64,000 bases of DNA, from assembly GCF_012769535.1 (NCBI RefSeq), contig NZ_CP046565.1:746434-810433 (forward strand), in the 5' to 3' direction. Within the stretch, counting starts at the first letter, position 1; every line of letters starts with the position of its first letter. Source of the DNA: Methylococcus geothermalis (lineage in GTDB: Bacteria; Pseudomonadota; Gammaproteobacteria; Methylococcales; Methylococcaceae). The notes below the pieces were generated by a model. That model was not told where the DNA came from and searched no databases. It worked only from the letters and a program-made list of their open reading frames with translations. Shown here piece by piece: positions 1-64,000 of the stretch. Both the position numbers and the translations under genes were made by a program.

Positions 1-251
1 CATCGACCAACGACGCCTTCTGCCCGACCTTGAAAGGGCAAGTGCGGACGGAGCTGTCGCCGGAAATCGAGTCGGTGATGGAGATCGTGATCGACGGACT
101 GAGCGACGCCGACATCGCCAAGGCGATGCGCGCAGGCATCGAGGCGGCTTGCGGACTGGGTGCGGCCAACGGCATCCGGCGCATCAGCGCGGGCAACTAC
201 GGCGGCAAGCTCGGGCCATTCCTGTTCCATCTCCGCGAAATCATGGCCTGA
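1..251 (+). CDS. fhcD: Formylmethanofuran-tetrahydromethanopterin formyltransferase, C-terminal part
   Basis: The reading frame is open from base 3 at the window edge to a TGA at 249-251, so only the last 82 residues are present. The end carries the conserved run ISAGNYGGKLGPF followed by a short FHL tail, typical of the Ftr family. The enzyme moves the formyl group between tetrahydromethanopterin and methanofuran in the H4MPT-linked formaldehyde oxidation pathway of methylotrophs, as part of the formyltransferase/hydrolase complex. fhcC follows after 33 bases, which supports the assignment because fhc genes are clustered in methanotrophs. The N-terminal portion and start lie outside the window. 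Confidence 0.9.
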   Translation, partial: STNDAFCPTLKGQVRTELSPEIESVMEIVIDGLSDADIAKAMRAGIEAACGLGAANGIRRISAGNYGGKLGPFLFHLREIMA

Positions 252-284
252 ATGCCGTCCGGCCGCGCCAATTAGGAATCGACT

Positions 285-1097
285 ATGACTGCTTTGACCT
301 TTACGCTGAAGTCGCCGCTGCAGCAACGGCTCGATGTTTCTCCTCTCGTTCCGGACGTCCTGCTGGGGAAGTCGGAAAAGGAGATCGCTTTGCTTCCGCT
401 CCAATACGGCAATCGCCGGATCGCCGCCGCGGAGCTGTTCGATATCGAAGGGAGCGACGCCGAGTCGGTCTGCATTTCCGGCTCGCCGAAGCTCGATTTC
501 GCCGGCAGGGCTATGACCCGAGGAGCACTGAAGATCGAAGGCGACGCGGGTGCCTATCTCGGCATGCAGATGAAGGGTGGGCGGCTGTGCGTGTCCGGCT
601 CGGCCGGTCTGTACGCGGCGTGCGAGCTCAAAGGTGGTCTCGTCGAAATCGCCGGCGATACCGGAGACCTGCTCGGGGCCGCGCTTCCCGGTAACAAGAA
701 AGGTATGTCGGAAGGCATCGTGATCGTCCGGGGCAGTGCCGGCGACCGTGTCGGCGATCACATGCGCCGCGGTTCGATCCTGATCGAGGGCCGTGCCGGC
801 GCTTATCTTGGGGCGCGGATGACGGCGGGCACGATCGCCGTTCGGGGCGACATCGGTCCCTGTGCCGGTTATGCCATGAAGCGCGGGACCCTCTTGCTGT
901 ACGGCTCCTCTTCGGCCATCGGCGCCACGTTCAACGACTGTGGCCTGCATACCTTGGGTTTCCTGCCCTTGCTTCTCAAGGGCTATGAAGGTCTGAATAC
1001 GTGTTTTTCCGATCCACAGGCGCGCTGCGCGCGGGTGCGGCGTCTTGCCGGCGATCTGTCGGTCCAGGGCAAGGGCGAAATCCTGCTGGTCGCTTGA
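285..1097 (+). CDS. fhcC: Formyltransferase/hydrolase complex subunit C
   Basis: A 270-residue protein homologous to formylmethanofuran dehydrogenase subunit C. It is built of repeated glycine-rich turns (for example GDAGAYLGMQMKGG, GSAGDRVGDHMRRG, GRAGAYLGARMTAG) that form a right-handed beta-helix in this family. Together with FhcA, FhcB and FhcD it makes the formyltransferase/hydrolase complex that releases formate from formyl-H4MPT in the cytoplasm. It lies 33 bases after fhcD in the same direction, so the two are probably cotranscribed. Its end is about 240 bases upstream of the pmo promoter, so methane oxidation and downstream C1 oxidation genes are physical neighbours. Confidence 0.93.
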   Translation: MTALTFTLKSPLQQRLDVSPLVPDVLLGKSEKEIALLPLQYGNRRIAAAELFDIEGSDAESVCISGSPKLDFAGRAMTRGALKIEGDAGAYLGMQMKGGRLCVSGSAGLYAACELKGGLVEIAGDTGDLLGAALPGNKKGMSEGIVIVRGSAGDRVGDHMRRGSILIEGRAGAYLGARMTAGTIAVRGDIGPCAGYAMKRGTLLLYGSSSAIGATFNDCGLHTLGFLPLLLKGYEGLNTCFSDPQARCARVRRLAGDLSVQGKGEILLVA

Positions 1098-1504
1098 GCA
1101 TTTTGTCATCCGCTTTCGGCCGCGCCGTACTTGGCGCGTGGCCGTACCGCCGCGTTTCCCGCAAACTCGTTTCGCACCGTGTTCTGCTCGTCATCGAGGC
1201 GGCAGGGCGTTGCGCCATGCTCCCCCGGCTCGCCGTCAGCTCCTTACTTTTTCCACGTCTTGGGGCGTTTCGCAGGCGGATTGACGCATCGGGCAGGGGT
1301 AAGGCGACCTGCGTCAAAATGCCGCAGATTTTTCTTGACAGCACGGGGTTGGGTGATAGACTGCCACCCACCAAAAGGACCGACTGGCCTGAGGTGAGCG
1401 GTTCTTCGGTGCAGCAGGGATGCGTTAACCAAGCACGGAAGTGAGAGAAGATTCATCGGTGCCATGCGCCGATGTTTATGTCGATACAACATTTGGAGGT
1501 AACA
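1098..1504 (+). promoter_or_regulatory. pmoCAB leader region
   Basis: About 400 bases without a convincing gene between fhcC and pmoC. The short open frames here are shadows with no recognisable protein. The region holds the promoter listed separately at 1335-1362 and a leader of about 135 bases before pmoC. No clear terminator with a T run follows fhcC, so read-through from fhc into pmo cannot be excluded. Confidence 0.6.
1335..1362 (+). promoter_or_regulatory. Sigma70-like promoter for pmoCAB
   Basis: A perfect -35 box TTGACA (1335-1340) is followed after 16 bases by TAGACT (1357-1362), four of six matches to TATAAT. A sigma70-type start upstream of pmoC has been reported for Methylococcus, which agrees with this reading. 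Expected transcript start is near 1369. Confidence 0.7.
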
Positions 1505-2287
1505 ATGGCAGCAACAACTTTGGGTGGTGCAGCCGCGGCCGAAGCGCCGATGCTGGACAAGAAGTGGCTCACGTTCGCACTGGCGATCTACACCGTGTTC
1601 TACATGTGGGTGCGCTGGTATGAAGGCGTCTACGGCTGGTCCGCCGGCCTGGACTCGTTCGCGCCGGAGTTCGAAACCTACTGGATGAACTTCCTGTACA
1701 CCGAGATCGTCCTGGAAATCGTCACGGCTTCGATCCTGTGGGGCTACCTGTGGAAGACCCGCGACCGCAACCTGGCCGCGCTGAGCCCGCGGGAAGAACT
1801 GCGCCGCAACTTCACCCACCTGGTGTGGCTGGTGGCCTACGCCTGGGCCATCTACTGGGGCGCCTCCTACTTCACCGAGCAGGACGGCACCTGGCATCAG
1901 ACGATCGTGCGCGACACCGACTTCACCCCGTCGCACATCATCGAGTTCTATCTGAGCTACCCGATCTACATCATCACCGGCTTCGCGGCGTTCATCTACG
2001 CCAAGACGCGTCTGCCGTACTTCGCGAAGGGCATTTCGCTGCCGTACCTGGTGCTGGTGGTGGGTCCGTTCATGATTCTGCCGAACGTGGGTCTGAACGA
2101 ATGGGGTCACACCTTCTGGTTCATGGAAGAGCTGTTCGTGGCACCGCTGCACTATGGCTTCGTGATCTTCGGCTGGCTGGCGCTGGCCGTCATGGGCACG
2201 CTGAGCCAGACCTTCTACAGCTTCGCTCAGGGCGGACTGGGACAGTCCCTCTGTGAAGCCGTGGACGAAGGCTTGATCGCGAAATAA
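1505..2287 (+). CDS. pmoC: Particulate methane monooxygenase subunit C
   Basis: A 260-residue membrane protein, gamma subunit of the copper enzyme that oxidises methane to methanol in the intracytoplasmic membranes. The start at 1505 (MAATTLGG) is chosen because GGAGGT at 1495-1500 lies four bases before it and because the product then matches known PmoC; an in-frame start at 1472 would lack this site. The metal-site residues of the family are present as D127, H131 and H144, which correspond to D156, H160 and H173 in the longer numbering used for the Bath structure. Several hydrophobic helices follow. First gene of the pmoCAB operon. Confidence 0.97.
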   Translation: MAATTLGGAAAAEAPMLDKKWLTFALAIYTVFYMWVRWYEGVYGWSAGLDSFAPEFETYWMNFLYTEIVLEIVTASILWGYLWKTRDRNLAALSPREELRRNFTHLVWLVAYAWAIYWGASYFTEQDGTWHQTIVRDTDFTPSHIIEFYLSYPIYIITGFAAFIYAKTRLPYFAKGISLPYLVLVVGPFMILPNVGLNEWGHTFWFMEELFVAPLHYGFVIFGWLALAVMGTLSQTFYSFAQGGLGQSLCEAVDEGLIAK

Positions 2288-2373
2288 GGAACGGCAAGGC
2301 CGTCGGGGCCGGCTCGAGGTCCTGGTGACAGGGCTCGCGTCGGTGCCGGCGGCCGGAAGGGACTCGCGGCGAG

Positions 2374-2397
2374 GGTGTCCGGACTTTCCCGGGCACC
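2374..2397 (+). other. Hairpin in the pmoC-pmoA spacer
   Basis: Nine-base arms 2374-2382 and 2389-2397 (GGTGTCCGG with CCGGGCACC, one G-T wobble) enclose the six-base loop ACTTTC. There is no T run after it, so it is more likely an mRNA processing or stability structure in the 149-base pmoC-pmoA spacer than a terminator. The function is inferred only. Confidence 0.45.
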
Positions 2398-2436
2398 GTC
2401 GAAAATAAGAAAACGACAAATTTGGAGGTAACTTTA

Positions 2437-3180
2437 ATGAGTGCTGCGCAATCTGCGGTTCGTTCGCACGCCGAAGCGGTCCAGTTGTCCCGTACGATCG
2501 ACTGGATGGCTTTATTCGTAGTGTTCTTCGTGATCGTGGGCTCGTACCACATTCACGCCATGCTCACCATGGGCGACTGGGACTTCTGGGCGGACTGGAA
2601 AGACCGTCGACTGTGGGTCACCGTGACCCCGATCGTGCTGGTCACCTTCCCGGCGGCCGTCCAATCCTACCTGTGGGAACGGTATCGTCTGCCCTGGGGT
2701 GCCACGGTCTGCGTCCTCGGCCTGCTGCTGGGTGAGTGGATCAACCGCTACTTCAACTTCTGGGGCTGGACCTACTTCCCGATCAACTTCGTCTTCCCCG
2801 CCTCGCTGGTGCCGGGCGCCATCATCCTGGACACCGTCCTGATGCTGTCGGGCAGCTACCTGTTCACCGCCATTGTTGGCGCGATGGGTTGGGGTCTGAT
2901 CTTCTATCCGGGCAACTGGCCGATCATCGCGCCGCTGCACGTTCCCGTGGAGTACAACGGCATGCTGATGTCGATTGCCGACATCCAGGGCTACAACTAC
3001 GTCCGCACGGGCACCCCGGAATACATCCGCATGGTCGAAAAGGGCACCCTGCGTACCTTCGGTAAGGACGTCGCCCCGGTATCGGCATTCTTCTCCGCGT
3101 TCATGTCGATCCTGATCTACTTCATGTGGCACTTCATCGGTCGCTGGTTCTCCAACGAACGGTTCCTGCAGAGCACCTGA
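2437..3180 (+). CDS. pmoA: Particulate methane monooxygenase subunit A
   Basis: A 247-residue integral membrane protein, beta subunit of particulate methane monooxygenase and the standard phylogenetic marker of methanotrophs. The start MSAAQSAVRSHAEAV at 2437 is set by homology and by TTTGGAGGTAAC at 2422-2433, the same block that precedes pmoC. The conserved stretches GDWDFW, NFWGWTYFPINFVFP and the C-terminal FIGRWFSNERF are present. It is separated from pmoC by a structured 149-base spacer and from pmoB by 104 bases. The match to Methylococcus PmoA, recalled rather than computed, is nearly complete. Confidence 0.97.
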   Translation: MSAAQSAVRSHAEAVQLSRTIDWMALFVVFFVIVGSYHIHAMLTMGDWDFWADWKDRRLWVTVTPIVLVTFPAAVQSYLWERYRLPWGATVCVLGLLLGEWINRYFNFWGWTYFPINFVFPASLVPGAIILDTVLMLSGSYLFTAIVGAMGWGLIFYPGNWPIIAPLHVPVEYNGMLMSIADIQGYNYVRTGTPEYIRMVEKGTLRTFGKDVAPVSAFFSAFMSILIYFMWHFIGRWFSNERFLQST

Positions 3181-3284
3181 TCCTTACAGATCGGGGTCGT
3201 CACGACCATCGCGAGAGACCGCCCCAAGGCCTGGTGACAAGCCTGAGGGTGACCCAACAGAAAGAACTCGAAAGAGGAGAGATC

Positions 3285-4529
3285 ATGAAAACAATAAAGG
3301 ACCGGATTGCAAAATGGTCTGCAATCGGACTGCTGTCCGCCGTGGCAGCGACCAGCTTCTACGCCCCGAACGCCTCCGCCCACGGTGAAAAATCGCAGGC
3401 CGCGTTCATGCGTATGCGTACCATCCACTGGTACGACCTGACCTGGTCGAAAGAGAAAGTCAAAGTCAACGAAACCGTGGAAATCAAAGGCAAATTCCAC
3501 GTGTTCGAAGGCTGGCCGGAAACGGTCGACGAACCGGATGTCGCGTTCCTCAACGTCGGCATGCCGGGTCCGGTGTTCATCCGCAAGGAATCGTACATCG
3601 GTGGCCAGCTGGTGCCGCGTTCGGTACGTCTGGAAATCGGCAAGACCTACGACTTCCGGGTCGTCCTCAAAGCCCGTCGTCCGGGTGACTGGCACGTTCA
3701 CACCATGATGAACGTCCAGGGCGGTGGCCCGATCATCGGCCCCGGCAAGTGGATCACCGTGGAAGGTTCCATGAGCGAATTCAGGAACCCCGTCACGACC
3801 CTGACCGGTCAGACGGTGGATCTTGAGAACTACAACGAAGGCAACACCTACTTCTGGCATGCCTTCTGGTTCGCCATCGGTGTCGCCTGGATCGGCTACT
3901 GGTCGCGTCGACCGATCTTCATCCCCCGTCTGCTGATGGTGGATGCAGGCCGCGCCGACGAACTGGTGTCCACCACCGACCGCAAGGTAGCGATGGGCTT
4001 CCTGGCCGCCACCATCCTGATCGTGGTCATGGCCATGTCCAGCGCCAACAGCAAGTACCCGATCACCATCCCGCTGCAGGCCGGCACCATGCGTGGCATG
4101 AAGCCGATCGACATGCCGGCGCCGACGGTCTCGGTGAAAGTGGAAGACGCCACCTACCGCGTGCCGGGTCGTGCCATGCGGATGAAGCTCACCATCACCA
4201 ACCACGGCAACAGGCCGATCCGGTTGGGTGAGTTCTACACCGCCTCGGTGCGTTTCCTGGATTCCAACGTGTACAAGGACACCACGGGCTATCCGGAAGA
4301 CCTGCTGGCAGAAGACGGCCTGAGCGTCAGCGACAACAGCCCGCTGGCTCCGGGTGAGACCCGCACGGTCGACGTCACCGCGTCGGACGCAGCCTGGGAA
4401 GTGTATCGTCTGTCCGACATCATCTACGATCCGGACAGCCGTTTCGCCGGTCTGCTGTTCTTCTTCGACGATCAGGGCAACCGTCAGGTGACCCAGATCG
4501 ACGCACCGCTGATCCCGTCGTTCATGTAA
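3285..4529 (+). CDS. pmoB: Particulate methane monooxygenase subunit B
   Basis: A 414-residue alpha subunit with the soluble periplasmic cupredoxin domains of the enzyme. Residues 1-32 form a signal peptide ending ASA, so the mature protein starts with the copper ligand H33. The other ligands of the copper site, H137 and H139, lie in DWHVHTMM. Two transmembrane helices (about residues 184-202 and 232-252) join the two cupredoxin domains. The start at 3285 has AGAGGAGAG nine bases upstream; the longer frame starting at 3126 would overlap pmoA and is not used. Last gene of the operon, followed by terminator hairpins. Confidence 0.97.
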   Translation: MKTIKDRIAKWSAIGLLSAVAATSFYAPNASAHGEKSQAAFMRMRTIHWYDLTWSKEKVKVNETVEIKGKFHVFEGWPETVDEPDVAFLNVGMPGPVFIRKESYIGGQLVPRSVRLEIGKTYDFRVVLKARRPGDWHVHTMMNVQGGGPIIGPGKWITVEGSMSEFRNPVTTLTGQTVDLENYNEGNTYFWHAFWFAIGVAWIGYWSRRPIFIPRLLMVDAGRADELVSTTDRKVAMGFLAATILIVVMAMSSANSKYPITIPLQAGTMRGMKPIDMPAPTVSVKVEDATYRVPGRAMRMKLTITNHGNRPIRLGEFYTASVRFLDSNVYKDTTGYPEDLLAEDGLSVSDNSPLAPGETRTVDVTASDAAWEVYRLSDIIYDPDSRFAGLLFFFDDQGNRQVTQIDAPLIPSFM

Positions 4530-4581
4530 TCGCTTAGGGGAAGTCCTTCGGGGCTTCCCTCCTCGGCGGTGAAAGCCAAAA

Positions 4582-4611
4582 CCCCCGACCGGCAACGGTC
4601 GGGGGTTTTTG
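4582..4611 (+). terminator. Terminator of pmoCAB
   Basis: Nine-base GC-rich arms CCCCCGACC (4582-4590) and GGTCGGGGG (4597-4605) with loop GGCAAC, followed by TTTTTGTTT. This is a strong intrinsic terminator 50 bases after pmoB. A weaker hairpin GGGAAGTCC/GGGCTTCCC lies just upstream at about 4538-4559. Confidence 0.9.
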
Positions 4612-4650
4612 TTTGTGTTCGAGTCGATGGGCATTGAATCGTGGGAGCAA

Positions 4651-4677
4651 AAAAAAGGCCTCGGCGTGTCCGAGGCC
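4651..4677 (-). terminator. Terminator of typA
   Basis: Arms GGCCTCGG (4657-4664) and CCGAGGCC (4670-4677) with a five-base loop. Read on the minus strand the hairpin is followed by a run of at least six T (A run at 4649-4656 on the plus strand). It lies 25 bases beyond the typA stop, so pmoB and typA converge on separate terminators. Confidence 0.88.
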
Positions 4678-4701
4678 TTTTCCGCCGGGCTACCTTCAGG
4701 T

Positions 4702-6516
4702 TTAGGCGCTTCGAGAGGCCTTTTTGCGTTCGTGTTCCTGCAAAAGTTTCTTGCGGATACGAATGGTTTGCGGAGTCACTTCCACGAGTTCATCGTCGTC
4801 GATGAATTCGATAGCCTGTTCGAGACTGAACTTGATGGCAGGTGTCAGAAGGATGTTCTCGTCGCTACCGGCTGCTCGAATATTGGTCAGCTGCTTGGCT
4901 TTGGTTGGGTTGACCACCAGGTCGTTTCCTCGGGTATGCACGCCGACCACCATCCCTTCATACACCTCGTCCCCGTGCTCCACGAAGAGGCGTCCCCGCT
5001 CCTGAAGATTGAACAGCGAAAATGCCAGTGCTTTGCCCGATGTATTGGAAATTAGCGCCCCATTCGTTCTCTGTCCGATTGCCCCCTTCTTCATCGGTCC
5101 ATAATGATCGAATACGTGATACAGGAGCCCGGTTCCCGAGGTGGTGGTGAGGAATTCCGTCTGAAATCCGATGAGGCCGCGGGAGGGAATAATGTATTCG
5201 AGCCGTACGCGCCCTTGGCCATCCGGCACCATATTTTGCAGGTCGCCCTTACGCTCGCCGAGCTTTTCCATGACGGAGCCTTGATGTGCCTCTTCCAGCT
5301 CGATGGTGACGAATTCATAGGGCTCGCAAGGTTCCCCGTCGATTTCGCGGATGATGACTTCGGGTCTGGAAACCGCCAGCTCATAACCTTCCCGCCGCAT
5401 GTTTTCGATCAGGATGGAAAGATGCAGCTCGCCGCGGCCGGAGACCGCAAATTTATCCGGATCTGCGGTATCTTCGACGCGAAGGGCGACGTTATGGATC
5501 AACTCCCGGTTCAACCTGTCCCGGATCTGTCGTGACGTCAAGAATTTGCCCTCCCTTCCGGCGAAGGGTGAATTATTGACCTGGAAGGTCATGCTGACGG
5601 TTGGTTCGTCGACGGTGAGGGGGGGGAGTTGTTCGGCAAAACCCACGGCACAAAGGGTGTCCGATATTTCAAGCCCCTCGATGCCAGTGAACGCGATGAT
5701 GTCGCCAGCGCTCGCTTCGTCTCTTTCAATGCGTTCCAGCCCGTGGAATGCCAGGACTTGGAGAATGCGGGCCCCGGATTGCCGCCCATCGCGTTTGATC
5801 AGCGTGACGGGGGTGTTCCGTTTGACCGTCCCTCTGGCGATTCGCCCGATGCCGATGACTCCGACGTAAGAGTTGTAATCCAGGCTGCTGACCTGCATCT
5901 GAAACGGTCCCTCGACATCAACGTCCGGTGGGGATACGTGATTCACGATGGCTTCGAACAGCGGTTCCAGCGTACCGCCGGTGATGTCCGGACTCAATCC
6001 GGCATAGCCGTTCAACGCTGAGCAGTAAATCACTGGAAAATCGAGCTGGGCTTCGGTGGCGCCGAGCCGGTCAAACAGGTCGAAGGTCTGGTCCAGCACC
6101 CAGTCGGGGCGGGCGCCTGGCCGGTCGATCTTGTTGATCACGACGATGGGATGCAATCCCATGGCGAAGGCCTTTTGGGTGACGAATCGGGTCTGCGGCA
6201 TGGGGCCGTCCACGGCGTCGACCAGAAGCAAAACCGAGTCGACCATGGAAAGCACACGTTCGACTTCCCCGCCAAAATCGGCGTGGCCGGGAGTGTCGAC
6301 GATATTGATGCGGTAGTCCCGCCATTTGATGGCGGTATTCTTCGCCAGGATGGTGATGCCTCGTTCTTTCTCGAGGTCATTGGAGTCCATGACGCGCTCG
6401 CCTACTCTTTCGTGAGCGGCAAAAGTCCCGCTCTGCTGGAGCAGCTTGTCTACCAGGGTGGTCTTACCGTGGTCGACATGGGCGATGATCGCTATGTTGC
6501 GTAACTTGTCTACCAT
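4702..6516 (-). CDS. typA: Ribosome-associated GTPase TypA/BipA
   Basis: A 604-residue translational GTPase of the TypA/BipA family, which binds ribosomes and assists 50S assembly and stress responses. GTP-binding motifs are complete: AHVDHGKTT (G1), DTPGHADF (G3) and NKIDRPGA (G4). They are followed by EF-G-like domains and the family C-terminus. The start [13 protein letters not shown] at 6516 is preferred over a 12-residue extension to 6552 because the family begins at this point. It is a single-gene unit: a strong terminator (6539-6582) separates it from the upstream rhodanese gene and another follows it. The spacing implies its own promoter inside or just before 6517-6540. Confidence 0.96.
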
Positions 6517-6538
6517 GAGTCTACAGGGGTCGTGTGGG

Positions 6539-6582
6539 AAAAAAGAAAGCACCCTGCTTCATGATGAGGAAGCGGGGTGCTT
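6539..6582 (-). terminator. Terminator of the def-to-rhodanese operon
   Basis: Fourteen-base arms at 6547-6560 and 6569-6582 (AAGCACCC..GCTTC type, one mismatch) with an eight-base loop. On the minus strand they are followed by TCTTTTTT (plus-strand A run at 6539-6544). It lies 52 bases after the rhodanese stop and just before typA. Confidence 0.9.
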
Positions 6583-6633
6583 GGAAAGTTGGACCGCCAT
6601 TCAGCGTAGCGGTTTCACGGGGAATCGGTGACC

Positions 6634-7026
6634 TCAGCTTTGTTCCCAGGGGAGGCCGTGATAACGCCATCCTCCTTTCGAGCTGCGATGACGCTCGGCG
6701 TCCAAGGGACCTTCGAAACCTTCGCGTATATTGTACAGTTTCGAATAGCCGGCGGCTGCAAGCTGTTCCGCGGCATCCTGGGAACGCTGGCCGCTTCTGC
6801 ACAACAGAAGAATCGGGGTGGCGCTGTCGGGCACGAGCTGTCTGACCCGAGCAACGAAATCCGGATTGATCTGCCAGGAAGGGGCGAATTTCCATGGAAT
6901 GTTGCATGCGCCCGGAGGGTGCCCGATCATCGTGAACTCGATCGGGTCGCGCACGTCGAGGAGGATGTGGTCCGGATGGTCGAGAGTGAATTGCCAGGCG
7001 GCAGGGGGGGCGATTTGCTCGATCAT
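6634..7026 (-). CDS. Single-domain rhodanese-like sulfurtransferase
   Basis: A 130-residue protein consisting of one rhodanese domain. The active-site loop CRSGQRS carries the catalytic cysteine C76, and the family signatures LLDVRDPIEF and HPPGACNIPW are present. Such proteins transfer sulfane sulfur to thiol acceptors; the physiological acceptor here is unknown. The start at 7026 overlaps the stop of the methyltransferase gene by four bases (ATGA), so the two are translationally coupled. Last gene of a long minus-strand run. A signal peptide is absent, so it is cytoplasmic. Confidence 0.9.
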   Translation of the reverse strand: MIEQIAPPAAWQFTLDHPDHILLDVRDPIEFTMIGHPPGACNIPWKFAPSWQINPDFVARVRQLVPDSATPILLLCRSGQRSQDAAEQLAAAGYSKLYNIREGFEGPLDAERHRSSKGGWRYHGLPWEQS

Positions 7027-7613
7027 GAGAAGGGTCTCTGGGCAATGAGGAAAGCTTCGTCGCGTTGGCCGGCGTTCGGGTTTCCCGTGCGTGTTTCGTC
7101 GCGGTAATAACGGATCAGCAGTCCGCCAAAGAGCCGAACGAGTTCGTTGTCGCGCAGCAGAAAGCGTGGATTGCTGGGGCCGGACAGGCTGGATTTGGTT
7201 TCCACGAAAGTTTGATAGAACAATAACCCGCCTGGTTTGAGCGCGCCCACGATGGCCGGCGCCAATGCCCGTTCCAGGAACCTGCTGACGACGATGACGT
7301 CGTAACGTTCGGCGGGCCAATGGATCTCCGTGACATCGGCGACGCGGGCCTGGATGGCCAGCGCTTCCTTGCGAGCGATATTCCCCAACGCATGGATCCC
7401 TGCTTCCGAGATATCGACGGCGTCGACCTCGAAACCTCGGCGGGCCAAAAATACCGCATTGCCGCCAAGCCCGCAGGCCAGGTCCAGCGCCTGCCCGCCG
7501 GCGAGCGGAAGCAAATGCGCATTCTCGGACAGGACTGTTGCAGCTGCAGGGAAAGGGCCATTCCAGTCCCGATAGATGCGATTCCATTTTTCTCGAATTG
7601 CCGCAGCGTTCAC
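7023..7613 (-). CDS. SAM-dependent methyltransferase, TehB-like
   Basis: A 196-residue class I methyltransferase. The SAM-binding motif I reads LDLACGLGGNAVFLA, followed by an acidic residue at VDAVDIS (motif II) and ALKPGGLLFYQTF (motif IV/V). This is the pattern of the TehB/UbiE-like family. The substrate cannot be told from sequence; tellurite detoxification is only the best-known function in the family. It starts two bases after trkA ends and overlaps the rhodanese start by four bases, so it is clearly within the operon. Confidence 0.85.
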   Translation of the reverse strand: MNAAAIREKWNRIYRDWNGPFPAAATVLSENAHLLPLAGGQALDLACGLGGNAVFLARRGFEVDAVDISEAGIHALGNIARKEALAIQARVADVTEIHWPAERYDVIVVSRFLERALAPAIVGALKPGGLLFYQTFVETKSSLSGPSNPRFLLRDNELVRLFGGLLIRYYRDETRTGNPNAGQRDEAFLIAQRPFS

Positions 7614-7615
7614 GA

Positions 7616-8989
7616 TCAGCGCCTGGGAGCATCGCCTTGGAACATCTGCTCGATGATCGGAATGACCTTCTTGTCGAGGAGGAACATGATGACATGATCT
7701 CCCTCCTCGATGACGGTGTCGTGATGGACTTGTATCACTTCGCGATCCCTTACCAGGGCGCCCATGACTACGCCCGGCGGGATGGGGATGCGGTCGATCG
7801 GCATGCCGATCACCTTCGACTTGCCCGGCGTCCCGTGCGCCACGGCTTCAAGCGCTTCGGCATCGCCGTGGCGCAGCGAATGGACCTGGACGACATCGCC
7901 TTTGCGGATATGGCGAAGCAAGGCGCCTATGGTGGATTGCTGTGGTGAAATGACAAGGTCGATCTGGTTGGGATCGACGATATCCGCATATGCGGCTTTG
8001 TTGACCAGGCTGATGACGCGACGGGCGCCCAGTCGCTTGGCCAGCATGGCGGAGAGGATGTTCGCTTCGTCGTCATTGGTGATGGCGCAGAAAATGTCGG
8101 TGTTTTCGATGTTCTCGCTCAGCAGCAACTCCTTGTCGGAAGCGTCTCCCAGCAAGACCACGGTATTGGTCAGGTCTCCGGCGATCTTCTTGGCGCGGTC
8201 GGCGTTTTTCTCGATGACCTTGACCTGATAGCGGTGCTCCAGGGCTTGTGCTACCCGCTTGCCGATATGCCCGCCCCCCGCGAACATCAGCCGTTTGTAA
8301 GGTTTGTCGAGCTCGCGCAATTCACTCATGACGTCGCTGATTTCTTCCGACGAGGCCATGAAGAATACTTCGTCACCGTGTTCTATCGTTTGTCTTCCAT
8401 TGGGAATGATGGGGCGAGCGTTACGGAAAATGGCGGCGATTCGGGCGTGGACGTTCGGCATGTGCTGATGAAGCTCGCGAATTTCCCTTCCCACCAAAGG
8501 CCCCCCCGTCAGCGCCCGGACCGACACCAGGCGAACCCGCCCCGCGGCGAAGTCCAGAACCTGGGAGGCGCCCGGATATTCCAGCAGTCGTTCGATCATC
8601 TGGGTGACGATCTGTTCGGGGCTGATGACTACGTCTATGGGGACGCCTTCCTTCGAAAATATCTCCGGATAGCTCAAATATTCGATGGCGCGCACCCGCG
8701 CGATCTTCTTCGGGATATTGAACAAGGTGTGCGAGATCTGACAGGCCAGCATGTTGGTTTCGTCGTCGCTGGTTACGGCGATGAGCATGTCGGTATCGTC
8801 GGCGCCCGCCCGCTTCAGCACCGTGGGATGGGCGGCATTGCCCTGTACGGTGCCGATGTCGAAGCGGTCGTGCAGTTCCCGCAGGACACTGGTTTGTTTG
8901 TCGACGACCACGATGTCGTTGTCTTCGCTGCAAAGGCTGGCCAGTACGCTCGTGCCGACCTGACCGGCACCCAGGATGATGATCTTCAT
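7616..8989 (-). CDS. trkA: Trk potassium uptake NAD-binding protein
   Basis: A 457-residue peripheral membrane protein with two RCK modules. Each has a Rossmann fold (IILGAGQVGTSVLASL near the N-terminus and MFAGGGHIGKRVAQAL near residue 234) and a TrkA-C ligand domain. TrkA binds NAD(H) and gates the TrkH/TrkG potassium channel. No trkH is present in the window on either side. It lies 23 bases after ntrX, an arrangement seen in several gammaproteobacteria where ntrYX and trkA are adjacent. Confidence 0.95.
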   Translation of the reverse strand: MKIIILGAGQVGTSVLASLCSEDNDIVVVDKQTSVLRELHDRFDIGTVQGNAAHPTVLKRAGADDTDMLIAVTSDDETNMLACQISHTLFNIPKKIARVRAIEYLSYPEIFSKEGVPIDVVISPEQIVTQMIERLLEYPGASQVLDFAAGRVRLVSVRALTGGPLVGREIRELHQHMPNVHARIAAIFRNARPIIPNGRQTIEHGDEVFFMASSEEISDVMSELRELDKPYKRLMFAGGGHIGKRVAQALEHRYQVKVIEKNADRAKKIAGDLTNTVVLLGDASDKELLLSENIENTDIFCAITNDDEANILSAMLAKRLGARRVISLVNKAAYADIVDPNQIDLVISPQQSTIGALLRHIRKGDVVQVHSLRHGDAEALEAVAHGTPGKSKVIGMPIDRIPIPPGVVMGALVRDREVIQVHHDTVIEEGDHVIMFLLDKKVIPIIEQMFQGDAPRR

Positions 8990-9012
8990 GTGAAACTGTT
9001 GAACTCGCCTGC

Positions 9013-10377
9013 TTAGCGCTTGTCTTTGAACTTGATGCCCAAGGCATTGAGTTTTCGGTATAAATGCGTGCGTTCCAGGCCGATGGCCTGCGACAGCCGG
9101 GCGACGCTGCCGCCGTATTTGTCCAGGTGGTATTCGAGATAGGTTTTCTCGAAGCGTTCGCGGGCTTCTTTCAGCGGAAGCTCGAAAAAGTCGGATTTGC
9201 CTTCCGCTTTCAGCGTGTCGGTCGTGCCGCCAAGGACGGACTTGACCTCGTCCAGGGAGACGTCTTCCCCGCTGCCGAGAATCAAAAGCCGCTGGACCAG
9301 GTTTTTCAGTTCCCGGATGTTGCCGTTCCAGCTGTAGTGACGCAAGAAATTCTGTACCGATACCGGAAAACGCCGAAAGGGCAGCTTTTCCCGACTGACG
9401 AAATAGTCCACGTAAAACCGCAGCAGTTCGGGGACATCCTCGTTGTGTTCGCGAAGCGGCGGGATCTTGAGCGTTACGGCGTTCAGCAAATAAAACAGCT
9501 CCCGGCGGAAAAGTCCGGCACGAACCGCATCGTCCAGCGGAATATGCGTCGATGCGACAAGACGGAAGTCCGTATGAATGGGCTCGGTGCCGCCGACACG
9601 GTAAAACGCGCCTGTCTCCAAAGCCCCCAGGAGGCGCACCTGGGTTTCCGGTTCGAGATCGGAGACGTCCTCGAGAAAAAGCGTGCCTCCGTGCGCCTGT
9701 TCCAGCAGGCCGCGGCGGATTTTTCCGTTGTTTTCGCTGCCGAAAAATTCGATGGCCGATGCCGCCGGAGAAATGGTACCGGCGGCGACCTCCAGGAAAG
9801 GCCCGGAGCGGCGCGAGCTGTGAGCATGGAGATAGCGCGCGGCTGTTTCCTTGCCACTGCCGGATTCGCCGACCAGCAGGACCCGTGCGTCGTGCTGGGC
9901 GATGCGTTTGATCTGTTCACGCAGCAGCTCCATCGAGGCGCTCTTGCCCACCAGTTCCACGAGTGTTTCGGTGGTGCGTCTGACGCCGACGGTTTCGTGT
10001 TTCAGCCTGGCCGATTCCAGGGCGCGCTCCACAGTGATCAGGAGTTTCGCCATCGAGATGGGTTTTTCCAGCACGTCGTAGGCGCCCAGGCGCGTGGCCT
10101 CTATGGCGGTTTCCACCGTGGCGTGTCCGGACATCATGATGACCGGGCAGTCGATCGCGCCGCTTTCCAGCCACTCGCGGAGCAGTGAAATGCCGTCTTC
10201 GTCCGGCATCCAGATGTCCAGCAGAATCAGGTCGGGCCGATGCGCCCGGACGGCGTCGCGAGCGGCGGCCCCGTTTTCGGCGCCGACGACCGAGTAACCC
10301 TCGTCGGTCAGGATTTCCTGGACCAGTCCGCGTATGTCGGGTTCGTCATCGACGACCAAGATGCAGCCTTGATTCAT
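9013..10377 (-). CDS. ntrX: Two-component response regulator NtrX
   Basis: A 454-residue regulator. A receiver domain (residues 1-120, phosphoacceptor D54 in LILLDIWMP) is followed by an AAA+ domain with Walker A GESGSGKE and a C-terminal Fis-type helix-turn-helix (SVARLSQAIGLERTHLYRKL). The stretch that normally contains GAFTGA reads FFGSENNGKIRRGLLEQA, so the sigma54-contact loop is missing, and Walker B reads LFLEDV instead of LFLDEI. NtrX regulates nitrogen, redox or envelope functions in other bacteria. It overlaps ntrY by four bases and is the cognate partner of that kinase. Confidence 0.92.
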   Translation of the reverse strand: MNQGCILVVDDEPDIRGLVQEILTDEGYSVVGAENGAAARDAVRAHRPDLILLDIWMPDEDGISLLREWLESGAIDCPVIMMSGHATVETAIEATRLGAYDVLEKPISMAKLLITVERALESARLKHETVGVRRTTETLVELVGKSASMELLREQIKRIAQHDARVLLVGESGSGKETAARYLHAHSSRRSGPFLEVAAGTISPAASAIEFFGSENNGKIRRGLLEQAHGGTLFLEDVSDLEPETQVRLLGALETGAFYRVGGTEPIHTDFRLVASTHIPLDDAVRAGLFRRELFYLLNAVTLKIPPLREHNEDVPELLRFYVDYFVSREKLPFRRFPVSVQNFLRHYSWNGNIRELKNLVQRLLILGSGEDVSLDEVKSVLGGTTDTLKAEGKSDFFELPLKEARERFEKTYLEYHLDKYGGSVARLSQAIGLERTHLYRKLNALGIKFKDKR

Positions 10378-12578
10378 GATCTTGCTCCAGAGCTTCCGCC
10401 ATTCGCTTCGGCTCTTATGTCTGTTTCAGGTATCGGGAACCGGATGATGAAGCCGGCGCCCTGCTGGTGCCCGTTTTCCACGCGGATGGTCCCGCCGTGT
10501 TCCTCGATGATTTTCTTGACGATCGCCAGTCCCAAGCCCGTGCCCTTGGTCTTGGTGGTGACATAGGGTTCGAAAATGCGATCCACCTGGTCTTTCGGAA
10601 TGCCGGGTCCGTTATCCCGAACCGTCAGTTGCAGGAAAGCTTCTCCCTGCTCGACCGTTTTGCAAAGGACGAAGCACATCTTACCCTGTGTGGAGGGTGC
10701 CAGGGCCTCCTGTGAATTCTTGATGAGATTGTGCAGGACTTGCCGGAGCTGAAGCGGGTCGGCGGAAATCTCGGGCAGGTCCGGCTCTTCATCGATTTCG
10801 AACCGGATGCCGGACTGCGGCGGGTATAAGGCCGCCACCTCTTCCACGATGCCGGCCAGTGATATCCGTTTGAGCTGGATGGTCGAGGACTTGGCATATT
10901 CGGCGAAGGCGTTGACCATGGCTTTCAGGGCTTCGACCTGTTGCACGATCGTTCGGGTCGAGCGGTCCAGGACTTCCGCATCGCGGGCGTCGAGCCGGCT
11001 GGCGAGCTTGTGATGAAGGCGTTCGGCGGAAAGCTGGATGGGCGTGAGCGGGTTCTTGATTTCATGGGCCAGGCGCCGGGCAACTTCGCTCCACGCCGCT
11101 TGGCGTTGCGCCACGATCAGCGCCGTGACGTCGTCGAATACCACGACGGCGCCGAGCTTTTCACCGCTGCCGTTGAACAGCGGGGTGCCGTGGCAATACA
11201 GCTCTCGCCGGCCGCCGGGGCCGATGAAAGAAATCTCGCCCTGCCAAGTGCCGGCGCCCTTTTCCAGCCAGCGTTCGATCCGGTCCAGAGGCTCGCCGAG
11301 ATAGGGATACTCGGCCTTTAGCCGGCTGATGGGAAGTCCCAGGTAGTCGCGGGCGGGAACGTGCAGGATGTCGTCCACCGCCCGGTTTGCGGTGAGGAGT
11401 CGGGAGGTGTTGTCGAAACTGAGCACGCCGGACGACAGGTTGGACAGCACCGTTTCGAGGTAGGTGCGCTGGCGCTCGACTTCCAGACGCGACAGCCTGG
11501 CTTCTTCGCTGGCCTGGGCGAGTTTTTCGGTCATGGTGTTGAATGACTCGACCAGGAAGCCGAGTTCATCCTTCGCTCGTACGGCGAGCCGCTGACCGTA
11601 GCGGCCTTCCGCGACCGCGCGCGTACCCTGGGCCAGTCGCCGCACCGGTGCGACGATGCGGCGGATGCTCACGAACGCTACCCAGATCGCTGCCAGGAGG
11701 CTGAGCAACAGCACCAGCGACAGCGTGAGAATGAAAGTATGCTTGAGGGAGCTGCGGAGGAAGCCGAGTTCCTTGTAGTGCACATAGGCCGATTCGACCG
11801 TGCTGGCAAGTTGGGATATCCGCAGCGGGACGGGAAACACGGCTTGCAGGAACAGGGGATCGTCGGAGGGGACGGCGACGATGGCACGGATCTGCAGATT
11901 CCCGTCTTGGTTGGGCTCAAGTCGGATATAGGACTTGCCTTGTTTGACCCGGAGCAGAACCCCGGTTTCAGGCAGGTCGGGAAGAATGAAGCCGAGCTGA
12001 GAACCGCCGGCGGCGATGATCCGTCCTTGCCTGGAAAACACCGTGAATTCGCCCTCCCCCAATTCATCCCGGAGTTCGGTCAGACGCAGGGGATACTCCA
12101 TGATCGGCGCCAGTTGCAACTTGGCAGCCGCCTGTTCGGTCTGGTGCAGCATGGTCCGCATCCGCTCGTCGAGCGCCGCCTGGCCCAGCTCCAGCGCATC
12201 CTCCATGGCTTGGTCGATGCGGACGTCGAACCAACTGTCGATGCTCTGTTTGAGGAACTGCATGGAGTAGTAGAAGACGATCGACGCCGGCGCGAGGCTG
12301 AGCAGGACGAAAAGAAACGCCATGCGGGCCGTCAGGTGCGAGCCCGCCGCCCGCTTGGCGAGCTGCCTGAGCAGGCCGTAGACGTTCACGACGACCAGCG
12401 TCAGCAGCAGGATCGAGCCGACCGAATTGATGAGGACCAGCAGCGAATACATGCTGCCGAGCTGCGGCGAGCTCTGCGTGGCGGAGCTCATCAGGTGCAG
12501 CGAGGCGACGATGGCCGTGAACAGGACGATCACGACCAAACTGAGCGGGAGGCGGATTCTTAGTTTGCGAATGACCAT
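10374..12578 (-). CDS. ntrY: Sensor histidine kinase NtrY
   Basis: A 734-residue membrane kinase. It has N-terminal transmembrane helices and a periplasmic loop, a HAMP linker near residues 300-360, a PAS domain, then the kinase core. The phosphoacceptor box is LAHEIKNPLTPIQLSAERL, the N box LIKNSQEAL, and the G boxes DNGPGI and GTGLGLAIV. The start MVIRKLRIRLPLS at 12578 overlaps the end of the DUF4390 gene by 19 bases; a start at 12605 is possible but less natural. NtrY senses an unknown periplasmic or membrane signal and phosphorylates NtrX. Confidence 0.93.
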   Translation of the reverse strand: MVIRKLRIRLPLSLVVIVLFTAIVASLHLMSSATQSSPQLGSMYSLLVLINSVGSILLLTLVVVNVYGLLRQLAKRAAGSHLTARMAFLFVLLSLAPASIVFYYSMQFLKQSIDSWFDVRIDQAMEDALELGQAALDERMRTMLHQTEQAAAKLQLAPIMEYPLRLTELRDELGEGEFTVFSRQGRIIAAGGSQLGFILPDLPETGVLLRVKQGKSYIRLEPNQDGNLQIRAIVAVPSDDPLFLQAVFPVPLRISQLASTVESAYVHYKELGFLRSSLKHTFILTLSLVLLLSLLAAIWVAFVSIRRIVAPVRRLAQGTRAVAEGRYGQRLAVRAKDELGFLVESFNTMTEKLAQASEEARLSRLEVERQRTYLETVLSNLSSGVLSFDNTSRLLTANRAVDDILHVPARDYLGLPISRLKAEYPYLGEPLDRIERWLEKGAGTWQGEISFIGPGGRRELYCHGTPLFNGSGEKLGAVVVFDDVTALIVAQRQAAWSEVARRLAHEIKNPLTPIQLSAERLHHKLASRLDARDAEVLDRSTRTIVQQVEALKAMVNAFAEYAKSSTIQLKRISLAGIVEEVAALYPPQSGIRFEIDEEPDLPEISADPLQLRQVLHNLIKNSQEALAPSTQGKMCFVLCKTVEQGEAFLQLTVRDNGPGIPKDQVDRIFEPYVTTKTKGTGLGLAIVKKIIEEHGGTIRVENGHQQGAGFIIRFPIPETDIRAEANGGSSGARS

Positions 12579-13117
12579 TGGAACCAGGGGCTGTTGAGAT
12601 GCCACTGGGGGGAGAGATAGGCCGTGGGGCGCAATGGCAGGGGAAGCGATTCGATGTCGAGCGTCACCGACAGGGCGGCGCGATATTCGCCGCCGGCAAG
12701 CGCTTTCATGGCTCCGACGGGCAGGTTTCTGGTCTCGCCAAGTTCTTCCAGCAAGGCGCGCAAGCTGGCGAAGTTCTCGGTGATGCCCGATTCCGCCCTC
12801 GTCAGCTGATAGGCGCGCGCCAGAGGGTGAAACCGTATGGTCCGCCGGTGGTTTTCGGCAATCACGGGTTCATCCCACCACCAAGGCCTGACCCGCTTCA
12901 CGCGAAGACGCATGACCAGGACGAGGGGGACGCCATTGTGCATGGCCTCGATGGCGGTCTCGCTGAAGTGGTAGTCGATGTCGGCATCGAGCGCCCAGGA
13001 GCGGTCCTCGTGCCGGAACAACTCGGCCCGGCGCACCGTGAACCCCGGTTCGGCGTTCCAGCCGGCGACGGGGGCAAGGAGAGCGAGCAGGGCCAGCCAT
13101 CCGGCAAACCGGGTCAT
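12560..13117 (-). CDS. DUF4390 periplasmic protein
   Basis: A 185-residue protein with an N-terminal signal peptide (about residues 1-24). A single beta-rich domain of unknown function follows, recognised as DUF4390 by length, features such as RRAELFRHEDRSWALDADIDY, and its position directly between rsmB and ntrYX, where this family is usually found. Its start overlaps the rsmB stop by four bases and its end overlaps ntrY. A role as a periplasmic partner of the NtrY sensor is an inference from this conserved context, not proven. Confidence 0.8.
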   Translation of the reverse strand: MTRFAGWLALLALLAPVAGWNAEPGFTVRRAELFRHEDRSWALDADIDYHFSETAIEAMHNGVPLVLVMRLRVKRVRPWWWDEPVIAENHRRTIRFHPLARAYQLTRAESGITENFASLRALLEELGETRNLPVGAMKALAGGEYRAALSVTLDIESLPLPLRPTAYLSPQWHLNSPWFQWSFAN

Positions 13118-14409
13118 GCGGCTTTGCGCAAACGGGCATAAAAGAACCCGTCCATGCCGGATTCCCCTGTCAGAATCTGGCGTCCGTGGCTTAATGGAAT
13201 GCCCCACTCCGCGGTCAGCAGCAGTTCCGCCGCATCGCCGTGAGCCTCCAGAAAATGGCCTACCTGCCGTTCGTTTTCGGCGCGGATGACCGAGCAGGTG
13301 GCATACACGAGGACGCCGCCGGGTTTGAGCAGCGGCCAGGCAGCCTCGAAGATGGCCCCCTGCAGTCCGCTCAATGCGTCGAGATCGCGCGGTTCCCGCA
13401 GCCGTTTGATGTCGGGGTGGCGCCGAATGACCCCGGTCGCCGAGCAGGGCGCATCGAGCAGGATACGGTCGAACGGACGGCCGTCCCACCAGGATTCCGG
13501 CGAGCGGGCATCGCCGGCGACCACCGTGGCGGAGAGTCTTTCCCGCTCCAGGTTTTCCCGGATGCGTGAGCATCGTTCGGCATCGACATCCACAGCGACG
13601 ACTTCGAGCTTCCCGTGGCAGAGTTCGAGCATGTGCAGCGTCTTCCCGCCGGGCGCCGCGCAGATGTCCAGAACCCTCTCGCCCGGTTCGGCGGCGACCA
13701 GGGTGGCCGCCAGTTGGGCGGCTTCGTCCTGGACCGATACCCGGCCGTCGGCAAAGCCGGGTAGCGCTTCCACCGGGACCGGAGATTCGAGGGTCAGCCC
13801 TAAGGGCGAATGGCGGCAGGGAAGCGCGCCGATGCCGGCTTCAGCCAGCCGTTCGAGATAGCCGGCGCGGTCCTCCTGCAGCGGGTTGACACGGATCGTC
13901 ATCGGCGGCGGCAGGTTGTTCTGCTGAATGAGGGACTCCCAATGCTCGGGCCAGTCGGCGGCGAGCCGCTCGCGCAACCAGGCGGGATGGGCATCTCGTC
14001 CGACGGGATCCTGCAGGGCCCGGCTTTCCAGTTCCTCCTTCCGCCGTAGATAGCTCCTCAGAATGGCGTTCAGCAAAGGCTTCGCCCAGCTTTTCCGGCC
14101 GGCGGCCTCGACGGTCTCCGAAACCGCGGCGTGGGGTTTGACGTTCATGCTGCGCAACTGGTGGAGGCCGATCAGCGCGAGCAGCCGGATCTCCTGGTCG
14201 CGGATGGGTTTGAGCGCAAGCCGGCCGAGCAGGAAGTCCAGCGGCTCGAAGGCGCGGAGCACGCCGTAGCACAGCGATTGCACGAAAGCCCGGTCGCGGG
14301 CGTCCGGCAACGAAGGAAGACGCTTCCCCAGCGCCGCGGTCAGCGAATGCCGGTCGACGACGACGTCATAAAGCGCAGCGGCAGCCAGCGTGCGGGTATT
14401 CGCCGTCAT
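13114..14409 (-). CDS. rsmB: 16S rRNA (cytosine-967 C5) methyltransferase
   Basis: A 431-residue RsmB/Sun protein. An N-terminal NusB-like RNA-binding domain (residues 1-140) is followed by an m5C methyltransferase domain. SAM motif I is VLDICAAPGGKTLHM, the first catalytic motif is DAPCSATGVIRRHPDIK and the second is YATCSV, which holds the nucleophilic cysteine. It methylates C967 of 16S rRNA. It overlaps fmt by four bases at its start and DUF4390 by four at its end, the classic def-fmt-rsmB arrangement. Confidence 0.96.
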   Translation of the reverse strand: MTANTRTLAAAALYDVVVDRHSLTAALGKRLPSLPDARDRAFVQSLCYGVLRAFEPLDFLLGRLALKPIRDQEIRLLALIGLHQLRSMNVKPHAAVSETVEAAGRKSWAKPLLNAILRSYLRRKEELESRALQDPVGRDAHPAWLRERLAADWPEHWESLIQQNNLPPPMTIRVNPLQEDRAGYLERLAEAGIGALPCRHSPLGLTLESPVPVEALPGFADGRVSVQDEAAQLAATLVAAEPGERVLDICAAPGGKTLHMLELCHGKLEVVAVDVDAERCSRIRENLERERLSATVVAGDARSPESWWDGRPFDRILLDAPCSATGVIRRHPDIKRLREPRDLDALSGLQGAIFEAAWPLLKPGGVLVYATCSVIRAENERQVGHFLEAHGDAAELLLTAEWGIPLSHGRQILTGESGMDGFFYARLRKAA

Positions 14410-15332
14410 GTGCCCAGCCGCTTTCCGTCAATGGGGTGAGCGTTCAGGAAATCGGCGGCGCTCATCCGCCGCTTCCCCGGGGGCTGAATTTCCAGAATTC
14501 GTAACGTACCCTGCCCGCAGGCGACGTCGAAGTTTTTCGAAGCCGCGACCGCCGTGCCCGGCGCGGCGTCCAATGGGGTATCCAGTGCCTGCGCCGCCCA
14601 TATCCGCAGGACCGTCCCCTCCAGCGTCGTTTCCGCCACCGGCCAGGGATTGAACGCCCGCACCCGGCGGTCGATCTGGGCCGCATTTTGCCGCCAGTCG
14701 ATGCGGGCCTCGGATTTTTCGATCTTCTCGGCGTAGGTGACCAGGGCTTCGTCCTGGGTTTCACCCGGCAGGCCGCCGGCCTCCAGCTCGGGGAGCAGCT
14801 CGATCAGCATTTCGGCGCCGAGCCCGGCGAGGCGGTCATGCAAGGTGGCGGCGGTATCGTCGCCGGCGATCGGACAGTTCCGCTTGGCCAGCATCGGGCC
14901 GGCATCCAGACGCGGCTCGATGCGCATCAGGGTGACGCCCGTCTCCGGGTCGCCGGCGAGTATGGCCCGCTGGATCGGCGCCGCCCCGCGCCAACGCGGC
15001 AGCAGGGAGGCATGGATGTTGACGCAGCCGAGCCGCGGAACGGCCAGGATGGGCGTCGGCAGGATCAGGCCGTAGGCGACGACGACCATCAGATCCGGCG
15101 CCAGCTCGCGCAGCCGGCCGAGCTCCTCGGGCCCTTTCAGGGATTCCGGCTGCAGCACCGGAATGCCGTAGTCGGCGGCGAGCTGCTTGACTGGGCTGGC
15201 CATGAGCTTGCGGCCGCGGCCGGCGGGCCGGTCGGGCTGGGTGTAGACGGCGCAGGGTGAATGGCCGGATGCGATCAGGGCGTGCAGGGCAGGGACGGCA
15301 AATGCGGGCGTGCCGGCGAATACAATGTTCAT
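14406..15332 (-). CDS. fmt: Methionyl-tRNA formyltransferase
   Basis: A 308-residue enzyme that formylates initiator methionyl-tRNA using 10-formyl-tetrahydrofolate. It starts with MNIVFAGTPAFAVPALHAL and carries the catalytic signature NIHASLLPRWRGAAPIQRAI and a C-terminal tRNA-binding domain. The start at 15332 matches the family; the longer open frame up to 15737 overlaps def and is discarded. It lies 80 bases after def and overlaps rsmB by four bases. Confidence 0.97.
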   Translation of the reverse strand: MNIVFAGTPAFAVPALHALIASGHSPCAVYTQPDRPAGRGRKLMASPVKQLAADYGIPVLQPESLKGPEELGRLRELAPDLMVVVAYGLILPTPILAVPRLGCVNIHASLLPRWRGAAPIQRAILAGDPETGVTLMRIEPRLDAGPMLAKRNCPIAGDDTAATLHDRLAGLGAEMLIELLPELEAGGLPGETQDEALVTYAEKIEKSEARIDWRQNAAQIDRRVRAFNPWPVAETTLEGTVLRIWAAQALDTPLDAAPGTAVAASKNFDVACGQGTLRILEIQPPGKRRMSAADFLNAHPIDGKRLGT

Positions 15333-15412
15333 GAAGCCGTCGCTCAGGTTGGACGAACGCGGCGCGTCCGCCGCAGTGGGGTGATCAGCGTCTTCGCTCC
15401 GGCTTCGGGCGG

Positions 15413-15949
15413 TCAAACGGCCGCAGCGGCACGCGGCGCCTTGTTGATTTCCTTCATGCGCCGCTCCTTCTGGAGTTTCTTGCGGGCCATCTGGCGTTTC
15501 AGGGCGGACAGGTGATCGAGGAAGAGCTTGCCCTCCAGGTGGTCCATTTCGTGCTGGATGCAGACCGCCAGCAGCCCCTCCGCCGACATTTCGAAGAAAT
15601 CGCCATGGCGGTCCTGGGCGCGGACCCTGACCGAATCCGCCCGGCTCACTTTTTCGAAAATACCCGGAACCGACAGGCAGCCTTCCTCCATCTCGCCGCT
15701 CCCGTTCTTTTCGAGCAGTTCCGGATTGATCAGGCAAAGCGGCGCGCTTTTTTCCTCGGAAACGTCGATGACGAGAACGCGCTTGTGCACGTTGACCTGA
15801 GTGGCCGCCAGGCCGACGCCGGGTGCCGCGTACATGGTCTCGAACATGTCGTCGATGGTCCTGCGCAGGGCGTCGTCGAACACTTCGACCGGCGCGGCCT
15901 TCTTGCGCAAACGTTCGTCAGGAAATTCGAGAATGGATAGAATGGTCAC
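15413..15949 (-). CDS. def: Peptide deformylase
   Basis: A 178-residue iron-dependent hydrolase that removes the N-formyl group from nascent proteins. All three motifs are present: [15 protein letters not shown] and QHEMDHLEG, with the metal ligands Cys and two His. The start is taken as GTG at 15949 ([15 protein letters not shown]), preceded by AAGAGG six bases upstream; an ATG at 15982 would add 11 unconserved residues. It has an alanine-rich tail. First gene of the long minus-strand run and divergent from the LysM gene. Confidence 0.96.
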
Positions 15950-16120
15950 GGTAGCCTCTTCCGCTGGGCGCGCGGGAAACAATAGCTGCTCAAGCGTGGA
16001 ATTTTAGCGAATTCCGTCGAGAGAATGAATCCAAAGCCTGATGCAGCCAGATATGCAACGTCTGAACGGTAAGACAAGCAAACTTCACTCCAGTTTCCTG
16101 GTGATGCCGCAAAAATAGCC

Positions 16121-17146
16121 ATGATCGCCAAGTTTGCAGTCGGCTTGGCGCTGCTCTTCGTCTGCGCCGGGACATGGGCGGCCGGGATCGCTCTCAATCC
16201 GGACCATCCAGAGCGCTATCTGGTCGCGCCGAACGATACGATCTGGGACGTTGCCTCCCGGTTTCTGAAAAATCCGGCACAATGGTCCGAGGTGTGGTAC
16301 CGGAACCCGGCGTTGGGGAATCCCGACCAGATCTATCCGGGCGATGTGCTCGTCCTCCGCTGGGTGGCCGGCCGCCCGCGCATCGAGCTCGAGACCGCCG
16401 CGGCCGTCCCGTTGAATCCGGTCATTCGGGTGACGCCGCTGGTGCGGGAGATTCCGGCCATTCCGGCGGACGCCATCCGGGCATTTCTGACCCGGCCCAG
16501 GGTCCTGGACAGTTCCGATGTCGATGCCCTTCCTTACATCGTCGGATTTCCGGACGAGCACATCTCCGGCGGCGCCGGTTACGGCATCTATGCGCGAGGG
16601 CTCAAAGAGGCCAAGGACACCATTCTGACCGTCGTGCGACCGGGCCCTGCCTATCGCGATGGCGCCACCGAGGAAGTGCTCGGCTACGAAGCCTTGTATA
16701 TCGGGGACGCGCAGGTCCGGATCGCCGGCGAGCCTTCGGAGCTCCTGCTGGTCCGGGCCGAACGGGAAGCGGTGATCGGCGACCGTCTGCTGGCCGTCGA
16801 GCCGCACGAGCTTGCGACGTCGTACACCCTTCACGCGCCGGAGAAACCGGTTGCCGGCAGGATCATCGGTGTGCTCGACGGTGTCACCCAGATCGGGCAA
16901 TACCAGGTGATCGTCCTGGATCGGGGCACCAGGGATGGCCTGGAAGTCGGCCACGTGCTCGATATCCACCGTGAAGCCGACACGATCAAAGACTACGTCG
17001 CCGGCGGCTTCGGCAACGTCGTCGAGACGCCGCCGGAATGGTCGGGCTCGCTGGTGGTCTTCCGGCCCTTCGATCGTGTCAGTTATGCGCTGGTCATGAA
17101 GGCGGTGAGGGCGATGCACATCGGCGACATTGTCAGGTCTCCGTAG
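16121..17146 (+). CDS. Secreted LysM-domain protein
   Basis: A 341-residue protein with a signal peptide (residues 1-20, ending TWA). One LysM peptidoglycan-binding domain occupies residues 33-80 (YLVAPNDTIWDVASRFLKNP, then IYPGDVLVL). The rest is a beta-rich region of unknown function with a GxxxGLxVGHVLDI segment. It sits between def and dprA, where LysM proteins of this kind are commonly found, transcribed divergently from def. It probably binds cell wall in the periplasm. Its stop is 11 bases before the dprA start. Confidence 0.88.
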   Translation: MIAKFAVGLALLFVCAGTWAAGIALNPDHPERYLVAPNDTIWDVASRFLKNPAQWSEVWYRNPALGNPDQIYPGDVLVLRWVAGRPRIELETAAAVPLNPVIRVTPLVREIPAIPADAIRAFLTRPRVLDSSDVDALPYIVGFPDEHISGGAGYGIYARGLKEAKDTILTVVRPGPAYRDGATEEVLGYEALYIGDAQVRIAGEPSELLLVRAEREAVIGDRLLAVEPHELATSYTLHAPEKPVAGRIIGVLDGVTQIGQYQVIVLDRGTRDGLEVGHVLDIHREADTIKDYVAGGFGNVVETPPEWSGSLVVFRPFDRVSYALVMKAVRAMHIGDIVRSP

Positions 17147-17156
17147 CGTCCGCCCG

Positions 17157-18251
17157 ATGCCCGCTACCCCGTTACGCTACTGGTTGGCCCTGGCGCGGAT
17201 ACCCGGTGTCGGGCCGCGCCGCGCCGCATCCCTGCTGGATCGGTTCGGCGCGGCCCGCGCGGTGTTCGGACAGCCGCGGGAAGCTTACGATGGGCTTCGT
17301 TTGAGCTCGGACGCGCTGCATCGTCTGGCGCGGCCGGCGTGGGACGCCGTCGAGGCGGATCTGGCCTGGTTGTCGCAGCCGGGACACAGTTGCATCACTT
17401 TGCACGATCCGGAATATCCGTCTTTGCTCCGTGAAATCGCCGATCCGCCGGTGGTGCTTTTCGTGAGAGGCGATCCCGCCTTGTTGCGGAGCAAACAGAT
17501 CGCCATCGTCGGCAGCCGTAATCCTTCGGCGACGGGCGAGCGGACGGCGCGCCAGTTCGCCGCGGCTTTATCGCGGGCTGGGCTGGCGGTTACCAGTGGC
17601 CTGGCCTTGGGGATCGACGCCGCGGGGCATCAAGGGGCGCTGGAAGCCGGCGCCCCGACCGTCGCCGTGTTCGGGTGCGGGCCGGACCGCATTTATCCGC
17701 CGCGGCACCAGGCTTTGGCCGATGCCATCGCCGGTAGCGGCGGGGCGCTGGTTTCCGAGTTTCCTCCCGGTACCCCGCCGAGCCGGGAGGGATTTCCGCG
17801 CCGCAACCGGATCATCAGCGGCCTCAGCCTCGGCGTGCTGGTGGTGGAGGCGGCGCTGAAATCGGGTTCGCTCATCACCGCGCGCCAAGCGATGGAACAG
17901 GGGCGCGAGGTTTTCGCCATTCCCGGCTCGATCCACGATCCCCTGGCTCGGGGCTGCAATGCGCTGATCCGTGAGGGCGCAAAGCTGGTGGAGTCGGTCC
18001 CGGACATTCTCGAGGAACTGGGCGCGCTGGCGGGTTTCGTGGATTTCCACGGAGACTCACCTGCTCCGCAGCCGGTGGACGCGGAAGCCGCGCGGATTCT
18101 GGCACATATTGCCTATGCGCCGACGTCCGTGGATACTCTAGTCGCGGCAACAGGTTATACAGCGAACCTCATCGCCTCGAAACTCGTCCTGCTCGAGATG
18201 GAGGGCCATGTGGCGGCTGCGCCGGGCGGCGGATACCGCCGTATAAAGTAG
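17157..18251 (+). CDS. dprA: DNA processing protein DprA/Smf
   Basis: A 364-residue protein that loads RecA onto incoming single-stranded DNA during transformation. It has an N-terminal SAM-like segment, a Rossmann fold with the family signature VGSRNPSATGERTARQFAAAL and GCGPDRIYPP, and a C-terminal winged-helix domain (about residues 300-364). The start MPATPLRYWLALARIPGVG at 17157 is preferred to 17130, which would overlap the LysM gene. A perfect seven-base hairpin (18251-18270) follows the stop without a T run, so smg may be partly read through. Confidence 0.95.
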   Translation: MPATPLRYWLALARIPGVGPRRAASLLDRFGAARAVFGQPREAYDGLRLSSDALHRLARPAWDAVEADLAWLSQPGHSCITLHDPEYPSLLREIADPPVVLFVRGDPALLRSKQIAIVGSRNPSATGERTARQFAAALSRAGLAVTSGLALGIDAAGHQGALEAGAPTVAVFGCGPDRIYPPRHQALADAIAGSGGALVSEFPPGTPPSREGFPRRNRIISGLSLGVLVVEAALKSGSLITARQAMEQGREVFAIPGSIHDPLARGCNALIREGAKLVESVPDILEELGALAGFVDFHGDSPAPQPVDAEAARILAHIAYAPTSVDTLVAATGYTANLIASKLVLLEMEGHVAAAPGGGYRRIK

Positions 18252-18286
18252 GGAGCGTACCGACGCTCCCCCACTCGAGAGGGCCA

Positions 18287-18754
18287 ATGAAAGAAAACGT
18301 GTTTGATGTATTGATCTACCTGTTCGAAAACTATCTGGACCGCGACGCCGAGCAGACGCCGGATCCCGACGAGATGCGGACCGAGTTGCTGGAGGCGGGT
18401 TTTCCGCAGCAGGAGATCAATCGGGCGTTCGATTGGCTGGAGACACTGGGCGCCCAACAGCCGATGCGTGCCGCCTCCCTCCCCGCCTTCCGAATCTTTT
18501 CGTCGGAAGAATTGGCCAAGCTGGATGTGGAATGCCGCGGTTTCCTGATGTTTCTGGAGCAGAGCGGCATCCTGACGGCGGCGAGCAGGGAAATGGTCAT
18601 CGATCGCCTGATGGCTTTGAACGAGGAACCCATCTCGCTCGAAAATCTGAAATGGGTCGTGCTGATGGTGCTGTTCAGCCAGCCCAGCGAGGAAGTCGCG
18701 TTCGCACGCATGGAAAATCTCGTTTATGAAAGTTTTCCCGGCTATATCCACTAA
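18287..18754 (+). CDS. smg: Smg protein (DUF494)
   Basis: A 155-residue acidic cytoplasmic protein of the Smg/DUF494 family. It begins MKENVFDVLIYLFENYL and is found next to dprA in most gammaproteobacteria. Its molecular function is not settled. It is 36 bases after dprA and 84 bases before topA in the same direction, so it belongs to the dprA-smg-topA-tsaC group. Confidence 0.93.
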   Translation: MKENVFDVLIYLFENYLDRDAEQTPDPDEMRTELLEAGFPQQEINRAFDWLETLGAQQPMRAASLPAFRIFSSEELAKLDVECRGFLMFLEQSGILTAASREMVIDRLMALNEEPISLENLKWVVLMVLFSQPSEEVAFARMENLVYESFPGYIH

Positions 18755-18838
18755 AGTCCGGGCGGCGGCTCCGGCCGGGACAGCAGGCGCGAAGCTGCAG
18801 TTCGCTCCAAGAGCCACCGCCTGAGGCAGATTTCATTC

Positions 18839-21145
18839 ATGGCTCAACATCTCGTCATCGTCGAATCGCCGGCCAAAGCCCGGACGATCGAAAAATATCT
18901 CGGCAAGTCTTTCCAGGTCTATGCCTCCTACGGGCACGTGAGGGATTTGGTCCCCAAGGAAGGCGCGGTCGATCCGGACCACGATTTTTCGATGAAGTAC
19001 GAAATCATCGAAAAGAACAAGAAGCATGTGCAGGCAATTTCCAAGGCCATGGAAAAGGCCGATGCGCTTTACCTCGCGACTGACCCGGACCGCGAAGGCG
19101 AGGCGATTTCCTGGCATCTGTACGAGCTGCTGAAGGAGCAGCACGTGCTCGACAGCAAGCCGGTACACCGGGTGGTTTTTCATGAGATCACCAAGCGCGC
19201 AATCACCGAAGCGGTGGCTAACCCTAAGCCGCTGTCGGCCGATTTGATCCATGCCCAGCAGGCCCGGCGGGCGCTCGATTACCTGGTCGGCTTCAAGCTT
19301 TCGCCCCTGTTGTGGAAGAAGATCCGCCGCGGCCTGTCGGCGGGCCGGGTGCAGAGCCCCGCGTTGCGGATGATCGTGGAACGCGAGCTCGAAATCGAGC
19401 GCTTCGAAAGCCGGGAATACTGGACCATCGAGGCGGCGATCCCATTCGAAGACCAGGTGCTTTCGGCCCGGCTGACCCATCTGGCCGGCAAGAAGCTCGA
19501 GCAGTTCAGCATCGTCAACGAAGAGCAGGCGCAAGCCGCGCGGCAGAGTTTGCTGGATCAGGCCCGGGGCAAATTGCGGGTGACCAAGGTCGAGGAGAAG
19601 GAGCGCAAGCGCAACCCGGCAGCGCCCTTCACCACTTCGACCCTGCAGCAGGAAGCCGCCAGGAAGCTCGGCTTCACCACTCGGCGAACCATGACGGTGG
19701 CGCAGCAGCTCTACGAAGGCATCGACCTCGGCGGCGAGGCGGTGGGCTTGATCACCTACATGCGCACCGATTCGGTGAACCTCGCCCAGGAAGCGATCCA
19801 GGAATTGCGTGCGCTGATCGAGTCGCGTTACGGCAAGGACAACCTGCCGGAGCAGCCGCGCCTCTACAAGACCAAGAGCAAGAATGCCCAGGAGGCCCAT
19901 GAGGCGATCCGTCCGACCTCGGCGTTCCGCAGTCCGGAGTCGGTCAAGGCGCATCTGACGCCGGACCAGCTCAAGCTCTACAGCCTGATCTGGAAGCGCA
20001 GCGTGGCCTGCCAGATGGTCCATGCGACCTTGAACACCGTCACGGTGGACTTCGCCTGCGGCAGCACCGACAACCTGTTCCGCGCCACCGGCTCGACCGT
20101 GATCCATCCGGGCTTCATGTCGGTGTACCGGGAAGGTCAGGACGATGTGCCGGAGGAAAGCGACGAAATCTATCTGCCTAAGCTGGCGGAGGGGCAGGAG
20201 GTCGGATTGAGCGATGTGATCCCTTCGCAGCATTTCACCGAGCCGCCGCCGCGCTATACCGAGGCCAGTCTGGTCAAGGCGCTGGAGGAGTATGGCATCG
20301 GTCGGCCGTCGACCTACGCGACCATCATTTCGACGCTGCAGCAGCGGCATTACGTCGAGCTTGAAAGCAAGCGGTTCCATCCCACCGATCTGGGGCGGGT
20401 GGTGAACAAGTTCCTGACGGAGCATTTCAACCGTTACGTCGACTACAACTTCACCGCCAATCTCGAAGACGATCTGGACGCCGTGTCGCGTGGGGAAAAG
20501 GACTGGATTCCGCTCATGCGGGAATTCTGGGGGCCATTCCATACCCTGATCGGCGAAAAGGACGAAAGCCTGAAACGGGCCGATGTGACGCATGAGGCGA
20601 TCGACGAGAAATGCCCGGAATGCGGGAGTCCGCTATCGATCCGGCTGGGGCGCAACGGGCGCTTCATCGGCTGCACCAACTATCCCCAGTGCAAATACAC
20701 GCGCAATCTGGCGGGCAAGGAATCGGAGCAGGCCGAACCCGAAGTCGTCGAAGGGCGGCAGTGCCCGAAATGCAACTCGCCCCTGGTCATCAAGACGGGG
20801 CGCTACGGCCGCTTCATCGGCTGCAGCGGCTATCCCGCCTGCCGCCACATCGAGCCGCTGGAGAAGCCCACCGATACCGGCGTGACGTGTCCGGAGTGCC
20901 ACCAGGGTACCTTGACCAAGCGCAAATCGCGCTTCGGCAAGCTGTTCTATTCCTGCTCGACCTACCCCAAATGCAGCTATGCCGTATGGAATCCGCCGAT
21001 TGCCGAGGCTTGCCCGGCCTGCCAGTGGCCGGTGCTCACGCTGAAGACCACCAAGCGCCGCGGTACCGAGAAAGTGTGTCCGCGCAAGGAATGCGGCTAT
21101 GCGACGCCGTACGAGGGCGCACCGCTGACCGATTCGGCTGCCTGA
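18839..21145 (+). CDS. topA: DNA topoisomerase I
   Basis: A 768-residue type IA topoisomerase that relaxes negative supercoils. The TOPRIM domain is at the N-terminus (HLVIVESPAKARTIEKYLG, then DPDREGEAISWHL). The catalytic tyrosine is Y307 in TYMRTDSVNL. The C-terminal third carries four cysteine clusters of the topoisomerase zinc-ribbon type (CPECGSP, CPKCNSP, CPECHQG and CPACQWP), matching the full-length proteobacterial form. Followed after 16 bases by tsaC. Confidence 0.97.
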   Translation: MAQHLVIVESPAKARTIEKYLGKSFQVYASYGHVRDLVPKEGAVDPDHDFSMKYEIIEKNKKHVQAISKAMEKADALYLATDPDREGEAISWHLYELLKEQHVLDSKPVHRVVFHEITKRAITEAVANPKPLSADLIHAQQARRALDYLVGFKLSPLLWKKIRRGLSAGRVQSPALRMIVERELEIERFESREYWTIEAAIPFEDQVLSARLTHLAGKKLEQFSIVNEEQAQAARQSLLDQARGKLRVTKVEEKERKRNPAAPFTTSTLQQEAARKLGFTTRRTMTVAQQLYEGIDLGGEAVGLITYMRTDSVNLAQEAIQELRALIESRYGKDNLPEQPRLYKTKSKNAQEAHEAIRPTSAFRSPESVKAHLTPDQLKLYSLIWKRSVACQMVHATLNTVTVDFACGSTDNLFRATGSTVIHPGFMSVYREGQDDVPEESDEIYLPKLAEGQEVGLSDVIPSQHFTEPPPRYTEASLVKALEEYGIGRPSTYATIISTLQQRHYVELESKRFHPTDLGRVVNKFLTEHFNRYVDYNFTANLEDDLDAVSRGEKDWIPLMREFWGPFHTLIGEKDESLKRADVTHEAIDEKCPECGSPLSIRLGRNGRFIGCTNYPQCKYTRNLAGKESEQAEPEVVEGRQCPKCNSPLVIKTGRYGRFIGCSGYPACRHIEPLEKPTDTGVTCPECHQGTLTKRKSRFGKLFYSCSTYPKCSYAVWNPPIAEACPACQWPVLTLKTTKRRGTEKVCPRKECGYATPYEGAPLTDSAA

Positions 21146-21161
21146 CAACGGTCCGGCGCGC

Positions 21162-21722
21162 GTGGGCTGGGTTTCCCGGTTCCGTATCGCCCGCGCCGCG
21201 GATGCCCTGCGCCGGGGCCGGATCGTGGCCTACCCCACCGAGGCCGTCTATGGTCTGGGATGCGATCCCTTCAACGAAGATGCCGTCCGCCATCTGCTGG
21301 CGCTCAAGCAGCGCAGCGAGACCAAGGGTCTGATCCTGATCGCGGCGGACGTGGAGGCCATCGAAGCCCTGGTCGACCTTGCCGGCGTCCCGCGCAGCGG
21401 TGAAGTGCGCGCGAGCTGGCCCGGGCCCACCACTTGGCTGATTCCCCCCCGCCTCGGCGTTCCCGAGTGGCTGTGCGGTGCTCATGACTCCCTGGCGGTC
21501 CGGGTCACCGCCCACCCCATTGCGGCCGCCCTGTGCCGCGCCTTCGGCGGCGCGATCGTCTCGACCAGCGCCAACCTTTCAGGGCATCGGCCCGCTCGAA
21601 CTCCCTTGCGGCTGTGGTGCCAGTTTTCCCGGCAGGCGATCCATTTCCTGCCCGGCCGCCTCGGCGGCGCCGACCGTCCCACCCGGATCCTCGACGCCAT
21701 GAGCGGGCGCCGCGTCCGCTGA
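21162..21722 (+). CDS. tsaC: Threonylcarbamoyl-AMP synthase
   Basis: A 186-residue YrdC/Sua5-family protein of the short TsaC type. It makes threonylcarbamoyl-adenylate for the t6A37 modification of tRNAs. The substrate-binding motifs are seen in IVAYPTEAVYGLGCDPFN, KQRSETKGLILI, SWPGPTTWLIP and the SANLSG turn. The start is GTG at 21162, 16 bases after topA. Neighbourhood with dprA-smg-topA agrees with the usual location of tsaC (rimN). Confidence 0.95.
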   Translation: MGWVSRFRIARAADALRRGRIVAYPTEAVYGLGCDPFNEDAVRHLLALKQRSETKGLILIAADVEAIEALVDLAGVPRSGEVRASWPGPTTWLIPPRLGVPEWLCGAHDSLAVRVTAHPIAAALCRAFGGAIVSTSANLSGHRPARTPLRLWCQFSRQAIHFLPGRLGGADRPTRILDAMSGRRVR

Positions 21723-21738
21723 TCCTGCGGGAGGCGCG

Positions 21739-21754
21739 TGTCATAAATCCGACA
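21739..21754 (+). promoter_or_regulatory. NifA-type upstream activator site
   Basis: The sequence TGT-N10-ACA (TGT at 21739-21741, ACA at 21752-21754) is the consensus binding site of NifA. It lies about 140 bases upstream of the -24 element at 21894, inside the usual range for NifA enhancers. One such match could occur by chance; its value comes from pairing with the sigma54 promoter. Confidence 0.55.
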
Positions 21755-21893
21755 AAACCGGCATCCGCCCGCGCCGGTGTTGGAAAAATACCAGGCGGAA
21801 GACGCCGGCCCGCAGCATCATCCGGGCACGGCATACCCTGAAACCCCGGGTTTCAGGCATCCCCTTCGGTTCTCCGCCCACCCGCGCAGGCGA

Positions 21894-21908
21894 TGGAACG
21901 CTGTTTGC
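21894..21908 (+). promoter_or_regulatory. Sigma54 (-24/-12) promoter of the amine oxidase operon
   Basis: TGGAACG (21894-21900), four bases, then TTGC (21905-21908) followed by T. This differs from the consensus TGGCACG-N4-TTGCW at only one position and keeps the invariant GG and GC at the correct spacing. Expected transcript start is near 21920, about 20 bases before the amine oxidase ATG at 21939. Confidence 0.75.
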
Positions 21909-21938
21909 TGGGAATCGTTATGATAGGAAGAGCCCCCC

Positions 21939-23510
21939 ATGCTCGAAATCGCAATCGTCGGCGGCGGCCTGTGCGGCTTGGCGCTTGCCCAGGGCTTGCA
22001 GGCCCGGCAGCGCGACGTCGCCTTGTTTGAGGCACGCGACCGTCTCGGCGGACGCATCCTGTCGGTGCCCAGTGAAAAAGCCGGCATGGCGCTGGACCTC
22101 GGGCCCACCTGGTTCTGGCCGGAAATCCAGCCGCGCATGCTCAAGCTGGTCAACGATCTGGGGTTGCGCAGCTTTCCCCAGCACGATACGGGCGAAGTCC
22201 TGTACCTGACCGACCACGACAAGGCACCAGACACCCTGAGCCGACCCGGTCTGCACGGCGGCGCTCACCGTCTCGAAGGCGGAATGGCGAGCCTGGTGGA
22301 GGCGTTGCGGCGGAATCTGCCCGCTGATGCGCTGAGATTCGGCCATGTGCTCACCGCCGTGGCCGATCGCGGCGATCACGTAGAGCTGAGCTTCGTCTGC
22401 GGCGGGGACACCGTCGTCGCCGCCGCGCGCCGCGTGGTGCTCGCGATGCCGCCGCGCCTGGTCGAAGAACGCGTTCGCTTCGAGCCGGCCCTGGACGGCA
22501 AGGTACTCGACGCCTTGCGCGAGACCCACACCTGGATGGCCGACCAAGCAAAGACGGTCGTCGCATACGACAAACCCTTCTGGCGCGAGGCCGGCCAATC
22601 CGGGAACGCCTTCGTCCAGCACGAACATGTCGTGCTCGGCGAAATCTTCGATGCCTGCGACGCGAATGCCGATCGGGCCGCCCTCGGCGGCTTCTTCGCG
22701 CTGCCTCCGGAGGCGCGAGCCAATCTGCGGCAAGGCCTGCCGATGTTGGTGTCCAGCCAGATGGTGCAGGTCTTCGGCATCGCGGCAGAACGGGGCGAGG
22801 CGCACTTTCAGGATTGGGCGGCGGAGTCCTATACCTGCAGCCGGAGGGACCACGTTCCTCCGGACAATCATCCTGAGTACGGCCATCCGGTATTGCGGCA
22901 GCCGCTATGGGGCGGCCGGCTGCATTTCGGCGGGTCGGAGACCGCGAGCTACGGCGGCGGTTACCTTGAAGGCGCCCTTGAGGCGGCTGCCCGGCTCCAA
23001 AGGGCGATGGTCGTGGAGCGGCCCTCGGTCGCGCCGGGGATTGGGCAGAACGAGCAAGGCATCGCCGAGTTCGGCGAGTGGGTGGCCACTCAGCGCGGGG
23101 CCGTTCTCGAGCGCTACAAACGTCTGCTCCACCAGAATCTGGCGAGCCAGCGCACCGAGCAGCTTACGCAGCGGGCCGTGCTCGGCGTGATGGAGCAGGT
23201 CTACAGCGAAGCCTTGGCAAGGCTCGGCGAGTTGCCCTTCCATGCCCCCGGCGCCAGCGTCGAAACCGAGCTGTCGGCGCTGGCGCAAGCATTGCTGGCA
23301 CCCTTCGTCGGCTTCAACAAGTTCCTGCTCGACGAAGCGATCGCGTTCAACGGCGGTTCCTGCGCGCTGTCCAATTTCCCGTCCGAGCATCGGCCGTCGC
23401 CCGACTATCTGGAAACCACGGCCCGCGACCTGGCCGCAGCCTGGCGCGAGTTCGCCTACAACGTCAACGCCCTTCTGGCGGGCCGCCTCGCCGTGCGGGC
23501 GGCGGCATGA
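21939..23510 (+). CDS. Flavin amine oxidase family protein with C-terminal extension
   Basis: A 523-residue protein. The N-terminus holds an FAD-binding dinucleotide fold, IAIVGGGLCGLALAQGL, with FEARDRLGGRI, the signature of flavin monoamine oxidases and related desaturases. The FAD C-terminal motif is seen at WGGRLHFGGSETASYGGGYLEGAL. The last 140 residues form a helical extension not typical of the family. The substrate is unknown. It is the first gene after a sigma54-like promoter and is followed after 28 bases by a ModC-like ATPase, so a role linked to nitrogen fixation or metal supply is inferred from context only. Confidence 0.8.
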   Translation: MLEIAIVGGGLCGLALAQGLQARQRDVALFEARDRLGGRILSVPSEKAGMALDLGPTWFWPEIQPRMLKLVNDLGLRSFPQHDTGEVLYLTDHDKAPDTLSRPGLHGGAHRLEGGMASLVEALRRNLPADALRFGHVLTAVADRGDHVELSFVCGGDTVVAAARRVVLAMPPRLVEERVRFEPALDGKVLDALRETHTWMADQAKTVVAYDKPFWREAGQSGNAFVQHEHVVLGEIFDACDANADRAALGGFFALPPEARANLRQGLPMLVSSQMVQVFGIAAERGEAHFQDWAAESYTCSRRDHVPPDNHPEYGHPVLRQPLWGGRLHFGGSETASYGGGYLEGALEAAARLQRAMVVERPSVAPGIGQNEQGIAEFGEWVATQRGAVLERYKRLLHQNLASQRTEQLTQRAVLGVMEQVYSEALARLGELPFHAPGASVETELSALAQALLAPFVGFNKFLLDEAIAFNGGSCALSNFPSEHRPSPDYLETTARDLAAAWREFAYNVNALLAGRLAVRAAA

Positions 23511-23538
23511 TGGAGAGCGAAATTCGGAGGAGCATTCG

Positions 23539-24660
23539 ATGCTTGAACTGGATGTAAGACTGAGGCGGGGCCATTTCGATCTGTCCGCCCGCCTGGCCAT
23601 AGACAGTCCGATGACTGCCTGTTTCGGGCCGCCTGGCGCCGGCAAGAGCACCCTGCTGGGCATGATCGCCGGCGTCGTCAGTCCGCATCGCGGCTGGATC
23701 AGGCTCGGCGGCGATACGGTTTTCGACAGCCGCCAGGGCGTGCGCGTGCCCGCCGCCCGCCGCCGGGTCGGCCTCGTGCGCTTCGATCCGGCCAGCCACC
23801 CGCGGCAGACGGTACGCGCGCTGCTCCAGGACGCCCATCAGAATTCGGCTCGAACCGGTGCTTTCGGCGTCGGCGAGGTGGTCGAGCTGCTGGAGCTGGA
23901 GCCCTTGCTCGAGAGCGGCGTTCAAGCCTTGACGCCGGGACACAGGCAGCGGGTTGCCCTGGCGCACGCGCTGATCCCTGCGCCACGCCTGTTGCTGCTC
24001 GATGATCAGCTCGAAGTTTCAGGCGTCTCCAACTCGGGATTGCTGCCCTATCTCACGCGGGTTCGCGATGAGTTGAACGTCCCCGTCATTTACGTCAGCC
24101 ATTCGCTGGGCGAGGTTTTGCAGCTCACCAACCGCATGGTGTTGATGGTCAATGGCCGCATCCTGGGGGTCGGGGATCCGCATGAAATCATCACCGACAA
24201 AATCCTTTCCGCCGCCTCGGCCTTGCAGGGCATAGAGAGCATCCTTCCGGTGACCGTGCTGGGCCATGAGGCCGAGAATGGCTGCACCATCGCCTACTAC
24301 CACGGCACCGAGCTGGTACTGCCGATGGCCGCGCATCTGACGCCGGGCGAATCCGCCCACGTGTCCATCCGCTCCAGCGACATCGCGTTGTCGAAGCACC
24401 ATCTGCAGGGGACGTCGATCCAGAACCAGATCAAGGGCCGAGTGTGCGCCGTCATCCGTACACCGGGGCACGCCGTGGTACAAATCGACTGCGGCATCAC
24501 CCTGCTGGCGGGCATTTCCCTGAAAGCGCTCAACGAGATGGCTTTGCGGGAAGGAGACAACGTATATTGCCTGATCAAGGTGCATGCGTTGTCCTATGTC
24601 GGCAGCCCATCTCGGGAGCGGAATCGCACCGACGCCGCGGAAATGACGGTCAGGCATTGA
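23539..24660 (+). CDS. ModC-like ABC ATPase, degenerate
   Basis: A 373-residue protein laid out like the molybdate importer ATPase ModC: nucleotide-binding domain (1-230) and C-terminal MOP/TOBE-type domain (about 290-355). Walker A GPPGAGKST and the H loop YVSHSLGEVLQL are intact. In contrast the Q-loop segment reads VGLVRFDPAS without the usual glutamine, the ABC signature is LTPGHRQRVALAHAL rather than LSGGxxQRV, and Walker B is LLLLDDQLE rather than LLLLDEPLA. No modA or modB is adjacent. It may act as a molybdate or nucleotide sensor rather than a transport motor. GGAGGA precedes the start at 23539. Confidence 0.78.
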   Translation: MLELDVRLRRGHFDLSARLAIDSPMTACFGPPGAGKSTLLGMIAGVVSPHRGWIRLGGDTVFDSRQGVRVPAARRRVGLVRFDPASHPRQTVRALLQDAHQNSARTGAFGVGEVVELLELEPLLESGVQALTPGHRQRVALAHALIPAPRLLLLDDQLEVSGVSNSGLLPYLTRVRDELNVPVIYVSHSLGEVLQLTNRMVLMVNGRILGVGDPHEIITDKILSAASALQGIESILPVTVLGHEAENGCTIAYYHGTELVLPMAAHLTPGESAHVSIRSSDIALSKHHLQGTSIQNQIKGRVCAVIRTPGHAVVQIDCGITLLAGISLKALNEMALREGDNVYCLIKVHALSYVGSPSRERNRTDAAEMTVRH

Positions 24661-24689
24661 AGAAACCAGCTATTACGAGGCAGATATCG

Positions 24690-25001
24690 ATGAGCACCTA
24701 TATCAAAACGACGCAGGACGGCCGCAAGGTCGAAGTCATCGGACTGGCCGTTTGCCTCGACGGCCACAAAGAAGCCACCCGTCTGGTTTCCGTCGCCGAA
24801 CACCCCAACCGGGCCGCCATCCTGGCGGTGATGCCCGATGCCACCCACATGGCCGGCAGGCTGCCTCTCACGGCGGAAGAGGCCGTTGCCGTCCAGGCTG
24901 CGCTCGATGCGGGGCGGGAGGCCTATGCGCGGAGCCCCAGAGGTATCTCGGAACGGATCCGTTGGGTACAGAACCAGGCATTGGCGAACCGCGACGGCTG
25001 A
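24690..25001 (+). CDS. Small protein of unknown function in the putative nif-associated operon
   Basis: A 103-residue protein starting MSTYIKTTQDGRKVEVIG. No known domain is recognised; it has no signal peptide or membrane segment, and one cysteine. It lies 29 bases after the ModC-like gene and 17 bases before the DUF364 gene, so it is almost certainly cotranscribed. The start ATG at 24690 is chosen because the longer open frame back to 24444 lies inside the ModC-like gene. Confidence 0.7.
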   Translation: MSTYIKTTQDGRKVEVIGLAVCLDGHKEATRLVSVAEHPNRAAILAVMPDATHMAGRLPLTAEEAVAVQAALDAGREAYARSPRGISERIRWVQNQALANRDG

Positions 25002-25018
25002 GCCCACCCCCTTCGCGG

Positions 25019-26014
25019 ATGACGAACCCTTACGAAATCTACGATCTGCTCCAGGATTATGCCGGCGCACCGGTGCCCGTCGGCACCGTGGTCATCGGCC
25101 TGGTCTGGACCCTTTGCGAAGCCGATGCCATCGGGCTCGCGATGAGCCCCGGCATTCACACCCGTACCCTCCCCTGGGCCGGCACCCTGAGGGGCAAGAC
25201 CTTATCCGAACTGGCGGCTTGGCTGCGGGACTTCGACCCGTACCGCTCGACGGTCGGCATGGCGGCCGTCAATGCCGGCATCCACCGGCTCGGCATGCTG
25301 CCGGAAGGCGAGACGCTTTCGCCCGTCATGGGAGGGAACAACAACCTCGCCGTCTTCGAGCATTTCCTCCCCGAGCTGCGAGGCAAGCGAGTCGTGGTGA
25401 TCGGCCGTTATCCGGGGCTGGACCGGTTCGCCGAAACGCACTCCCTGACAGTCACCGTCCTGGAACGTCAGCCCGGCCCCGAAGACCTGCCGGATTCCGC
25501 CTGCGAATACCTGCTGCCCGAGGCCGATTGGGTTTTCATCACGGCCACTTCGATTCCGAACAAGACCTTTCCGCGTCTCGCCGCCCTGGCGAGCGCCGCC
25601 ACCACGGTGCTGATGGGGCCGACCGTTCCCTGGCTGCCCGAACTCCACCATTTCGGCATCGACTATCTGGCCGGTGTGGAGGTGGCCGATCCCGGAATCC
25701 TGAAGGACACGGTGTGCGAAGGCGGAGGCGTACGGATCTTCGACGCCGGCGTGCGCTACCGGATTGCGCCCATCGGCATCGAGGCCAGCAAGCAATGGGC
25801 GCGTCGGATGATCGCCGAGGCGGCTCAGGAGCGGGAGCGCCTCAAGCGGGACATGGAAGCATGGTATGGCCACGGCGGCTCCGGGCGTTTTCCGGAGTAT
25901 GCGCAACTGGAGGCGGTCGACCGTCGCCTGTCGCGTCTCGACACCTGCTTCAAGCGGCTCTGGGACGTCTCTCCCGATCCGGTTCCGGGACGTGTGCCCA
26001 ACCTCGCCCGCTGA
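25019..26014 (+). CDS. DUF364/DUF4213 protein, putative metal chelation
   Basis: A 331-residue protein of the DUF364 family, which has an enolase-N-like DUF4213 domain at the N-terminus and a Rossmann-like domain annotated as putative heavy-metal chelation. Visible features are GMAAVNAGIHRL, VVVIGRYPGLDRF, DWVFITATSIPNKTFPRL and TVLMGPTVPWLPELHHFGIDYLAG cut into its conserved parts. Members often sit near molybdenum, cobalamin or nitrogen-fixation genes. The start MTNPYEIYDLL at 25019 is 18 bases after the preceding stop. Last gene before a fresh promoter. Confidence 0.8.
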   Translation: MTNPYEIYDLLQDYAGAPVPVGTVVIGLVWTLCEADAIGLAMSPGIHTRTLPWAGTLRGKTLSELAAWLRDFDPYRSTVGMAAVNAGIHRLGMLPEGETLSPVMGGNNNLAVFEHFLPELRGKRVVVIGRYPGLDRFAETHSLTVTVLERQPGPEDLPDSACEYLLPEADWVFITATSIPNKTFPRLAALASAATTVLMGPTVPWLPELHHFGIDYLAGVEVADPGILKDTVCEGGGVRIFDAGVRYRIAPIGIEASKQWARRMIAEAAQERERLKRDMEAWYGHGGSGRFPEYAQLEAVDRRLSRLDTCFKRLWDVSPDPVPGRVPNLAR

Positions 26015-26063
26015 TCCGGCGTTCGTGGCCGGGAGGCATCGGGCGGCTTCAAAACCATGTGAT

Positions 26064-26091
26064 TTGACGGGTTATTGCTTGGCAGTAAAAT
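26064..26091 (+). promoter_or_regulatory. Sigma70-like promoter
   Basis: TTGACG (26064-26069), 16 bases, TAAAAT (26086-26091): five of six matches in each box. It lies 34 bases before the ATG at 26125 with GGAGAGG as ribosome site. The last gene of the block may therefore be expressed separately from the sigma54 operon. Confidence 0.6.
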
Positions 26092-26124
26092 GCAATCGAA
26101 ATCAGGTCTTGCTGGAGAGGGTCG

Positions 26125-27117
26125 ATGATTGCTGACGTCAGAGTTTTGCCCGAAGCCGATGCGGACACGCCGGTCAGGTTCGACGGCCACCTGCTCGATA
26201 AGCTCTGCAAGGACACGCTGGCGTCGTCCGACGACGCGGCTCTGCTGGAACGGATGCGCCAGGCCTATCCCGGCTCTCCGCTGCACCTCGCGCGCCTCGG
26301 GCACGAATGGTACCGCCTAGGCGGCATCGTCAAGCCGAACGGTGCCCGTATTGCGGCGGACATGGGCGAATGGGCCGAGCGCACGTTCATCGAATGCGGG
26401 CAGAATTTCAATACGCTGCTGGCGCATTGCGAGGAAGGCGGCTTCCTCGCCACGCACCACACCGGCGTCACGCTCTACCTCGTCGCCCAGACCGGGCCGC
26501 GCGCGGAGGATTTCGTCCAGATCGAGGTGGACCGGACACAGGAAACGGCGGACCGCTACCTGATCGATGCGGCGAACCCGCCGGAGGACCTCGAAGAACT
26601 GATCGATCCCATCGAGCCGGTCGGGGTCGAGCCCTTCGCGGTGGGCGCAGCCCGCTATACCTACCGGCGGAAAACCGAGGTCGCCCTGTTCATGCGGGAG
26701 TTGGGCCGGCATCGCCCGGACCGCCATCCCGCCCAGCGCTTCATGGACGACTGGAACGCCAGCAGCGCCGGCCCGCGGAAAGTATTCTGCGAGGACTGGA
26801 GCCTGCGCCTGTTCCAGCACATCGGCCGCCACGGCGAGCAGATCATGAACGTCGAGATCGTCCACAACCGCACTCGCGAAGTGCCGCGCCTGGAGGGCCC
26901 GGACGGCAAGAAGGGCAACGCCTTGGCCACGCTGCTCAATCGCTTCGACGCCCAGGCGGGTTACCCGTTCGCCTGGTATTTCCACATGCTCAAAGGCTTG
27001 GTGTCGCCCCATGTCGGCGAAGCGGTCCATCGCGACCTTTCCAAGGATTACGCCTATCTCCCCGACCGCGACGCTGCCGTGCTGAAGCAATGGGCCGCGG
27101 AGCCCTACTGTTTGTGA
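26125..27117 (+). CDS. Conserved protein of unknown function
   Basis: A 330-residue cytoplasmic protein with no domain I recognise. It begins MIADVRVLPEADADTPV and is rich in acidic residues. A clustered aromatic/histidine segment is visible near LARLGHEWYRLGG and GGFLATHHTG, and there are only four cysteines. It follows the DUF364 gene by 110 bases in the same direction, but that spacer contains its own sigma70-like promoter. A shared role with the preceding four genes is possible and is only positional evidence. Confidence 0.7.
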   Translation: MIADVRVLPEADADTPVRFDGHLLDKLCKDTLASSDDAALLERMRQAYPGSPLHLARLGHEWYRLGGIVKPNGARIAADMGEWAERTFIECGQNFNTLLAHCEEGGFLATHHTGVTLYLVAQTGPRAEDFVQIEVDRTQETADRYLIDAANPPEDLEELIDPIEPVGVEPFAVGAARYTYRRKTEVALFMRELGRHRPDRHPAQRFMDDWNASSAGPRKVFCEDWSLRLFQHIGRHGEQIMNVEIVHNRTREVPRLEGPDGKKGNALATLLNRFDAQAGYPFAWYFHMLKGLVSPHVGEAVHRDLSKDYAYLPDRDAAVLKQWAAEPYCL

Positions 27118-27280
27118 GCCGTACTTTCCGAGTCCCGCTCGCCGAAGCAGCCCGTTGAGCTGATCCGCCATGCCCGGACCTGCACAGGGATGTGCACCGG
27201 ATCGCGCCGTCGTCATTGGGCTGCGATGCCGACCTATGGTAGAAAGCCCGTAGGACATGCGAGGCGCAGGGCAGACAAGA

Positions 27281-30200
27281 ATGAAATCCCTTCCGCAGTT
27301 AGTGCGTACGCCGTGGTTCAAGGTGCTCGCGGCGATGCTGGCGGCGATAGGACTGTATGCGGCGGCCGGATTCGTGCTGTTGCCGCGGTTGACCGAGCAT
27401 TACGCGCCGAAGCTGGCTGCCGCGTACCTGAAGCGGCAGCTGTCGATCGCCGAAGTCGGCTTCAATCCTTTCCGGTTCACTCTCGAGCTGAAGGGGGTCG
27501 CGCTCAAGGAACTTTCGGGCGCAAACCTGCTGAGCCTCGAGCGTCTTTCGCTCAATCTCGATCCCGTCGGCTTGGCCCGCAAGACGTTGACGTTTTCGGA
27601 GCTGCTGGTCGAAAAGCCTTCGGTTGATTTGGTGATCGATCCGGATGGCCGGCTGAATCTGGCGAAGGTGGCGGATGACCTGCCCGAAGCGGCGGCATCG
27701 GAGCGGCGGGACGATAAGCCCTTGCCGCTGTTTTTCAAACGTCTCGCGATCATCGGCGGTTCCGCCAGATTCACTGACCGGTCGGGAAAGCTACCTGTCG
27801 AGGAGACGGTCGATTCCATCGACGTCGAAGTCGCCGATCTTTCCACCTTGCCCGAGGTTCAGGGCACCCAGCATCTGACCGCGACATTCCGGGAGCACGG
27901 CGTCCTGGATTGGCAAGGCAAGATTTCGATCAACCCGCTGTATTCCGACGGCGAGGTAACAATCGGAAAGTTACCGTTATCGGCCCTCTGGCCCTTTGTC
28001 AAGGAACGGATCGTCCTCGCCGAACCTCGAGGGGAGTTGGGCGCCTTCGCGCGCTATGAGCTGGCGGAAAGGCAGGGCGGCTTGAGTCTGAGCGTAAGCG
28101 GCATGACGGTGGAAATCGCCGGTCTGAAGTTGATTCCCGAGCGCGGTTCGGCGCCGATCTTGGCTCTCGACCGCATCGTAGCGAGCGATGCCGGATTCGA
28201 CCTGGAAAGCCGCAAGGTCCGTGTGCCGAAGTTCGAAGTACGGAAAGGCCACGTGCGCGCTGCCGTCGACGAACACGGCGAAATCGACTGGCTGAAGCTG
28301 ATCAAGCCGGCTTCATCGGGCGCGGGGCCTGCCGCTTCGAGCGGACAGCCGGGGCCGCCGTGGCAGGTCGAGATCGATGCATTCGAGATCGCCGAAGTCG
28401 GCGTCGACTACGCCGATGCCAGCCGGAATCCGCCCGTCGGCCTCGGCGTCGGCGCGTTCGAGCTCTCGTTTGCCGCCGACATCGAGGCCGGGTCCGGCGA
28501 CCCTGATATCGTGATAAGCGATCTAGCGGCCCGACTGGACAGGATCGCGCTGACCGCGGCGGCTGCGTCGGGTCAAGGGAAGAGCCTGGCAACGCTGGAC
28601 CTTGCCACGGTGGAGGGCGGGCGTCTCGATCTGTCCAAGCGCGAAATCGCCGTCGGGCGGATCGCCTTGCAAGGCGGCGGCACCGCCGTCGTCCGCGATG
28701 CCGGAGGCGGAATCCGCTTGGCGGAGGCGCTGGTGTCGAAGTCCCAGGGCGATCCTTCTCCTCAACCGCCGAAGGCCGGCGGATGGCGCTACGCGGTGCA
28801 GCAGTTCGTCCTGCAGGATTTCGGGGTGACCGTGGCCGACCAGACCTATACCCCGGAGATTGCTTACACGCTGGACGGGATGCGGCTGACCTTGGGGCCG
28901 ATCGCCAGCGATGCCGGCCTGCCCATCGCGTTCGATGCGGCGTTCGCGGTCAAACAGGGCGGGAGCTTCAAGGCGTCGGGCACCGTGTCCCAAAGCCTGG
29001 ACCGCGCCGATGCGGAGGTCCGGATCGACCGGATCGATATGCAACACCTGCATCCCCTGGTCGCCCGCTTCGCCGGTCTGCGGCTCGAACGTGCGGATGT
29101 GTCGGCGCAGTTGCAACTCGGCTACCGGCAGGAGGCCGACACTGTCCTCAAGGCCAAAGGCGACGTGAGCGTGGGCGAGCTGCTTCTGAAGGAGACCGCG
29201 AGCGGCAAGCGCTTCCTGTCGTGGAAGAACCTGTCCGCGGTCGGTGTCGACTTCAGCCTGGCGCACAGACGGCTTGCGGTCAAAGAGGTGCGGATCGCCG
29301 AGCCGGGCTGGCATTTGGAAATCTTCGAGGACCGCTCGACCAATATCGACAAGATCTTGGGCGGCGCGGCTCGCGGCACGGTGCCGAAGGCCGTGAAGGC
29401 CCCGCGCCGGCCGGAAAAGCCCAAACCGTGGCTCGTGACGGTGGAGAGCATTCGCGTCGACAAGGGCGACATCGACTTCGGCGACATGTCGCTGGTGCTG
29501 CCCTTCGCCACCCATATCCATGATTTCGTCGGCGCGGCGACCGGCATATCGACCAAGGCCGCGGCCCGGACGATGCTCCAGTTCCACGGGCAGGTCGACC
29601 GCTACGGCGTGGTCAACGTCTACGGTCAGTTGAGCCCGCTGGCGCCGAAAAACTTCGGCGATGTCAGCGTGGCGTTCCGCAACGTCGATATGCCGTCGCT
29701 GTCGCCCTATAGCGCGACCTTTGCCGGCCGGGAAATGACCTCGGGCAAGCTCAACCTGGACATCCGTTACCAGATCGACAATGGCCGGCTCAAGAACGAC
29801 AACAGGATCGTTCTGGAACGGTTGGTGCTGGGCGAACGGGTCGAGAGTCCCAAGGCGGTCTCGCTTCCGCTCGACCTGGCAATCGCCTTGCTGACCGACG
29901 GCGAGGGCAAGATCGACGTGTCGGTTCCCGTCGAAGGCGATCTCGGCAATCCCCAATTCGATTACGGGCACGTGATCTGGGACGCTTTCGTCAACGTCGT
30001 CACCAAGGCGGTGGCCGCGCCGTTCAGGGCCCTGGGACGTCTGGTCGGCGGCAACGGCGAAGAAATCGGGAGGGTGCTGTTCGAGCCGGGCAGCGCGGTC
30101 ATCGAGCCCCCCGAGCTGGAGAAACTCAACAAGGTCATGGTCGCTTTGGCCCAGCGCCCGCAACTCAGCCTGGAGGTGCATGGCGGCGTCGATCCGGAAC

Positions 30201-30685
30201 GGGACGGGCGTGCGCTGAAGTCCTTGCAGGTGCGGCGGGCGCTCGCTGCGAAGCTGGATTTTCGGCTGTCGCCGGGTGAGGAGGCGGGGCCGATTCCATT
30301 CGACAGCGCCGCCACCCAACTGGCGCTCGAAGACTTGGCCGACGAACGCGGCGGTCCGGGTGCCGCGGACCAGGTTCAGGCGGCCTACGAAAAAGCCGGA
30401 GGCAAGAAAGTCGACCGCGTCGGCCGCGTGTCCGCCCTGATGGGGCGCCCCAGCGCGGATCAGGGGTTCTATCGGGCGTTGTTCGACCACCTGGTCGAAA
30501 CCGCGTCGCTGTCGCCCCAGGCTCTGGAGGATTTGGCCGCTCGCCGCGCCCAGGCGGTGGCTAGCGAGTTGACGAAGCAAGGCAGGGTGGATGGCAACCG
30601 CGTCGAGGTAGGCAAAACGGTGTCCGGCGATGTCAGCGACCAACGTATCGTCACCAAGCTGGACCTGAACGTGGCGGGCGGCTGA
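27281..30685 (+). CDS. DUF748 AsmA-like envelope protein
   Basis: A 1134-residue protein with one N-terminal membrane anchor (about residues 12-32). A very long beta-rich region follows with the AsmA/DUF748 pattern, for example SLERLSLNLDPVGLARKTLTF and VDLVIDPDGRLNLAKV in separate repeats. The C-terminal part includes IGRVLFEPGSAVIEPPELEKLNKV, an OmpA-like stretch usual in DUF748 proteins. AsmA-like proteins span the periplasm and are implicated in lipid transport to the outer membrane. The start MKSLPQLVRTPW at 27281 is preferred to 27257. Monocistronic by spacing. Confidence 0.85.
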   Translation: MKSLPQLVRTPWFKVLAAMLAAIGLYAAAGFVLLPRLTEHYAPKLAAAYLKRQLSIAEVGFNPFRFTLELKGVALKELSGANLLSLERLSLNLDPVGLARKTLTFSELLVEKPSVDLVIDPDGRLNLAKVADDLPEAAASERRDDKPLPLFFKRLAIIGGSARFTDRSGKLPVEETVDSIDVEVADLSTLPEVQGTQHLTATFREHGVLDWQGKISINPLYSDGEVTIGKLPLSALWPFVKERIVLAEPRGELGAFARYELAERQGGLSLSVSGMTVEIAGLKLIPERGSAPILALDRIVASDAGFDLESRKVRVPKFEVRKGHVRAAVDEHGEIDWLKLIKPASSGAGPAASSGQPGPPWQVEIDAFEIAEVGVDYADASRNPPVGLGVGAFELSFAADIEAGSGDPDIVISDLAARLDRIALTAAAASGQGKSLATLDLATVEGGRLDLSKREIAVGRIALQGGGTAVVRDAGGGIRLAEALVSKSQGDPSPQPPKAGGWRYAVQQFVLQDFGVTVADQTYTPEIAYTLDGMRLTLGPIASDAGLPIAFDAAFAVKQGGSFKASGTVSQSLDRADAEVRIDRIDMQHLHPLVARFAGLRLERADVSAQLQLGYRQEADTVLKAKGDVSVGELLLKETASGKRFLSWKNLSAVGVDFSLAHRRLAVKEVRIAEPGWHLEIFEDRSTNIDKILGGAARGTVPKAVKAPRRPEKPKPWLVTVESIRVDKGDIDFGDMSLVLPFATHIHDFVGAATGISTKAAARTMLQFHGQVDRYGVVNVYGQLSPLAPKNFGDVSVAFRNVDMPSLSPYSATFAGREMTSGKLNLDIRYQIDNGRLKNDNRIVLERLVLGERVESPKAVSLPLDLAIALLTDGEGKIDVSVPVEGDLGNPQFDYGHVIWDAFVNVVTKAVAAPFRALGRLVGGNGEEIGRVLFEPGSAVIEPPELEKLNKVMVALAQRPQLSLEVHGGVDPERDGRALKSLQVRRALAAKLDFRLSPGEEAGPIPFDSAATQLALEDLADERGGPGAADQVQAAYEKAGGKKVDRVGRVSALMGRPSADQGFYRALFDHLVETASLSPQALEDLAARRAQAVASELTKQGRVDGNRVEVGKTVSGDVSDQRIVTKLDLNVAGG

Positions 30686-30823
30686 TTCGCCTCGCGTGCC
30701 GGCAAAATGCCGCTTAAGGTGGCATGCCGATGGAATCGCCGGCGAAATTTGGATACTCTGCGGAAGACCTGATTTCCTTCGCCGGGCTGCGCCCCGGCGG
30801 AGACCTCGAGGAGGGAGCGTCCC

Positions 30824-31591
30824 ATGACGATTCCAAGGGTTCCGTCGACACCTTGGACCAAGGCGTTCGTCGCCGCGGCTCTGCTTTTCGGCCTGGGGGC
30901 CGGATTGGATCCGGTAAGGTGTGCTCTTGCCCAGCCGGACGACTACGCTGCCGCCCGCAGGCGCATGGTCGAACAGCAGCTCAAGGGCGCCGGGCGCGAC
31001 ATTAACGATTCCCGCGTGCTCCAGGCGATGGCCGAGGTGCCGCGGCATGAATTCGTGCCGCGGCAGCTGCGGGAATACGCCTATAACGACAACGCGCTGC
31101 CTATCGGCTTGGGGCAGACGATTTCTCAGCCCTACATCGTCGCTTTCATGACCGAGCAACTCGATCCCAAGCCCACCGACAAGGTATTGGAAATCGGCAC
31201 CGGCTCGGGTTATCAAGCGGCCGTGCTGTCGAAGCTGGTGGCGGAGGTCTACACCATCGAGATCGTCGAACCGCTGGGGCAAAGGGCCAGGGCCGACCTG
31301 CAGCGTCTGGGCTACGGCAATGTTCACGTCCGGATCGGGGACGGCTATCGAGGCTGGCCGGAAGCCGCGCCTTTCGATGCAATCATCGTCACCAGCGCCG
31401 CGAGAGAGGTGCCGCAGCCTCTCATCGACCAGCTCAAGGACGGCGGCCGGATGATCGCGCCGCTGGGGCCGTCGTATCGGCAAGACCTGTACCTGCTGAA
31501 AAAGCAGGGCGGAAAACTGGAACGGCGGGCGGTCCTTCCCGTCCGGTTCGTCCCCATGACCGGCGAAGCCTTGGAGGGGGCAGGGCCGTGA
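30824..31591 (+). CDS. pcm: Protein-L-isoaspartate O-methyltransferase with a signal peptide
   Basis: A 255-residue PCMT-family enzyme that methylates isoaspartyl residues for repair. The core begins at MVEQQLKGAGRDINDSRVL; SAM motif I is VLEIGTGSGYQAAVL and motif II is YTIEIVEPLG. It is preceded by about 37 residues that look like a cleavable signal peptide (basic start, hydrophobic FVAAALLFGLGAG, ending ALA before QPDD). The start at 30824 has GGAGGG eight bases upstream, so the extension is probably real. An exported SAM-dependent enzyme is unusual, since SAM is not known in the periplasm. Confidence 0.88.
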   Translation: MTIPRVPSTPWTKAFVAAALLFGLGAGLDPVRCALAQPDDYAAARRRMVEQQLKGAGRDINDSRVLQAMAEVPRHEFVPRQLREYAYNDNALPIGLGQTISQPYIVAFMTEQLDPKPTDKVLEIGTGSGYQAAVLSKLVAEVYTIEIVEPLGQRARADLQRLGYGNVHVRIGDGYRGWPEAAPFDAIIVTSAAREVPQPLIDQLKDGGRMIAPLGPSYRQDLYLLKKQGGKLERRAVLPVRFVPMTGEALEGAGP

Positions 31592-31612
31592 CATGTCATT
31601 GAGCGGCCCGTG

Positions 31613-32905
31613 ATGCAGGAGGCCCGGCGATTCGGGCTGCCGTCCGCGACCTTGCTGGTCGTGGCCAGCATGGTCGGTTCCGGTGTTTTCACCACCGGCG
31701 GATTCCTGCTGGAGGCGCTGAAATCGCCCTGGCTGGTCTTGCTGGCCTGGCTGTGCGGCGGAGCGATCGCCGCCTGCGGCGCCCTGAGTTACGGCGCGCT
31801 GGCGCGGCGTTTTCCGGAGTCGGGGGGAGAATATCTTTTCCTGTCACGCACCCTGCATCCCGCCGCCGGCAATGTCGCCGGATGGATTTCCCTCCTCGTC
31901 GGTTTTTCCGCGCCCATGGCCGCCGCCGCCTACGGTTTCGGCGAGTATCTGGCGCCTTGGACGCCCTGGCATACGCCCCAACTGACCGGAACGCTGCTGC
32001 TGGGCGCGTTCGCCCTGCTGCACGGCGTGCACGGGCCGGCTGGCGCCTGGGTCCAGAACTTCGCCGTCGTGTTCAAGCTCGCGCTCATGGCGGGCTTCGT
32101 TCTGCTGGCTTGGCCGCGACTGGCCATCGAAACGTTCCCTGCCGGGCAGAGCGAGGGGGTCGGCTTCGGCGCCTTCTTTTCATCGCTCATCTGGGTTTCG
32201 TTCAGCTATTCCGGCTGGAATGCCGCCGTTTACCTGGGTGGCGAAGTGCGCGATCCCGAGCGTGCCTTGCCGCTGGCTCTGCTGTTGGGCACCGGCTTGG
32301 TCACTGCGCTTTATCTGGCGCTGAATACCGCCTTCATGTTTTCCGCCGAGGTCGATACCCTGGCGGGCAAGGCGGATATAGGGCGCGTCGCGGCGTTCGC
32401 CCTGGGCGGAATCGTCTGGGCGGATTTTCTGACCCTGTTGGTGGGGTTGGCGCTTTCCCTCTCGGTCTCGGCCATGATGATGGCCGGGCCCCGCGTCTAT
32501 GCATGCATGGCAAGGGACGGTTTTCTTCCCCGCTGGTTTTCGGTCCATGAAAGCGGCGCGCCGCGGAGGGCTACCTTTCTGCAATGCGCGCTGTCCTTGG
32601 CGCTGCTGTGGAGCGCGGGTTTCAAGGCACTGCTGACCTACACCGGCTTTACCCTCGGTTTGAGCACGGCGGCGACGGTATGCGGGCTGATCCGCCTGCG
32701 TCTCAAGGAAGGGGGAGCCTGCCCCGTCATCGGCTGGCCCTGGGCGCCGCTGCTCTACCTGCTGGCCGTCATCGCCATGACGGTTGCCGCCTCGATTCGA
32801 CAGCCGCAGGCCGCCTCTTGGGGGCTCGCCACCATCCCGGCGGTTTGGCTGCTTTGGCGCATCGGGGCGAGAGGGATGGGGAAGAAACGGTCGGCAGTCC
32901 GATAA
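31613..32905 (+). CDS. APC-superfamily amino acid permease
   Basis: A 430-residue integral membrane protein with about twelve hydrophobic segments. It begins with the APC signature LPSATLLVVASMVGSGVFTTGG cut by the first helix, and SESGGEYLFLSRTL-type residues follow helix 2 as in cationic and neutral amino acid transporters. It exchanges or imports amino acids across the inner membrane; the substrate is unknown. Either ATG at 31613 or the GTG directly before it at 31610 may be the start. It lies 21 bases after pcm. Confidence 0.87.
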   Translation: MQEARRFGLPSATLLVVASMVGSGVFTTGGFLLEALKSPWLVLLAWLCGGAIAACGALSYGALARRFPESGGEYLFLSRTLHPAAGNVAGWISLLVGFSAPMAAAAYGFGEYLAPWTPWHTPQLTGTLLLGAFALLHGVHGPAGAWVQNFAVVFKLALMAGFVLLAWPRLAIETFPAGQSEGVGFGAFFSSLIWVSFSYSGWNAAVYLGGEVRDPERALPLALLLGTGLVTALYLALNTAFMFSAEVDTLAGKADIGRVAAFALGGIVWADFLTLLVGLALSLSVSAMMMAGPRVYACMARDGFLPRWFSVHESGAPRRATFLQCALSLALLWSAGFKALLTYTGFTLGLSTAATVCGLIRLRLKEGGACPVIGWPWAPLLYLLAVIAMTVAASIRQPQAASWGLATIPAVWLLWRIGARGMGKKRSAVR

Positions 32906-32993
32906 CCCCAGCCGGTCCGACGCTCGATCGATGGCGTTCGAGAGTAAAATAAGGTGCCGGAACTCCCATTCATTCAATGCCACGGTAATAGAG

Positions 32994-33377
32994 ATGCCAA
33001 CCAAGAAATCCCATCCCGATCTGAACAGGCTCGACCGTGTCGTCTCCGAGGCTCGCCGCAGCCGAGAGGACCGGGAGCAAGGTTACCGTGAACGGGCACT
33101 CAAACTGTATCCCTGGGTGTGCGGACGTTGCGCCCGCGAATTCAACCACAAGAATCTGCGTGAACTCACGGTTCACCATCGTGACCACAACCACGACAAC
33201 AATCCCGCCGATGGCAGCAATTGGGAGTTGCTGTGCCTTTACTGTCACGACAACGAACATCAACGCTACCTCACCGCGGATCTGACCGGCAAAGTGGAGG
33301 CGGGGGCGCGGCAGGGTTCGACGCTGACCCACAATGCCTTCGCCGGCCTGGCCGATCTGCTGAAGGCAAAAAAGTAA
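32994..33377 (+). CDS. YajD-like HNH nuclease family protein
   Basis: A 127-residue protein with an HNH fold. A zinc-binding pair C43-x2-C46 (VCGRCAREF) and C81-x2-C84 (CLYCHDNEH) flank the catalytic TVHHRDHNHDNNP segment with H61/H62, ending in a downstream histidine. It matches YajD of enteric bacteria in length and order. Possible endonuclease; the target is unknown. It is followed three bases later by slyX, so the two are cotranscribed. The longer frame back to 32784 lies in the permease gene and is not used. Confidence 0.87.
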   Translation: MPTKKSHPDLNRLDRVVSEARRSREDREQGYRERALKLYPWVCGRCAREFNHKNLRELTVHHRDHNHDNNPADGSNWELLCLYCHDNEHQRYLTADLTGKVEAGARQGSTLTHNAFAGLADLLKAKK

Positions 33378-33380
33378 ACC

Positions 33381-33599
33381 ATGGCGGCGGAAAGCGAGGC
33401 GCGGCTGGTCGACATCGAAACCAAGCTCGCCTACCTGGAAGACACGGTTCTTGCCTTGAACGACGTGGTCACTCAGCAGCAGAAACAGATCGACCAGCTC
33501 GAAACCAAGATCCGGCGACTGGTCGAGCGCGTGCAGCAAATAGCGACGCTGGCCGAGACGGCTGCCCCGGCGGCGAACGAAAAGCCGCCTCATTATTGA
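33381..33599 (+). CDS. slyX: SlyX family protein
   Basis: A 72-residue coiled-coil protein, LVDIETKLAYLEDTVLALND at its N-terminal half, ending PPHY, the family signature. Its function is not known beyond an early link to host lysis genes in E. coli. It is three bases after the HNH gene and ends before a hairpin at 33665-33686. Confidence 0.92.
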   Translation: MAAESEARLVDIETKLAYLEDTVLALNDVVTQQQKQIDQLETKIRRLVERVQQIATLAETAAPAANEKPPHY

Positions 33600-33664
33600 T
33601 TGAGCCAGGGCCCATGATCGTGAGGGCGGAGCACCCAGGCGCTGCGGCTCGGGACCGGCGAAGA

Positions 33665-33686
33665 AGCGGCCGATCGACCGGCCGCT
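33665..33686. terminator. Hairpin between convergent slyX and cytochrome gene
   Basis: Perfect arms AGCGGCCG (33665-33672) and CGGCCGCT (33679-33686) with loop ATCGAC, located between two convergent genes. There is no T run on either side, so termination is plausible but not certain. Confidence 0.4.
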
Positions 33687-33770
33687 CCAGGTTTCCGTCA
33701 TAAACCTCTTGCGTTGCCCAAGGCCGTTCTCGCGGCGGGCTCTGGACGGTGTGGCTGATCAAGACAATCC

Positions 33771-35846
33771 TCAAGGCTGCTCCGTCACCATCAACGCCTT
33801 GGCCTGCAGCTTGAGCGCGATCGCCTTGTGCAGGCGCAGGTTCCGTATCGGGCCGATTTCCGTGTGCAGCGCCTTCCTTTCCAGGGCCAGGGCCTGTTCC
33901 AGCCGGGCCAGGGCTTCGGGGTAGGGGAGCAGCATCCCGCCCTGGAGCACTTCGATGGCATCCTCCGTGTCGGCCATGGCGAGTTTCAGCGTTTCCTTGG
34001 CGTTCTTGCCGCGCAAGTCCATGGATTTCCTGGAAAGACTGTTCGAACTGCGGATGTTTTCAATGGCGTTCAAGGTTCGCAGGAACAGCGCGATGGCGGT
34101 CACCTGCGACGATTCGAGCTTGACCCGCCGGTCCTTGCCGGACGAGGTCTTCGCGCCGGGCGAGAGGTTGAAGGAATCGCCGTTGTATGACGCGATCGCC
34201 TCTTCCAGCGTGTTCACGCTGTTGTTGTGGAAGAACGGCGCGGTGTCGGCGGCCTCGATCAGCGGCGGGGTGTTGAAGCGGCCGTTGCCGTAACAGGTCT
34301 GGTCCTGGCTGAAGCCGCAACTGACCTGCTCGTCCTTGCCGAAACCGCCGTCCACGGCCAGTTTCGGATCGAGCAGGAAGGCGGGCGGGTTACGCATGTT
34401 TTCCACCCCGGTGTTCCGGGTGGGATTGGCCTGGGTGGTGGAACTGTTGGCCCCGGCGTTCTGGTGGCAGCCGTTGCAGTTCGCCGTTTCTCCCAGCACC
34501 ACTTCGCCGTTCCGCACCGGGTTCTCCTTGACGTCGAACAGAAGCTTGCCTTGCTGCACCAAGGGGGAGTTGAAGCTGAGCTTGGAAAGGTCGATGTCCT
34601 CGCTGCGTCCCAAGGACAGCATGTAGGCTTCCAGCGCCGTCAGTTCCTCGTCCGTGGGAAGCCGGAAATCGACCTGCGGAACGCGGCCGAGGGTCTTGGG
34701 CATGTGCTGGGTGATGGCGCCCAGGGCGAACTCCCGCAGCGAACCGGTGCCCGGCGAGCCGTCGCCGGACCAGCCCAGGGCGTTCGCGAACGCCTCGTCC
34801 TCGCAGAAATCGCCCTTGCCGCCGTGTTCGGCGCAGACCTCGACATCGATGGACGTAGGCAAGGCGAGGAGATGGGGCACGCTGCGCATCACGCCCGGTT
34901 TGTCGAAACCGTCGACGTTGGCCAGGATCAGGCCCATCTGCCGCAGCAGGGTGGGTTTCTCCAGCTCCTTGAGATCCGGATTGTATTCGGCGACGAACAG
35001 CGGGTCGGAGGCAGGCAGTTTCGCGATGTAGCGCGGATCGATGGTGTGGTTGTTGTCCGGCCGGTGGCAGGTGGCGCAGGTGCGGCCGTTGCCGTCGAAG
35101 GTTTCCTCGACGAAGATTTGCCGGCCTCGGGCGATGAGTTGTTCCAGGCTGGCGGCGTCCGCCGACGGGGTCTGCGCGACCGCGGCCTTCGGCAGCAGGA
35201 AAGCGAAGGGCAGGGCAGGGCCGGCGGATTTCCGCGGCTCGTCGTCGGAAGCCGTCAGGCTCCAGGGCTGGGCGGAAAAATAGGCGCGCTGCATGAGGTT
35301 GGGGGCGCCGAACAGCAGGCCGCCCTGCTCCAGGGGTTCGCCGCGGCGGGCGATGATGGCCTGGTCCAGCTCGAAGCCGGCAAGGGAGGCCCGTTCGAGA
35401 GTGGTGCGCAGCGTCGCCCATCCATCATCCGTCCGCGTCAGCATGCCGAGCCTGATCAGACGATCGCCTTCCTCGGGTTTCACCGCCCGGCTGGCGCCGC
35501 CGCGGTTGTCCGCCAGCCAGACCTCGTAATGGCCCTCCGCCGGCAAGCCGCGCGCCTTCACCTCCAGGGCACCCGTCAGCAAGTTGAGGCGCAGCTCGCC
35601 GCGGCCCTGCGTCGTGGCCGCCGAGAGCGCGGGGGAATGGACCAGAGAAACCTTCAGTATCTCCGCCTCGCCCCGCTGCTCGTGCCGGGCTTTCCATCGG
35701 TCCAGGACGGAACGGAGGGCGGCAACGTTCCCATTGCCGAGCATCGGGGAATCCGACCCGAGTTCATCGAAAAAGGCCGTGTTCAGGGCCGCTGCCAGCG
35801 CAAGGGCGACCGCGAGTGAGGCAAGGTGTCGAGAAGATAAAAGCAT
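33771..35846 (-). CDS. Exported di-haem cytochrome c peroxidase family protein
   Basis: A 691-residue protein with an N-terminal export signal (residues 1-22). A beta-rich N-terminal region follows, then two c-type haem sites, CATCH near residue 257 and CNGCH near residue 454, as in bacterial cytochrome c peroxidase/MauG proteins. It is about twice the length of a classical peroxidase (about 330 residues). It stands 186 bases downstream of two secreted paralogues on the same strand, like the surface-associated peroxidase next to MopE and CorB next to CorA in methanotrophs. A role in oxidising or modifying the neighbouring secreted proteins is inferred by that analogy. Confidence 0.85.
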   Translation of the reverse strand: MLLSSRHLASLAVALALAAALNTAFFDELGSDSPMLGNGNVAALRSVLDRWKARHEQRGEAEILKVSLVHSPALSAATTQGRGELRLNLLTGALEVKARGLPAEGHYEVWLADNRGGASRAVKPEEGDRLIRLGMLTRTDDGWATLRTTLERASLAGFELDQAIIARRGEPLEQGGLLFGAPNLMQRAYFSAQPWSLTASDDEPRKSAGPALPFAFLLPKAAVAQTPSADAASLEQLIARGRQIFVEETFDGNGRTCATCHRPDNNHTIDPRYIAKLPASDPLFVAEYNPDLKELEKPTLLRQMGLILANVDGFDKPGVMRSVPHLLALPTSIDVEVCAEHGGKGDFCEDEAFANALGWSGDGSPGTGSLREFALGAITQHMPKTLGRVPQVDFRLPTDEELTALEAYMLSLGRSEDIDLSKLSFNSPLVQQGKLLFDVKENPVRNGEVVLGETANCNGCHQNAGANSSTTQANPTRNTGVENMRNPPAFLLDPKLAVDGGFGKDEQVSCGFSQDQTCYGNGRFNTPPLIEAADTAPFFHNNSVNTLEEAIASYNGDSFNLSPGAKTSSGKDRRVKLESSQVTAIALFLRTLNAIENIRSSNSLSRKSMDLRGKNAKETLKLAMADTEDAIEVLQGGMLLPYPEALARLEQALALERKALHTEIGPIRNLRLHKAIALKLQAKALMVTEQP

Positions 35847-35997
35847 GGCGTTGTACCATCGGCGACGGACAGACCGTCCGGCGGGCTCGATGCCCCGCTG
35901 GCGGCCGGGAAGGCCCGGATCGGGCCGGTTGGTCCGGGAGGTGGGGTTCAGGCTTATTCCTGCCTGTCTGGAGGAGGCGGCGGGCCGCTTCTCAAGG

Positions 35998-36019
35998 CGG
36001 GATACGTCCGTGTATCCCG
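35998..36019. other. Hairpin between secreted protein and cytochrome genes
   Basis: Perfect eight-base arms CGGGATAC and GTATCCCG with loop GTCCGT, 14 bases beyond the stop of the second secreted protein gene on the minus strand. With no T run it may attenuate rather than end transcription into the cytochrome gene. Confidence 0.45.
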
Positions 36020-36032
36020 AAAACTCATGGCC

Positions 36033-36908
36033 TCAGTAGCACTGGCACTGCCCCTGATACTGCGGCAGGTTGCACAGGTCCACCGACATGCAATGGTTCA
36101 TCGTCCCTGAATGCCAGCAGGTTTTGCCGACGACGCAGCCATTGGGGTCGAAGACGTCGCCACCGCCGCCCCCGCCACTACTGGCCTGCTTGACGTCGAC
36201 CTCGAGCTGGAAATAGACGTCGTGCTTCTGGGCGGGATCGTCGTGCTTGGCATCGCCGCCCACGGCCACGGTCAGCCAGTCTTCTTTTTTCCCCTTGAGT
36301 TTGAAAACGCCGCTGACGCTGGCCACGGTTTGCGGACCGACCCCGGAGGCCGACATGTAGCCCGGGTTCGATTGGTCGGTCCACGGGCTCAGCAGCCAGC
36401 CCCAAAAAGCAGGTGTCGTCTGGAACTGGCTCGGATACCAATGCAGGTGCGGCCCCTGGGTCTGATTGCCGCGCCAGACGGTAAGCGCCGGGATCAGGTC
36501 GCTTTTTGCCGTCTCCGCGCCGATGTAGCGCTTGGCGTTGATGGTGACGTTGAGCTTGGTCAAGCCTTGGGCCTTCAGGCCGCTGAGGTCGATGAGGAAC
36601 CACTTGGAGTGCAGGGCCCAGCCGTAGCATGTGCCAGGAACGGTGCCGGCCGGCGGATTCGTGGCCGGATCGCACCAGGCCATGGATTTGGTGGTCGGAA
36701 TGCTGGCGGGGGAGCCGCCATCGCCGGGGGTGCCGATGGTCTGCCCGGAATAGACCGAGAGCGCCGGCGCACCGGACGTGGTGTCCTTTTTCTGGAAGAC
36801 GAATTTCGCGGCATAGGTGATGCCGTCGGCGGGGACGATGTCGACGGCTTCCGCCGGGTTCGCGGCGTAGACGAGCCCCAGGGCAAGGGCGGTGAAAATT
36901 CTTTTCAT
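36033..36908 (-). CDS. Secreted MopE/CorA-like protein with cysteine-rich tail
   Basis: A 291-residue protein with a signal peptide (residues 1-21, ending AEA before VDIVP). The 220-residue body is paralogous to the gene upstream: both share KSMAWCDPA, CYGW, a LTVxRGNQT segment, HWxPS and FWGWLL. Unlike its neighbour it then has a linker of six glycines and a tail with six cysteines (CVVGKTCWHSG, HCMSVDLC, QCQCY). Histidines and tryptophans are frequent. The tandem pair beside a di-haem peroxidase suggests a copper-related surface protein of the MopE/CorA kind; I cannot confirm homology without alignment. Confidence 0.72.
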   Translation of the reverse strand: MKRIFTALALGLVYAANPAEAVDIVPADGITYAAKFVFQKKDTTSGAPALSVYSGQTIGTPGDGGSPASIPTTKSMAWCDPATNPPAGTVPGTCYGWALHSKWFLIDLSGLKAQGLTKLNVTINAKRYIGAETAKSDLIPALTVWRGNQTQGPHLHWYPSQFQTTPAFWGWLLSPWTDQSNPGYMSASGVGPQTVASVSGVFKLKGKKEDWLTVAVGGDAKHDDPAQKHDVYFQLEVDVKQASSGGGGGGDVFDPNGCVVGKTCWHSGTMNHCMSVDLCNLPQYQGQCQCY

Positions 36909-36976
36909 GGTGAATCCTAAACGGGTCGGACTAAAAATGAAGGTGGCGAACGGCCGAATTCGCGGCGCGAGCGGTC

Positions 36977-37717
36977 TTACTGCACCGGCTGCTTCTGTTT
37001 TACGTCGACGGTCAGCTGGTAATTGACGGTGTGTTTGGTGTTGGGGTCCTTGGCGTCGCCACCCACCGCGACCGTCAGGTAATCCTGAGTACCGCCCTTG
37101 AGCTTGAACTTCCCCATGACGGAAGCGAGATTCTGCGAGGGGGTCGCATAGGCGCTGTTGTAGCTGAATACATCCCCCTTGACGAAGGTGTCCCGCTGCA
37201 GCAGCCAGCCCCAGAATTCCGGCTGGCCCTGGAGTTCGCTCGGAAACCAGTGCTTTTGCGGTCCCAGCGTCTGGTTGCCGCGGTAGACGGTGAGAGCGGG
37301 GATGATGTCGTTCTCTTCCGGTTTGGCCCCCTGATAGCGCTCAACATTGATCGTCACCCAGACGGCGGTCAGGCCCTGGCTCTTGAGTTTGCTCAGGTCG
37401 ATCAGATACCAGTTGGCGTTCACGCCCCAGCCGTAACAGCCGTTGGTCTCGTAGCCGGCGGGGGTGACGGCGGGATCGCACCAGGCCATCGACTTGGTTT
37501 GCGGAATCATCGTCGCATTGCCGCCGTCGTTCGGGGTGTTGAACGTCTGACCCGAGTGAAGGGAGGCCGCAGCCGCGCCGTTCTTGGTGTCCTTCTTGTC
37601 GAAGATCAGCTTGGCGGCATACTGGATGCCATAGCTTGGGTAGACGTCGCCGGCCACGGCGTTGCCGGCGATGCCGGCGGCGACCGTCATCGAAGTCAGG
37701 AGCTTACGGTAGGTCAT
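36977..37717 (-). CDS. Secreted MopE/CorA-like protein
   Basis: A 246-residue protein with a signal peptide (residues 1-22, ending AVA before GDVYP). The mature part carries the same motifs as its downstream paralogue: KSMAWCDPA, GCYGWGVNANWYLIDLS, LTVYRGNQTLGP, HWFPSEL and FWGWLL. It has no cysteine tail. First gene of a three-gene minus-strand unit, 50 bases downstream of a sigma54-like promoter. The body is rich in Trp and Tyr. Function unknown; copper binding is suggested by the MopE/CorA-like layout only. Confidence 0.75.
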   Translation of the reverse strand: MTYRKLLTSMTVAAGIAGNAVAGDVYPSYGIQYAAKLIFDKKDTKNGAAAASLHSGQTFNTPNDGGNATMIPQTKSMAWCDPAVTPAGYETNGCYGWGVNANWYLIDLSKLKSQGLTAVWVTINVERYQGAKPEENDIIPALTVYRGNQTLGPQKHWFPSELQGQPEFWGWLLQRDTFVKGDVFSYNSAYATPSQNLASVMGKFKLKGGTQDYLTVAVGGDAKDPNTKHTVNYQLTVDVKQKQPVQ

Positions 37718-37766
37718 CGTTACCTCATGATGAGAGTGATCGGGAAATAGTGTCCGATCCCGATAC

Positions 37767-37781
37767 GCAATATGCAGGCCA
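37767..37781 (-). promoter_or_regulatory. Sigma54 (-24/-12) promoter of the secreted protein operon
   Basis: On the minus strand TGGCCTG (37781-37775), CATA, TTGC (37770-37767) matches TGGCACG-N4-TTGC at nine of eleven positions, with invariant GG and GC correctly spaced. Expected transcript start is near 37755, about 38 bases before the ATG at 37717. The divergent neighbour encodes a sigma54 activator. Confidence 0.7.
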
Positions 37782-37839
37782 ACGGCCGGGTGCCGGAATG
37801 CCGGCGTTCGGCGGTGGAGGACGCCCGTGTGTGTGTGAA

Positions 37840-37853
37840 ATGACGCATGTCAT
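37840..37853. promoter_or_regulatory. Candidate activator-binding palindrome
   Basis: Inverted repeat ATGAC-N4-GTCAT between the two divergent sigma54-like promoters. Its position, about 60 bases upstream of one -24 element and 110 from the other, would suit an enhancer for the neighbouring activator. It is short and unproven. Confidence 0.35.
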
Positions 37854-37962
37854 GTGTCTAATCGCTCAGTTGGCTTCCGCCGCAGGGGAGCGATTGCCGG
37901 GGGCGCGGTGGAGAGACTGTGACTTGCCGGTTTCGAAGGCGGATGTTCGAATGCCCCCTCCA

Positions 37963-37977
37963 TGGCACGCCTGATGC
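37963..37977 (+). promoter_or_regulatory. Sigma54-like promoter of the activator gene
   Basis: TGGCACG (37963-37969), four bases, ATGC (37974-37977). The -24 element is a perfect match and the -12 element keeps the invariant GC, with one mismatch. Expected transcript start is near 37989, about 60 bases before the ATG at 38049. Confidence 0.65.
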
Positions 37978-38048
37978 TTCGAAGTGCGCGGCGAGCGCGG
38001 TCGAGACGGGCTTGATCGTCGGCCGGAAAAGAATAAGGGAAAGCGTCC

Positions 38049-38990
38049 ATGTTTGAAGTGCTGATCGGCCAGTCGCCCGGTTTCGAGGCGCTCATCCGCA
38101 GCGCCCGTCTGGTGGCCGCGACCGATGTGACCGTCCTCATCGTGGGCGAAACCGGCACCGGCAAGGAACTCCTGGCCCAGGCCCTGCAGCAGTGCAGCTT
38201 GCGGGCCGCAAAGCCGTTCGTCACACTCAACTGCGCCGCGCTCCCGGCCTCGGTCGCGGAATCCGAACTGTTCGGGCATCGGCGGGGGGCTTTCACCGGT
38301 GCGGTCTCGGATTTTTCGGGACGGCTGGAAACCGCGGACGGCGGCACCCTGTTCCTGGACGAAATCAATTCGCTGCCGGTACCCGTGCAGGCCAAGCTTC
38401 TGCGATTCCTGGATTCCGGGGAAATCCAGCCGATCGGTGCGCGTTCGCCGCAGCGGGTGGATGTCCGCATCATCGCCGCAACCAACGCGAATTTGCACGA
38501 CAAGATCGAGTCGGGCGACTTTCGCCGCGACCTCTATTACCGGCTGAGCGTCGTTCCGCTCGAGATACCGCCGCTGCGCGACCGGGGCAGCGACGTGGAA
38601 CTGCTTCTGCACCACTTCATGCGTCATTTCGCGCAAGCCCACGGCATCCCGCCGGCGGTGTTCGATCGGGGGGCGATCCGGCGCCTGAGCGCTTATCCCT
38701 GGCCGGGAAACATCCGGGAACTGCGGAACTTCTGCGAGCGCCTCGCCATATTGATGGCCGGCCGGGTGATCGAAGAGAAAGACCTGCCGGAAGAAACCCT
38801 CCGCTCCGGGGCTCGGGCGATGCCCTTGTTCACGCTTCCGGACGAAGGATTCGAGCTGGAGCGGATGGAAGTCGACTTCATCCGCCAGGCGCTGCAGCGG
38901 ACCAACGGTAACCGGACCCGCGCCGCCAAGCTGCTCGGCCTCACCCGCGACCAGCTCAACTACCGCATCCAGAAATACGGCATAGACTGA
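38049..38990 (+). CDS. Sensorless sigma54-dependent transcriptional activator
   Basis: A 313-residue protein made only of an AAA+ activator domain and a Fis-type helix-turn-helix. It has Walker A GETGTGKE, the sigma54-contact loop GAFTGA within HRRGAFTGAVSDF, Walker B GGTLFLDEIN, the arginine region FRRDLYYRLSVVPLEIPPLR, and the C-terminal NRTRAAKLLGLTRDQLNYRI. No receiver, GAF or PAS domain precedes it, as in PspF, so its activity is probably set by a partner protein or its own synthesis. It is divergent from the secreted-protein operon, and both face sigma54-like promoters. Confidence 0.88.
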   Translation: MFEVLIGQSPGFEALIRSARLVAATDVTVLIVGETGTGKELLAQALQQCSLRAAKPFVTLNCAALPASVAESELFGHRRGAFTGAVSDFSGRLETADGGTLFLDEINSLPVPVQAKLLRFLDSGEIQPIGARSPQRVDVRIIAATNANLHDKIESGDFRRDLYYRLSVVPLEIPPLRDRGSDVELLLHHFMRHFAQAHGIPPAVFDRGAIRRLSAYPWPGNIRELRNFCERLAILMAGRVIEEKDLPEETLRSGARAMPLFTLPDEGFELERMEVDFIRQALQRTNGNRTRAAKLLGLTRDQLNYRIQKYGID

Positions 38991-39006
38991 CTCCCCCAAC
39001 GGCGGG

Positions 39007-40764
39007 TCAAGGCAGGCGCCTGATCCGTCCGGGCGTCCCCGGCGTCAGCGGCGAGTGCCGGCGGAAATAGCGCTCAAGCGCCGACAACTCCGGGATGCCG
39101 GCGAGGCGGTCGGTGCCCTGGGTGAACAGGCTGAAGCCGTCGCCGCCGTCGGCCAGGAAATTGTTGGTGGCGATCCGGTAGGTTTTGCCGGGGTCGAGGG
39201 ATTTGCCGCCGAGCCTGATGGAGGCCGGATCGACCTTGTCGCAGGCTTGCCCGCTGGCGCGCCAGGTGTATTCGAAGCCGGCGGAGACCTGCAGAATCCG
39301 GTTCCCCGGCTGGCCGTTCGGACAGCCGGGGAACTGCTGTTCCAGGAGCTGTTCGATCTGCGCTCCCGTCAGGCTCATCGTGACCAGCGTTCCGCCGAAC
39401 GGTTGAGTGTCGAATGCTTCACGGTAGCGTACCCTTCCTTTCGTTTCCAGGGCGTAGGAAAAATCGGCCCGGATGCCGCCGCTGTTCATGAAGGCGACGG
39501 TGGCGCCGCCGTCTTTGCGGCCGCGCGTGGCTTCCAGTTGAGCATCGGCGATCAGGTCGCCCAGGGCGGATTCGCCGGCTGCGTTGGGCGCCCGGGTGAA
39601 GCTCGCGGTGATGCGGCCGATGATCCGTTCCTCGATCGGCCGGGAAAGCCGGCCGTAATCTTCGACCAGCCGGGCGAGCAGCGGCTCCGGCGTGATTTCC
39701 CGGCTTACCACGAGATTGCGCGCCGCCGTCGAAACCACCTCGCCGGACTTCGCGTCCAGCACCAGGTCGATGTCGCTGACCAGGCGGCCGTAGTCGTGAG
39801 CGCTGGTGACGAGCACCGGCTCGCCGGCGGCGTTGGGCAGGCGGCAGGCATAGGTCTCATGGGTATGGCCGCTGACGACCAGGTCGACTTCCGGATCGAG
39901 CCGGCGCACGATGTCCACGATCGGTCCGGCGATGCCGCCGCAGCCGTCCGGGCCGCCGCCGGGATGTCCGCCTTCGTGGATCAGCACGACGACGGCTTCG
40001 ATCCCCTTGGAGCGGAGGACGGGAACCAGGGCATTGACGGTTTCCGCTTCGTCGCGAAATTCGAGGTCCTTGACGCCGCTCGGCTTGACCAGGTTCGGCG
40101 TGGTTTTCAGGGTCAGGCCGATGAAGCCGATGTCCCGGCCGTGGAACTGCTTGATGCCGTAGGGCGGGAACAGCGTTCCGCCGCTCTTTCGGTCGAAGAC
40201 GTTGGCGGCCAGGAAGCGGAAGTCCGCGCCCTTGAATTTCCTGCCCACCCGTGATCGGATGGTGGGGCTGAGTCCCCTTTCGCGGCAGGACCGGCCCGCG
40301 CGTTGCAGGACGGGATGGCACCCGCCGCTCTGCATGCGCAGAAGCTCGTCGCGGCCTTCGTCGAATTCGTGGTTTCCCACGGCGTTGAAGTCCAGGCCGA
40401 GAAGATTCATCGCCTCGATCGTGGGCTCGTCCTGGAAGTTGGCGGAAATGAGCGGGCTGGCGCCGATCAGGTCGCCGGCGGAAACCAGGACGTTGTCCGG
40501 ATGGGCGGCCCTGAGTTTGCGGAGGTACCCCGCGAGATGAGCGACACCGCCGGCGGCCACGGCGGCATCGTTCAGCATCAGGTTTCCGGGCGGCCGCAGA
40601 TGGCCGTGGAAGTCGTTGACCGCGATGATCTTGACTTCGATGGTTTGCCCGTGGTCTGGTGCAACCGCGGGACCGGGCGCCGCATAGGGACGGGCGGCAT
40701 GAATGACGGAGAGACCGGACAGGGCGGAGGCCGCCAATGTCCGTACGATGATGTGGGAATTCAC
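39007..40764 (-). CDS. Exported 5'-nucleotidase/2',3'-cyclic phosphodiesterase family protein
   Basis: A 585-residue metallophosphatase of the UshA/CpdB family. The dinuclear metal motifs are VNDFHGHL, GDLIGASPL, GNHEFDEG and SGHTHETY, followed by the C-terminal nucleotide-binding domain (NSGGIRADF). A hydrophobic export signal spans residues 1-31. The start is GTG at 40764, preceded by GGAG seven bases upstream; the open frame extends to 41010, but those residues are not signal-like. It acts in the periplasm to scavenge phosphate or nucleosides. Convergent with the activator gene (16 bases). Confidence 0.9.
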   Translation of the reverse strand: MNSHIIVRTLAASALSGLSVIHAARPYAAPGPAVAPDHGQTIEVKIIAVNDFHGHLRPPGNLMLNDAAVAAGGVAHLAGYLRKLRAAHPDNVLVSAGDLIGASPLISANFQDEPTIEAMNLLGLDFNAVGNHEFDEGRDELLRMQSGGCHPVLQRAGRSCRERGLSPTIRSRVGRKFKGADFRFLAANVFDRKSGGTLFPPYGIKQFHGRDIGFIGLTLKTTPNLVKPSGVKDLEFRDEAETVNALVPVLRSKGIEAVVVLIHEGGHPGGGPDGCGGIAGPIVDIVRRLDPEVDLVVSGHTHETYACRLPNAAGEPVLVTSAHDYGRLVSDIDLVLDAKSGEVVSTAARNLVVSREITPEPLLARLVEDYGRLSRPIEERIIGRITASFTRAPNAAGESALGDLIADAQLEATRGRKDGGATVAFMNSGGIRADFSYALETKGRVRYREAFDTQPFGGTLVTMSLTGAQIEQLLEQQFPGCPNGQPGNRILQVSAGFEYTWRASGQACDKVDPASIRLGGKSLDPGKTYRIATNNFLADGGDGFSLFTQGTDRLAGIPELSALERYFRRHSPLTPGTPGRIRRLP

Positions 40765-41002
40765 GGCATGCTCCGGGCGGCGAAACCTTGTGGAACGGCA
40801 TTGTGCTTTGGCACAGTATGGCCGGGCAATGGGCGCTTCCGCTTTGCCGGTGGCGGTCGCCGGCGAGTCACGAAAGTGTAATGAACCCTCTTTAATCTTC
40901 CGGGCAGATGGATGCCTCCGGATGACTCCCTCCTTCCGCTCGTCGAACAATCTGCTTTTCCCGGCCAGCATGAGCGATGACCGCCAGGACCTTGGTGTGG
41001 AA

Positions 41003-44000
41003 ATGAACACAATGGAAAAGAACCTCTATGCGGCCGATACGATCGTGGCTGCGCCGCTTTCCGGCGGGGGCCGGGTCAGCGTGCTGCGGGCGCCCGCCCC
41101 CGGCCGGCTGCGCGTCAAGGTGCTGGGACTTTACCGCTGCGACGAAATGCAACGGGCGCTCGAAGCCTTGCCGGCCGAAGCCGATGCGCTGCGCATCGTC
41201 AGCGCCAATCCGGTCACCGGCAATGCCCTGGTCGTGTTCGACCCGCAGCGGCCGGTGGCCGAGGTGCTCGTCGAGTTGGAACGGTGCGCCCGCATTCACG
41301 GAGCGCCGTTCTCGGCTTACGCGCCTGCGCCGAAACCGAGTCGAAGAGCAGCGGAGCAGAAAAGGGGCCGGCGCAAGCGTCCGGCGGCCGATCCCCGGCC
41401 GCAATGGGCCGTCGTCAGCGGCGGGGAGGTTGCCCGAAACAAACCGAGCTGGCATGCCCTGGATGCCGAAGATGTGCTGTCCCGCCTCTCGGCGAACCGG
41501 GACGGCCTGAGTTCCACCGTCGCCATGGACAGGCTGGCGCAGTACGGACGCAATGTACTGACCGAGATCAAGCAGCGCTCGTCGGTGGCGATGTTCCTGG
41601 AACAGTTCGCCAGTCCTCCCGTGGCCCTGCTGGGGCTTTCGGCTGCCGTCTCCCTCGCCACCGGCGGCATGGCCGACGCCGTGGTGATCGTCGGCGTGGT
41701 GTTGATCAATGCCGTGATCGGCTATGTCACCGAGTCCCAGGCGCAGAAGACGATCGACGCCCTCGGCAAGATCGGACCGACCCAGGCCGTCGTCATGCGC
41801 GACGGCGTCAAGCTTTCGGTCGCCCTCGAAGAGGTGGTGCCGGGCGACATCCTGGTGCTCTCGCCCGGCTCCTACGTTGCGGCGGACGCCCGCCTGCTGA
41901 GCAGCAACCAGCTCACCGTCGACGAATCGGCACTGACCGGCGAGAGCCTGCCGGTCAGCAAACGCCATGCCTTCGTCGGCGCCAAGGACACGCCCCTGGG
42001 CGACCGCAAGAACATGCTGCACATGGGCACCATCGTGACCGGCGGCAGCGGCCGGGCGATCGTGGTGGCGACCGGCCGCCACACCGAGATCGGTCTGATC
42101 CAGTCGCTGGTCGGCGAGGTGAAAACGCCGGAAACCCCCTTGCAGCGCCAGCTCGACGACATGGGCAAGCAGCTGGCACTGGCGTCCAGCGGCATCTGCG
42201 TGTTCGTGTTCGGACTCGGGGTGTTGCGCGGAGCGCCCGCCCTGCAAATGCTGAAGACCGCGATTTCGCTGGCGGTCGCCGCCGTTCCCGAAGGCCTGCC
42301 CACGGTCGCGACGTCCACACTGGCGCTGGGCATCCGGGAAATGAAGAAGAGCCACGTCCTGATCCGCCAGCTGCCATCGGTGGAAAGCTTGGGGTCGGTG
42401 CAGACCCTGTGCCTGGACAAGACCGGCACGCTGACCGAGAACCGTATGCGGGTCGTCAGCCTCAAGACGCTGACGCGCGACATCACCGTGTCCGGCTCGG
42501 GCGAATTCCGCTCGAACGGGCAGGTGGTCGTGCCGGCCGAGGCGGAAGATTTACGGCGCCTGATGCAGGTCGTGGCCTTGTGCAGTGAGGTGCAGCTGAA
42601 TGGCAATGGCGGCCGGCCGGGTCTGGACGGCTCGCCGACCGAAATGGCGCTGGTGGAAATGGCGATGCATGCCGGCGAGGACGTCGCGGTGCTGCGTCAA
42701 AGCCTGCCGCTGGTCAAGACCGTACATCGGGCCGAGGGGCGGCCGTACATGCTGACCGTCCACGACACCGGCGGCGAGGAACATCTCATCGCCATCAAGG
42801 GCAGCCCCCCTCATGTATTGGCGCTGTGCGACCGGTGCATGGAGGGAACGGAACTGGTGGCCCTCGACGAGGACCTGCGGGCGGCCATCGTGGAGCAGAA
42901 CGAATTCATGGCCGGCCAGGCGCTCCGGGTATTGGGCATGGCCTACGGTTACTCCAAGGACACCTCGACCGCGGCGATTTCCGACAAGCTCATCTGGCTG
43001 GGCTTGGTGGGCATGGAGGACACCATGCGGCCGGGTATGGCCGAGCTGATGGCCCAGTTCCACGATGCCGGCATCGATACCGTGATGATCACCGGTGATC
43101 AGAGCGCCACCGCCTTCGCGTTCGGCTCGCGGCTCAATCTCAACGGCAAGAAGCCGCTGGAAATCGTCGATTCGACCAACCTGGACGAACTCGATCCGGA
43201 CGTGCTGAAGGGCATCGTGCGCGACACCACGGTGTTCGCGCGAGTCGCTCCGGCGCAGAAGCTGCGCATCGTCCAGGCTTTGCAGGCCAACGGGCGGGTG
43301 GTCGCCATGACCGGCGACGGCATCAATGACGGCCCGGCGTTGAAGGCGGCCGACGTCGGCGTCGCGCTCGGCAACGGCAGCGACGTGGCGCGATCCGTGG
43401 CCGATGTGGTGCTGGAGGATGATAACCTGCACACCATGATCATCGCGGTGCAGCAGGGCCGGACGATCTACCGCAACATCCGCAAGAGCCTGGCGTATCT
43501 GCTGAGCGGCAATCTCGCCGAGATCGAGATCATGGTGATCGCGACCGCGATCGGAGCAGGTGAAGCGCTGAATCCGATGCAGCTCTTGTGGATCAATCTC
43601 GTCACCGACATCCTGCCGGCCGTCGGCCTGTCCCTGGAGCCGCCGGAAAGCGACGTGCTCAAGGAGAAGCCGCGCGATCCGAAGGAAAAGATCTTCCGGC
43701 GCGAAGACCTGCTCCGGCTGCTCCGCCAGTCCCTGGTGATCTCGGCCGGTACCCTCGGCGTCTACGGCTACAGCCTGGCGCGCTACGGGCTGGGGCCTGC
43801 GGCCTCCACCCACGCTTTCATGACGCTGACCGTAGGCCAGATGTTCCACGCGATCAGTTGCCGTTCCGAGCGGACGACGGTGCTGGATGCGCGGCCGGGC
43901 AACCCGGTGCTGGTGTCCGGCGTCGCCGCGACCGTGGCGCTGCAGGCATTCGCGGGGGTGTTCCCGCCGTTGCGGGGCTTGTTGCGGCTGACGCCGATCA

Positions 44001-44110
44001 GCCCGGCGGACTGGGCGGCGATCGCAGCCGGCTCGGTGCTCCCGTTCGTGGCCAATGAAGCCATCAAACTGCTCCCTTCCAAGGAACCCGAAAGCGAGAA
44101 CCGCGCATGA
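41003..44110 (+). CDS. P2-type cation-transporting ATPase with N-terminal HMA-like domain
   Basis: A protein of about 1035 residues. Residues 30-100 resemble a heavy-metal-associated fold, but the metal loop reads GLYRCDEM with one cysteine instead of CxxC. A full P-type ATPase follows: TGES actuator motif, PEGLP in helix M4 as in P2A calcium pumps, the phosphorylation site DKTGTLT (D472), and the hinge TGDGINDGPALKAADVG. The transported ion is not certain; calcium or manganese would fit helix M4. The start could be 41003 (MNTMEKN) or 40970 (MSDDRQD). The last four bases overlap the next gene. Confidence 0.87.
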   Translation: MNTMEKNLYAADTIVAAPLSGGGRVSVLRAPAPGRLRVKVLGLYRCDEMQRALEALPAEADALRIVSANPVTGNALVVFDPQRPVAEVLVELERCARIHGAPFSAYAPAPKPSRRAAEQKRGRRKRPAADPRPQWAVVSGGEVARNKPSWHALDAEDVLSRLSANRDGLSSTVAMDRLAQYGRNVLTEIKQRSSVAMFLEQFASPPVALLGLSAAVSLATGGMADAVVIVGVVLINAVIGYVTESQAQKTIDALGKIGPTQAVVMRDGVKLSVALEEVVPGDILVLSPGSYVAADARLLSSNQLTVDESALTGESLPVSKRHAFVGAKDTPLGDRKNMLHMGTIVTGGSGRAIVVATGRHTEIGLIQSLVGEVKTPETPLQRQLDDMGKQLALASSGICVFVFGLGVLRGAPALQMLKTAISLAVAAVPEGLPTVATSTLALGIREMKKSHVLIRQLPSVESLGSVQTLCLDKTGTLTENRMRVVSLKTLTRDITVSGSGEFRSNGQVVVPAEAEDLRRLMQVVALCSEVQLNGNGGRPGLDGSPTEMALVEMAMHAGEDVAVLRQSLPLVKTVHRAEGRPYMLTVHDTGGEEHLIAIKGSPPHVLALCDRCMEGTELVALDEDLRAAIVEQNEFMAGQALRVLGMAYGYSKDTSTAAISDKLIWLGLVGMEDTMRPGMAELMAQFHDAGIDTVMITGDQSATAFAFGSRLNLNGKKPLEIVDSTNLDELDPDVLKGIVRDTTVFARVAPAQKLRIVQALQANGRVVAMTGDGINDGPALKAADVGVALGNGSDVARSVADVVLEDDNLHTMIIAVQQGRTIYRNIRKSLAYLLSGNLAEIEIMVIATAIGAGEALNPMQLLWINLVTDILPAVGLSLEPPESDVLKEKPRDPKEKIFRREDLLRLLRQSLVISAGTLGVYGYSLARYGLGPAASTHAFMTLTVGQMFHAISCRSERTTVLDARPGNPVLVSGVAATVALQAFAGVFPPLRGLLRLTPISPADWAAIAAGSVLPFVANEAIKLLPSKEPESENRA

Positions 44111-45300
44111 AAAAGACATTCCTGTTCACTTCCGAGGCGGTGACCGAAGGCCATCCCGATTGCGTGTGCGACATCATCGCCGATGCGGTGGTCGACCGGT
44201 TCCTGCAGCAGGATCCTTACGCCCGGGTCGTGACCGAGTGCGCCTTGTCGAAGAGCGTCATCTTCCTGGCGGCGCGCTTCGCTTCGACCGCGGTGGTCGA
44301 CATCCCCGAGCTGGCGCGGCGCACCATCGAGGACATCGGCTACCATCCGGAAGAATTCTCCGCGCCCGAGTCCACCGTGGTGACCAGCTTCATCGTGCAG
44401 TCGCTGGAAAGCCGCGCTCAGCGCGACGAAGCGGAAATGACCGACAAGGAACTGGATAAGCTCACCGTCAAGAACCAGGTGACCCAGTTCGGCTTTGCCT
44501 GCAGCCAGACGCCCGAGCTGCTGCCGCTGCCCATCGTGCTGGCCCGCCGCCTGGCGCGGCAGTTGACCGGGGCGCGGCGGCGCGGCGAGGTGCCCTATCT
44601 TTCCCCGGATTGCACGACCCAGGTCGGTGTCGAATTCGACCAGGGCAAGCCGGCGCGCATCCACAGCATCACCCTGATCGCCGGCACCCACGGCGTACCG
44701 AATCTGAGTCTGGAGGCGCTGCGTGGCGATCTCGACAAATGGGTGATCGCGCCGGCGTTCGAAGGCGAAGCGGTGCGGCCCGACAAGAAGACCGAAATCT
44801 TCGTCAACCCGCGCGGCATGCTGCACCGCAGCGGACCCGCGGCGCATTCAGGAATGACCGGACGCAAGAGCGCGAGCGACACCTACGGTGGCTATGCCCG
44901 CCATGCCGGGTCGGCCCTGAGCGGCAAGGGGCCGCTGCGGATCGACCGGGTGGCCGCCTATGCGGCCCGCCATGCGGCGAAGAACGTGGTCGCGGCGGGG
45001 CTGGCCGAGGAGTGCGAGGTCCAGCTCAGCTACACCATCGGCCAGGCGCGCCCGGTCAGTGTGCAGGTGTCGACTTTCGGGACCGGCAGCATCGGCGAGG
45101 ACATCATCAAGCAGAGGCTGGAGAAGCGTTTCGATTTCCGGCTCGGCGCCATCGTCCGCGATTTCAATCTGCGGCGGCTGCCCGCCGAGTACCGGGGCAG
45201 CTTCTACCGCATGCTGCCGGGCCATGGCCATTTCGGGGCTTCGTTCACGGCGCTGCCTTGGGAACGGACGGACAAGGCGGATCTTCTGGCGGGCGAGTGA
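44107..45300 (+). CDS. Divergent S-adenosylmethionine synthetase-like protein
   Basis: A 397-residue protein with the overall MetK fold and recognisable blocks: FTSEAVTEGHPD, FGFACSQT, MTGRKSASDTYGGYARH, SGKGPLRIDR and AAYAARHAAKNVVAAGLA. Several catalytic positions differ from MetK: GHPDK reads GHPDC, the GDQG loop reads KNQV, and the lysine near DxKSQV (E. coli K165) is threonine. It may be a MAT-like enzyme with altered activity. Its ATG overlaps the ATPase stop by four bases (ATGA), so the two are translationally coupled. A housekeeping metK is expected elsewhere. Confidence 0.8.
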   Translation: MKKTFLFTSEAVTEGHPDCVCDIIADAVVDRFLQQDPYARVVTECALSKSVIFLAARFASTAVVDIPELARRTIEDIGYHPEEFSAPESTVVTSFIVQSLESRAQRDEAEMTDKELDKLTVKNQVTQFGFACSQTPELLPLPIVLARRLARQLTGARRRGEVPYLSPDCTTQVGVEFDQGKPARIHSITLIAGTHGVPNLSLEALRGDLDKWVIAPAFEGEAVRPDKKTEIFVNPRGMLHRSGPAAHSGMTGRKSASDTYGGYARHAGSALSGKGPLRIDRVAAYAARHAAKNVVAAGLAEECEVQLSYTIGQARPVSVQVSTFGTGSIGEDIIKQRLEKRFDFRLGAIVRDFNLRRLPAEYRGSFYRMLPGHGHFGASFTALPWERTDKADLLAGE

Positions 45301-45349
45301 ACATGCCGCCCCACGCCCGCCCCACGCCGAGAGGGCGCTGTCTCGGCCG

Positions 45350-45514
45350 CGCCCGTATCGCCGAAGCTTCGGCAAGGACCTGGCTTTGCGAGATGACCCG
45401 CAGCCGTTCCGCCTCGATCCTGACGACGTACTCGCCGAATGCCGCGAGGAGTAGAAATATGACGGCGGCGAATGCCGCTACCAACCGCGGACGGGCGAAG
45501 CAGTCGGCCAGCAC
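45350..45514 (-). pseudogene. N-terminal remnant of a CHASE-type membrane sensor
   Basis: About 55 codons, MLADCFARPR then a hydrophobic helix LVAAFAAVIFLLLAAFGEY and the linker VVRIEAERLRVISQSQVLAE, match the start of CHASE-domain signalling proteins. The frame then leaves the homologous sequence and ends without any CHASE, PAS or output domain. The 340 bases between the MetK-like gene and the next gene otherwise show nothing recognisable. Confidence 0.5.
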
Positions 45515-45640
45515 GGCTTCAGCTCCCGTCCCCGGGGGCGAAAAAACCGTGCCGCACGGTAGGGAGGACGTACTCTGTTCCGCCTCTGTTCAATCCTCCG
45601 GCAGCGGGCACGGCAGCCCTTTGTGCGCCGAGGGAACGGG

Positions 45641-46000
45641 TCACGGCTTGACGAATTGCCGTCCGGACAGGTCCATGCAGATGTCTTCGTAGTAATCGTA
45701 GTCGTGGGCGCAGGCGATGCAGCGACCCCGACAGGCATATTCCATGTTGTTGCAGATCAGGGCCGCCTGCTGATTGCTGTGCACGGTGACGTTCCCGATC
45801 TGCTCGAGGTTGTAGCCGTCGCCCCAGCGCTCCACCCGGTAGCACTGCACCTGGATGGGGTTGTCCGCTTCGTCTTCCCATTCTTCCCAGGCCTGGACGC
45901 TGGAAGCGGCACCCAGCGCGAGCACGACCGCCATGCCCAGGCGAAGCAGAAAACCCGCGGTGCCGGCACGGCGCGATTGGGTCGAATTCTCCACGTTCAT
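45641..46000 (-). CDS. Small secreted cysteine-rich protein
   Basis: A 119-residue protein with a signal peptide (residues 1-37, ending VQA before WEEW). The mature part has seven cysteines (VQCYRVERWGDGYNLEQIG, LICNNMEYACRGRCIACAHD and DICMD in order) and many aromatic residues. The start at 46000 has AAGGAG eight bases upstream. No family is recognised. It lies 17 bases downstream of another secreted cysteine-rich gene, so the pair is probably one operon. Confidence 0.7.
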   Translation of the reverse strand: MNVENSTQSRRAGTAGFLLRLGMAVVLALGAASSVQAWEEWEDEADNPIQVQCYRVERWGDGYNLEQIGNVTVHSNQQAALICNNMEYACRGRCIACAHDYDYYEDICMDLSGRQFVKP

Positions 46001-46017
46001 GCGCTGACTCCTTGGAT

Positions 46018-46440
46018 TCAGTGGGGTTTCGACCGGCCGCCAGCCTTGCGCGCGGCAGCCAGCACGTCCTTGCAGGCGGAGGAAACCTGGCGGTGATGCT
46101 CTTTCAGGCAGTTCGCCACCCGCCCCTTGCCCGGCCGAACGTCCTTGCACAGGCGCTCGACATCGGCCCCGCAGGCGGCCTGTATCTCCCGATGCCTGGC
46201 GAGAGAGGCTTCCAGGCCCGACTGGCATGCCGGCGAGAGCTGCGCCTTGTGCTCCTTCAGGCAATTCTGTATGCGTCCGCCGCCGATGCGGAGGTTTTTG
46301 CAGTATTTGGCGATTTCATCCGAGCAGGGCAGCGGATGTGGCGCCGCGTTGCCCGGGTTTGCCCAAGCGCTTGCCAGAACGATAAGCAATGCGACGTACT
46401 TCAGCCTGCCGAGGCCGGTTTTGCTTGCGATCGTACGCAT
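46018..46440 (-). CDS. Secreted protein with cysteine-rich GLG1-type repeats
   Basis: A 140-residue protein with a signal peptide (about residues 1-32, ending GNA). Two copies follow of a repeat C-x5-YC/LC..GxGR..NCLKEH..LS..C, the pattern of the cysteine-rich GLG1 repeat. Each repeat has four cysteines expected to form two disulfides in the periplasm. The role is unknown; such repeats are seen in small exported bacterial proteins. First of a two-gene minus-strand unit, divergent from the 46681 gene. Confidence 0.75.
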   Translation of the reverse strand: MRTIASKTGLGRLKYVALLIVLASAWANPGNAAPHPLPCSDEIAKYCKNLRIGGGRIQNCLKEHKAQLSPACQSGLEASLARHREIQAACGADVERLCKDVRPGKGRVANCLKEHHRQVSSACKDVLAAARKAGGRSKPH

Positions 46441-46680
46441 GGTGTTCCGTCTCCTTAAAGTGCGGGTCCAGATGTTGAAAACAGGGATGCCGCCGGCCGC
46501 TGCTCCGGAAAGACGCTACAATCCCTGTGTGACCATATCATGTCGTAGATGGGCGACGCGCGGCGCCCAAAAACCCCACTATGCGCCTCGTTCCCCCGCC
46601 TCGGCAAGTACGGTGTACGTTGACATCCGCCGGGCATCGGGCCATAAAATCACCTCAGCCGAAGCGTGGAGGGTATGTTG

Positions 46681-46968
46681 ATGGAACCGGATTATGAAGC
46701 GCTTGGCCGCTATTACGCGAGCCTGGAGACGTTCAACGAACTCTCGTCCAAGCGCCATCGCCTTTCCGGCGAGTTGTGCCGGATGCTCAGCCACAGCATG
46801 GAGCGGAACAATGACGTTCTGACGCTGTTCGATCACAAGACCGCGCGCATGCTGCTGGAAGACATCATCGCCCTGAACGCCCATCTGATCCAGGTGGCCG
46901 AACACATCAACCGGCACGCCGCCGAATGCGGCAAACCCAAAATCCGTACGCTCTATCGTAAGGGCTGA
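46681..46968 (+). CDS. Small protein of unknown function
   Basis: A 95-residue cytoplasmic protein, MEPDYEALGRYYASLETFN at its start and predicted mainly helical. The ATG at 46681 is chosen because GGAGGG at 46668-46673 is seven bases upstream; an in-frame ATG at 46675 would be only one base from it. No domain is recognised. It lies 27 bases before a ferredoxin gene and is probably cotranscribed, so a redox link is possible. Confidence 0.65.
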   Translation: MEPDYEALGRYYASLETFNELSSKRHRLSGELCRMLSHSMERNNDVLTLFDHKTARMLLEDIIALNAHLIQVAEHINRHAAECGKPKIRTLYRKG

Positions 46969-47259
<291 letters not shown>

Positions 47260-47356
47260 CCGTCTCCCCCGGCAAGGCCCGGCCTTTCACATGGTGGTAA
47301 CGGTCGGCCGCTATGGGGGGCTTCCCAAGCGAATCGAAGCAGGGAGCCTCTCTGCC

Positions 47357-47557
47357 ATGTCGGATTCCAGCGCCATCGAGGCGGGAGCAGGCCACGGCCA
47401 TCCCGATCTCGACGCCCGGGTTCGGGTGCTCGCCCGGCGCTTCCCGCCCTATCATCGCGATTCTCCCTGCCTCGCCATCCTCGACCGCTTTCTGCGCGAT
47501 CCCGCGCTGGCGGCGGCGTCCTGTTCCCCGAACACGATACGACGGCCGAAGGCCTGA
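47357..47557 (+). pseudogene. Short open frame of unknown origin, probable remnant
   Basis: A 66-codon frame, MSDSSAIEAGAGHGHPDL at its start, running into the GGDEF remnant in a different frame. It resembles no known protein. It lies between the ferredoxin and cobU with a decayed signalling gene, so it is best read as part of a deletion scar; a small real gene cannot be excluded. Confidence 0.35.
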
Positions 47558-47870
47558 TGCGCAAGGCCGACGCGGCCATGGACCACGCCAAGCGCGAAGG
47601 GCATAACCGGCTCGCGCTGTTCACGGAGGCGATGAATTCGACCGGGGTCGAGCGTGTCACGCGCGAGTCATGTCTGAATACGGCGCGGGAAAAGGGAGCG
47701 TTCGACTGCCATTTCCAGCCCCAGATGGCGACGGCGGACAACCGCATCGTCGGGGTTCAGGTGCTGCTGCGCTGGATCAGTCCCGCGCTGGGGGTGGTGC
47801 CTCCGCCGAACTTCGTCCGCGGTCCCGGCCTGGCGGAGCGCTTACAATGGGCCATGCGGCGGGCATGGCC
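47513..47870 (+). pseudogene. Remnant of a GGDEF-EAL protein
   Basis: One open frame shows the end of a GGDEF domain (LFPEHDTTAEGLMRKADAAM then [12 protein letters not shown]) followed by the start of an EAL domain ([20 protein letters not shown] then [10 protein letters not shown]). The GGDEF active site and all later parts of EAL, including its catalytic residues, are missing, and no proper start is present. The frame stays open into cobU. It is the trace of a cyclic-di-GMP enzyme gene lost by deletion. Confidence 0.75.
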
Positions 47871-47895
47871 GCCGGATCGGAAAAAAGACGAACGC

Positions 47896-48411
47896 ATGAA
47901 GGAATTGATACTGGGAGGCGCGCGCTCGGGGAAAAGCCGCCACGCCGAGCAGCGCGCCGTGTTGTCGGGGCTGGATGTCGTGTATGTCGCGACCGCCGTG
48001 GCGGGCGATGCCGAAATGGCGGCGCGTATCGGCGGCCACCGGGCGAGGCGTCCCGAATCCTGGCTGACCGTGGAGGAGCCGCTGGCACTGGCCGCCCGCC
48101 TGGAAGACAACGCCGGCCCCGGCCGCTTCGTCCTGGTGGACTGCCTGACGCTCTGGCTCGGCAATCTGCTGGCCGAGGGCGAGGACGTGTTCCGGCGCGA
48201 ACGGCAGGCGCTGCTGCAGGTGCTGCCGGGGTTGGCGGGCCCGGTCTGCCTCGTAAGCAACGAAGTCGGCCACGGCATCGTGCCCGCCAATCCGCTGGCG
48301 CGCCGCTTCGTCGACGAGGCGGGCTGGCTGCATCAGGAACTCGCCGCCCTCTGCGACCGGGTGGTGTGGATGGCCGCCGGCCTGCCCCTCCTGCTGAAGG
48401 GGGCCTCATGA
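47896..48411 (+). CDS. cobU: Adenosylcobinamide kinase/guanylyltransferase
   Basis: A 171-residue bifunctional enzyme that phosphorylates adenosylcobinamide and converts it to adenosylcobinamide-GDP. The P-loop is [12 protein letters not shown] at the very N-terminus, and GHRARRP and [11 protein letters not shown] are family signatures. The start MKELILGG at 47896 is taken from the family; the open frame continues upstream into the GGDEF-EAL remnant by chance. It overlaps cobT by four bases. First gene of cobUTCS. Confidence 0.95.
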
Positions 48412-49448
48412 GCTGGATCGTCCCCGCTATCGCGCCGCCCTGCGCCGAAGCCTTCCGCCGAGCCTTGCAGCGCCAGGCCGAACTCACCAAACCGCCGGGA
48501 TCGCTGGGACGACTGGAGCAGCTGGCGGCGCGCCTTGCAGCCATGCAGGCGAGCTGGCGTCCGTCGCTGGACCGGGTCTGGATCAGCGTGTTCGCCGCCG
48601 ACCATGGCGTCGCCGAGGAGGGCGTTTCCGCCTATCCCCCGTCGGTCACCCGGGAGATGGGCCGTGTGTTCGTGGCGGGAGGCGCCGCCATCAGCGTATT
48701 GGCGCGGCAGATCGGCGCGGTGCTGGAGGTGGTCGACGCCGGCGTGGCCGAGCCGCTCGCCAGCCCCGGCATCATCGACGCCCGCGCCGGCAGCGGCACC
48801 GCCAACTTCACCCGCGCCGCCGCCATGTCGGCATCCCAGCGCGACCGGGCGCTGGCGGCTGGCGCGGAAGCGGTCATGCGCGCAAGGCGCTACGGCGCGC
48901 AGCTTTTCATCGGCGGCGAAATGGGCATCGCCAATACCACCTCCGCCGCGGCGTTGGCCTGCGCCCTGCTCGGCGTCGGGCCGGACCGGCTGGCCGGTCC
49001 CGGCACCGGGCTCGACGGCGCCGGCATCCGCCACAAATGCGAGGTGATCGAAACGGCCTTGCGGCTGCATGGGGAAGCCCTGTGCGATCCGGCGGATATC
49101 CTCCGCCGCCTGGGGGGATTCGAGATCGCCGCGCTGACCGGCGCCTATCTGACCGCCGCCGCGGCCTCGATTCCGGTGCTGGTGGACGGTTTCATCGCGA
49201 CGGTCGCCGCCCTGTTGGCGGTCCGCATGCAGCCGGCCTGCGCGGACTGGTTCCTCTATGCCCACCGTTCGGCCGAGCCGGGCCATCGGCTGGTGCTGGA
49301 AGCGCTGGGCGGGGAGCCGCTGATCGATCTGGGCATGCGGCTGGGCGAAGGCAGCGGGGCGGCGGTGGCCGTGCCGCTCTTGCGGGCGGCCTGTGCCCTG
49401 CACAACGAGATGGCCACCTTCGCCGAGGCCGGGGTGTCGGGCGGATGA
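48408..49448 (+). CDS. cobT: Nicotinate-nucleotide-dimethylbenzimidazole phosphoribosyltransferase
   Basis: A 346-residue enzyme that makes alpha-ribazole phosphate from dimethylbenzimidazole and nicotinate mononucleotide, giving the lower ligand of cobalamin. Family signatures are [43 protein letters not shown] and the C-terminal [13 protein letters not shown], which holds the catalytic glutamate region. It overlaps cobU and cobC by four bases each. Confidence 0.96.
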
Positions 49449-50038
49449 GCCGCGTCACCATCGATCTGCTGCGCCACGGCGAGGTCGATGGCGGCCTGTG
49501 CCTGGGCCGGGGATGCGACGTTCCCCTCGATGCCCGGGGCTGGTCGCAGCTGCGGGCGATGCTGCCGGAGCGTCCGCCCTGGACCGGCATCGCCACATCA
49601 CCCCTCCTGCGGTGTGCCGAATTCGCCGGCGAGCTGGCCGGGCGGCTCGGCCTGGAGCTCCGGATCGACGAGCGCTTCAGCGAACTGGGCTTCGGCGAAT
49701 GGGAAGGGCGGCCCTGGTCGGAATTGTACGAGCGGCACGGCGAGCCATTGTTGGACTTCCAGCGCCGTCCGGACTGCAATCCTGCGCCCGGCGGCGAGCA
49801 TTACCCCGATTTCGAGTCCCGCGTGGCCGCGGCCTGGGAGGACTTGCTGGGCCTGCCCGGCGAGCGGCACTGGCTGGTGGTGACCCACGCCGGCCCCATC
49901 CGCGCCATCCTGCGCCGGGTGCTGGAATTCCCCGCGAGCCGCCTGTTCGGGATCGACGTCCCCCATGCCTGTCTGAGCCGCATCGTCCGCGACGGCGAGG
50001 ATGCGCCGCGGCTGGTGTTCCACGGTGGCCAGCCTTGA
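49445..50038 (+). CDS. cobC: Alpha-ribazole phosphatase, histidine phosphatase family
   Basis: A 197-residue histidine phosphatase that removes the phosphate from alpha-ribazole phosphate or adenosylcobalamin phosphate. The catalytic RHGE motif lies near the N-terminus ([11 protein letters not shown]), the second histidine is in [11 protein letters not shown], and [12 protein letters not shown] is typical of CobC. It overlaps cobT by four bases and cobS by four (TTGA). Confidence 0.92.
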
Positions 50039-50781
50039 ACCTCTCGGCTTTCTGGCTGGCGGTGCAGTTCCTGACCCGTCTGCCGGTGCCTCGCGCTGTG
50101 GATTTCTCCCCGCGCGCTGTGGGCCGGTCGGTCGTGTTCTATCCCGCGGTGGGGCTCTTGATCGGCACGATGCTGCTGGCCGTCCGGCTGCTGCTGGAGG
50201 ATGCCGGGCCCGCGCTGGCTTCGGCCTTGGTATTGCTGGTCTGGGTGCTCGTCACTGGCGGGCTGCATATCGATGGCCTTGCCGACAGCGCCGACGCCTG
50301 GGCGGGCGGCCACGGCGATGCGGAGCGCAGCCTGGAAATCATGAAGGACCCGCGCTCCGGGCCGATCGCCGTCGCCGCCGTCGTCCTGCTGCTGCTGGTG
50401 AAATTCGGCGCCATCGCCGAGCTTGCCGGCGGACTGCCGCTGCTCATCGCCCCGCTGGCCGCGCGCGGCCTGGTTCCGGCCCTCCTGATCACCACACCCT
50501 ATGTGCGCAAAGGCGGGTTGGGCAGCCCCTTGGCGGAGCATCTGCCGCGGCGGCCGGCCCTCTTCGCCGTGCTGTTCGCGGCGGCGGCGACGCTGGCCGC
50601 GCTCGGGCCCTGGCCGCTACTCGTGGTCGCGGCGGTCGCCTGGATACTGCGGGCCATGATGCAGCGGCGCCTCGGCGGCTGCACCGGCGATACCCTCGGC
50701 GCCAGCATCGAGATCGCCGAAGCCGCGGTGATGGTGGCCGCCGCGCTGGGATCACAGCCCCCCCATTGCCCGACTTTCTGA
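50035..50781 (+). CDS. cobS: Adenosylcobinamide-GDP ribazoletransferase
   Basis: A 248-residue inner-membrane enzyme that joins adenosylcobinamide-GDP and alpha-ribazole to finish cobalamin. Signatures are FLTRLPVP, the acidic motif GGLHIDGLADSADAWAGG cut at DGLADSADA, and DPRSGPIAV. The start is taken as TTG at 50035, which overlaps the cobC stop; this keeps the conserved [17 protein letters not shown] start. Last gene of cobUTCS. No corrin-ring synthesis genes are in the window. Confidence 0.94.
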   Translation: MNLSAFWLAVQFLTRLPVPRAVDFSPRAVGRSVVFYPAVGLLIGTMLLAVRLLLEDAGPALASALVLLVWVLVTGGLHIDGLADSADAWAGGHGDAERSLEIMKDPRSGPIAVAAVVLLLLVKFGAIAELAGGLPLLIAPLAARGLVPALLITTPYVRKGGLGSPLAEHLPRRPALFAVLFAAAATLAALGPWPLLVVAAVAWILRAMMQRRLGGCTGDTLGASIEIAEAAVMVAAALGSQPPHCPTF

Positions 50782-51276
50782 GCGGCGTTGATGGCGGGAG
50801 GCAGGAAGATCGGCGAAGCGTCGCCACGGCGATGAACACTTGAATCGGGTTCCCGCGCCAGAAGGGTTTGCGGCAGCAAGGCCGCGCCACAGCGTAACCA
50901 AAGAAAAAGCCGCCCGACTGCCGCGAGCGCCCCGAGCGTCAAAGCCGCCTCTCGACGGGCCATTCCCGGCAAAAGCCTTGGGACCGGAGGTTGCGCCCGG
51001 AACTCACCGGCCTCCGAACGTCGATGACGAAAGCTTCGTGGGTGACGTTACGCCAAGAGAAGCGCGGCCCTCGGAGAGGACGGGCTGCTTTGGCGCCAAG
51101 GCGCCGTGGCGTGCCGCCAGGGTCTCGCAGACGGATCGGTTCGGTGGGAGGGGCCAGCCTGTGATGCAATCCGGATCCGTCTATCTTGGCGGGAAGGGAT
51201 GATAGACCGAAGGATGGACCAAGAATGCCGAGGCACGTTGGCAAGCTCCAGGCGGCATGATAGAAAGCCGGGAAAG
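50782..51276. other. Gene-free stretch before the insertion sequence
   Basis: Nearly 500 bases with no credible gene on either strand; the open frames here show no recognisable protein and no good ribosome site. No tRNA or strong terminator is seen. It probably represents an intergenic or decayed region left of the IS element. Confidence 0.5.
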
Positions 51277-51281
51277 ATGAA
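51277..51281. repeat. Left target-site duplication of the IS element
   Basis: ATGAA at 51277-51281 is repeated exactly at 52770-52774, directly outside both inverted repeats. A five-base duplication agrees with IS1380-type transposition. Confidence 0.8.
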
Positions 51282-52769
51282 CCCAAATTGTCCATTAGCC
51301 ATTTTGCAGCCCCGGGATGAAGGGGGGAGCGGAGGCATTGGCCCAGAGGCCGGCGAACCAGGCGCGTTTTTTACGTGGCACGGACAGCATCAAACGATGC
51401 TGGCTGGTATCTTGATGCCACGCGCCACCGATGGCGAGCACCAGGCCGTGCAGGGTGGACAGCGTATGCTGAATCCGGGAGCGCAAGACGGCCTGCCGAA
51501 ACAGGCTCATCAGGTTGTAGGCGAGCATGGCAAAGCCCAGTGCGGCTTCCGTGGCCCAGAAGTCGCGCATGTTGAACGCATCAAGTCCGAAGTCGGCTTT
51601 CAGTTCCTTGATCCGGTTCTCACAGTCCGCTCGTCCCCGATAGGTGCGCCAGACCTCCACCATCGGCAGATCAAGCGTGGTCACGAAGGCTCCATAGCGC
51701 CAGCCCTGAATGTCCGGATCGTCGGCGAACAACGACAGCGTCTTGCCCGGCGCCGTTTTGCGCTTGACCGATTGACGCACCACGATCAAGCGCCGTTCAC
51801 TCTGCCAGCCTGCCGCGTGGTAGCGCAGTTCGGTCAGTTCCAGCCCAGTTTCCAGCGCCCACCAGCCGGTGGCCTGATAGATCGTCCGTTGCAGCGGCTG
51901 GGTCAGCCGGGCTGCGATGATGTAGGGAATCCGTTTGCCTTCCAGGGCCGACAGGATGGCCTCGTCGAAGAAGCCGCTATCGGCACGCAGCAGGCCAACG
52001 GCCTTGTCGCCCAGATGGTGCAGGGTCGATTCGAGAAATGGCAGGATGTTGTTGGCGCTGTGCGCATTGCCCGGCCGCAGCCAGAAGTTGGCCACCATGC
52101 GCGCTTCGGCAACAAAGGCCAGCAGCGGGTGATGGCTGGCCCGACCGTGCCGGTTGGGATTGTAGCCACGCGCCGCCCCTTCCTGCTCGCCGTTGCGGGT
52201 GATGACCGTCGAATCCACGTCGAGCGTCACCTGCTTCAAGGCGCTGATCTTGCCAAAGAACCAGCGGTAGGCCTCGGCCTGCACCCGTTCGTTGGTGAGC
52301 ATGTCAAAGCGGCCAAACAGGCGCATGATGGCCTTGTGGCCAGCAGCACGTGCCCAGCCAAACAGCCGCACCAGCGTGCTGTCCATGCGCACCGTTTCGG
52401 CATGCGCGAAGCGGCAGGCGCCGCACCAGATCGAGACGATGAACTGCTCGATCAGTTGCAGCGGCGCATAGCCCCGGTTCGACTTCGGCTCGGGCAATCC
52501 CCAGCGCGCCGCTGCTTCCCGAAATCCCATGCTGTCAAGCATCTGCTTGAACAGCGCCAAACCACCCCAGGCCGTCACCTCACGGTGGCTGAAACTGACC
52601 GAAAATCCCTCTCCCTGTAGCACAGAACCCGCCATGAGCACCACCTATCCCAATGATCCACAAAAGATTTCTCTAATGACCGCCATTAGAAACCGTCTCG
52701 CCCAAACGCCGATACGCCCGCCAATAGCTTGCATCAAAATCAGGAAAAAATGGCTAATGGATTATTTGG
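51282..52769 (-). mobile_element. Intact IS1380-family-like insertion sequence
   Basis: A 1488-base element. Terminal inverted repeats of 24 bases lie at 51282-51305 and 52746-52769, with two mismatches and the shared core TCCATTAGCCATTTT. A five-base target duplication ATGAA flanks it. One full-length transposase gene fills the minus strand. The intact ends, undamaged gene and exact duplication point to a recent insertion. Family assignment rests on transposase appearance, repeat pattern and duplication length. Confidence 0.88.
51295..52644 (-). CDS. DDE transposase, IS1380 family-like
   Basis: A 449-residue transposase. The DDE catalytic fold is indicated by TLDVDSTVI (first Asp), GLLRADSGFFDEAIL (second Asp) and YRGRADCENRIKELKADFG, which carries the final Glu region. 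This is the pattern of DDE_Tnp_1 proteins of the IS1380 group. Its stop lies inside the left inverted repeat and its start about 100 bases inside the right one. It catalyses cut-and-paste movement of the element. The start could also be MAGSVLQGEGF, at 52632. Confidence 0.85.
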   Translation of the reverse strand: MVLMAGSVLQGEGFSVSFSHREVTAWGGLALFKQMLDSMGFREAAARWGLPEPKSNRGYAPLQLIEQFIVSIWCGACRFAHAETVRMDSTLVRLFGWARAAGHKAIMRLFGRFDMLTNERVQAEAYRWFFGKISALKQVTLDVDSTVITRNGEQEGAARGYNPNRHGRASHHPLLAFVAEARMVANFWLRPGNAHSANNILPFLESTLHHLGDKAVGLLRADSGFFDEAILSALEGKRIPYIIAARLTQPLQRTIYQATGWWALETGLELTELRYHAAGWQSERRLIVVRQSVKRKTAPGKTLSLFADDPDIQGWRYGAFVTTLDLPMVEVWRTYRGRADCENRIKELKADFGLDAFNMRDFWATEAALGFAMLAYNLMSLFRQAVLRSRIQHTLSTLHGLVLAIGGAWHQDTSQHRLMLSVPRKKRAWFAGLWANASAPPFIPGLQNG

Positions 52770-52774
52770 GATGA
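52770..52774. repeat. Right target-site duplication of the IS element
   Basis: Second copy of ATGAA immediately outside the right inverted repeat; it matches 51277-51281. Confidence 0.8.
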
Positions 52775-52809
52775 ACGGAAACTATTCAATTACTTGTTAG
52801 GCCTCACAA

Positions 52810-53637
52810 ATGCCGCCCGATCCCCTCAACATCCACATCGACCTAGTCGCGCTGCAAGCCACCTTCTTTCGTCGCCTGCAGCATCAGCTCGACATGACTA
52901 AAGTGCTACAAGTCGGCTGCGAGAGAGTGACAGCCGAGCAGGTGGCAGAGCAACGAGAGTTTGGCGCTTTCGTACCCGCAAACGGCGCCCAGCTCACCCA
53001 CGACGAAGCCAAGACAGAGGCCCAGGATTGGCTGCTACGGGGATTCCTTCGAGACGCGATCGAGGGAGCAGGCCTGTTTCTGGATGAGTGCCTCCAAGTC
53101 TGCGAGGTACTCCCATTGGCGGCAAAGGGTTGCGCGAAGGCTGCCGAGCTTCACCGCGTCTTCCACGACCTTCCCCGCACGAATCACAAACTGCACTTTC
53201 CGCAGAAACTCGAGAAACTTGAACGACAGTTCGGAATAGCCACTCGCTTCAACGCGAACATCTTGAGTCTGAACAAGGCTCGCACATGTGTAGTCCACAG
53301 ACTTGGCGTGGTATCCACTCTCGATGTTGATGAAACGGGGGCTCTAAAGATCACCTTCCAGCACGCAAAGTTCGTTGCTCGCGGCCAAGAGACCGGCCAG
53401 GAACTTGTTATTGACCGACCGGGCATAGTGACCACGGAAGACTCAATGCTGGAACTACACTTCGTTGACAGCGAGCGTCACTTCAAGATTGGCGAACGGG
53501 TTCGCTTGCAGGCTCACGAGTTGTACGACACGATCATTACTCTTTGGCGATTCGGCCTTACCGCCGCGCGGGCGATAGAGGCATATGGCAGGTCGCTTGG
53601 AATACAGTTTCCTCCGTCGCCGAGCGAGACCTACTAA
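52810..53637 (+). CDS. Orphan protein of unknown function, probably acquired
   Basis: A 275-residue cytoplasmic protein. It starts MPPDPLNIHIDLVALQ and is rich in charged helices, with no domain I can name. Base composition is visibly lower in GC than the neighbours, and codons such as AGA, CTA and ACT occur that flanking genes avoid. It lies between an IS element and a group II intron fragment, with no functional neighbour. Its start has no strong ribosome site. The setting suggests horizontal acquisition; a defence or toxin role would be only a guess. Confidence 0.6.
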   Translation: MPPDPLNIHIDLVALQATFFRRLQHQLDMTKVLQVGCERVTAEQVAEQREFGAFVPANGAQLTHDEAKTEAQDWLLRGFLRDAIEGAGLFLDECLQVCEVLPLAAKGCAKAAELHRVFHDLPRTNHKLHFPQKLEKLERQFGIATRFNANILSLNKARTCVVHRLGVVSTLDVDETGALKITFQHAKFVARGQETGQELVIDRPGIVTTEDSMLELHFVDSERHFKIGERVRLQAHELYDTIITLWRFGLTAARAIEAYGRSLGIQFPPSPSETY

Positions 53638-53663
53638 GTTTCAACAAAGTAATGTCACGTACA

Positions 53664-53695
53664 CCCATCTCCCTCTGGGAGAGGGACGGGGTGAG
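53664..53695. repeat. REP-like intergenic hairpin
   Basis: Inner arms TCCCTCT (53672-53678) and AGAGGGA (53682-53688), with outer arms CACCC and GGGTG. The CTCCCTCTGGGAGAGGG core is a type of repeat scattered between genes in many proteobacteria. Copy number in this genome is not visible from the window. Confidence 0.5.
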
Positions 53696-53732
53696 GGAGG
53701 CTCGTATATGGCTACTTTCTTAACTCTTAGTA

Positions 53733-54135
53733 ATCGGGTGACCGGGGGCTTCTAACCCCCGGTCCCCACACCACCCGGCGTGCGGGTCCGCACCGGGCGG
53801 TTCACGAGAAGGGAGCACACGACGATGTCAGGCGTAGCCATGGGCCTTCATCCACAGGGCGCGGACGGAAATGAGCCCTTGGCGTTTCAACCAATCGTTG
53901 GTCATCCCGGTCTGGGTCGCCAGCGTCCGCGACAGGCGCCAGTAGCTCTTGCTGCTGATCGCCGTCAGGATCGCCTGGCGTTTGCTCGTTCCCAGAGCCA
54001 ACAGGTTCTTGACCTTGGTGCGCACGTAGCGCCACTGTTTCCAGTAGCACATGCGCACCCGGCGCCGAAGCCAGTGGTCGAGTTCGGGGATCGGGCGATA
54101 GTAGTCCGAGATGCCAAAGCCCACGTAGGGCGGAA
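53733..54135 (-). mobile_element. 3' fragment of a group II intron
   Basis: On the minus strand, the end of an intron-encoded maturase is followed by a domain V-like hairpin (about 53769-53803, GAACCGCCCGGTGCGG and the complementary CCGGGTGGT arm). A domain VI-like hairpin follows (53733-53765, arms ACCGGGGG and CCCCCGGT), ending near GAT at 53733. The 5' part of the intron and most of its protein are absent, so it cannot move on its own. Confidence 0.75.
53828..54124 (-). pseudogene. C-terminal fragment of group II intron maturase
   Basis: About 98 codons with the C-terminal maturase pattern of intron-encoded reverse transcriptases: ELDHWLRRRVRMCYWKQWRY, KNLLALGTSKRQAILTA, and SYWRLSRTLATQTGMTNDW, ending with MKAHGYA. 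The reverse transcriptase core is missing. Upstream of GISDYY the frame continues as unrelated sequence (WKWRNRYRVPPY), which marks the truncation point near 54125. Confidence 0.8.
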
Positions 54136-54325
54136 CGCGATAGCGGTTCCGCCACTTCCAGGGCGTATACGGCGGATCGACCTGGCGGTCATCCTCCCTA
54201 TGGGTTCTATGATCGTCCGGGATGTTGCCAGGCGCGTTTGGACGGTGATCATGTTTTGCGCCGCGGCGGGGACAAACCAGGGATGGGCGCGGGCGCCCGA
54301 CCCAGGCTTCGATGGCGATGTGACA

Positions 54326-56311
54326 TTAGCGTGACGGGATGTCCCGCCCCAGCGCCTTCAGGCGTTCGAGCGCGGCGGCCTGAGCCGTGCCGCCGTAGCG
54401 GATGGCCAGGAACAGCGCCGTGAATCGGCCGAAGGGTTCGGCCAGGTCGGGCCGGGTATGGGCGACGCGGGCGGCGAAATCGCGCATGCCTTCGGCGGGC
54501 GCGCGGACGAGTCCCTGGCGTTCGAGCTTTCCGGCGACCCGCAGATAGAGCCGCAGGGCCGGATCGGCGACGGGCCGGCTGCGCGGCCACAGCAGGGCGA
54601 AGGAGATCAGGGCGAGGAGCCCGAGCAGGCCGGTCAGCCAATAAACCAGGCGGTTCCAGTCGACGACCCCCAAGCGCTCCAGAAACCGGCCTTGGTTCTC
54701 CGGGCCGTAGGCCAGCACCCACTGCACCCAGGCGTGGTCGACCGCGTCCCACATCAGGCCGGCGTCGCGCATCAGGCCGCGCAGGCTGGACAGACGGTCC
54801 CCCCATGCCTGCGCCACGGGGCTGGCGAACACCACTGCGCCGTCGGCGCCGGCCGCGAATTCCAGCTCGCGTTCGATACGCTCCGGCGCGACCGCGGCGG
54901 TGGGATCGAAGCGTGTCCAGCCATTGCCGTCGATCCAGATTTCCGCCCAGGCGTGGGCGTCGGCCTGGGCGACTTCCAGGAAATGTCCCACCGGGTTCCA
55001 GTGTCCGCCTTGGTAGCCGGTGACGACCCGCGCCGGGATGCCGGCGACCCGCATCAGGTAGACGAAGGCGCCGGCATAGTGCTCGCAGAAGCCGCGCCGG
55101 GTGTCGAACAGGAAACCGGCGACCGGATCGCCTGCGATGGCCGGCGGACGCAGGGAATAGATGAACGGTTCCTCGCGGAAATGGCGCAGCGCCCTGTGGG
55201 CCATGGCTTCGGCGGAAGGGTTCTCCAGCAGCCAGCCATTGACCAGATCCCTTACCCGTTCGTCGGGCATGCCCGGAATCTGTAAGGCGCGCCGTCGTTC
55301 GCCCTCGCTCAATGTGTCGAAGGTTGCCGCCGGGCGCGAAGACAGGACATAGCGCCGACGTTCGCGGACCGGTTCCGCGGCCAGGAGGAAGCCGTCCTCG
55401 GCGCGCGTCAGCTCGGCGGGGAAGGTTTCCACCGTCTCCAGCGGAAACACCCAGCGCCGCCGGTGCGGTTCCAGGGTCACGGCGTAGCGGTAGGTTGCTC
55501 CGGCCGTTTGCGGCGGTTGCCGGGCGGGGAGCGGTTCGTCGTAGCCGGCGGTCCAGCGGCGGCCGTCGAACCGCCAGAACACCGGGCCGCGCCAGTAGCG
55601 CTCCCGCGGCGGCGGCAGGGCGCCTTCGAAATCGACGCGGAAGGCGGTTTCGCGGGACAGTCCGAGCCGGCTGATCTCGCCGGGTTCCATGGAATCGCTC
55701 AGGCCGGTCTTGCCGGCCGGCTCGTCCTCCGGCAGCTTCCACAAGGGGCCGGCGATGCGCGGCAGGAGCAGGAACAGCACCACCATGACCGGAATGGCCT
55801 GCATCACCATTTTCGCGCCGAGGCGCAGCCGGCCGGCGAGGCTGAGGCTCTCCCCGCCGTTCAAGCCGATCAGGCAGCTCATCAGCAGCGTGACGACTCC
55901 CAAGGTATAAACGGCGATCGGAATGCTCTGGGAGAACAGGTATTCGGTGACGGCGACGAACAGTGCCAAATAGACCACCAGGTACAGGTCGCGCAGGCTG
56001 CGCATCTCCAGGAGCTTGAGACCCAGCCCGACCAGGAACAGGGCGGTGCCGCCCTCCCGTCCGTAGAACTTGTGGAAGTGCAGATAGACCAGCCCCGCCC
56101 CGGCCAGGGTCAGCAGGAGCAGGCTGATGCGCGAAGGGATGGGCGCCTTACGGTCAAGCGCCGCCAGGCGCCAGCCGCAGGCCAGCCAGACGAAACCGGG
56201 GATGTCGAGCGGCAGGTCGGCCGCGTGCGGCGTCACCACCAGCGCCAGGGCCGCGCACAGCAGCGGCAGATTGCGCCGGAGGAGCTCGGGTGGCAGGGGC
56301 GGGTGGGTCAT
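54326..56311 (-). CDS. Membrane transglutaminase-like protein (DUF3488)
   Basis: A 661-residue protein. Several N-terminal transmembrane helices (about residues 10-190, DUF3488) are followed by a transglutaminase/protease-like domain and a last helix near residue 560. The catalytic triad is visible: Cys in RRGFCEHYAGAF, His in QADAHAWAEIW and Asp in GWTRFDPTAA. Proteins of this type accompany MoxR ATPases and DUF58 proteins and probably act in the periplasm on proteins or the cell wall. The start at 56311 overlaps the DUF58 stop by four bases. Confidence 0.88.
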   Translation of the reverse strand: MTHPPLPPELLRRNLPLLCAALALVVTPHAADLPLDIPGFVWLACGWRLAALDRKAPIPSRISLLLLTLAGAGLVYLHFHKFYGREGGTALFLVGLGLKLLEMRSLRDLYLVVYLALFVAVTEYLFSQSIPIAVYTLGVVTLLMSCLIGLNGGESLSLAGRLRLGAKMVMQAIPVMVVLFLLLPRIAGPLWKLPEDEPAGKTGLSDSMEPGEISRLGLSRETAFRVDFEGALPPPRERYWRGPVFWRFDGRRWTAGYDEPLPARQPPQTAGATYRYAVTLEPHRRRWVFPLETVETFPAELTRAEDGFLLAAEPVRERRRYVLSSRPAATFDTLSEGERRRALQIPGMPDERVRDLVNGWLLENPSAEAMAHRALRHFREEPFIYSLRPPAIAGDPVAGFLFDTRRGFCEHYAGAFVYLMRVAGIPARVVTGYQGGHWNPVGHFLEVAQADAHAWAEIWIDGNGWTRFDPTAAVAPERIERELEFAAGADGAVVFASPVAQAWGDRLSSLRGLMRDAGLMWDAVDHAWVQWVLAYGPENQGRFLERLGVVDWNRLVYWLTGLLGLLALISFALLWPRSRPVADPALRLYLRVAGKLERQGLVRAPAEGMRDFAARVAHTRPDLAEPFGRFTALFLAIRYGGTAQAAALERLKALGRDIPSR

Positions 56312-57273
56312 GGGCCGAACAGCGCCAGCGCTTCCAGGCAGCGGGCGCGATGGGTTTCGCCCAGCCCCCGTGGGATGGCGATGCCGGGCAGTCGCAGGCT
56401 GTAGGGTGTGCCCGCCGCCTCGGCGTCCAGCACCCAGCGGCACAGGCGGGACAGCCGCGCCTCGATGTCGGCGCCGGGCGTGTATTGCCAGTCCAGCGCC
56501 AGCTCCGCCGTCTCGCCGCCGGCATACTGTTTGACGTGTACGCCCTGGCCTTTCGCGACGCCTTTCCAGTGGATGCGCTTCAACGGATCGCCGGGCCGGT
56601 AGCCGGCGAAGCCGTAAAAATCCTCCTCCTCGCCGTGGCTCGGCCGGGTGCCCGCGCTGAGCTCGGGAATCACCGGCGGTTCGATCCCCGCGGGGGCGGG
56701 GCGGGGATAGACCAGTGCCCGCTGGCGCAGGTTGATCGGCGACCAGGCGCGGAACAATCCCAGCGGGAAGCAGGTGTCGAAGGTTACCGTCGGCAGCGGC
56801 AGCCACCCGCGCTTGCCGGTTTCGGCATGGAGCACCAGGGTTGCCGTGGCCCCGGGGGCCACGTCGAAGCGGATCGTCGTTGCAGAGCCGGCAAGCCGGG
56901 CGCCGAGGCCAAGCCGGTGGATGCCAGAAGGGTTGTCCAGATGCAGCTCGAAGCGCGCCGGTTCGCCGGCGAACACCGGCGGCGCCTTGCCGCGGCGCAC
57001 GCTGAGCCCCGCCAGGTTGCGGAATGCGTACAGCGTGGACTGCATGGCGATGCCGGCCAGCAGGAAGGTCAGGATGAAGGCCAGGTTGTTGCTGTAATTG
57101 ACGGCGGCCAGGAACTGGATGGCCAGCAGCAGGGCTAGCCCGAAACCGCGCCGGTTGGGGACGATGAACACGCGGCGGTGGGTGAGGCGGATCGGCCCGT
57201 CCACCGCCTTCTCGCCGCTGAAGAAGCGGCGGAGGTCGAAGCGTTCCTTCCACTCCATCGGCACGGAAATCAT
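56308..57273 (-). CDS. DUF58 protein
   Basis: A 321-residue protein with two N-terminal transmembrane helices (about residues 40-80) and a C-terminal DUF58 region with the signature YRPGDPLKRIHWKGVAKG. DUF58 proteins contain a partial von Willebrand-like fold and work with MoxR ATPases as chaperone-like assemblies. It is 13 bases after moxR and overlaps the transglutaminase gene, so the three form one operon. Confidence 0.88.
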   Translation of the reverse strand: MISVPMEWKERFDLRRFFSGEKAVDGPIRLTHRRVFIVPNRRGFGLALLLAIQFLAAVNYSNNLAFILTFLLAGIAMQSTLYAFRNLAGLSVRRGKAPPVFAGEPARFELHLDNPSGIHRLGLGARLAGSATTIRFDVAPGATATLVLHAETGKRGWLPLPTVTFDTCFPLGLFRAWSPINLRQRALVYPRPAPAGIEPPVIPELSAGTRPSHGEEEDFYGFAGYRPGDPLKRIHWKGVAKGQGVHVKQYAGGETAELALDWQYTPGADIEARLSRLCRWVLDAEAAGTPYSLRLPGIAIPRGLGETHRARCLEALALFGP

Positions 57274-57286
57274 CGCGCGCTCCTCC

Positions 57287-58198
57287 TCAGGGAATGGCGA
57301 CGTCCTGCAGCAGCGGCGCGACGGCTTCGGCCACGCCGCCTCCGCCCGACGCGGGTTTCAGCCGGTGGCCGGCGACCGGGAGAAGGACGGCCTGGACGTC
57401 CTCGGGCAGCACCGCCGCCCGTCCCTCCATCAGCGCCCAGGCCTTGGCGGCGTGCAGCAGGGCCAGCCCTGCCCGCGGCGACAGCCCGTTCTGATAGAGC
57501 GGCGACTCCCGGCTGAAATGGAGCAGCGCCTGGACATAGTCCAGCAAGGCCGAAGAGACGTGGATACCGCGCACCCGCTCCTGCAACGCCAGGAGTTCCT
57601 CCGCCGGCAGGCAGACCGGCAGCTGCGGCAGCAAGGCATGGCGTTCTTCCCCCATCAGCAGCTCGCGTTCGGCACGGGGGTCGGGATAGCCCAGCTCGAT
57701 CCGCATCAGGAAGCGGTCGAGCTGGGATTCCGGCAAGGGGAACGTGCCGATCTGGGTGTTGGGATTCTGGGTGGCGATCACGAAGAACGGCTCGGGCAGC
57801 GGCCGGGTCTCACCTTCCACCGTCACCTGCCGCTCCTCCATGGCCTCCAGTAGCGCACTCTGCGCCCTGGGCGTGGAGCGGTTGATCTCGTCCGCCAGCA
57901 CCATAGGATTGAACACCGGGCCGGGATGGAAGCGGAAGCTGTGGGTGGCGGCGTCGTAGATCGAAGAGCCCAGCACGTCGGCTGGCAGCAGGTCGCTGGT
58001 GAACTGGATGCGCTGATATTTCAGTCCCAGCAGCGCCGCCAGGGTGCGGGCCAGGGTGGTCTTGCCGACCCCCGGCACGTCCTCGATCAGCAGATGGCCA
58101 CGTGCCAGCAGGCAGCAGAGGCAAAGCCGGATGGGCTGTTCCTTGCCGAGGATGACGGCATTGGCGGTGTCGAGCAGGCGGGAGAAAACGGGGTCCAT
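57287..58198 (-). CDS. MoxR family AAA+ ATPase
   Basis: A 303-residue AAA_3 ATPase. Walker A is EDVPGVGKTTLA, Walker B is LADEINRSTPRAQSALLEAM and the sensor region is VIATQNPNTQIGTFPLPESQLDRF. MoxR ATPases act in metal insertion or maturation of partner proteins; here the partners are the DUF58 and transglutaminase proteins encoded just downstream. In a methanotroph the name recalls methanol dehydrogenase maturation, but this operon has no mxa genes, so that role is not supported. Confidence 0.9.
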   Translation of the reverse strand: MDPVFSRLLDTANAVILGKEQPIRLCLCCLLARGHLLIEDVPGVGKTTLARTLAALLGLKYQRIQFTSDLLPADVLGSSIYDAATHSFRFHPGPVFNPMVLADEINRSTPRAQSALLEAMEERQVTVEGETRPLPEPFFVIATQNPNTQIGTFPLPESQLDRFLMRIELGYPDPRAERELLMGEERHALLPQLPVCLPAEELLALQERVRGIHVSSALLDYVQALLHFSRESPLYQNGLSPRAGLALLHAAKAWALMEGRAAVLPEDVQAVLLPVAGHRLKPASGGGGVAEAVAPLLQDVAIP

Positions 58199-58282
58199 GT
58201 ATCGTCGATTCCGGGAGAAAGGGCCGCGGCCCGTGCTGACAGCGGCCCCAAAAGCTTCAAGAGCGTTGCCAATGGATGGGTG

Positions 58283-58804
58283 TTACGGTGACCGTCCGGG
58301 CGGGAAGCCCTTGAACAGTTTGTCCATCGCCTCCTGCATCAGCGCGGTGTTCTTCTGCGGATCGTCGGAGACGGTGTCGGTGGCGGTGCCGCGCCAGATC
58401 GGCTGTTTGGTCCGGGTATCGAACATGTCCACGATGATCGTGCCGACGGTGTCTTTGATGACTTCGGACTGCGCCATACCCATATGGCCGTAGCCGCCCC
58501 AGCCGCTGTAGAACGTATCCACCCGATCCTGTTCCCGAGCCGTCACCTGGACCCCCAGCGCCACGTCGCTGGGGCCTGCGGCTATCTTGCGCCAGCCTTT
58601 GGCGGAAAGCTGGGCGTCCACCGCCTGGACGATCCTTTCCTGCATCAGGGGATTGCCGGTCTGCGGCGTCTTGATCCAGGAATAGGTCTTGTATTTCGAA
58701 AAATCGGCGGCCGGGTCGTAGTCGGTGTGCACCCTGATGTCCAGGTCGGCGCAGGCGGCGGTCATCGCCAGGGCGGCGCCGAGCAGTGTTCCTCGAATGT
58801 TCAT
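58283..58804 (-). CDS. DUF4136 lipoprotein
   Basis: A 173-residue protein with a lipobox (LAMTAAC, cysteine at residue 18), so it is likely an outer-membrane lipoprotein. The mature part matches DUF4136, with DYDPAADFSKYKTYSWI and a C-terminal MQEAMDKLFKGFPP. Function unknown. It lies 84 bases upstream of moxR on the same strand but is probably independent. Confidence 0.85.
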   Translation of the reverse strand: MNIRGTLLGAALAMTAACADLDIRVHTDYDPAADFSKYKTYSWIKTPQTGNPLMQERIVQAVDAQLSAKGWRKIAAGPSDVALGVQVTAREQDRVDTFYSGWGGYGHMGMAQSEVIKDTVGTIIVDMFDTRTKQPIWRGTATDTVSDDPQKNTALMQEAMDKLFKGFPPGRSP

Positions 58805-59005
58805 CTTGTCTCCTCAAGGCGTGGCATTTCCCCGGTTCGGGGTTGATCTGAGGTTATCATATCGTTTTGAAGAACATCGGATGGATTTCGCTCCCGTGCC
58901 GAAGCTTCCTTCCATGGCCGTAGCGGCTAGAATGTCACGGCAAAAAACGTGTCCCGGAGGCGTCCGGGGCGGGTCTCATCCTTCCGGCTCGAGGGGCGGA
59001 ACAAC

Positions 59006-59425
59006 ATGAACATCAAGGCGATTGCGGCAGGGGTGATATGGGCGGCCACGATGGCGGCAACGCCGGCCGGCGCGGTGACAGTGGACGATTTCGTCATCCA
59101 CGACGCCAAGGATCTGGCCGATCTATGCGCGACGCCGCCTTCCGATCCGGCCCATGTCGCCGCTCTTCAGTTCTGCTACGGCTACATGCAGGGTGCCTAC
59201 GACTATTACCTGGCCGAGCGCAAAGGGCCCGACGTCGAGCACTTTGTCTGTCTGCCCCAGCCGGAGCCTTCCCGCGAGGCAGTCGCCCGGCTGTTCATCG
59301 CCTGGCTCAAGGCGCATCCGGGACACCACAGGGAAGCGGCCGTCGAAGTGCTGTTCCAGTTCGGCGCGGACAAGTGGCCTTGTCCGGAGAAGAAAGAGGC
59401 CGCGACGTCCGAGCCCAAATCCTAA
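59006..59425 (+). CDS. Rap1a/Tai-like exported protein
   Basis: A 139-residue protein with a signal peptide (residues 1-23, ending AGA). The mature domain has the Rap1a/Tai pattern: LADLCATPP, FCYGYMQGAYDYY, FVCLPQPEPSREAVARLFIAW cut at VCLP, AHPGHHREAA and a final WPCPE. In enterobacteria such proteins neutralise type VI peptidoglycan amidases, but stand-alone homologues without a toxin are common. No effector gene is adjacent. Expressed divergently from the DUF4136 gene. Confidence 0.75.
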   Translation: MNIKAIAAGVIWAATMAATPAGAVTVDDFVIHDAKDLADLCATPPSDPAHVAALQFCYGYMQGAYDYYLAERKGPDVEHFVCLPQPEPSREAVARLFIAWLKAHPGHHREAAVEVLFQFGADKWPCPEKKEAATSEPKS

Positions 59426-59553
59426 AGTAACCCCCCATCGCTTTGGCCGGGGCGCATCCCCCTGCCCCGTCGCCCATGGCCGATCCGGGTTTGGGCAACG
59501 GTCCGGTAGGCTATACCTTTTCCATGTTCGACTGAGACACCATTCCTAAGCAT

Positions 59554-61305
59554 ATGTCGATACCTGCAACGAGTACCGGCGCTCCGGCGCGGAGCTTAGA
59601 GCGCTGGCTGCCGGCGTTCGCCTTTCTTTTCGCCGCTTTCCTGTTGTTCGTGCACCTGGGCGATGCGCCGCTGCTGAGCCCGGACGAGGGGCGCAACGCC
59701 GAGGTGGCGCGGGAGATGGGCGAGAGCGGCGCCTGGCTGGTGCCGACCTATGACGGTCTGACCTATCTGGACAAGCCGGCCTTCTATTTCAAGACGGTGG
59801 CCCTGTCGTTCGCGCTGTTCGGCGAATCCGAGGCGGTGGCGCGCCTTTCTTCGACGCTGTTCGCCCTGTCGCTGCTGGCCGCGCTGTTCCTGTTCTGCCG
59901 CCGGGCCTATGACACGCGCACGGCCAGCCTCGCGGTGTTGGTGGTGGCGGCGACGCCCTTGTACTGGGCCTTCGCCCGCATCGTCATCTTCGACATGACG
60001 CTGGCGTTCTTCGTGTGCGTCACCCTCTTTGCCTGCTATCTGGCCGAAGAACACGAGGGCAGGCAGCGGGAACGCTGGTACCGGCTCGGCGCCCTGGCGG
60101 CGGGACTCGCGACCCTGGTGAAGGGGCCGGTCGGCTTCATCATACCCAGCCTCGTCGTCGCGGCGTTCAACAAGTTCGAAGGGCGCGAGGGCGCCTTGCG
60201 GCGCTGCTTCGCCTGGCCGAACTGGCTGATCTTCCTGGCGGTGGTGCTGCCGTGGTTCGTCGGCGTGTCGCTGCAATGCCCGGATTTCCCCTATTACGGG
60301 ATCATGAAGGAGTCGGTGTCGCGCTTCACCACCACCGAATTCCGCCGCACCCAGCCGTTCTATTTCTACGCCCTCATCATCGCGAGCTGCTTCTTCGCCT
60401 GGAGCCTGCTGCTGCCGGAATCGATCGTGGCGGCGTGGCGGACGCGGCGGCGCTGGTCGCGGCCGGACCGGCTGTTCATCGTCTGGGCGATCGTGGTGGT
60501 CGCATTCTTCTCGGTGTCGCAATCCAAGCTGCCCGGCTACATCCTGACCGCCGTCGTCGCCCTCGGAGTGCTCGCCGCCCGCGTTTTCGCCCTCGCGCTG
60601 GCGAACGGCGAGGGGCGGGCCGCTGCCATCGTGCATCGTGCCACCGTCGCGCTGTTCGCCTTGGCCGCGCCGACGGCCGTCATCTTCGCCACCGCCGCTT
60701 CCGACGCTCTCTGGCTGGAGCGGGTGCTGGGGCTGAAGCGCAAGACGGCGGAATTTCTCCAGCCCGGTTTGTTGGCAATGGTCGTGTCCTTGGGCGTGGT
60801 GACCGCGCTGGCGGCGTTCGCCTGGCGGCGGCGCGATTCCAGGGTGGCGTTCGCCGCCTTTCTCAGCCTGCCGGCACTGGTCATCCCGCTGAATTTCGGT
60901 CTGCTCGCGGATTACGCCGACAGCCGCTCCGGACGCCGGCTGGCGGCGCACATGCCGGAGCTGCCCGCCGAAGTCGAAATCGCCTGCCTGGATTGCCTCC
61001 CCAACGGCCTGCCGTTTTATCTCAAGCGGCTGATCACCGTCATCAGCGACGAAGGGCGGGAGTTCACCAGCAACTACGTGCTGTTCAGCCTCAACAGCGG
61101 CAAACCCTGGCCGGAGCGGGTGGTGCCGCTGGCGCAGCGGGACGCCTGGCTGGCCGGCCGCGATCATCCGGTGTTTCTGATGGCGCGGGGGGACGACGTG
61201 GAGCAGCTCGACACCATCGCGGACAAGTACGGCGCCAGTCAGATCGAACTGGGGTTCGGCTATTGGGGCGCCTTGCTGGCGCCTCCGAACAAAGAAGGAC
61301 AGTGA
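59554..61305 (+). CDS. ArnT-like membrane glycosyltransferase
   Basis: A 583-residue integral membrane protein of the PMT/ArnT family with about twelve helices. The catalytic first loop reads LLSPDEGRNAEVAREMGES with the conserved acidic pair, and VPTYDGLTYLDKPAFYF follows as in ArnT. Members transfer lipid-linked sugars to lipid A or proteins in the periplasm. No arn genes are near, so the acceptor is open. It stands one base before the asparagine synthetase-like gene, which suggests joint work in surface glycan assembly. Confidence 0.87.
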   Translation: MSIPATSTGAPARSLERWLPAFAFLFAAFLLFVHLGDAPLLSPDEGRNAEVAREMGESGAWLVPTYDGLTYLDKPAFYFKTVALSFALFGESEAVARLSSTLFALSLLAALFLFCRRAYDTRTASLAVLVVAATPLYWAFARIVIFDMTLAFFVCVTLFACYLAEEHEGRQRERWYRLGALAAGLATLVKGPVGFIIPSLVVAAFNKFEGREGALRRCFAWPNWLIFLAVVLPWFVGVSLQCPDFPYYGIMKESVSRFTTTEFRRTQPFYFYALIIASCFFAWSLLLPESIVAAWRTRRRWSRPDRLFIVWAIVVVAFFSVSQSKLPGYILTAVVALGVLAARVFALALANGEGRAAAIVHRATVALFALAAPTAVIFATAASDALWLERVLGLKRKTAEFLQPGLLAMVVSLGVVTALAAFAWRRRDSRVAFAAFLSLPALVIPLNFGLLADYADSRSGRRLAAHMPELPAEVEIACLDCLPNGLPFYLKRLITVISDEGREFTSNYVLFSLNSGKPWPERVVPLAQRDAWLAGRDHPVFLMARGDDVEQLDTIADKYGASQIELGFGYWGALLAPPNKEGQ

Positions 61306-61306
61306 G

Positions 61307-63154
61307 ATGTGCGGAATCAGCGGCTTGGTGCAACTGGAAGGCGCGGCCGACACGAGCGCGATGCGGCGCAGCGTGGAAGCCATGGTCCAGGCGCTGGCCC
61401 ACCGCGGCCCCGACGACTCCGGCGTGGCCGGCGACGGTTCGGCGGTGTTCGGCATGGCCCGGCTGGCGATCCGCGGCTGCCACGACGGCAAGCAGCCGAT
61501 GGCGGATGCCGAGACCGGGGTGATGATGGTCTGCAACGGCGAGATCGACAACCACGCCGAGCTGCGCGGCTGGCTGGCGGAGCGCGGGAGGGCGGTCGAG
61601 CACGCGACGGACGTGGCCGTGATTCCGGGGCTCTACCTGGAGCTGGGCGATGCCTTCGTCGAGCGGCTGGTCGGCGCCTTCGCCCTCGCCGTCTGGGATC
61701 CGCGCCAAGGCCGGCTGTTGCTCGCTCGCGACCGCGCCGGCGAGCGCCCGCTGTTCTATGCCTGCCGCGGCGGCCAGGTCAGTTTCGCCTCCCAGGCGGC
61801 GGCGCTGGTGGCCGGCAGTGCCGTGCCGTATCCGGTCGACCGGTCATCGGTTCATGCCTTCCTCAAGGCCGGTTATTTCGAGGCCCCCAGCAGTCCCTTC
61901 GAAGGCATGCGGAAAGTGCTGCCGGGCGAGCGGATCGCCATCGACGTCAAGGGCGTCGAGAGCACCCGCTACTGGCGCCTGAACTTCACCCGCGGGCCGG
62001 CGCGCAAGAATCCGCAGGACGAATTCGACGCAGTGTTCCGCGAGGCGGTGCGCCGCCAGAGCGAGGTCGAGGTCGATTTCGGCGCTTTCTTGAGCGGCGG
62101 GGTCGATTCCTCCCTGGTCACGGCGGTGATGCGCAGCGTCCACCCCGACCGCAAGCTCAAGGCCTTCGGCCTGCGCTTCAGCGAAGGTTCCTACGACGAG
62201 GGCGAGTATGCGGCGCGTGTGGCCGACATGCTGGGCGTGGACTACACGCCGGTATGGGTGCGGCCCGAGGATTTTCCCGGGACCCTCGCCGATCTGGTCC
62301 GCCAGTCCGGCGAGCCGCTGGCCGATCCGGCCTGGGTACCCACCGCCCTGCTGGCCCGTCGCGCCTCCGACGAGGTGCGGGTGGCGCTGGTGGGGGAAGG
62401 CGCCGACGAGCTGTTCGGCGGCTATCCCACCTATTTCGGCGCCCGCCTGGCCGAACGCTACAGCCGCCTGCCCGGCGGACTGCGGGCGTTGATCCGCAAG
62501 GCGGTGGAAGCCTGGCCGGTGAGCGACAAGAAGGTGACGGTGTCGTTCCTGCTCAAGCGCTTCGTCCAGGGCGACGAGCTGGATTTCCTGGCCCGCCACG
62601 TCTTGTGGACGTCCAGCATTTCGCCCGCACTGCTGCGGCGGCTGGGGGTGACCCCGCCCGACGTGGCGCGCGTCGCCGGCCCCCGCGAAACCATGCTCGA
62701 CCGGCTGCAACTGCACGACCTGGAAACCTCCCTGGCCGAGGGCCTGCTGACCAAGGCCGACCGCGCCAGCATGCGCTCCGCGCTGGAGTTGCGGGCACCG
62801 TTCCTGGACAAGGATGTGATCGAATTCGCCGCCACCCTGCCCGAGCGTGACCGCGTGCAAGGCTTGGAGACCAAGGTGTTCCTCAAGCGCATGGCCCTGC
62901 GCTATCTGCCGAAGGACATCGTCTACCGCAAGAAGCGCGGCCTGTCCGTGCCGCTGAGCGCCTGGCTGCGCGGCCCGCTGCACGACTGGGCCGAAGCCAG
63001 GATTTCCAGTCCGCGCCTGGAGGAAATCGGCATCGGCACAGCCGCCGCCCGGGCGCTGCTGCGCGAGCACGACCGCCGCACCGCCGACCACGCCAGAGCG
63101 CTGTGGACTTTGATCGTCGTGAGCGAATGGCTGGAGTGGAAGGCCGGGGCTTGA
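61307..63154 (+). CDS. Asparagine synthetase (glutamine-hydrolysing) family protein
   Basis: A 615-residue AsnB-type amidotransferase. C2 of MCGISGL is the glutaminase nucleophile, with AHRGPDDSG and CNGEIDNHAEL in the N-terminal domain. The ATP pyrophosphatase motif SGGVDSSL is at about residue 262. In exopolysaccharide and glycan clusters such proteins amidate sugars rather than aspartate, so the exact substrate is uncertain. It begins one base after the ArnT-like gene and is probably cotranscribed with it. Confidence 0.88.
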   Translation: MCGISGLVQLEGAADTSAMRRSVEAMVQALAHRGPDDSGVAGDGSAVFGMARLAIRGCHDGKQPMADAETGVMMVCNGEIDNHAELRGWLAERGRAVEHATDVAVIPGLYLELGDAFVERLVGAFALAVWDPRQGRLLLARDRAGERPLFYACRGGQVSFASQAAALVAGSAVPYPVDRSSVHAFLKAGYFEAPSSPFEGMRKVLPGERIAIDVKGVESTRYWRLNFTRGPARKNPQDEFDAVFREAVRRQSEVEVDFGAFLSGGVDSSLVTAVMRSVHPDRKLKAFGLRFSEGSYDEGEYAARVADMLGVDYTPVWVRPEDFPGTLADLVRQSGEPLADPAWVPTALLARRASDEVRVALVGEGADELFGGYPTYFGARLAERYSRLPGGLRALIRKAVEAWPVSDKKVTVSFLLKRFVQGDELDFLARHVLWTSSISPALLRRLGVTPPDVARVAGPRETMLDRLQLHDLETSLAEGLLTKADRASMRSALELRAPFLDKDVIEFAATLPERDRVQGLETKVFLKRMALRYLPKDIVYRKKRGLSVPLSAWLRGPLHDWAEARISSPRLEEIGIGTAAARALLREHDRRTADHARALWTLIVVSEWLEWKAGA

Positions 63155-63214
63155 GAGACCCGGAGGCGTTCACCGTTTTCCCGCGGTCTGATGGAGAGCG
63201 TTGCGCTTGGATTT

Positions 63215-63332
63215 GCGGCACCTGCTCGTCCGCCCCACGGGGCTTGGCCTGCTTGCGCACACCCTCCAGCAAACCCCTGATCTGTCCGAACTGTTCCCGG
63301 CTGATGGCGCTTGGGTCACTCTTCTTCCGCAT
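63215..63332 (-). pseudogene. N-terminal remnant of an IS5-type transposase
   Basis: About 35 codons read MRKKSDPSAISREQFGQIRG then LLEGVRKQAKPR, the start of IS5-group transposases (ISREQFxxIRPLLE). The similarity stops after that and the frame turns into the shadow of the asparagine synthetase-like gene. No terminal repeats are recognised. The 270 bases between that gene and the cysteine-cluster gene hold nothing else. Confidence 0.55.
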
Positions 63333-63428
63333 AGCCCTCATTTTCAATGAGATGGAAGATCGTGAACAGGCTCTCAGGGAATCCGCGCCCGGCGGATGAG
63401 CCGCGTGTCGGGCGCGGATTTGCCTTTC

Positions 63429-64000
63429 TCAGCTTGCCCGGATCGCGTCGAAGGTGCGCGCCATTTCCTCGGCGCTCGGTTCGTTGATGGCCGCCGCCGC
63501 GAACACATCGGCCCCGGCCAGCCATTGCTCGCAGCAGGTGTCGTTCTGCAGGGCGATGCAGACGGCGTGATTGAGTTCGTAGAGCCCGAACGCCAGGCCG
63601 GCGTCCCGCAGCGAAGACTGCATGGCGTTCTGGACCAGGCTGCGCACGACCCTGTGAGGGGCCGAATAGGGAATCTCGCCGGTAAGGCCGGCGGCGGCTT
63701 CGACGCAGGCGCGCACGTCGTAGGAGGCATGGCCTCGGCAGGCCAAGGGGCGGACTTGGTAGATCAGGCAGACGCCGTCCTCGATATAGGGACAGCGCAG
63801 CCTCAGCGCGACTCGGCCGGCTTCGTCCAGGTCCCGTGTCCGGGCATCGGCGGCGTCGATGCGCGCGGGGAGGTCGATGCCGATGGATTTGAATCTGTCG
63901 TCGCTCCAGCGCACATAGCGCTCGATCATCAGCACCTCGGGCGCCGTGGCGGTGACCCGCAGCGTACAGCAGGTCGCACAGCCCTTGTGGCAAGCCAGAG
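63429..64000 (-). CDS. YkgJ family cysteine-cluster protein, cut by window edge
   Basis: The frame is open to the window edge, so the N-terminus is missing. A first cluster ACHKGCATCC lies at the edge and a second, CPYIEDGVCLIYQVRPLACRGH, about 60 residues later; together they form the zinc- or iron-chelating motif of the YkgJ/CxxCxxCC family. No signal is visible. The function is unknown; relatives are suggested to bind Fe-S or zinc. At least 190 residues are present. Confidence 0.85.
   Translation of the reverse strand, partial: LACHKGCATCCTLRVTATAPEVLMIERYVRWSDDRFKSIGIDLPARIDAADARTRDLDEAGRVALRLRCPYIEDGVCLIYQVRPLACRGHASYDVRACVEAAAGLTGEIPYSAPHRVVRSLVQNAMQSSLRDAGLAFGLYELNHAVCIALQNDTCCEQWLAGADVFAAAAINEPSAEEMARTFDAIRAS

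Follow-up and report, generated by a model that had tools for sequence, protein, structure and literature searches.

Does an operon that stands apart from the main nif cluster of Methylococcus geothermalis serve nitrogen fixation and, if so, what might its products contribute? We examined this question in a window of 64,000 nucleotides (NZ_CP046565.1, positions 746,434 to 810,433), in which four genes on the + strand encode a monoamine-oxidase-type flavoenzyme (523 aa; 21939..23510), a ModC-like protein with a degenerate ABC ATPase and a TOBE domain (373 aa; 23539..24660), a 103-aa protein of no named family (24690..25001) and a DUF364/DUF4213 protein (331 aa; 25019..26014). The gaps between them measure 28, 29 and 17 bases, in keeping with the tight packing (17–29 bases) reported in a preliminary description of the locus. 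That description also stated that no nif gene lies in the window, which is literally correct, but nifHDK begins only 7 kb past the window end, with the nifH start 7,053 bases beyond it and 45 kb from the end of the operon. We think it probable that the four genes form a nitrogenase helper operon not described before, because they combine nif-like promoter signals with two proteins whose relatives were seen almost only in nitrogen-fixing bacteria, and we lean towards reading them as an accessory nif operon at a distance from the main nif cluster, with possible molybdenum handling of the kind set out below.

A conserved NifA/sigma54-type promoter pair

Pattern matching placed a sigma54 -24/-12 promoter (TGGAACGCTGTTTGCT; 21894..21909, + strand) ahead of the first gene, with 29 bases from its -12 side to the ATG at 21939, and a NifA-type upstream activator site (UAS) of the form TGT-N10-ACA (TGTCATAAATCCGACA; 21739..21754, + strand) with 139 bases between the two; the former had been described at this position and the latter at about 140 bases upstream. 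Taken singly, these motifs are near chance, with 2 sigma54 patterns found in the window versus 1.13 expected and 7 TGT-N10-ACA sites versus 4.52, and the sigma54 pattern has 77 genome-wide matches against 41 for the reversed control. Such numbers would suit chance motifs before an ordinary operon, each motif alone being expected in 64 kb; the pair statistic speaks against this. At realistic spacing and a site score of at least 19, the window holds one UAS/sigma54 pair compared with a mean of 0.05 per shuffled window (100 dinucleotide shuffles, five of which contained any pair), and at a score of at least 20 the shuffle mean is 0.01 (1 of 100 shuffles). Across six Methylococcus genomes, all 16 columns of the -24/-12 element are invariant, GG and GC doublets included, as are 12 of the 16 UAS columns, with TGT and ACA retained, compared with only 21 of 140 columns in the spacer. 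Since the pair is rare in shuffles and its footprint is conserved, we reject chance motifs as its source, and the nif linkage of the gene products (below) adds to making this explanation extremely improbable.

Among nine other Methylococcaceae, sites scoring at least 19 precede the flavoenzyme gene in four, a good -24/-12 element is missing in five, and an exact TGT-N10-ACA stands before this gene in none, which counts against the accessory-operon reading. Within a 100-kb scan, the other four pairs scoring at least 19 lie at nifH, at the genes divergent from nifH, at nifE and at a nifS/iscS-type gene. The genome encodes NifA (TIGR01817, 672 bits with its neighbours, over the cut-off), and further proteins of the genome match the NifA model in part. 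These partial matches, and the near-chance frequency of single motifs, would accommodate a real sigma54 promoter that answers to a different enhancer-binding protein, such as a general nitrogen regulator, in which case the operon would respond to nitrogen stress rather than to fixation. Against this stand the conservation of TGT-N10-ACA together with the promoter and the recurrence of the same UAS form both at the nifS/iscS-type operon and upstream of a ferredoxin gene that lies 2.7 kb before nifA, and we judge another activator quite unlikely. The NifA/sigma54-type control first proposed for the locus is thus backed by the conserved footprint, by the other high-scoring pairs at nif-type genes and by the presence of NifA, and binding and induction by NifA are, on this sequence evidence, highly probable: NifA on TGT-N10-ACA would activate sigma54 RNA polymerase to transcribe the operon, whose products would act as nitrogenase helper proteins.

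A described counterpart in regulation is pnfA of Pseudomonas stutzeri A1501, for which the available text of PMC2820453 reports NifA- and sigma54-dependent expression and lower nitrogenase activity in the mutant. As presented there, pnfA resembles the window operon in being diazotroph-specific, in having TGT-N10-ACA with a -24/-12 promoter and in its unknown biochemistry; it differs as a single gene beside nifH encoding a 31.7-kDa protein, and the likeness concerns the promoter, not protein homology.

Two operon products track nitrogenase across genomes

Across 151 Methylococcales genomes, the 103-aa gene is present in 18 and the C-terminal domain of the flavoenzyme in 43, and every carrier has a NifD match (18/18 and 43/43, counts uncorrected for shared ancestry), as the co-occurrence with diazotrophy expected in the preliminary description would have it. 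The reverse comparison, which covered the 103-aa gene and the flavoenzyme domain, found neither in any of the 69 NifD-less Methylococcales genomes, an outcome that favours the preliminary description over a gene set common in genomes that lack nifHDK. In a class-level sample, all six carriers of the 103-aa gene also had a NifD match. A wide scan retrieved 78 loci of this gene: 67 have a nif-type gene in the fetched flank, the remaining 11 belong to genomes with a NifD-model match, and in 41 of the 78 the gene sits between nifK and nifE. Plasmid matches of the protein were found in Paraburkholderia and Bradyrhizobium. At E<=0.01, the protein itself had no match among Pfam or NCBIfam families, and it has no solved relative, its best PDB match having E 0.067.

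The four genes, first described together as one module, do not form a fixed set: the trio of flavoenzyme, ModC-like and 103-aa genes lies side by side in only 10 of the 18 genomes, and the DUF364 gene adjoins it only in six Methylococcus genomes. The trio lies 12–23 kb after nifK in three genomes (G067, G025 and G089), of which one, G025, is a plasmid carrying nifHDKENX, nifB and nifA. Methylococcus sp. EFPC2 has on its nif plasmid (NZ_CP070492.1) an FAD-dependent oxidoreductase gene, an ABC protein gene and the 103-aa gene in the same order among nif genes; there, the DUF364 gene stands apart at a distance of about 28 kb, and the genes bear generic names without described function. Together with the co-occurrence counts, these nif neighbourhoods of relatives agree with the nitrogen-fixation context first ascribed to the operon, and its role in nitrogen fixation is very probable from such comparisons.

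Searches of the open-licence literature turned up no publication that treats this combination of genes. The portions of the M. capsulatus Bath genome paper available to us list nif genes MCA0229-0239 and contain no mention of an amine oxidase (PMC517821), those of a study of the Azoarcus NifA regulon mention neither an amine oxidase nor modC (PMC3916325), and the accessible part of PMC2765452 holds nothing relevant to the gene set.

A ModC-like protein lacking most catalytic motifs

The best NCBIfam model for the second product is TIGR02142 (ModC), at 242.5 bits against a cut-off of 285.05. The protein shares with ModC the ABC plus TOBE layout (TOBE, 35 bits) and aligns with it from end to end; it differs in its subthreshold score, in the loss of catalytic motifs and in having no modA or modB adjoining. 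Compared with the full-scoring ModC encoded in the same genome, it retains Walker A and the H-loop His and has lost the Q-loop Gln, the signature SGG, the Walker B Glu and the D-loop. Homologues were found in 11 genomes, all Methylococcaceae (counted in fetched stretches rather than whole genomes), and those in G025, G067, G081 and G089 have lost the H-loop His as well. TOBE is better conserved than the ABC half, a contrast drawn from ModC-like sequences rather than against true ModC orthologues. We could rule out a decaying ModC gene: none of the 11 aligned homologues has an interrupted reading frame and dN/dS is about 0.10–0.15 (15 pairs within Methylococcus), and for these two reasons we take the gene to be under purifying selection.

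End-to-end alignment, the retained Walker A and the presence of a full-scoring ModC would also be compatible with a protein that is still a transporter subunit, its degenerate half-site pairing with canonical ModC to tune molybdate uptake during N2 fixation. The lost Q-loop Gln and D-loop, the additional loss of the H-loop His in the four genomes named above and the lack of a permease gene among the genes of the operon point the other way, and we rate this alternative improbable. In our preferred reading, the protein would be a former ModC ATPase that lost most catalytic motifs and retained a molybdate-type TOBE domain; in soluble form, it would most likely bind or buffer molybdate.

A simple replacement of NifQ by such a module was rejected, as the main nif cluster contains a gene (80834-81439 in window-based numbering) that we take, from its motif, to be of the NifQ type; the EFPC2 gene at the same place is annotated NifQ. 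As the genome has both a full-scoring ModC and this gene of the NifQ type, molybdenum delivery does not obviously depend on the ModC-like protein. A degenerate ModC under NifA-type control would offer a direct test case for a molybdenum route to FeMo-co besides NifQ.

The DUF364 protein and possible metal handling

In the fourth product, PF04016 (136.6 bits) and PF13938 (68.1 bits) follow each other in order, both over their cut-offs, and the product shares 72% identity with the DUF364 protein that the EFPC2 nif plasmid encodes. Both domains align with Dhaf4260 (3l5o; PMC2954201, as far as available) over residues 5-248; with 331 aa, the window protein is the longer of the two, and it sits in a nif-type operon. 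According to the same partial source, DUF364 proteins have a genome context with molybdate, vanadium and tungstate transport (PMC2954201).

With the ModC-like protein, whose TOBE domain is kept, this provides the only hints at the supply of metal or molybdenum proposed in the preliminary description, which is plausible. The DUF364 protein, in Methylococcus only, may aid metal binding or hand-over, passing molybdenum on to FeMo-co assembly. Molybdenum handling as such is speculative, and we put it forward tentatively. In a bolder scheme, which strikes us as unlikely, the NifA-driven module would have recruited a molybdate-transporter ATPase as a soluble carrier without transport function and, with the flavoenzyme and the 103-aa protein taking part, molybdenum would be bound, adjusted or released specifically for FeMo-co assembly, on a route parallel to NifQ or upstream of it.

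A flavoenzyme with a nitrogenase-linked C-terminal domain

The first product matches PF01593 (130.4 bits, over the cut-off) and has an FAD-binding N terminus (PF13450, 59.4 bits). The closest solved relatives of its FAD half are monoamine and putrescine oxidases (8p84, 1gos and 2yg7; profile E 3e-41 to 1e-32), which are alike in this half and lack the extra C-terminal domain of about 150 residues (23055..23507, + strand; motif SCALSNFPxEH), the familyless, NifD-linked part of the window protein. Invariant in all 16 flavoenzyme sequences is K205, which we presume to be the flavin-facing Lys, and amine oxidation is a putative activity. The C-terminal domain matches no Pfam family over cut-off and is encoded as a separate gene in another methanotroph family. 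Two plasmid searches with it matched only Methylocella tundrae (two records) and EFPC2. Around a copy of the flavoenzyme gene on a Methylocella plasmid, no nif gene is annotated within 12 kb, which counts against a nif role.

Oxidases of the monoamine and putrescine type use O2, and the likeness of the FAD half to them fits an operon that is NifA-controlled and unconnected with metal: the flavoenzyme would use up an amine or oxygen, nitrogenase or its assembly factors would be the binding partners of the 103-aa protein and of the C-terminal domain, and a different regulatory or structural task would have fallen to the ModC-like protein. Pfam shows no metal-binding domain in the 103-aa protein or in the flavoenzyme, the pair with the strongest nif linkage. 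DUF364 adjoins the trio in Methylococcus alone, and the fetched stretches place the ModC-like gene in Methylococcaceae only. Two of the four genes nevertheless point to metals, through the conserved TOBE domain and through the metal-transport context of DUF364 (PMC2954201, in part), and we regard a metal-free operon as a serious possibility, short of probable. For the helper operon that we prefer, the flavoenzyme and the 103-aa protein may act in nitrogenase maturation or protection, roles that are speculative.

According to the part of PMC8305402 at hand, the Paraburkholderia phymatum FAD-dependent oxidoreductase BPHY_RS41545 changes by -6.68 log2 in a nifA mutant. We do not equate it with the window flavoenzyme: the plasmid searches, in a collection that may lack the P. 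phymatum plasmid, gave no match to this species.

A putative operon end and an adjoining nif-linked gene

A sigma70-like promoter match (26064..26091, + strand) precedes the next gene and points to DUF364 as the last gene of the NifA operon. The pattern gave one match versus 0.7 expected in shuffles, and the site is conserved in six Methylococcus genomes, one of them differing at one position of the -35 hexamer. The next gene, n330 (330 aa; 26125..27117, + strand), is nif-linked and probably transcribed separately; its product has no Pfam family. With the 103-aa family and the flavoenzyme C-terminal domain, the 330-aa family thus adds to the nitrogenase-tracking genes that bear no Pfam or NCBIfam name, and the full set of such accessory genes bears on the transfer of nitrogen fixation to new hosts. 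Of the 74 genomes with n330 among the 151, 73 have a NifD match, and the 74th carries nifT/nifY-like open reading frames on the locus.

Organisation and predicted control of the operon

Four closely packed genes follow the sigma54 -24/-12 site at 21894-21909, encoding a flavin amine-oxidase-type protein (21939-23510), a ModC-like protein (23539-24660), a 103-aa protein (24690-25001) and a DUF364 protein (25019-26014), and the tight packing reported in the preliminary description was borne out by gaps of 28, 29 and 17 bases. A function in nitrogen fixation is very likely for this operon, and we predict, with almost equal confidence, that it is controlled by NifA. A precedent is pnfA, presented in PMC2820453 as a diazotroph-specific, NifA-dependent helper; searching open-licence papers, we found no publication on the present gene set.

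Either promoter motif singly carries little meaning. The sigma54 pattern has 2 matches in the window (1.13 expected) and 77 in the genome (41 in the reversed control), and TGT-N10-ACA has 7 in the window (4.52 expected). The pair differs. On a consensus-based scale, 31 sigma54 sites score at least 18.5 when the window is extended by the following 36 kb (100 kb in all), and 6 of these have TGT-N10-ACA, the UAS, within 260 bp upstream: the operon (UAS at 21739-21754) and, in window-based positions, nifH (70877), the genes read divergently from it (70661), nifE (76203), a nifS/iscS-type gene (85264) and a minus-strand site at 71031, whose UAS lies just 38 bases away and which probably has no meaning. 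At spacings of 40-220 bases and scores of at least 19, 5 pairs occur in the 100 kb and 1 in the window, against a mean of 0.05 in shuffled windows (n = 100).

Genome-wide, the UAS form TGTCNNNANNNCGACA has 11 copies, that of the operon included, against one for the reversed control. One copy, at 831489, precedes the nifS/iscS-type gene and another, at 891546, a ferredoxin-like ORF that lies 2.7 kb before nifA (894426-895931). Inspection of 4 of the remaining 8 sites (859814, 1149414, 3195524 and 3323543) revealed no recognised nif gene; those at G000:C1:3195524 and 3323543 share one palindromic sequence, TGTCGCAAGCCCGACA, and lie well away from any such gene. Separately, a match to the NifA model (enhancer-binding protein) at 37963-38786 of the window is interrupted by one TGA and one TAA, with a strong sigma54-like site directly 5' at 37963, and is perhaps a broken regulator gene.

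Across six Methylococcus genomes, the -24/-12 element is invariant in 16 of 16 columns and the UAS in 12 of 16, with TGT and ACA retained, whereas the rest of the region before the flavoenzyme gene has diverged (21 of 140 spacer columns invariant, 116 of the 140 ungapped). Among nine other Methylococcaceae with the flavoenzyme, a -24/-12 site scoring at least 19, as in about 2% of random 400-bp stretches, is present in four (genomes G025, G041, G067 and G089) and absent from five (G052, G055, G061, G064 and G081), and an exact TGT-N10-ACA is found in none (roughly 400 bases each). Of three betaproteobacterial loci, L095, from Oxalobacteraceae, combines TGGAACGGAATTTGCG at -50 with TGTCGCAAATGCGACA at -117, and the other two lack both elements. 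A near-miss that ends in TCTTGC[AG], with the GG doublet missing, is common to five alphaproteobacterial loci, and one of them, L067, has TGT-N10-ACA. No site of at least 19 was seen at eight loci of methanotroph family f8, presumably Methylomonadaceae.

Association with nitrogenase genes

The window (G000:C1:746434-810433) covers 64 kb of a genome of 3.37 Mb in one contig. The nifH gene starts 7,053 bases beyond the end of the window, and after it come D, K, a ferredoxin gene, E, N, X and a gene of NifQ type (NifH and NifD excepted, these names are presumptive or follow the EFPC2 annotation). The first three operon genes are contiguous in 10 of the 18 genomes with the 103-aa gene (six Methylococcus, window included, plus G025, G067, G081 and G089); in G041 the flavoenzyme gene adjoins the 103-aa gene, and in the remaining 7 the contiguous trio was not seen. 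DUF364 adjacency is confined, among these 18, to the six Methylococcus genomes. In G067, G025 and G089 the trio lies 12-23 kb past nifK on the same contig, which in G025, Methylococcus sp. EFPC2, is the 89,615-bp plasmid NZ_CP070492.1, carrying nifHDK, nifENX, nifQ, nifT, nifZ, nifB, nifA and the trio, with a DUF364 protein 72% identical to that of the window. The EFPC2 nif set, nifA included, is borne on an 89.6-kb plasmid (locus L167, NZ_CP070492.1:1-48000).

Of 151 Methylococcales genomes, 82 match the NifD model (80 above its cut-off), and the 18 that encode the 103-aa protein all belong to these 82 (Fisher p 1.2e-5, shared ancestry ignored). In a class sample of 369 genomes, 38 match NifD (31 above the cut-off) and include all 6 that encode the 103-aa protein (p 8e-7, shared ancestry ignored). 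When the genome collection was scanned with a profile of the protein, 78 loci were found, including Hydrogenophaga, Bradyrhizobium, Azorhizobium, Xanthobacter, Paraburkholderia and Thiobacillus. Of these loci, 54 carry NifD and 67 a nif-type gene, and in 41 the 103-aa gene is flanked by nifK and nifE, all on one strand. For 23 of the 24 NifD-less loci, NifD was checked genome-wide: 19 genomes exceed the cut-off, 3 match more weakly (G154 truncated, G159 NifE-type only, G164 fragments) and G157 has no match, with FdxB- and DUF683-type genes on its locus. The 24th, L100, carries NifK and NifE. The 11 loci without a nif-type gene belong to 9 genomes over the NifD cut-off plus G154 and G159. Two small genes downstream of the nif cluster, g113 and g160 (G000:C1:843804-844668; window-based 97371-98235), have homologues on 6 and 46 of the 78 loci, respectively.

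In its FAD half the flavoenzyme is similar to monoamine and putrescine oxidases; its C-terminal domain of about 150 residues, with the motif SCALSNFPxEH, reaches the cut-off of no Pfam family. Among the 151 Methylococcales genomes, 43 encode this domain, each of them with a NifD match (p 4e-15, shared ancestry ignored), and 28 of the 43 belong to f8. At most of the 15 fetched f8 loci it is a separate short gene, and the directly preceding FAD-half match is long in 8, partial in 1 and missing in 6; the halves are separate neighbouring genes, a fusion/fission pair, in the methanotroph loci L154, L156-L159, L161, L162 and L164. The flavoenzyme copy on a Methylocella tundrae plasmid has no annotated nif gene within 12 kb.

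The next gene, n330 (330 aa; 26125-27117), is also nif-linked but was left out of the NifA operon because a conserved sigma70-type promoter precedes it. Its product matched no Pfam family. Of the 151 Methylococcales genomes, 74 encode it, and 73 of these have a NifD match (in G148 as broken fragments); in the 74th, G107, ORFs resembling nifT and nifY accompany it on the locus. Its neighbours in the relatives inspected are, we presume, nifX/nifY/nifT-like, LRV-like or glutaredoxin-like ORFs, G025 and G067/G089-type loci excepted. In G081 it starts 11 bases after the 103-aa gene.

Possible role of the ModC-like protein

Molybdenum handling by the operon products is a guess that we hold only tentatively, drawn from the TOBE domain and from the genome context of DUF364, which PMC2954201 reports to include the transport or chelation of iron, tungstate, vanadium and molybdate. 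The ModC-like protein aligns with ModC over its full length, yet scores below the family cut-off. Relative to a ModC encoded elsewhere in the genome (433 bits), it has lost the Q-loop Gln, signature SGG and D-loop, has Asp for the Walker B Glu, and retains Walker A and the H-loop His; in G025, G067, G081 and G089 the His is missing as well. In a comparison confined to the ModC-like proteins, TOBE shows higher conservation than the ABC half, at 75% versus 59% when Methylococcus is set against four other genomes and 92% versus 87% within Methylococcus. Together with the motif loss and a dN/dS of 0.10-0.15, this pattern suits a protein that may be maintained for binding, not transport. In the fetched stretches the ModC-like protein occurs in 11 genomes, all Methylococcaceae; among the 78 loci of the 103-aa gene, ModC-type matches outside this family have canonical motifs or run off the locus end. 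The G064 copy retains Glu, Gln and His, and adjoins a presumably ModE-like gene.
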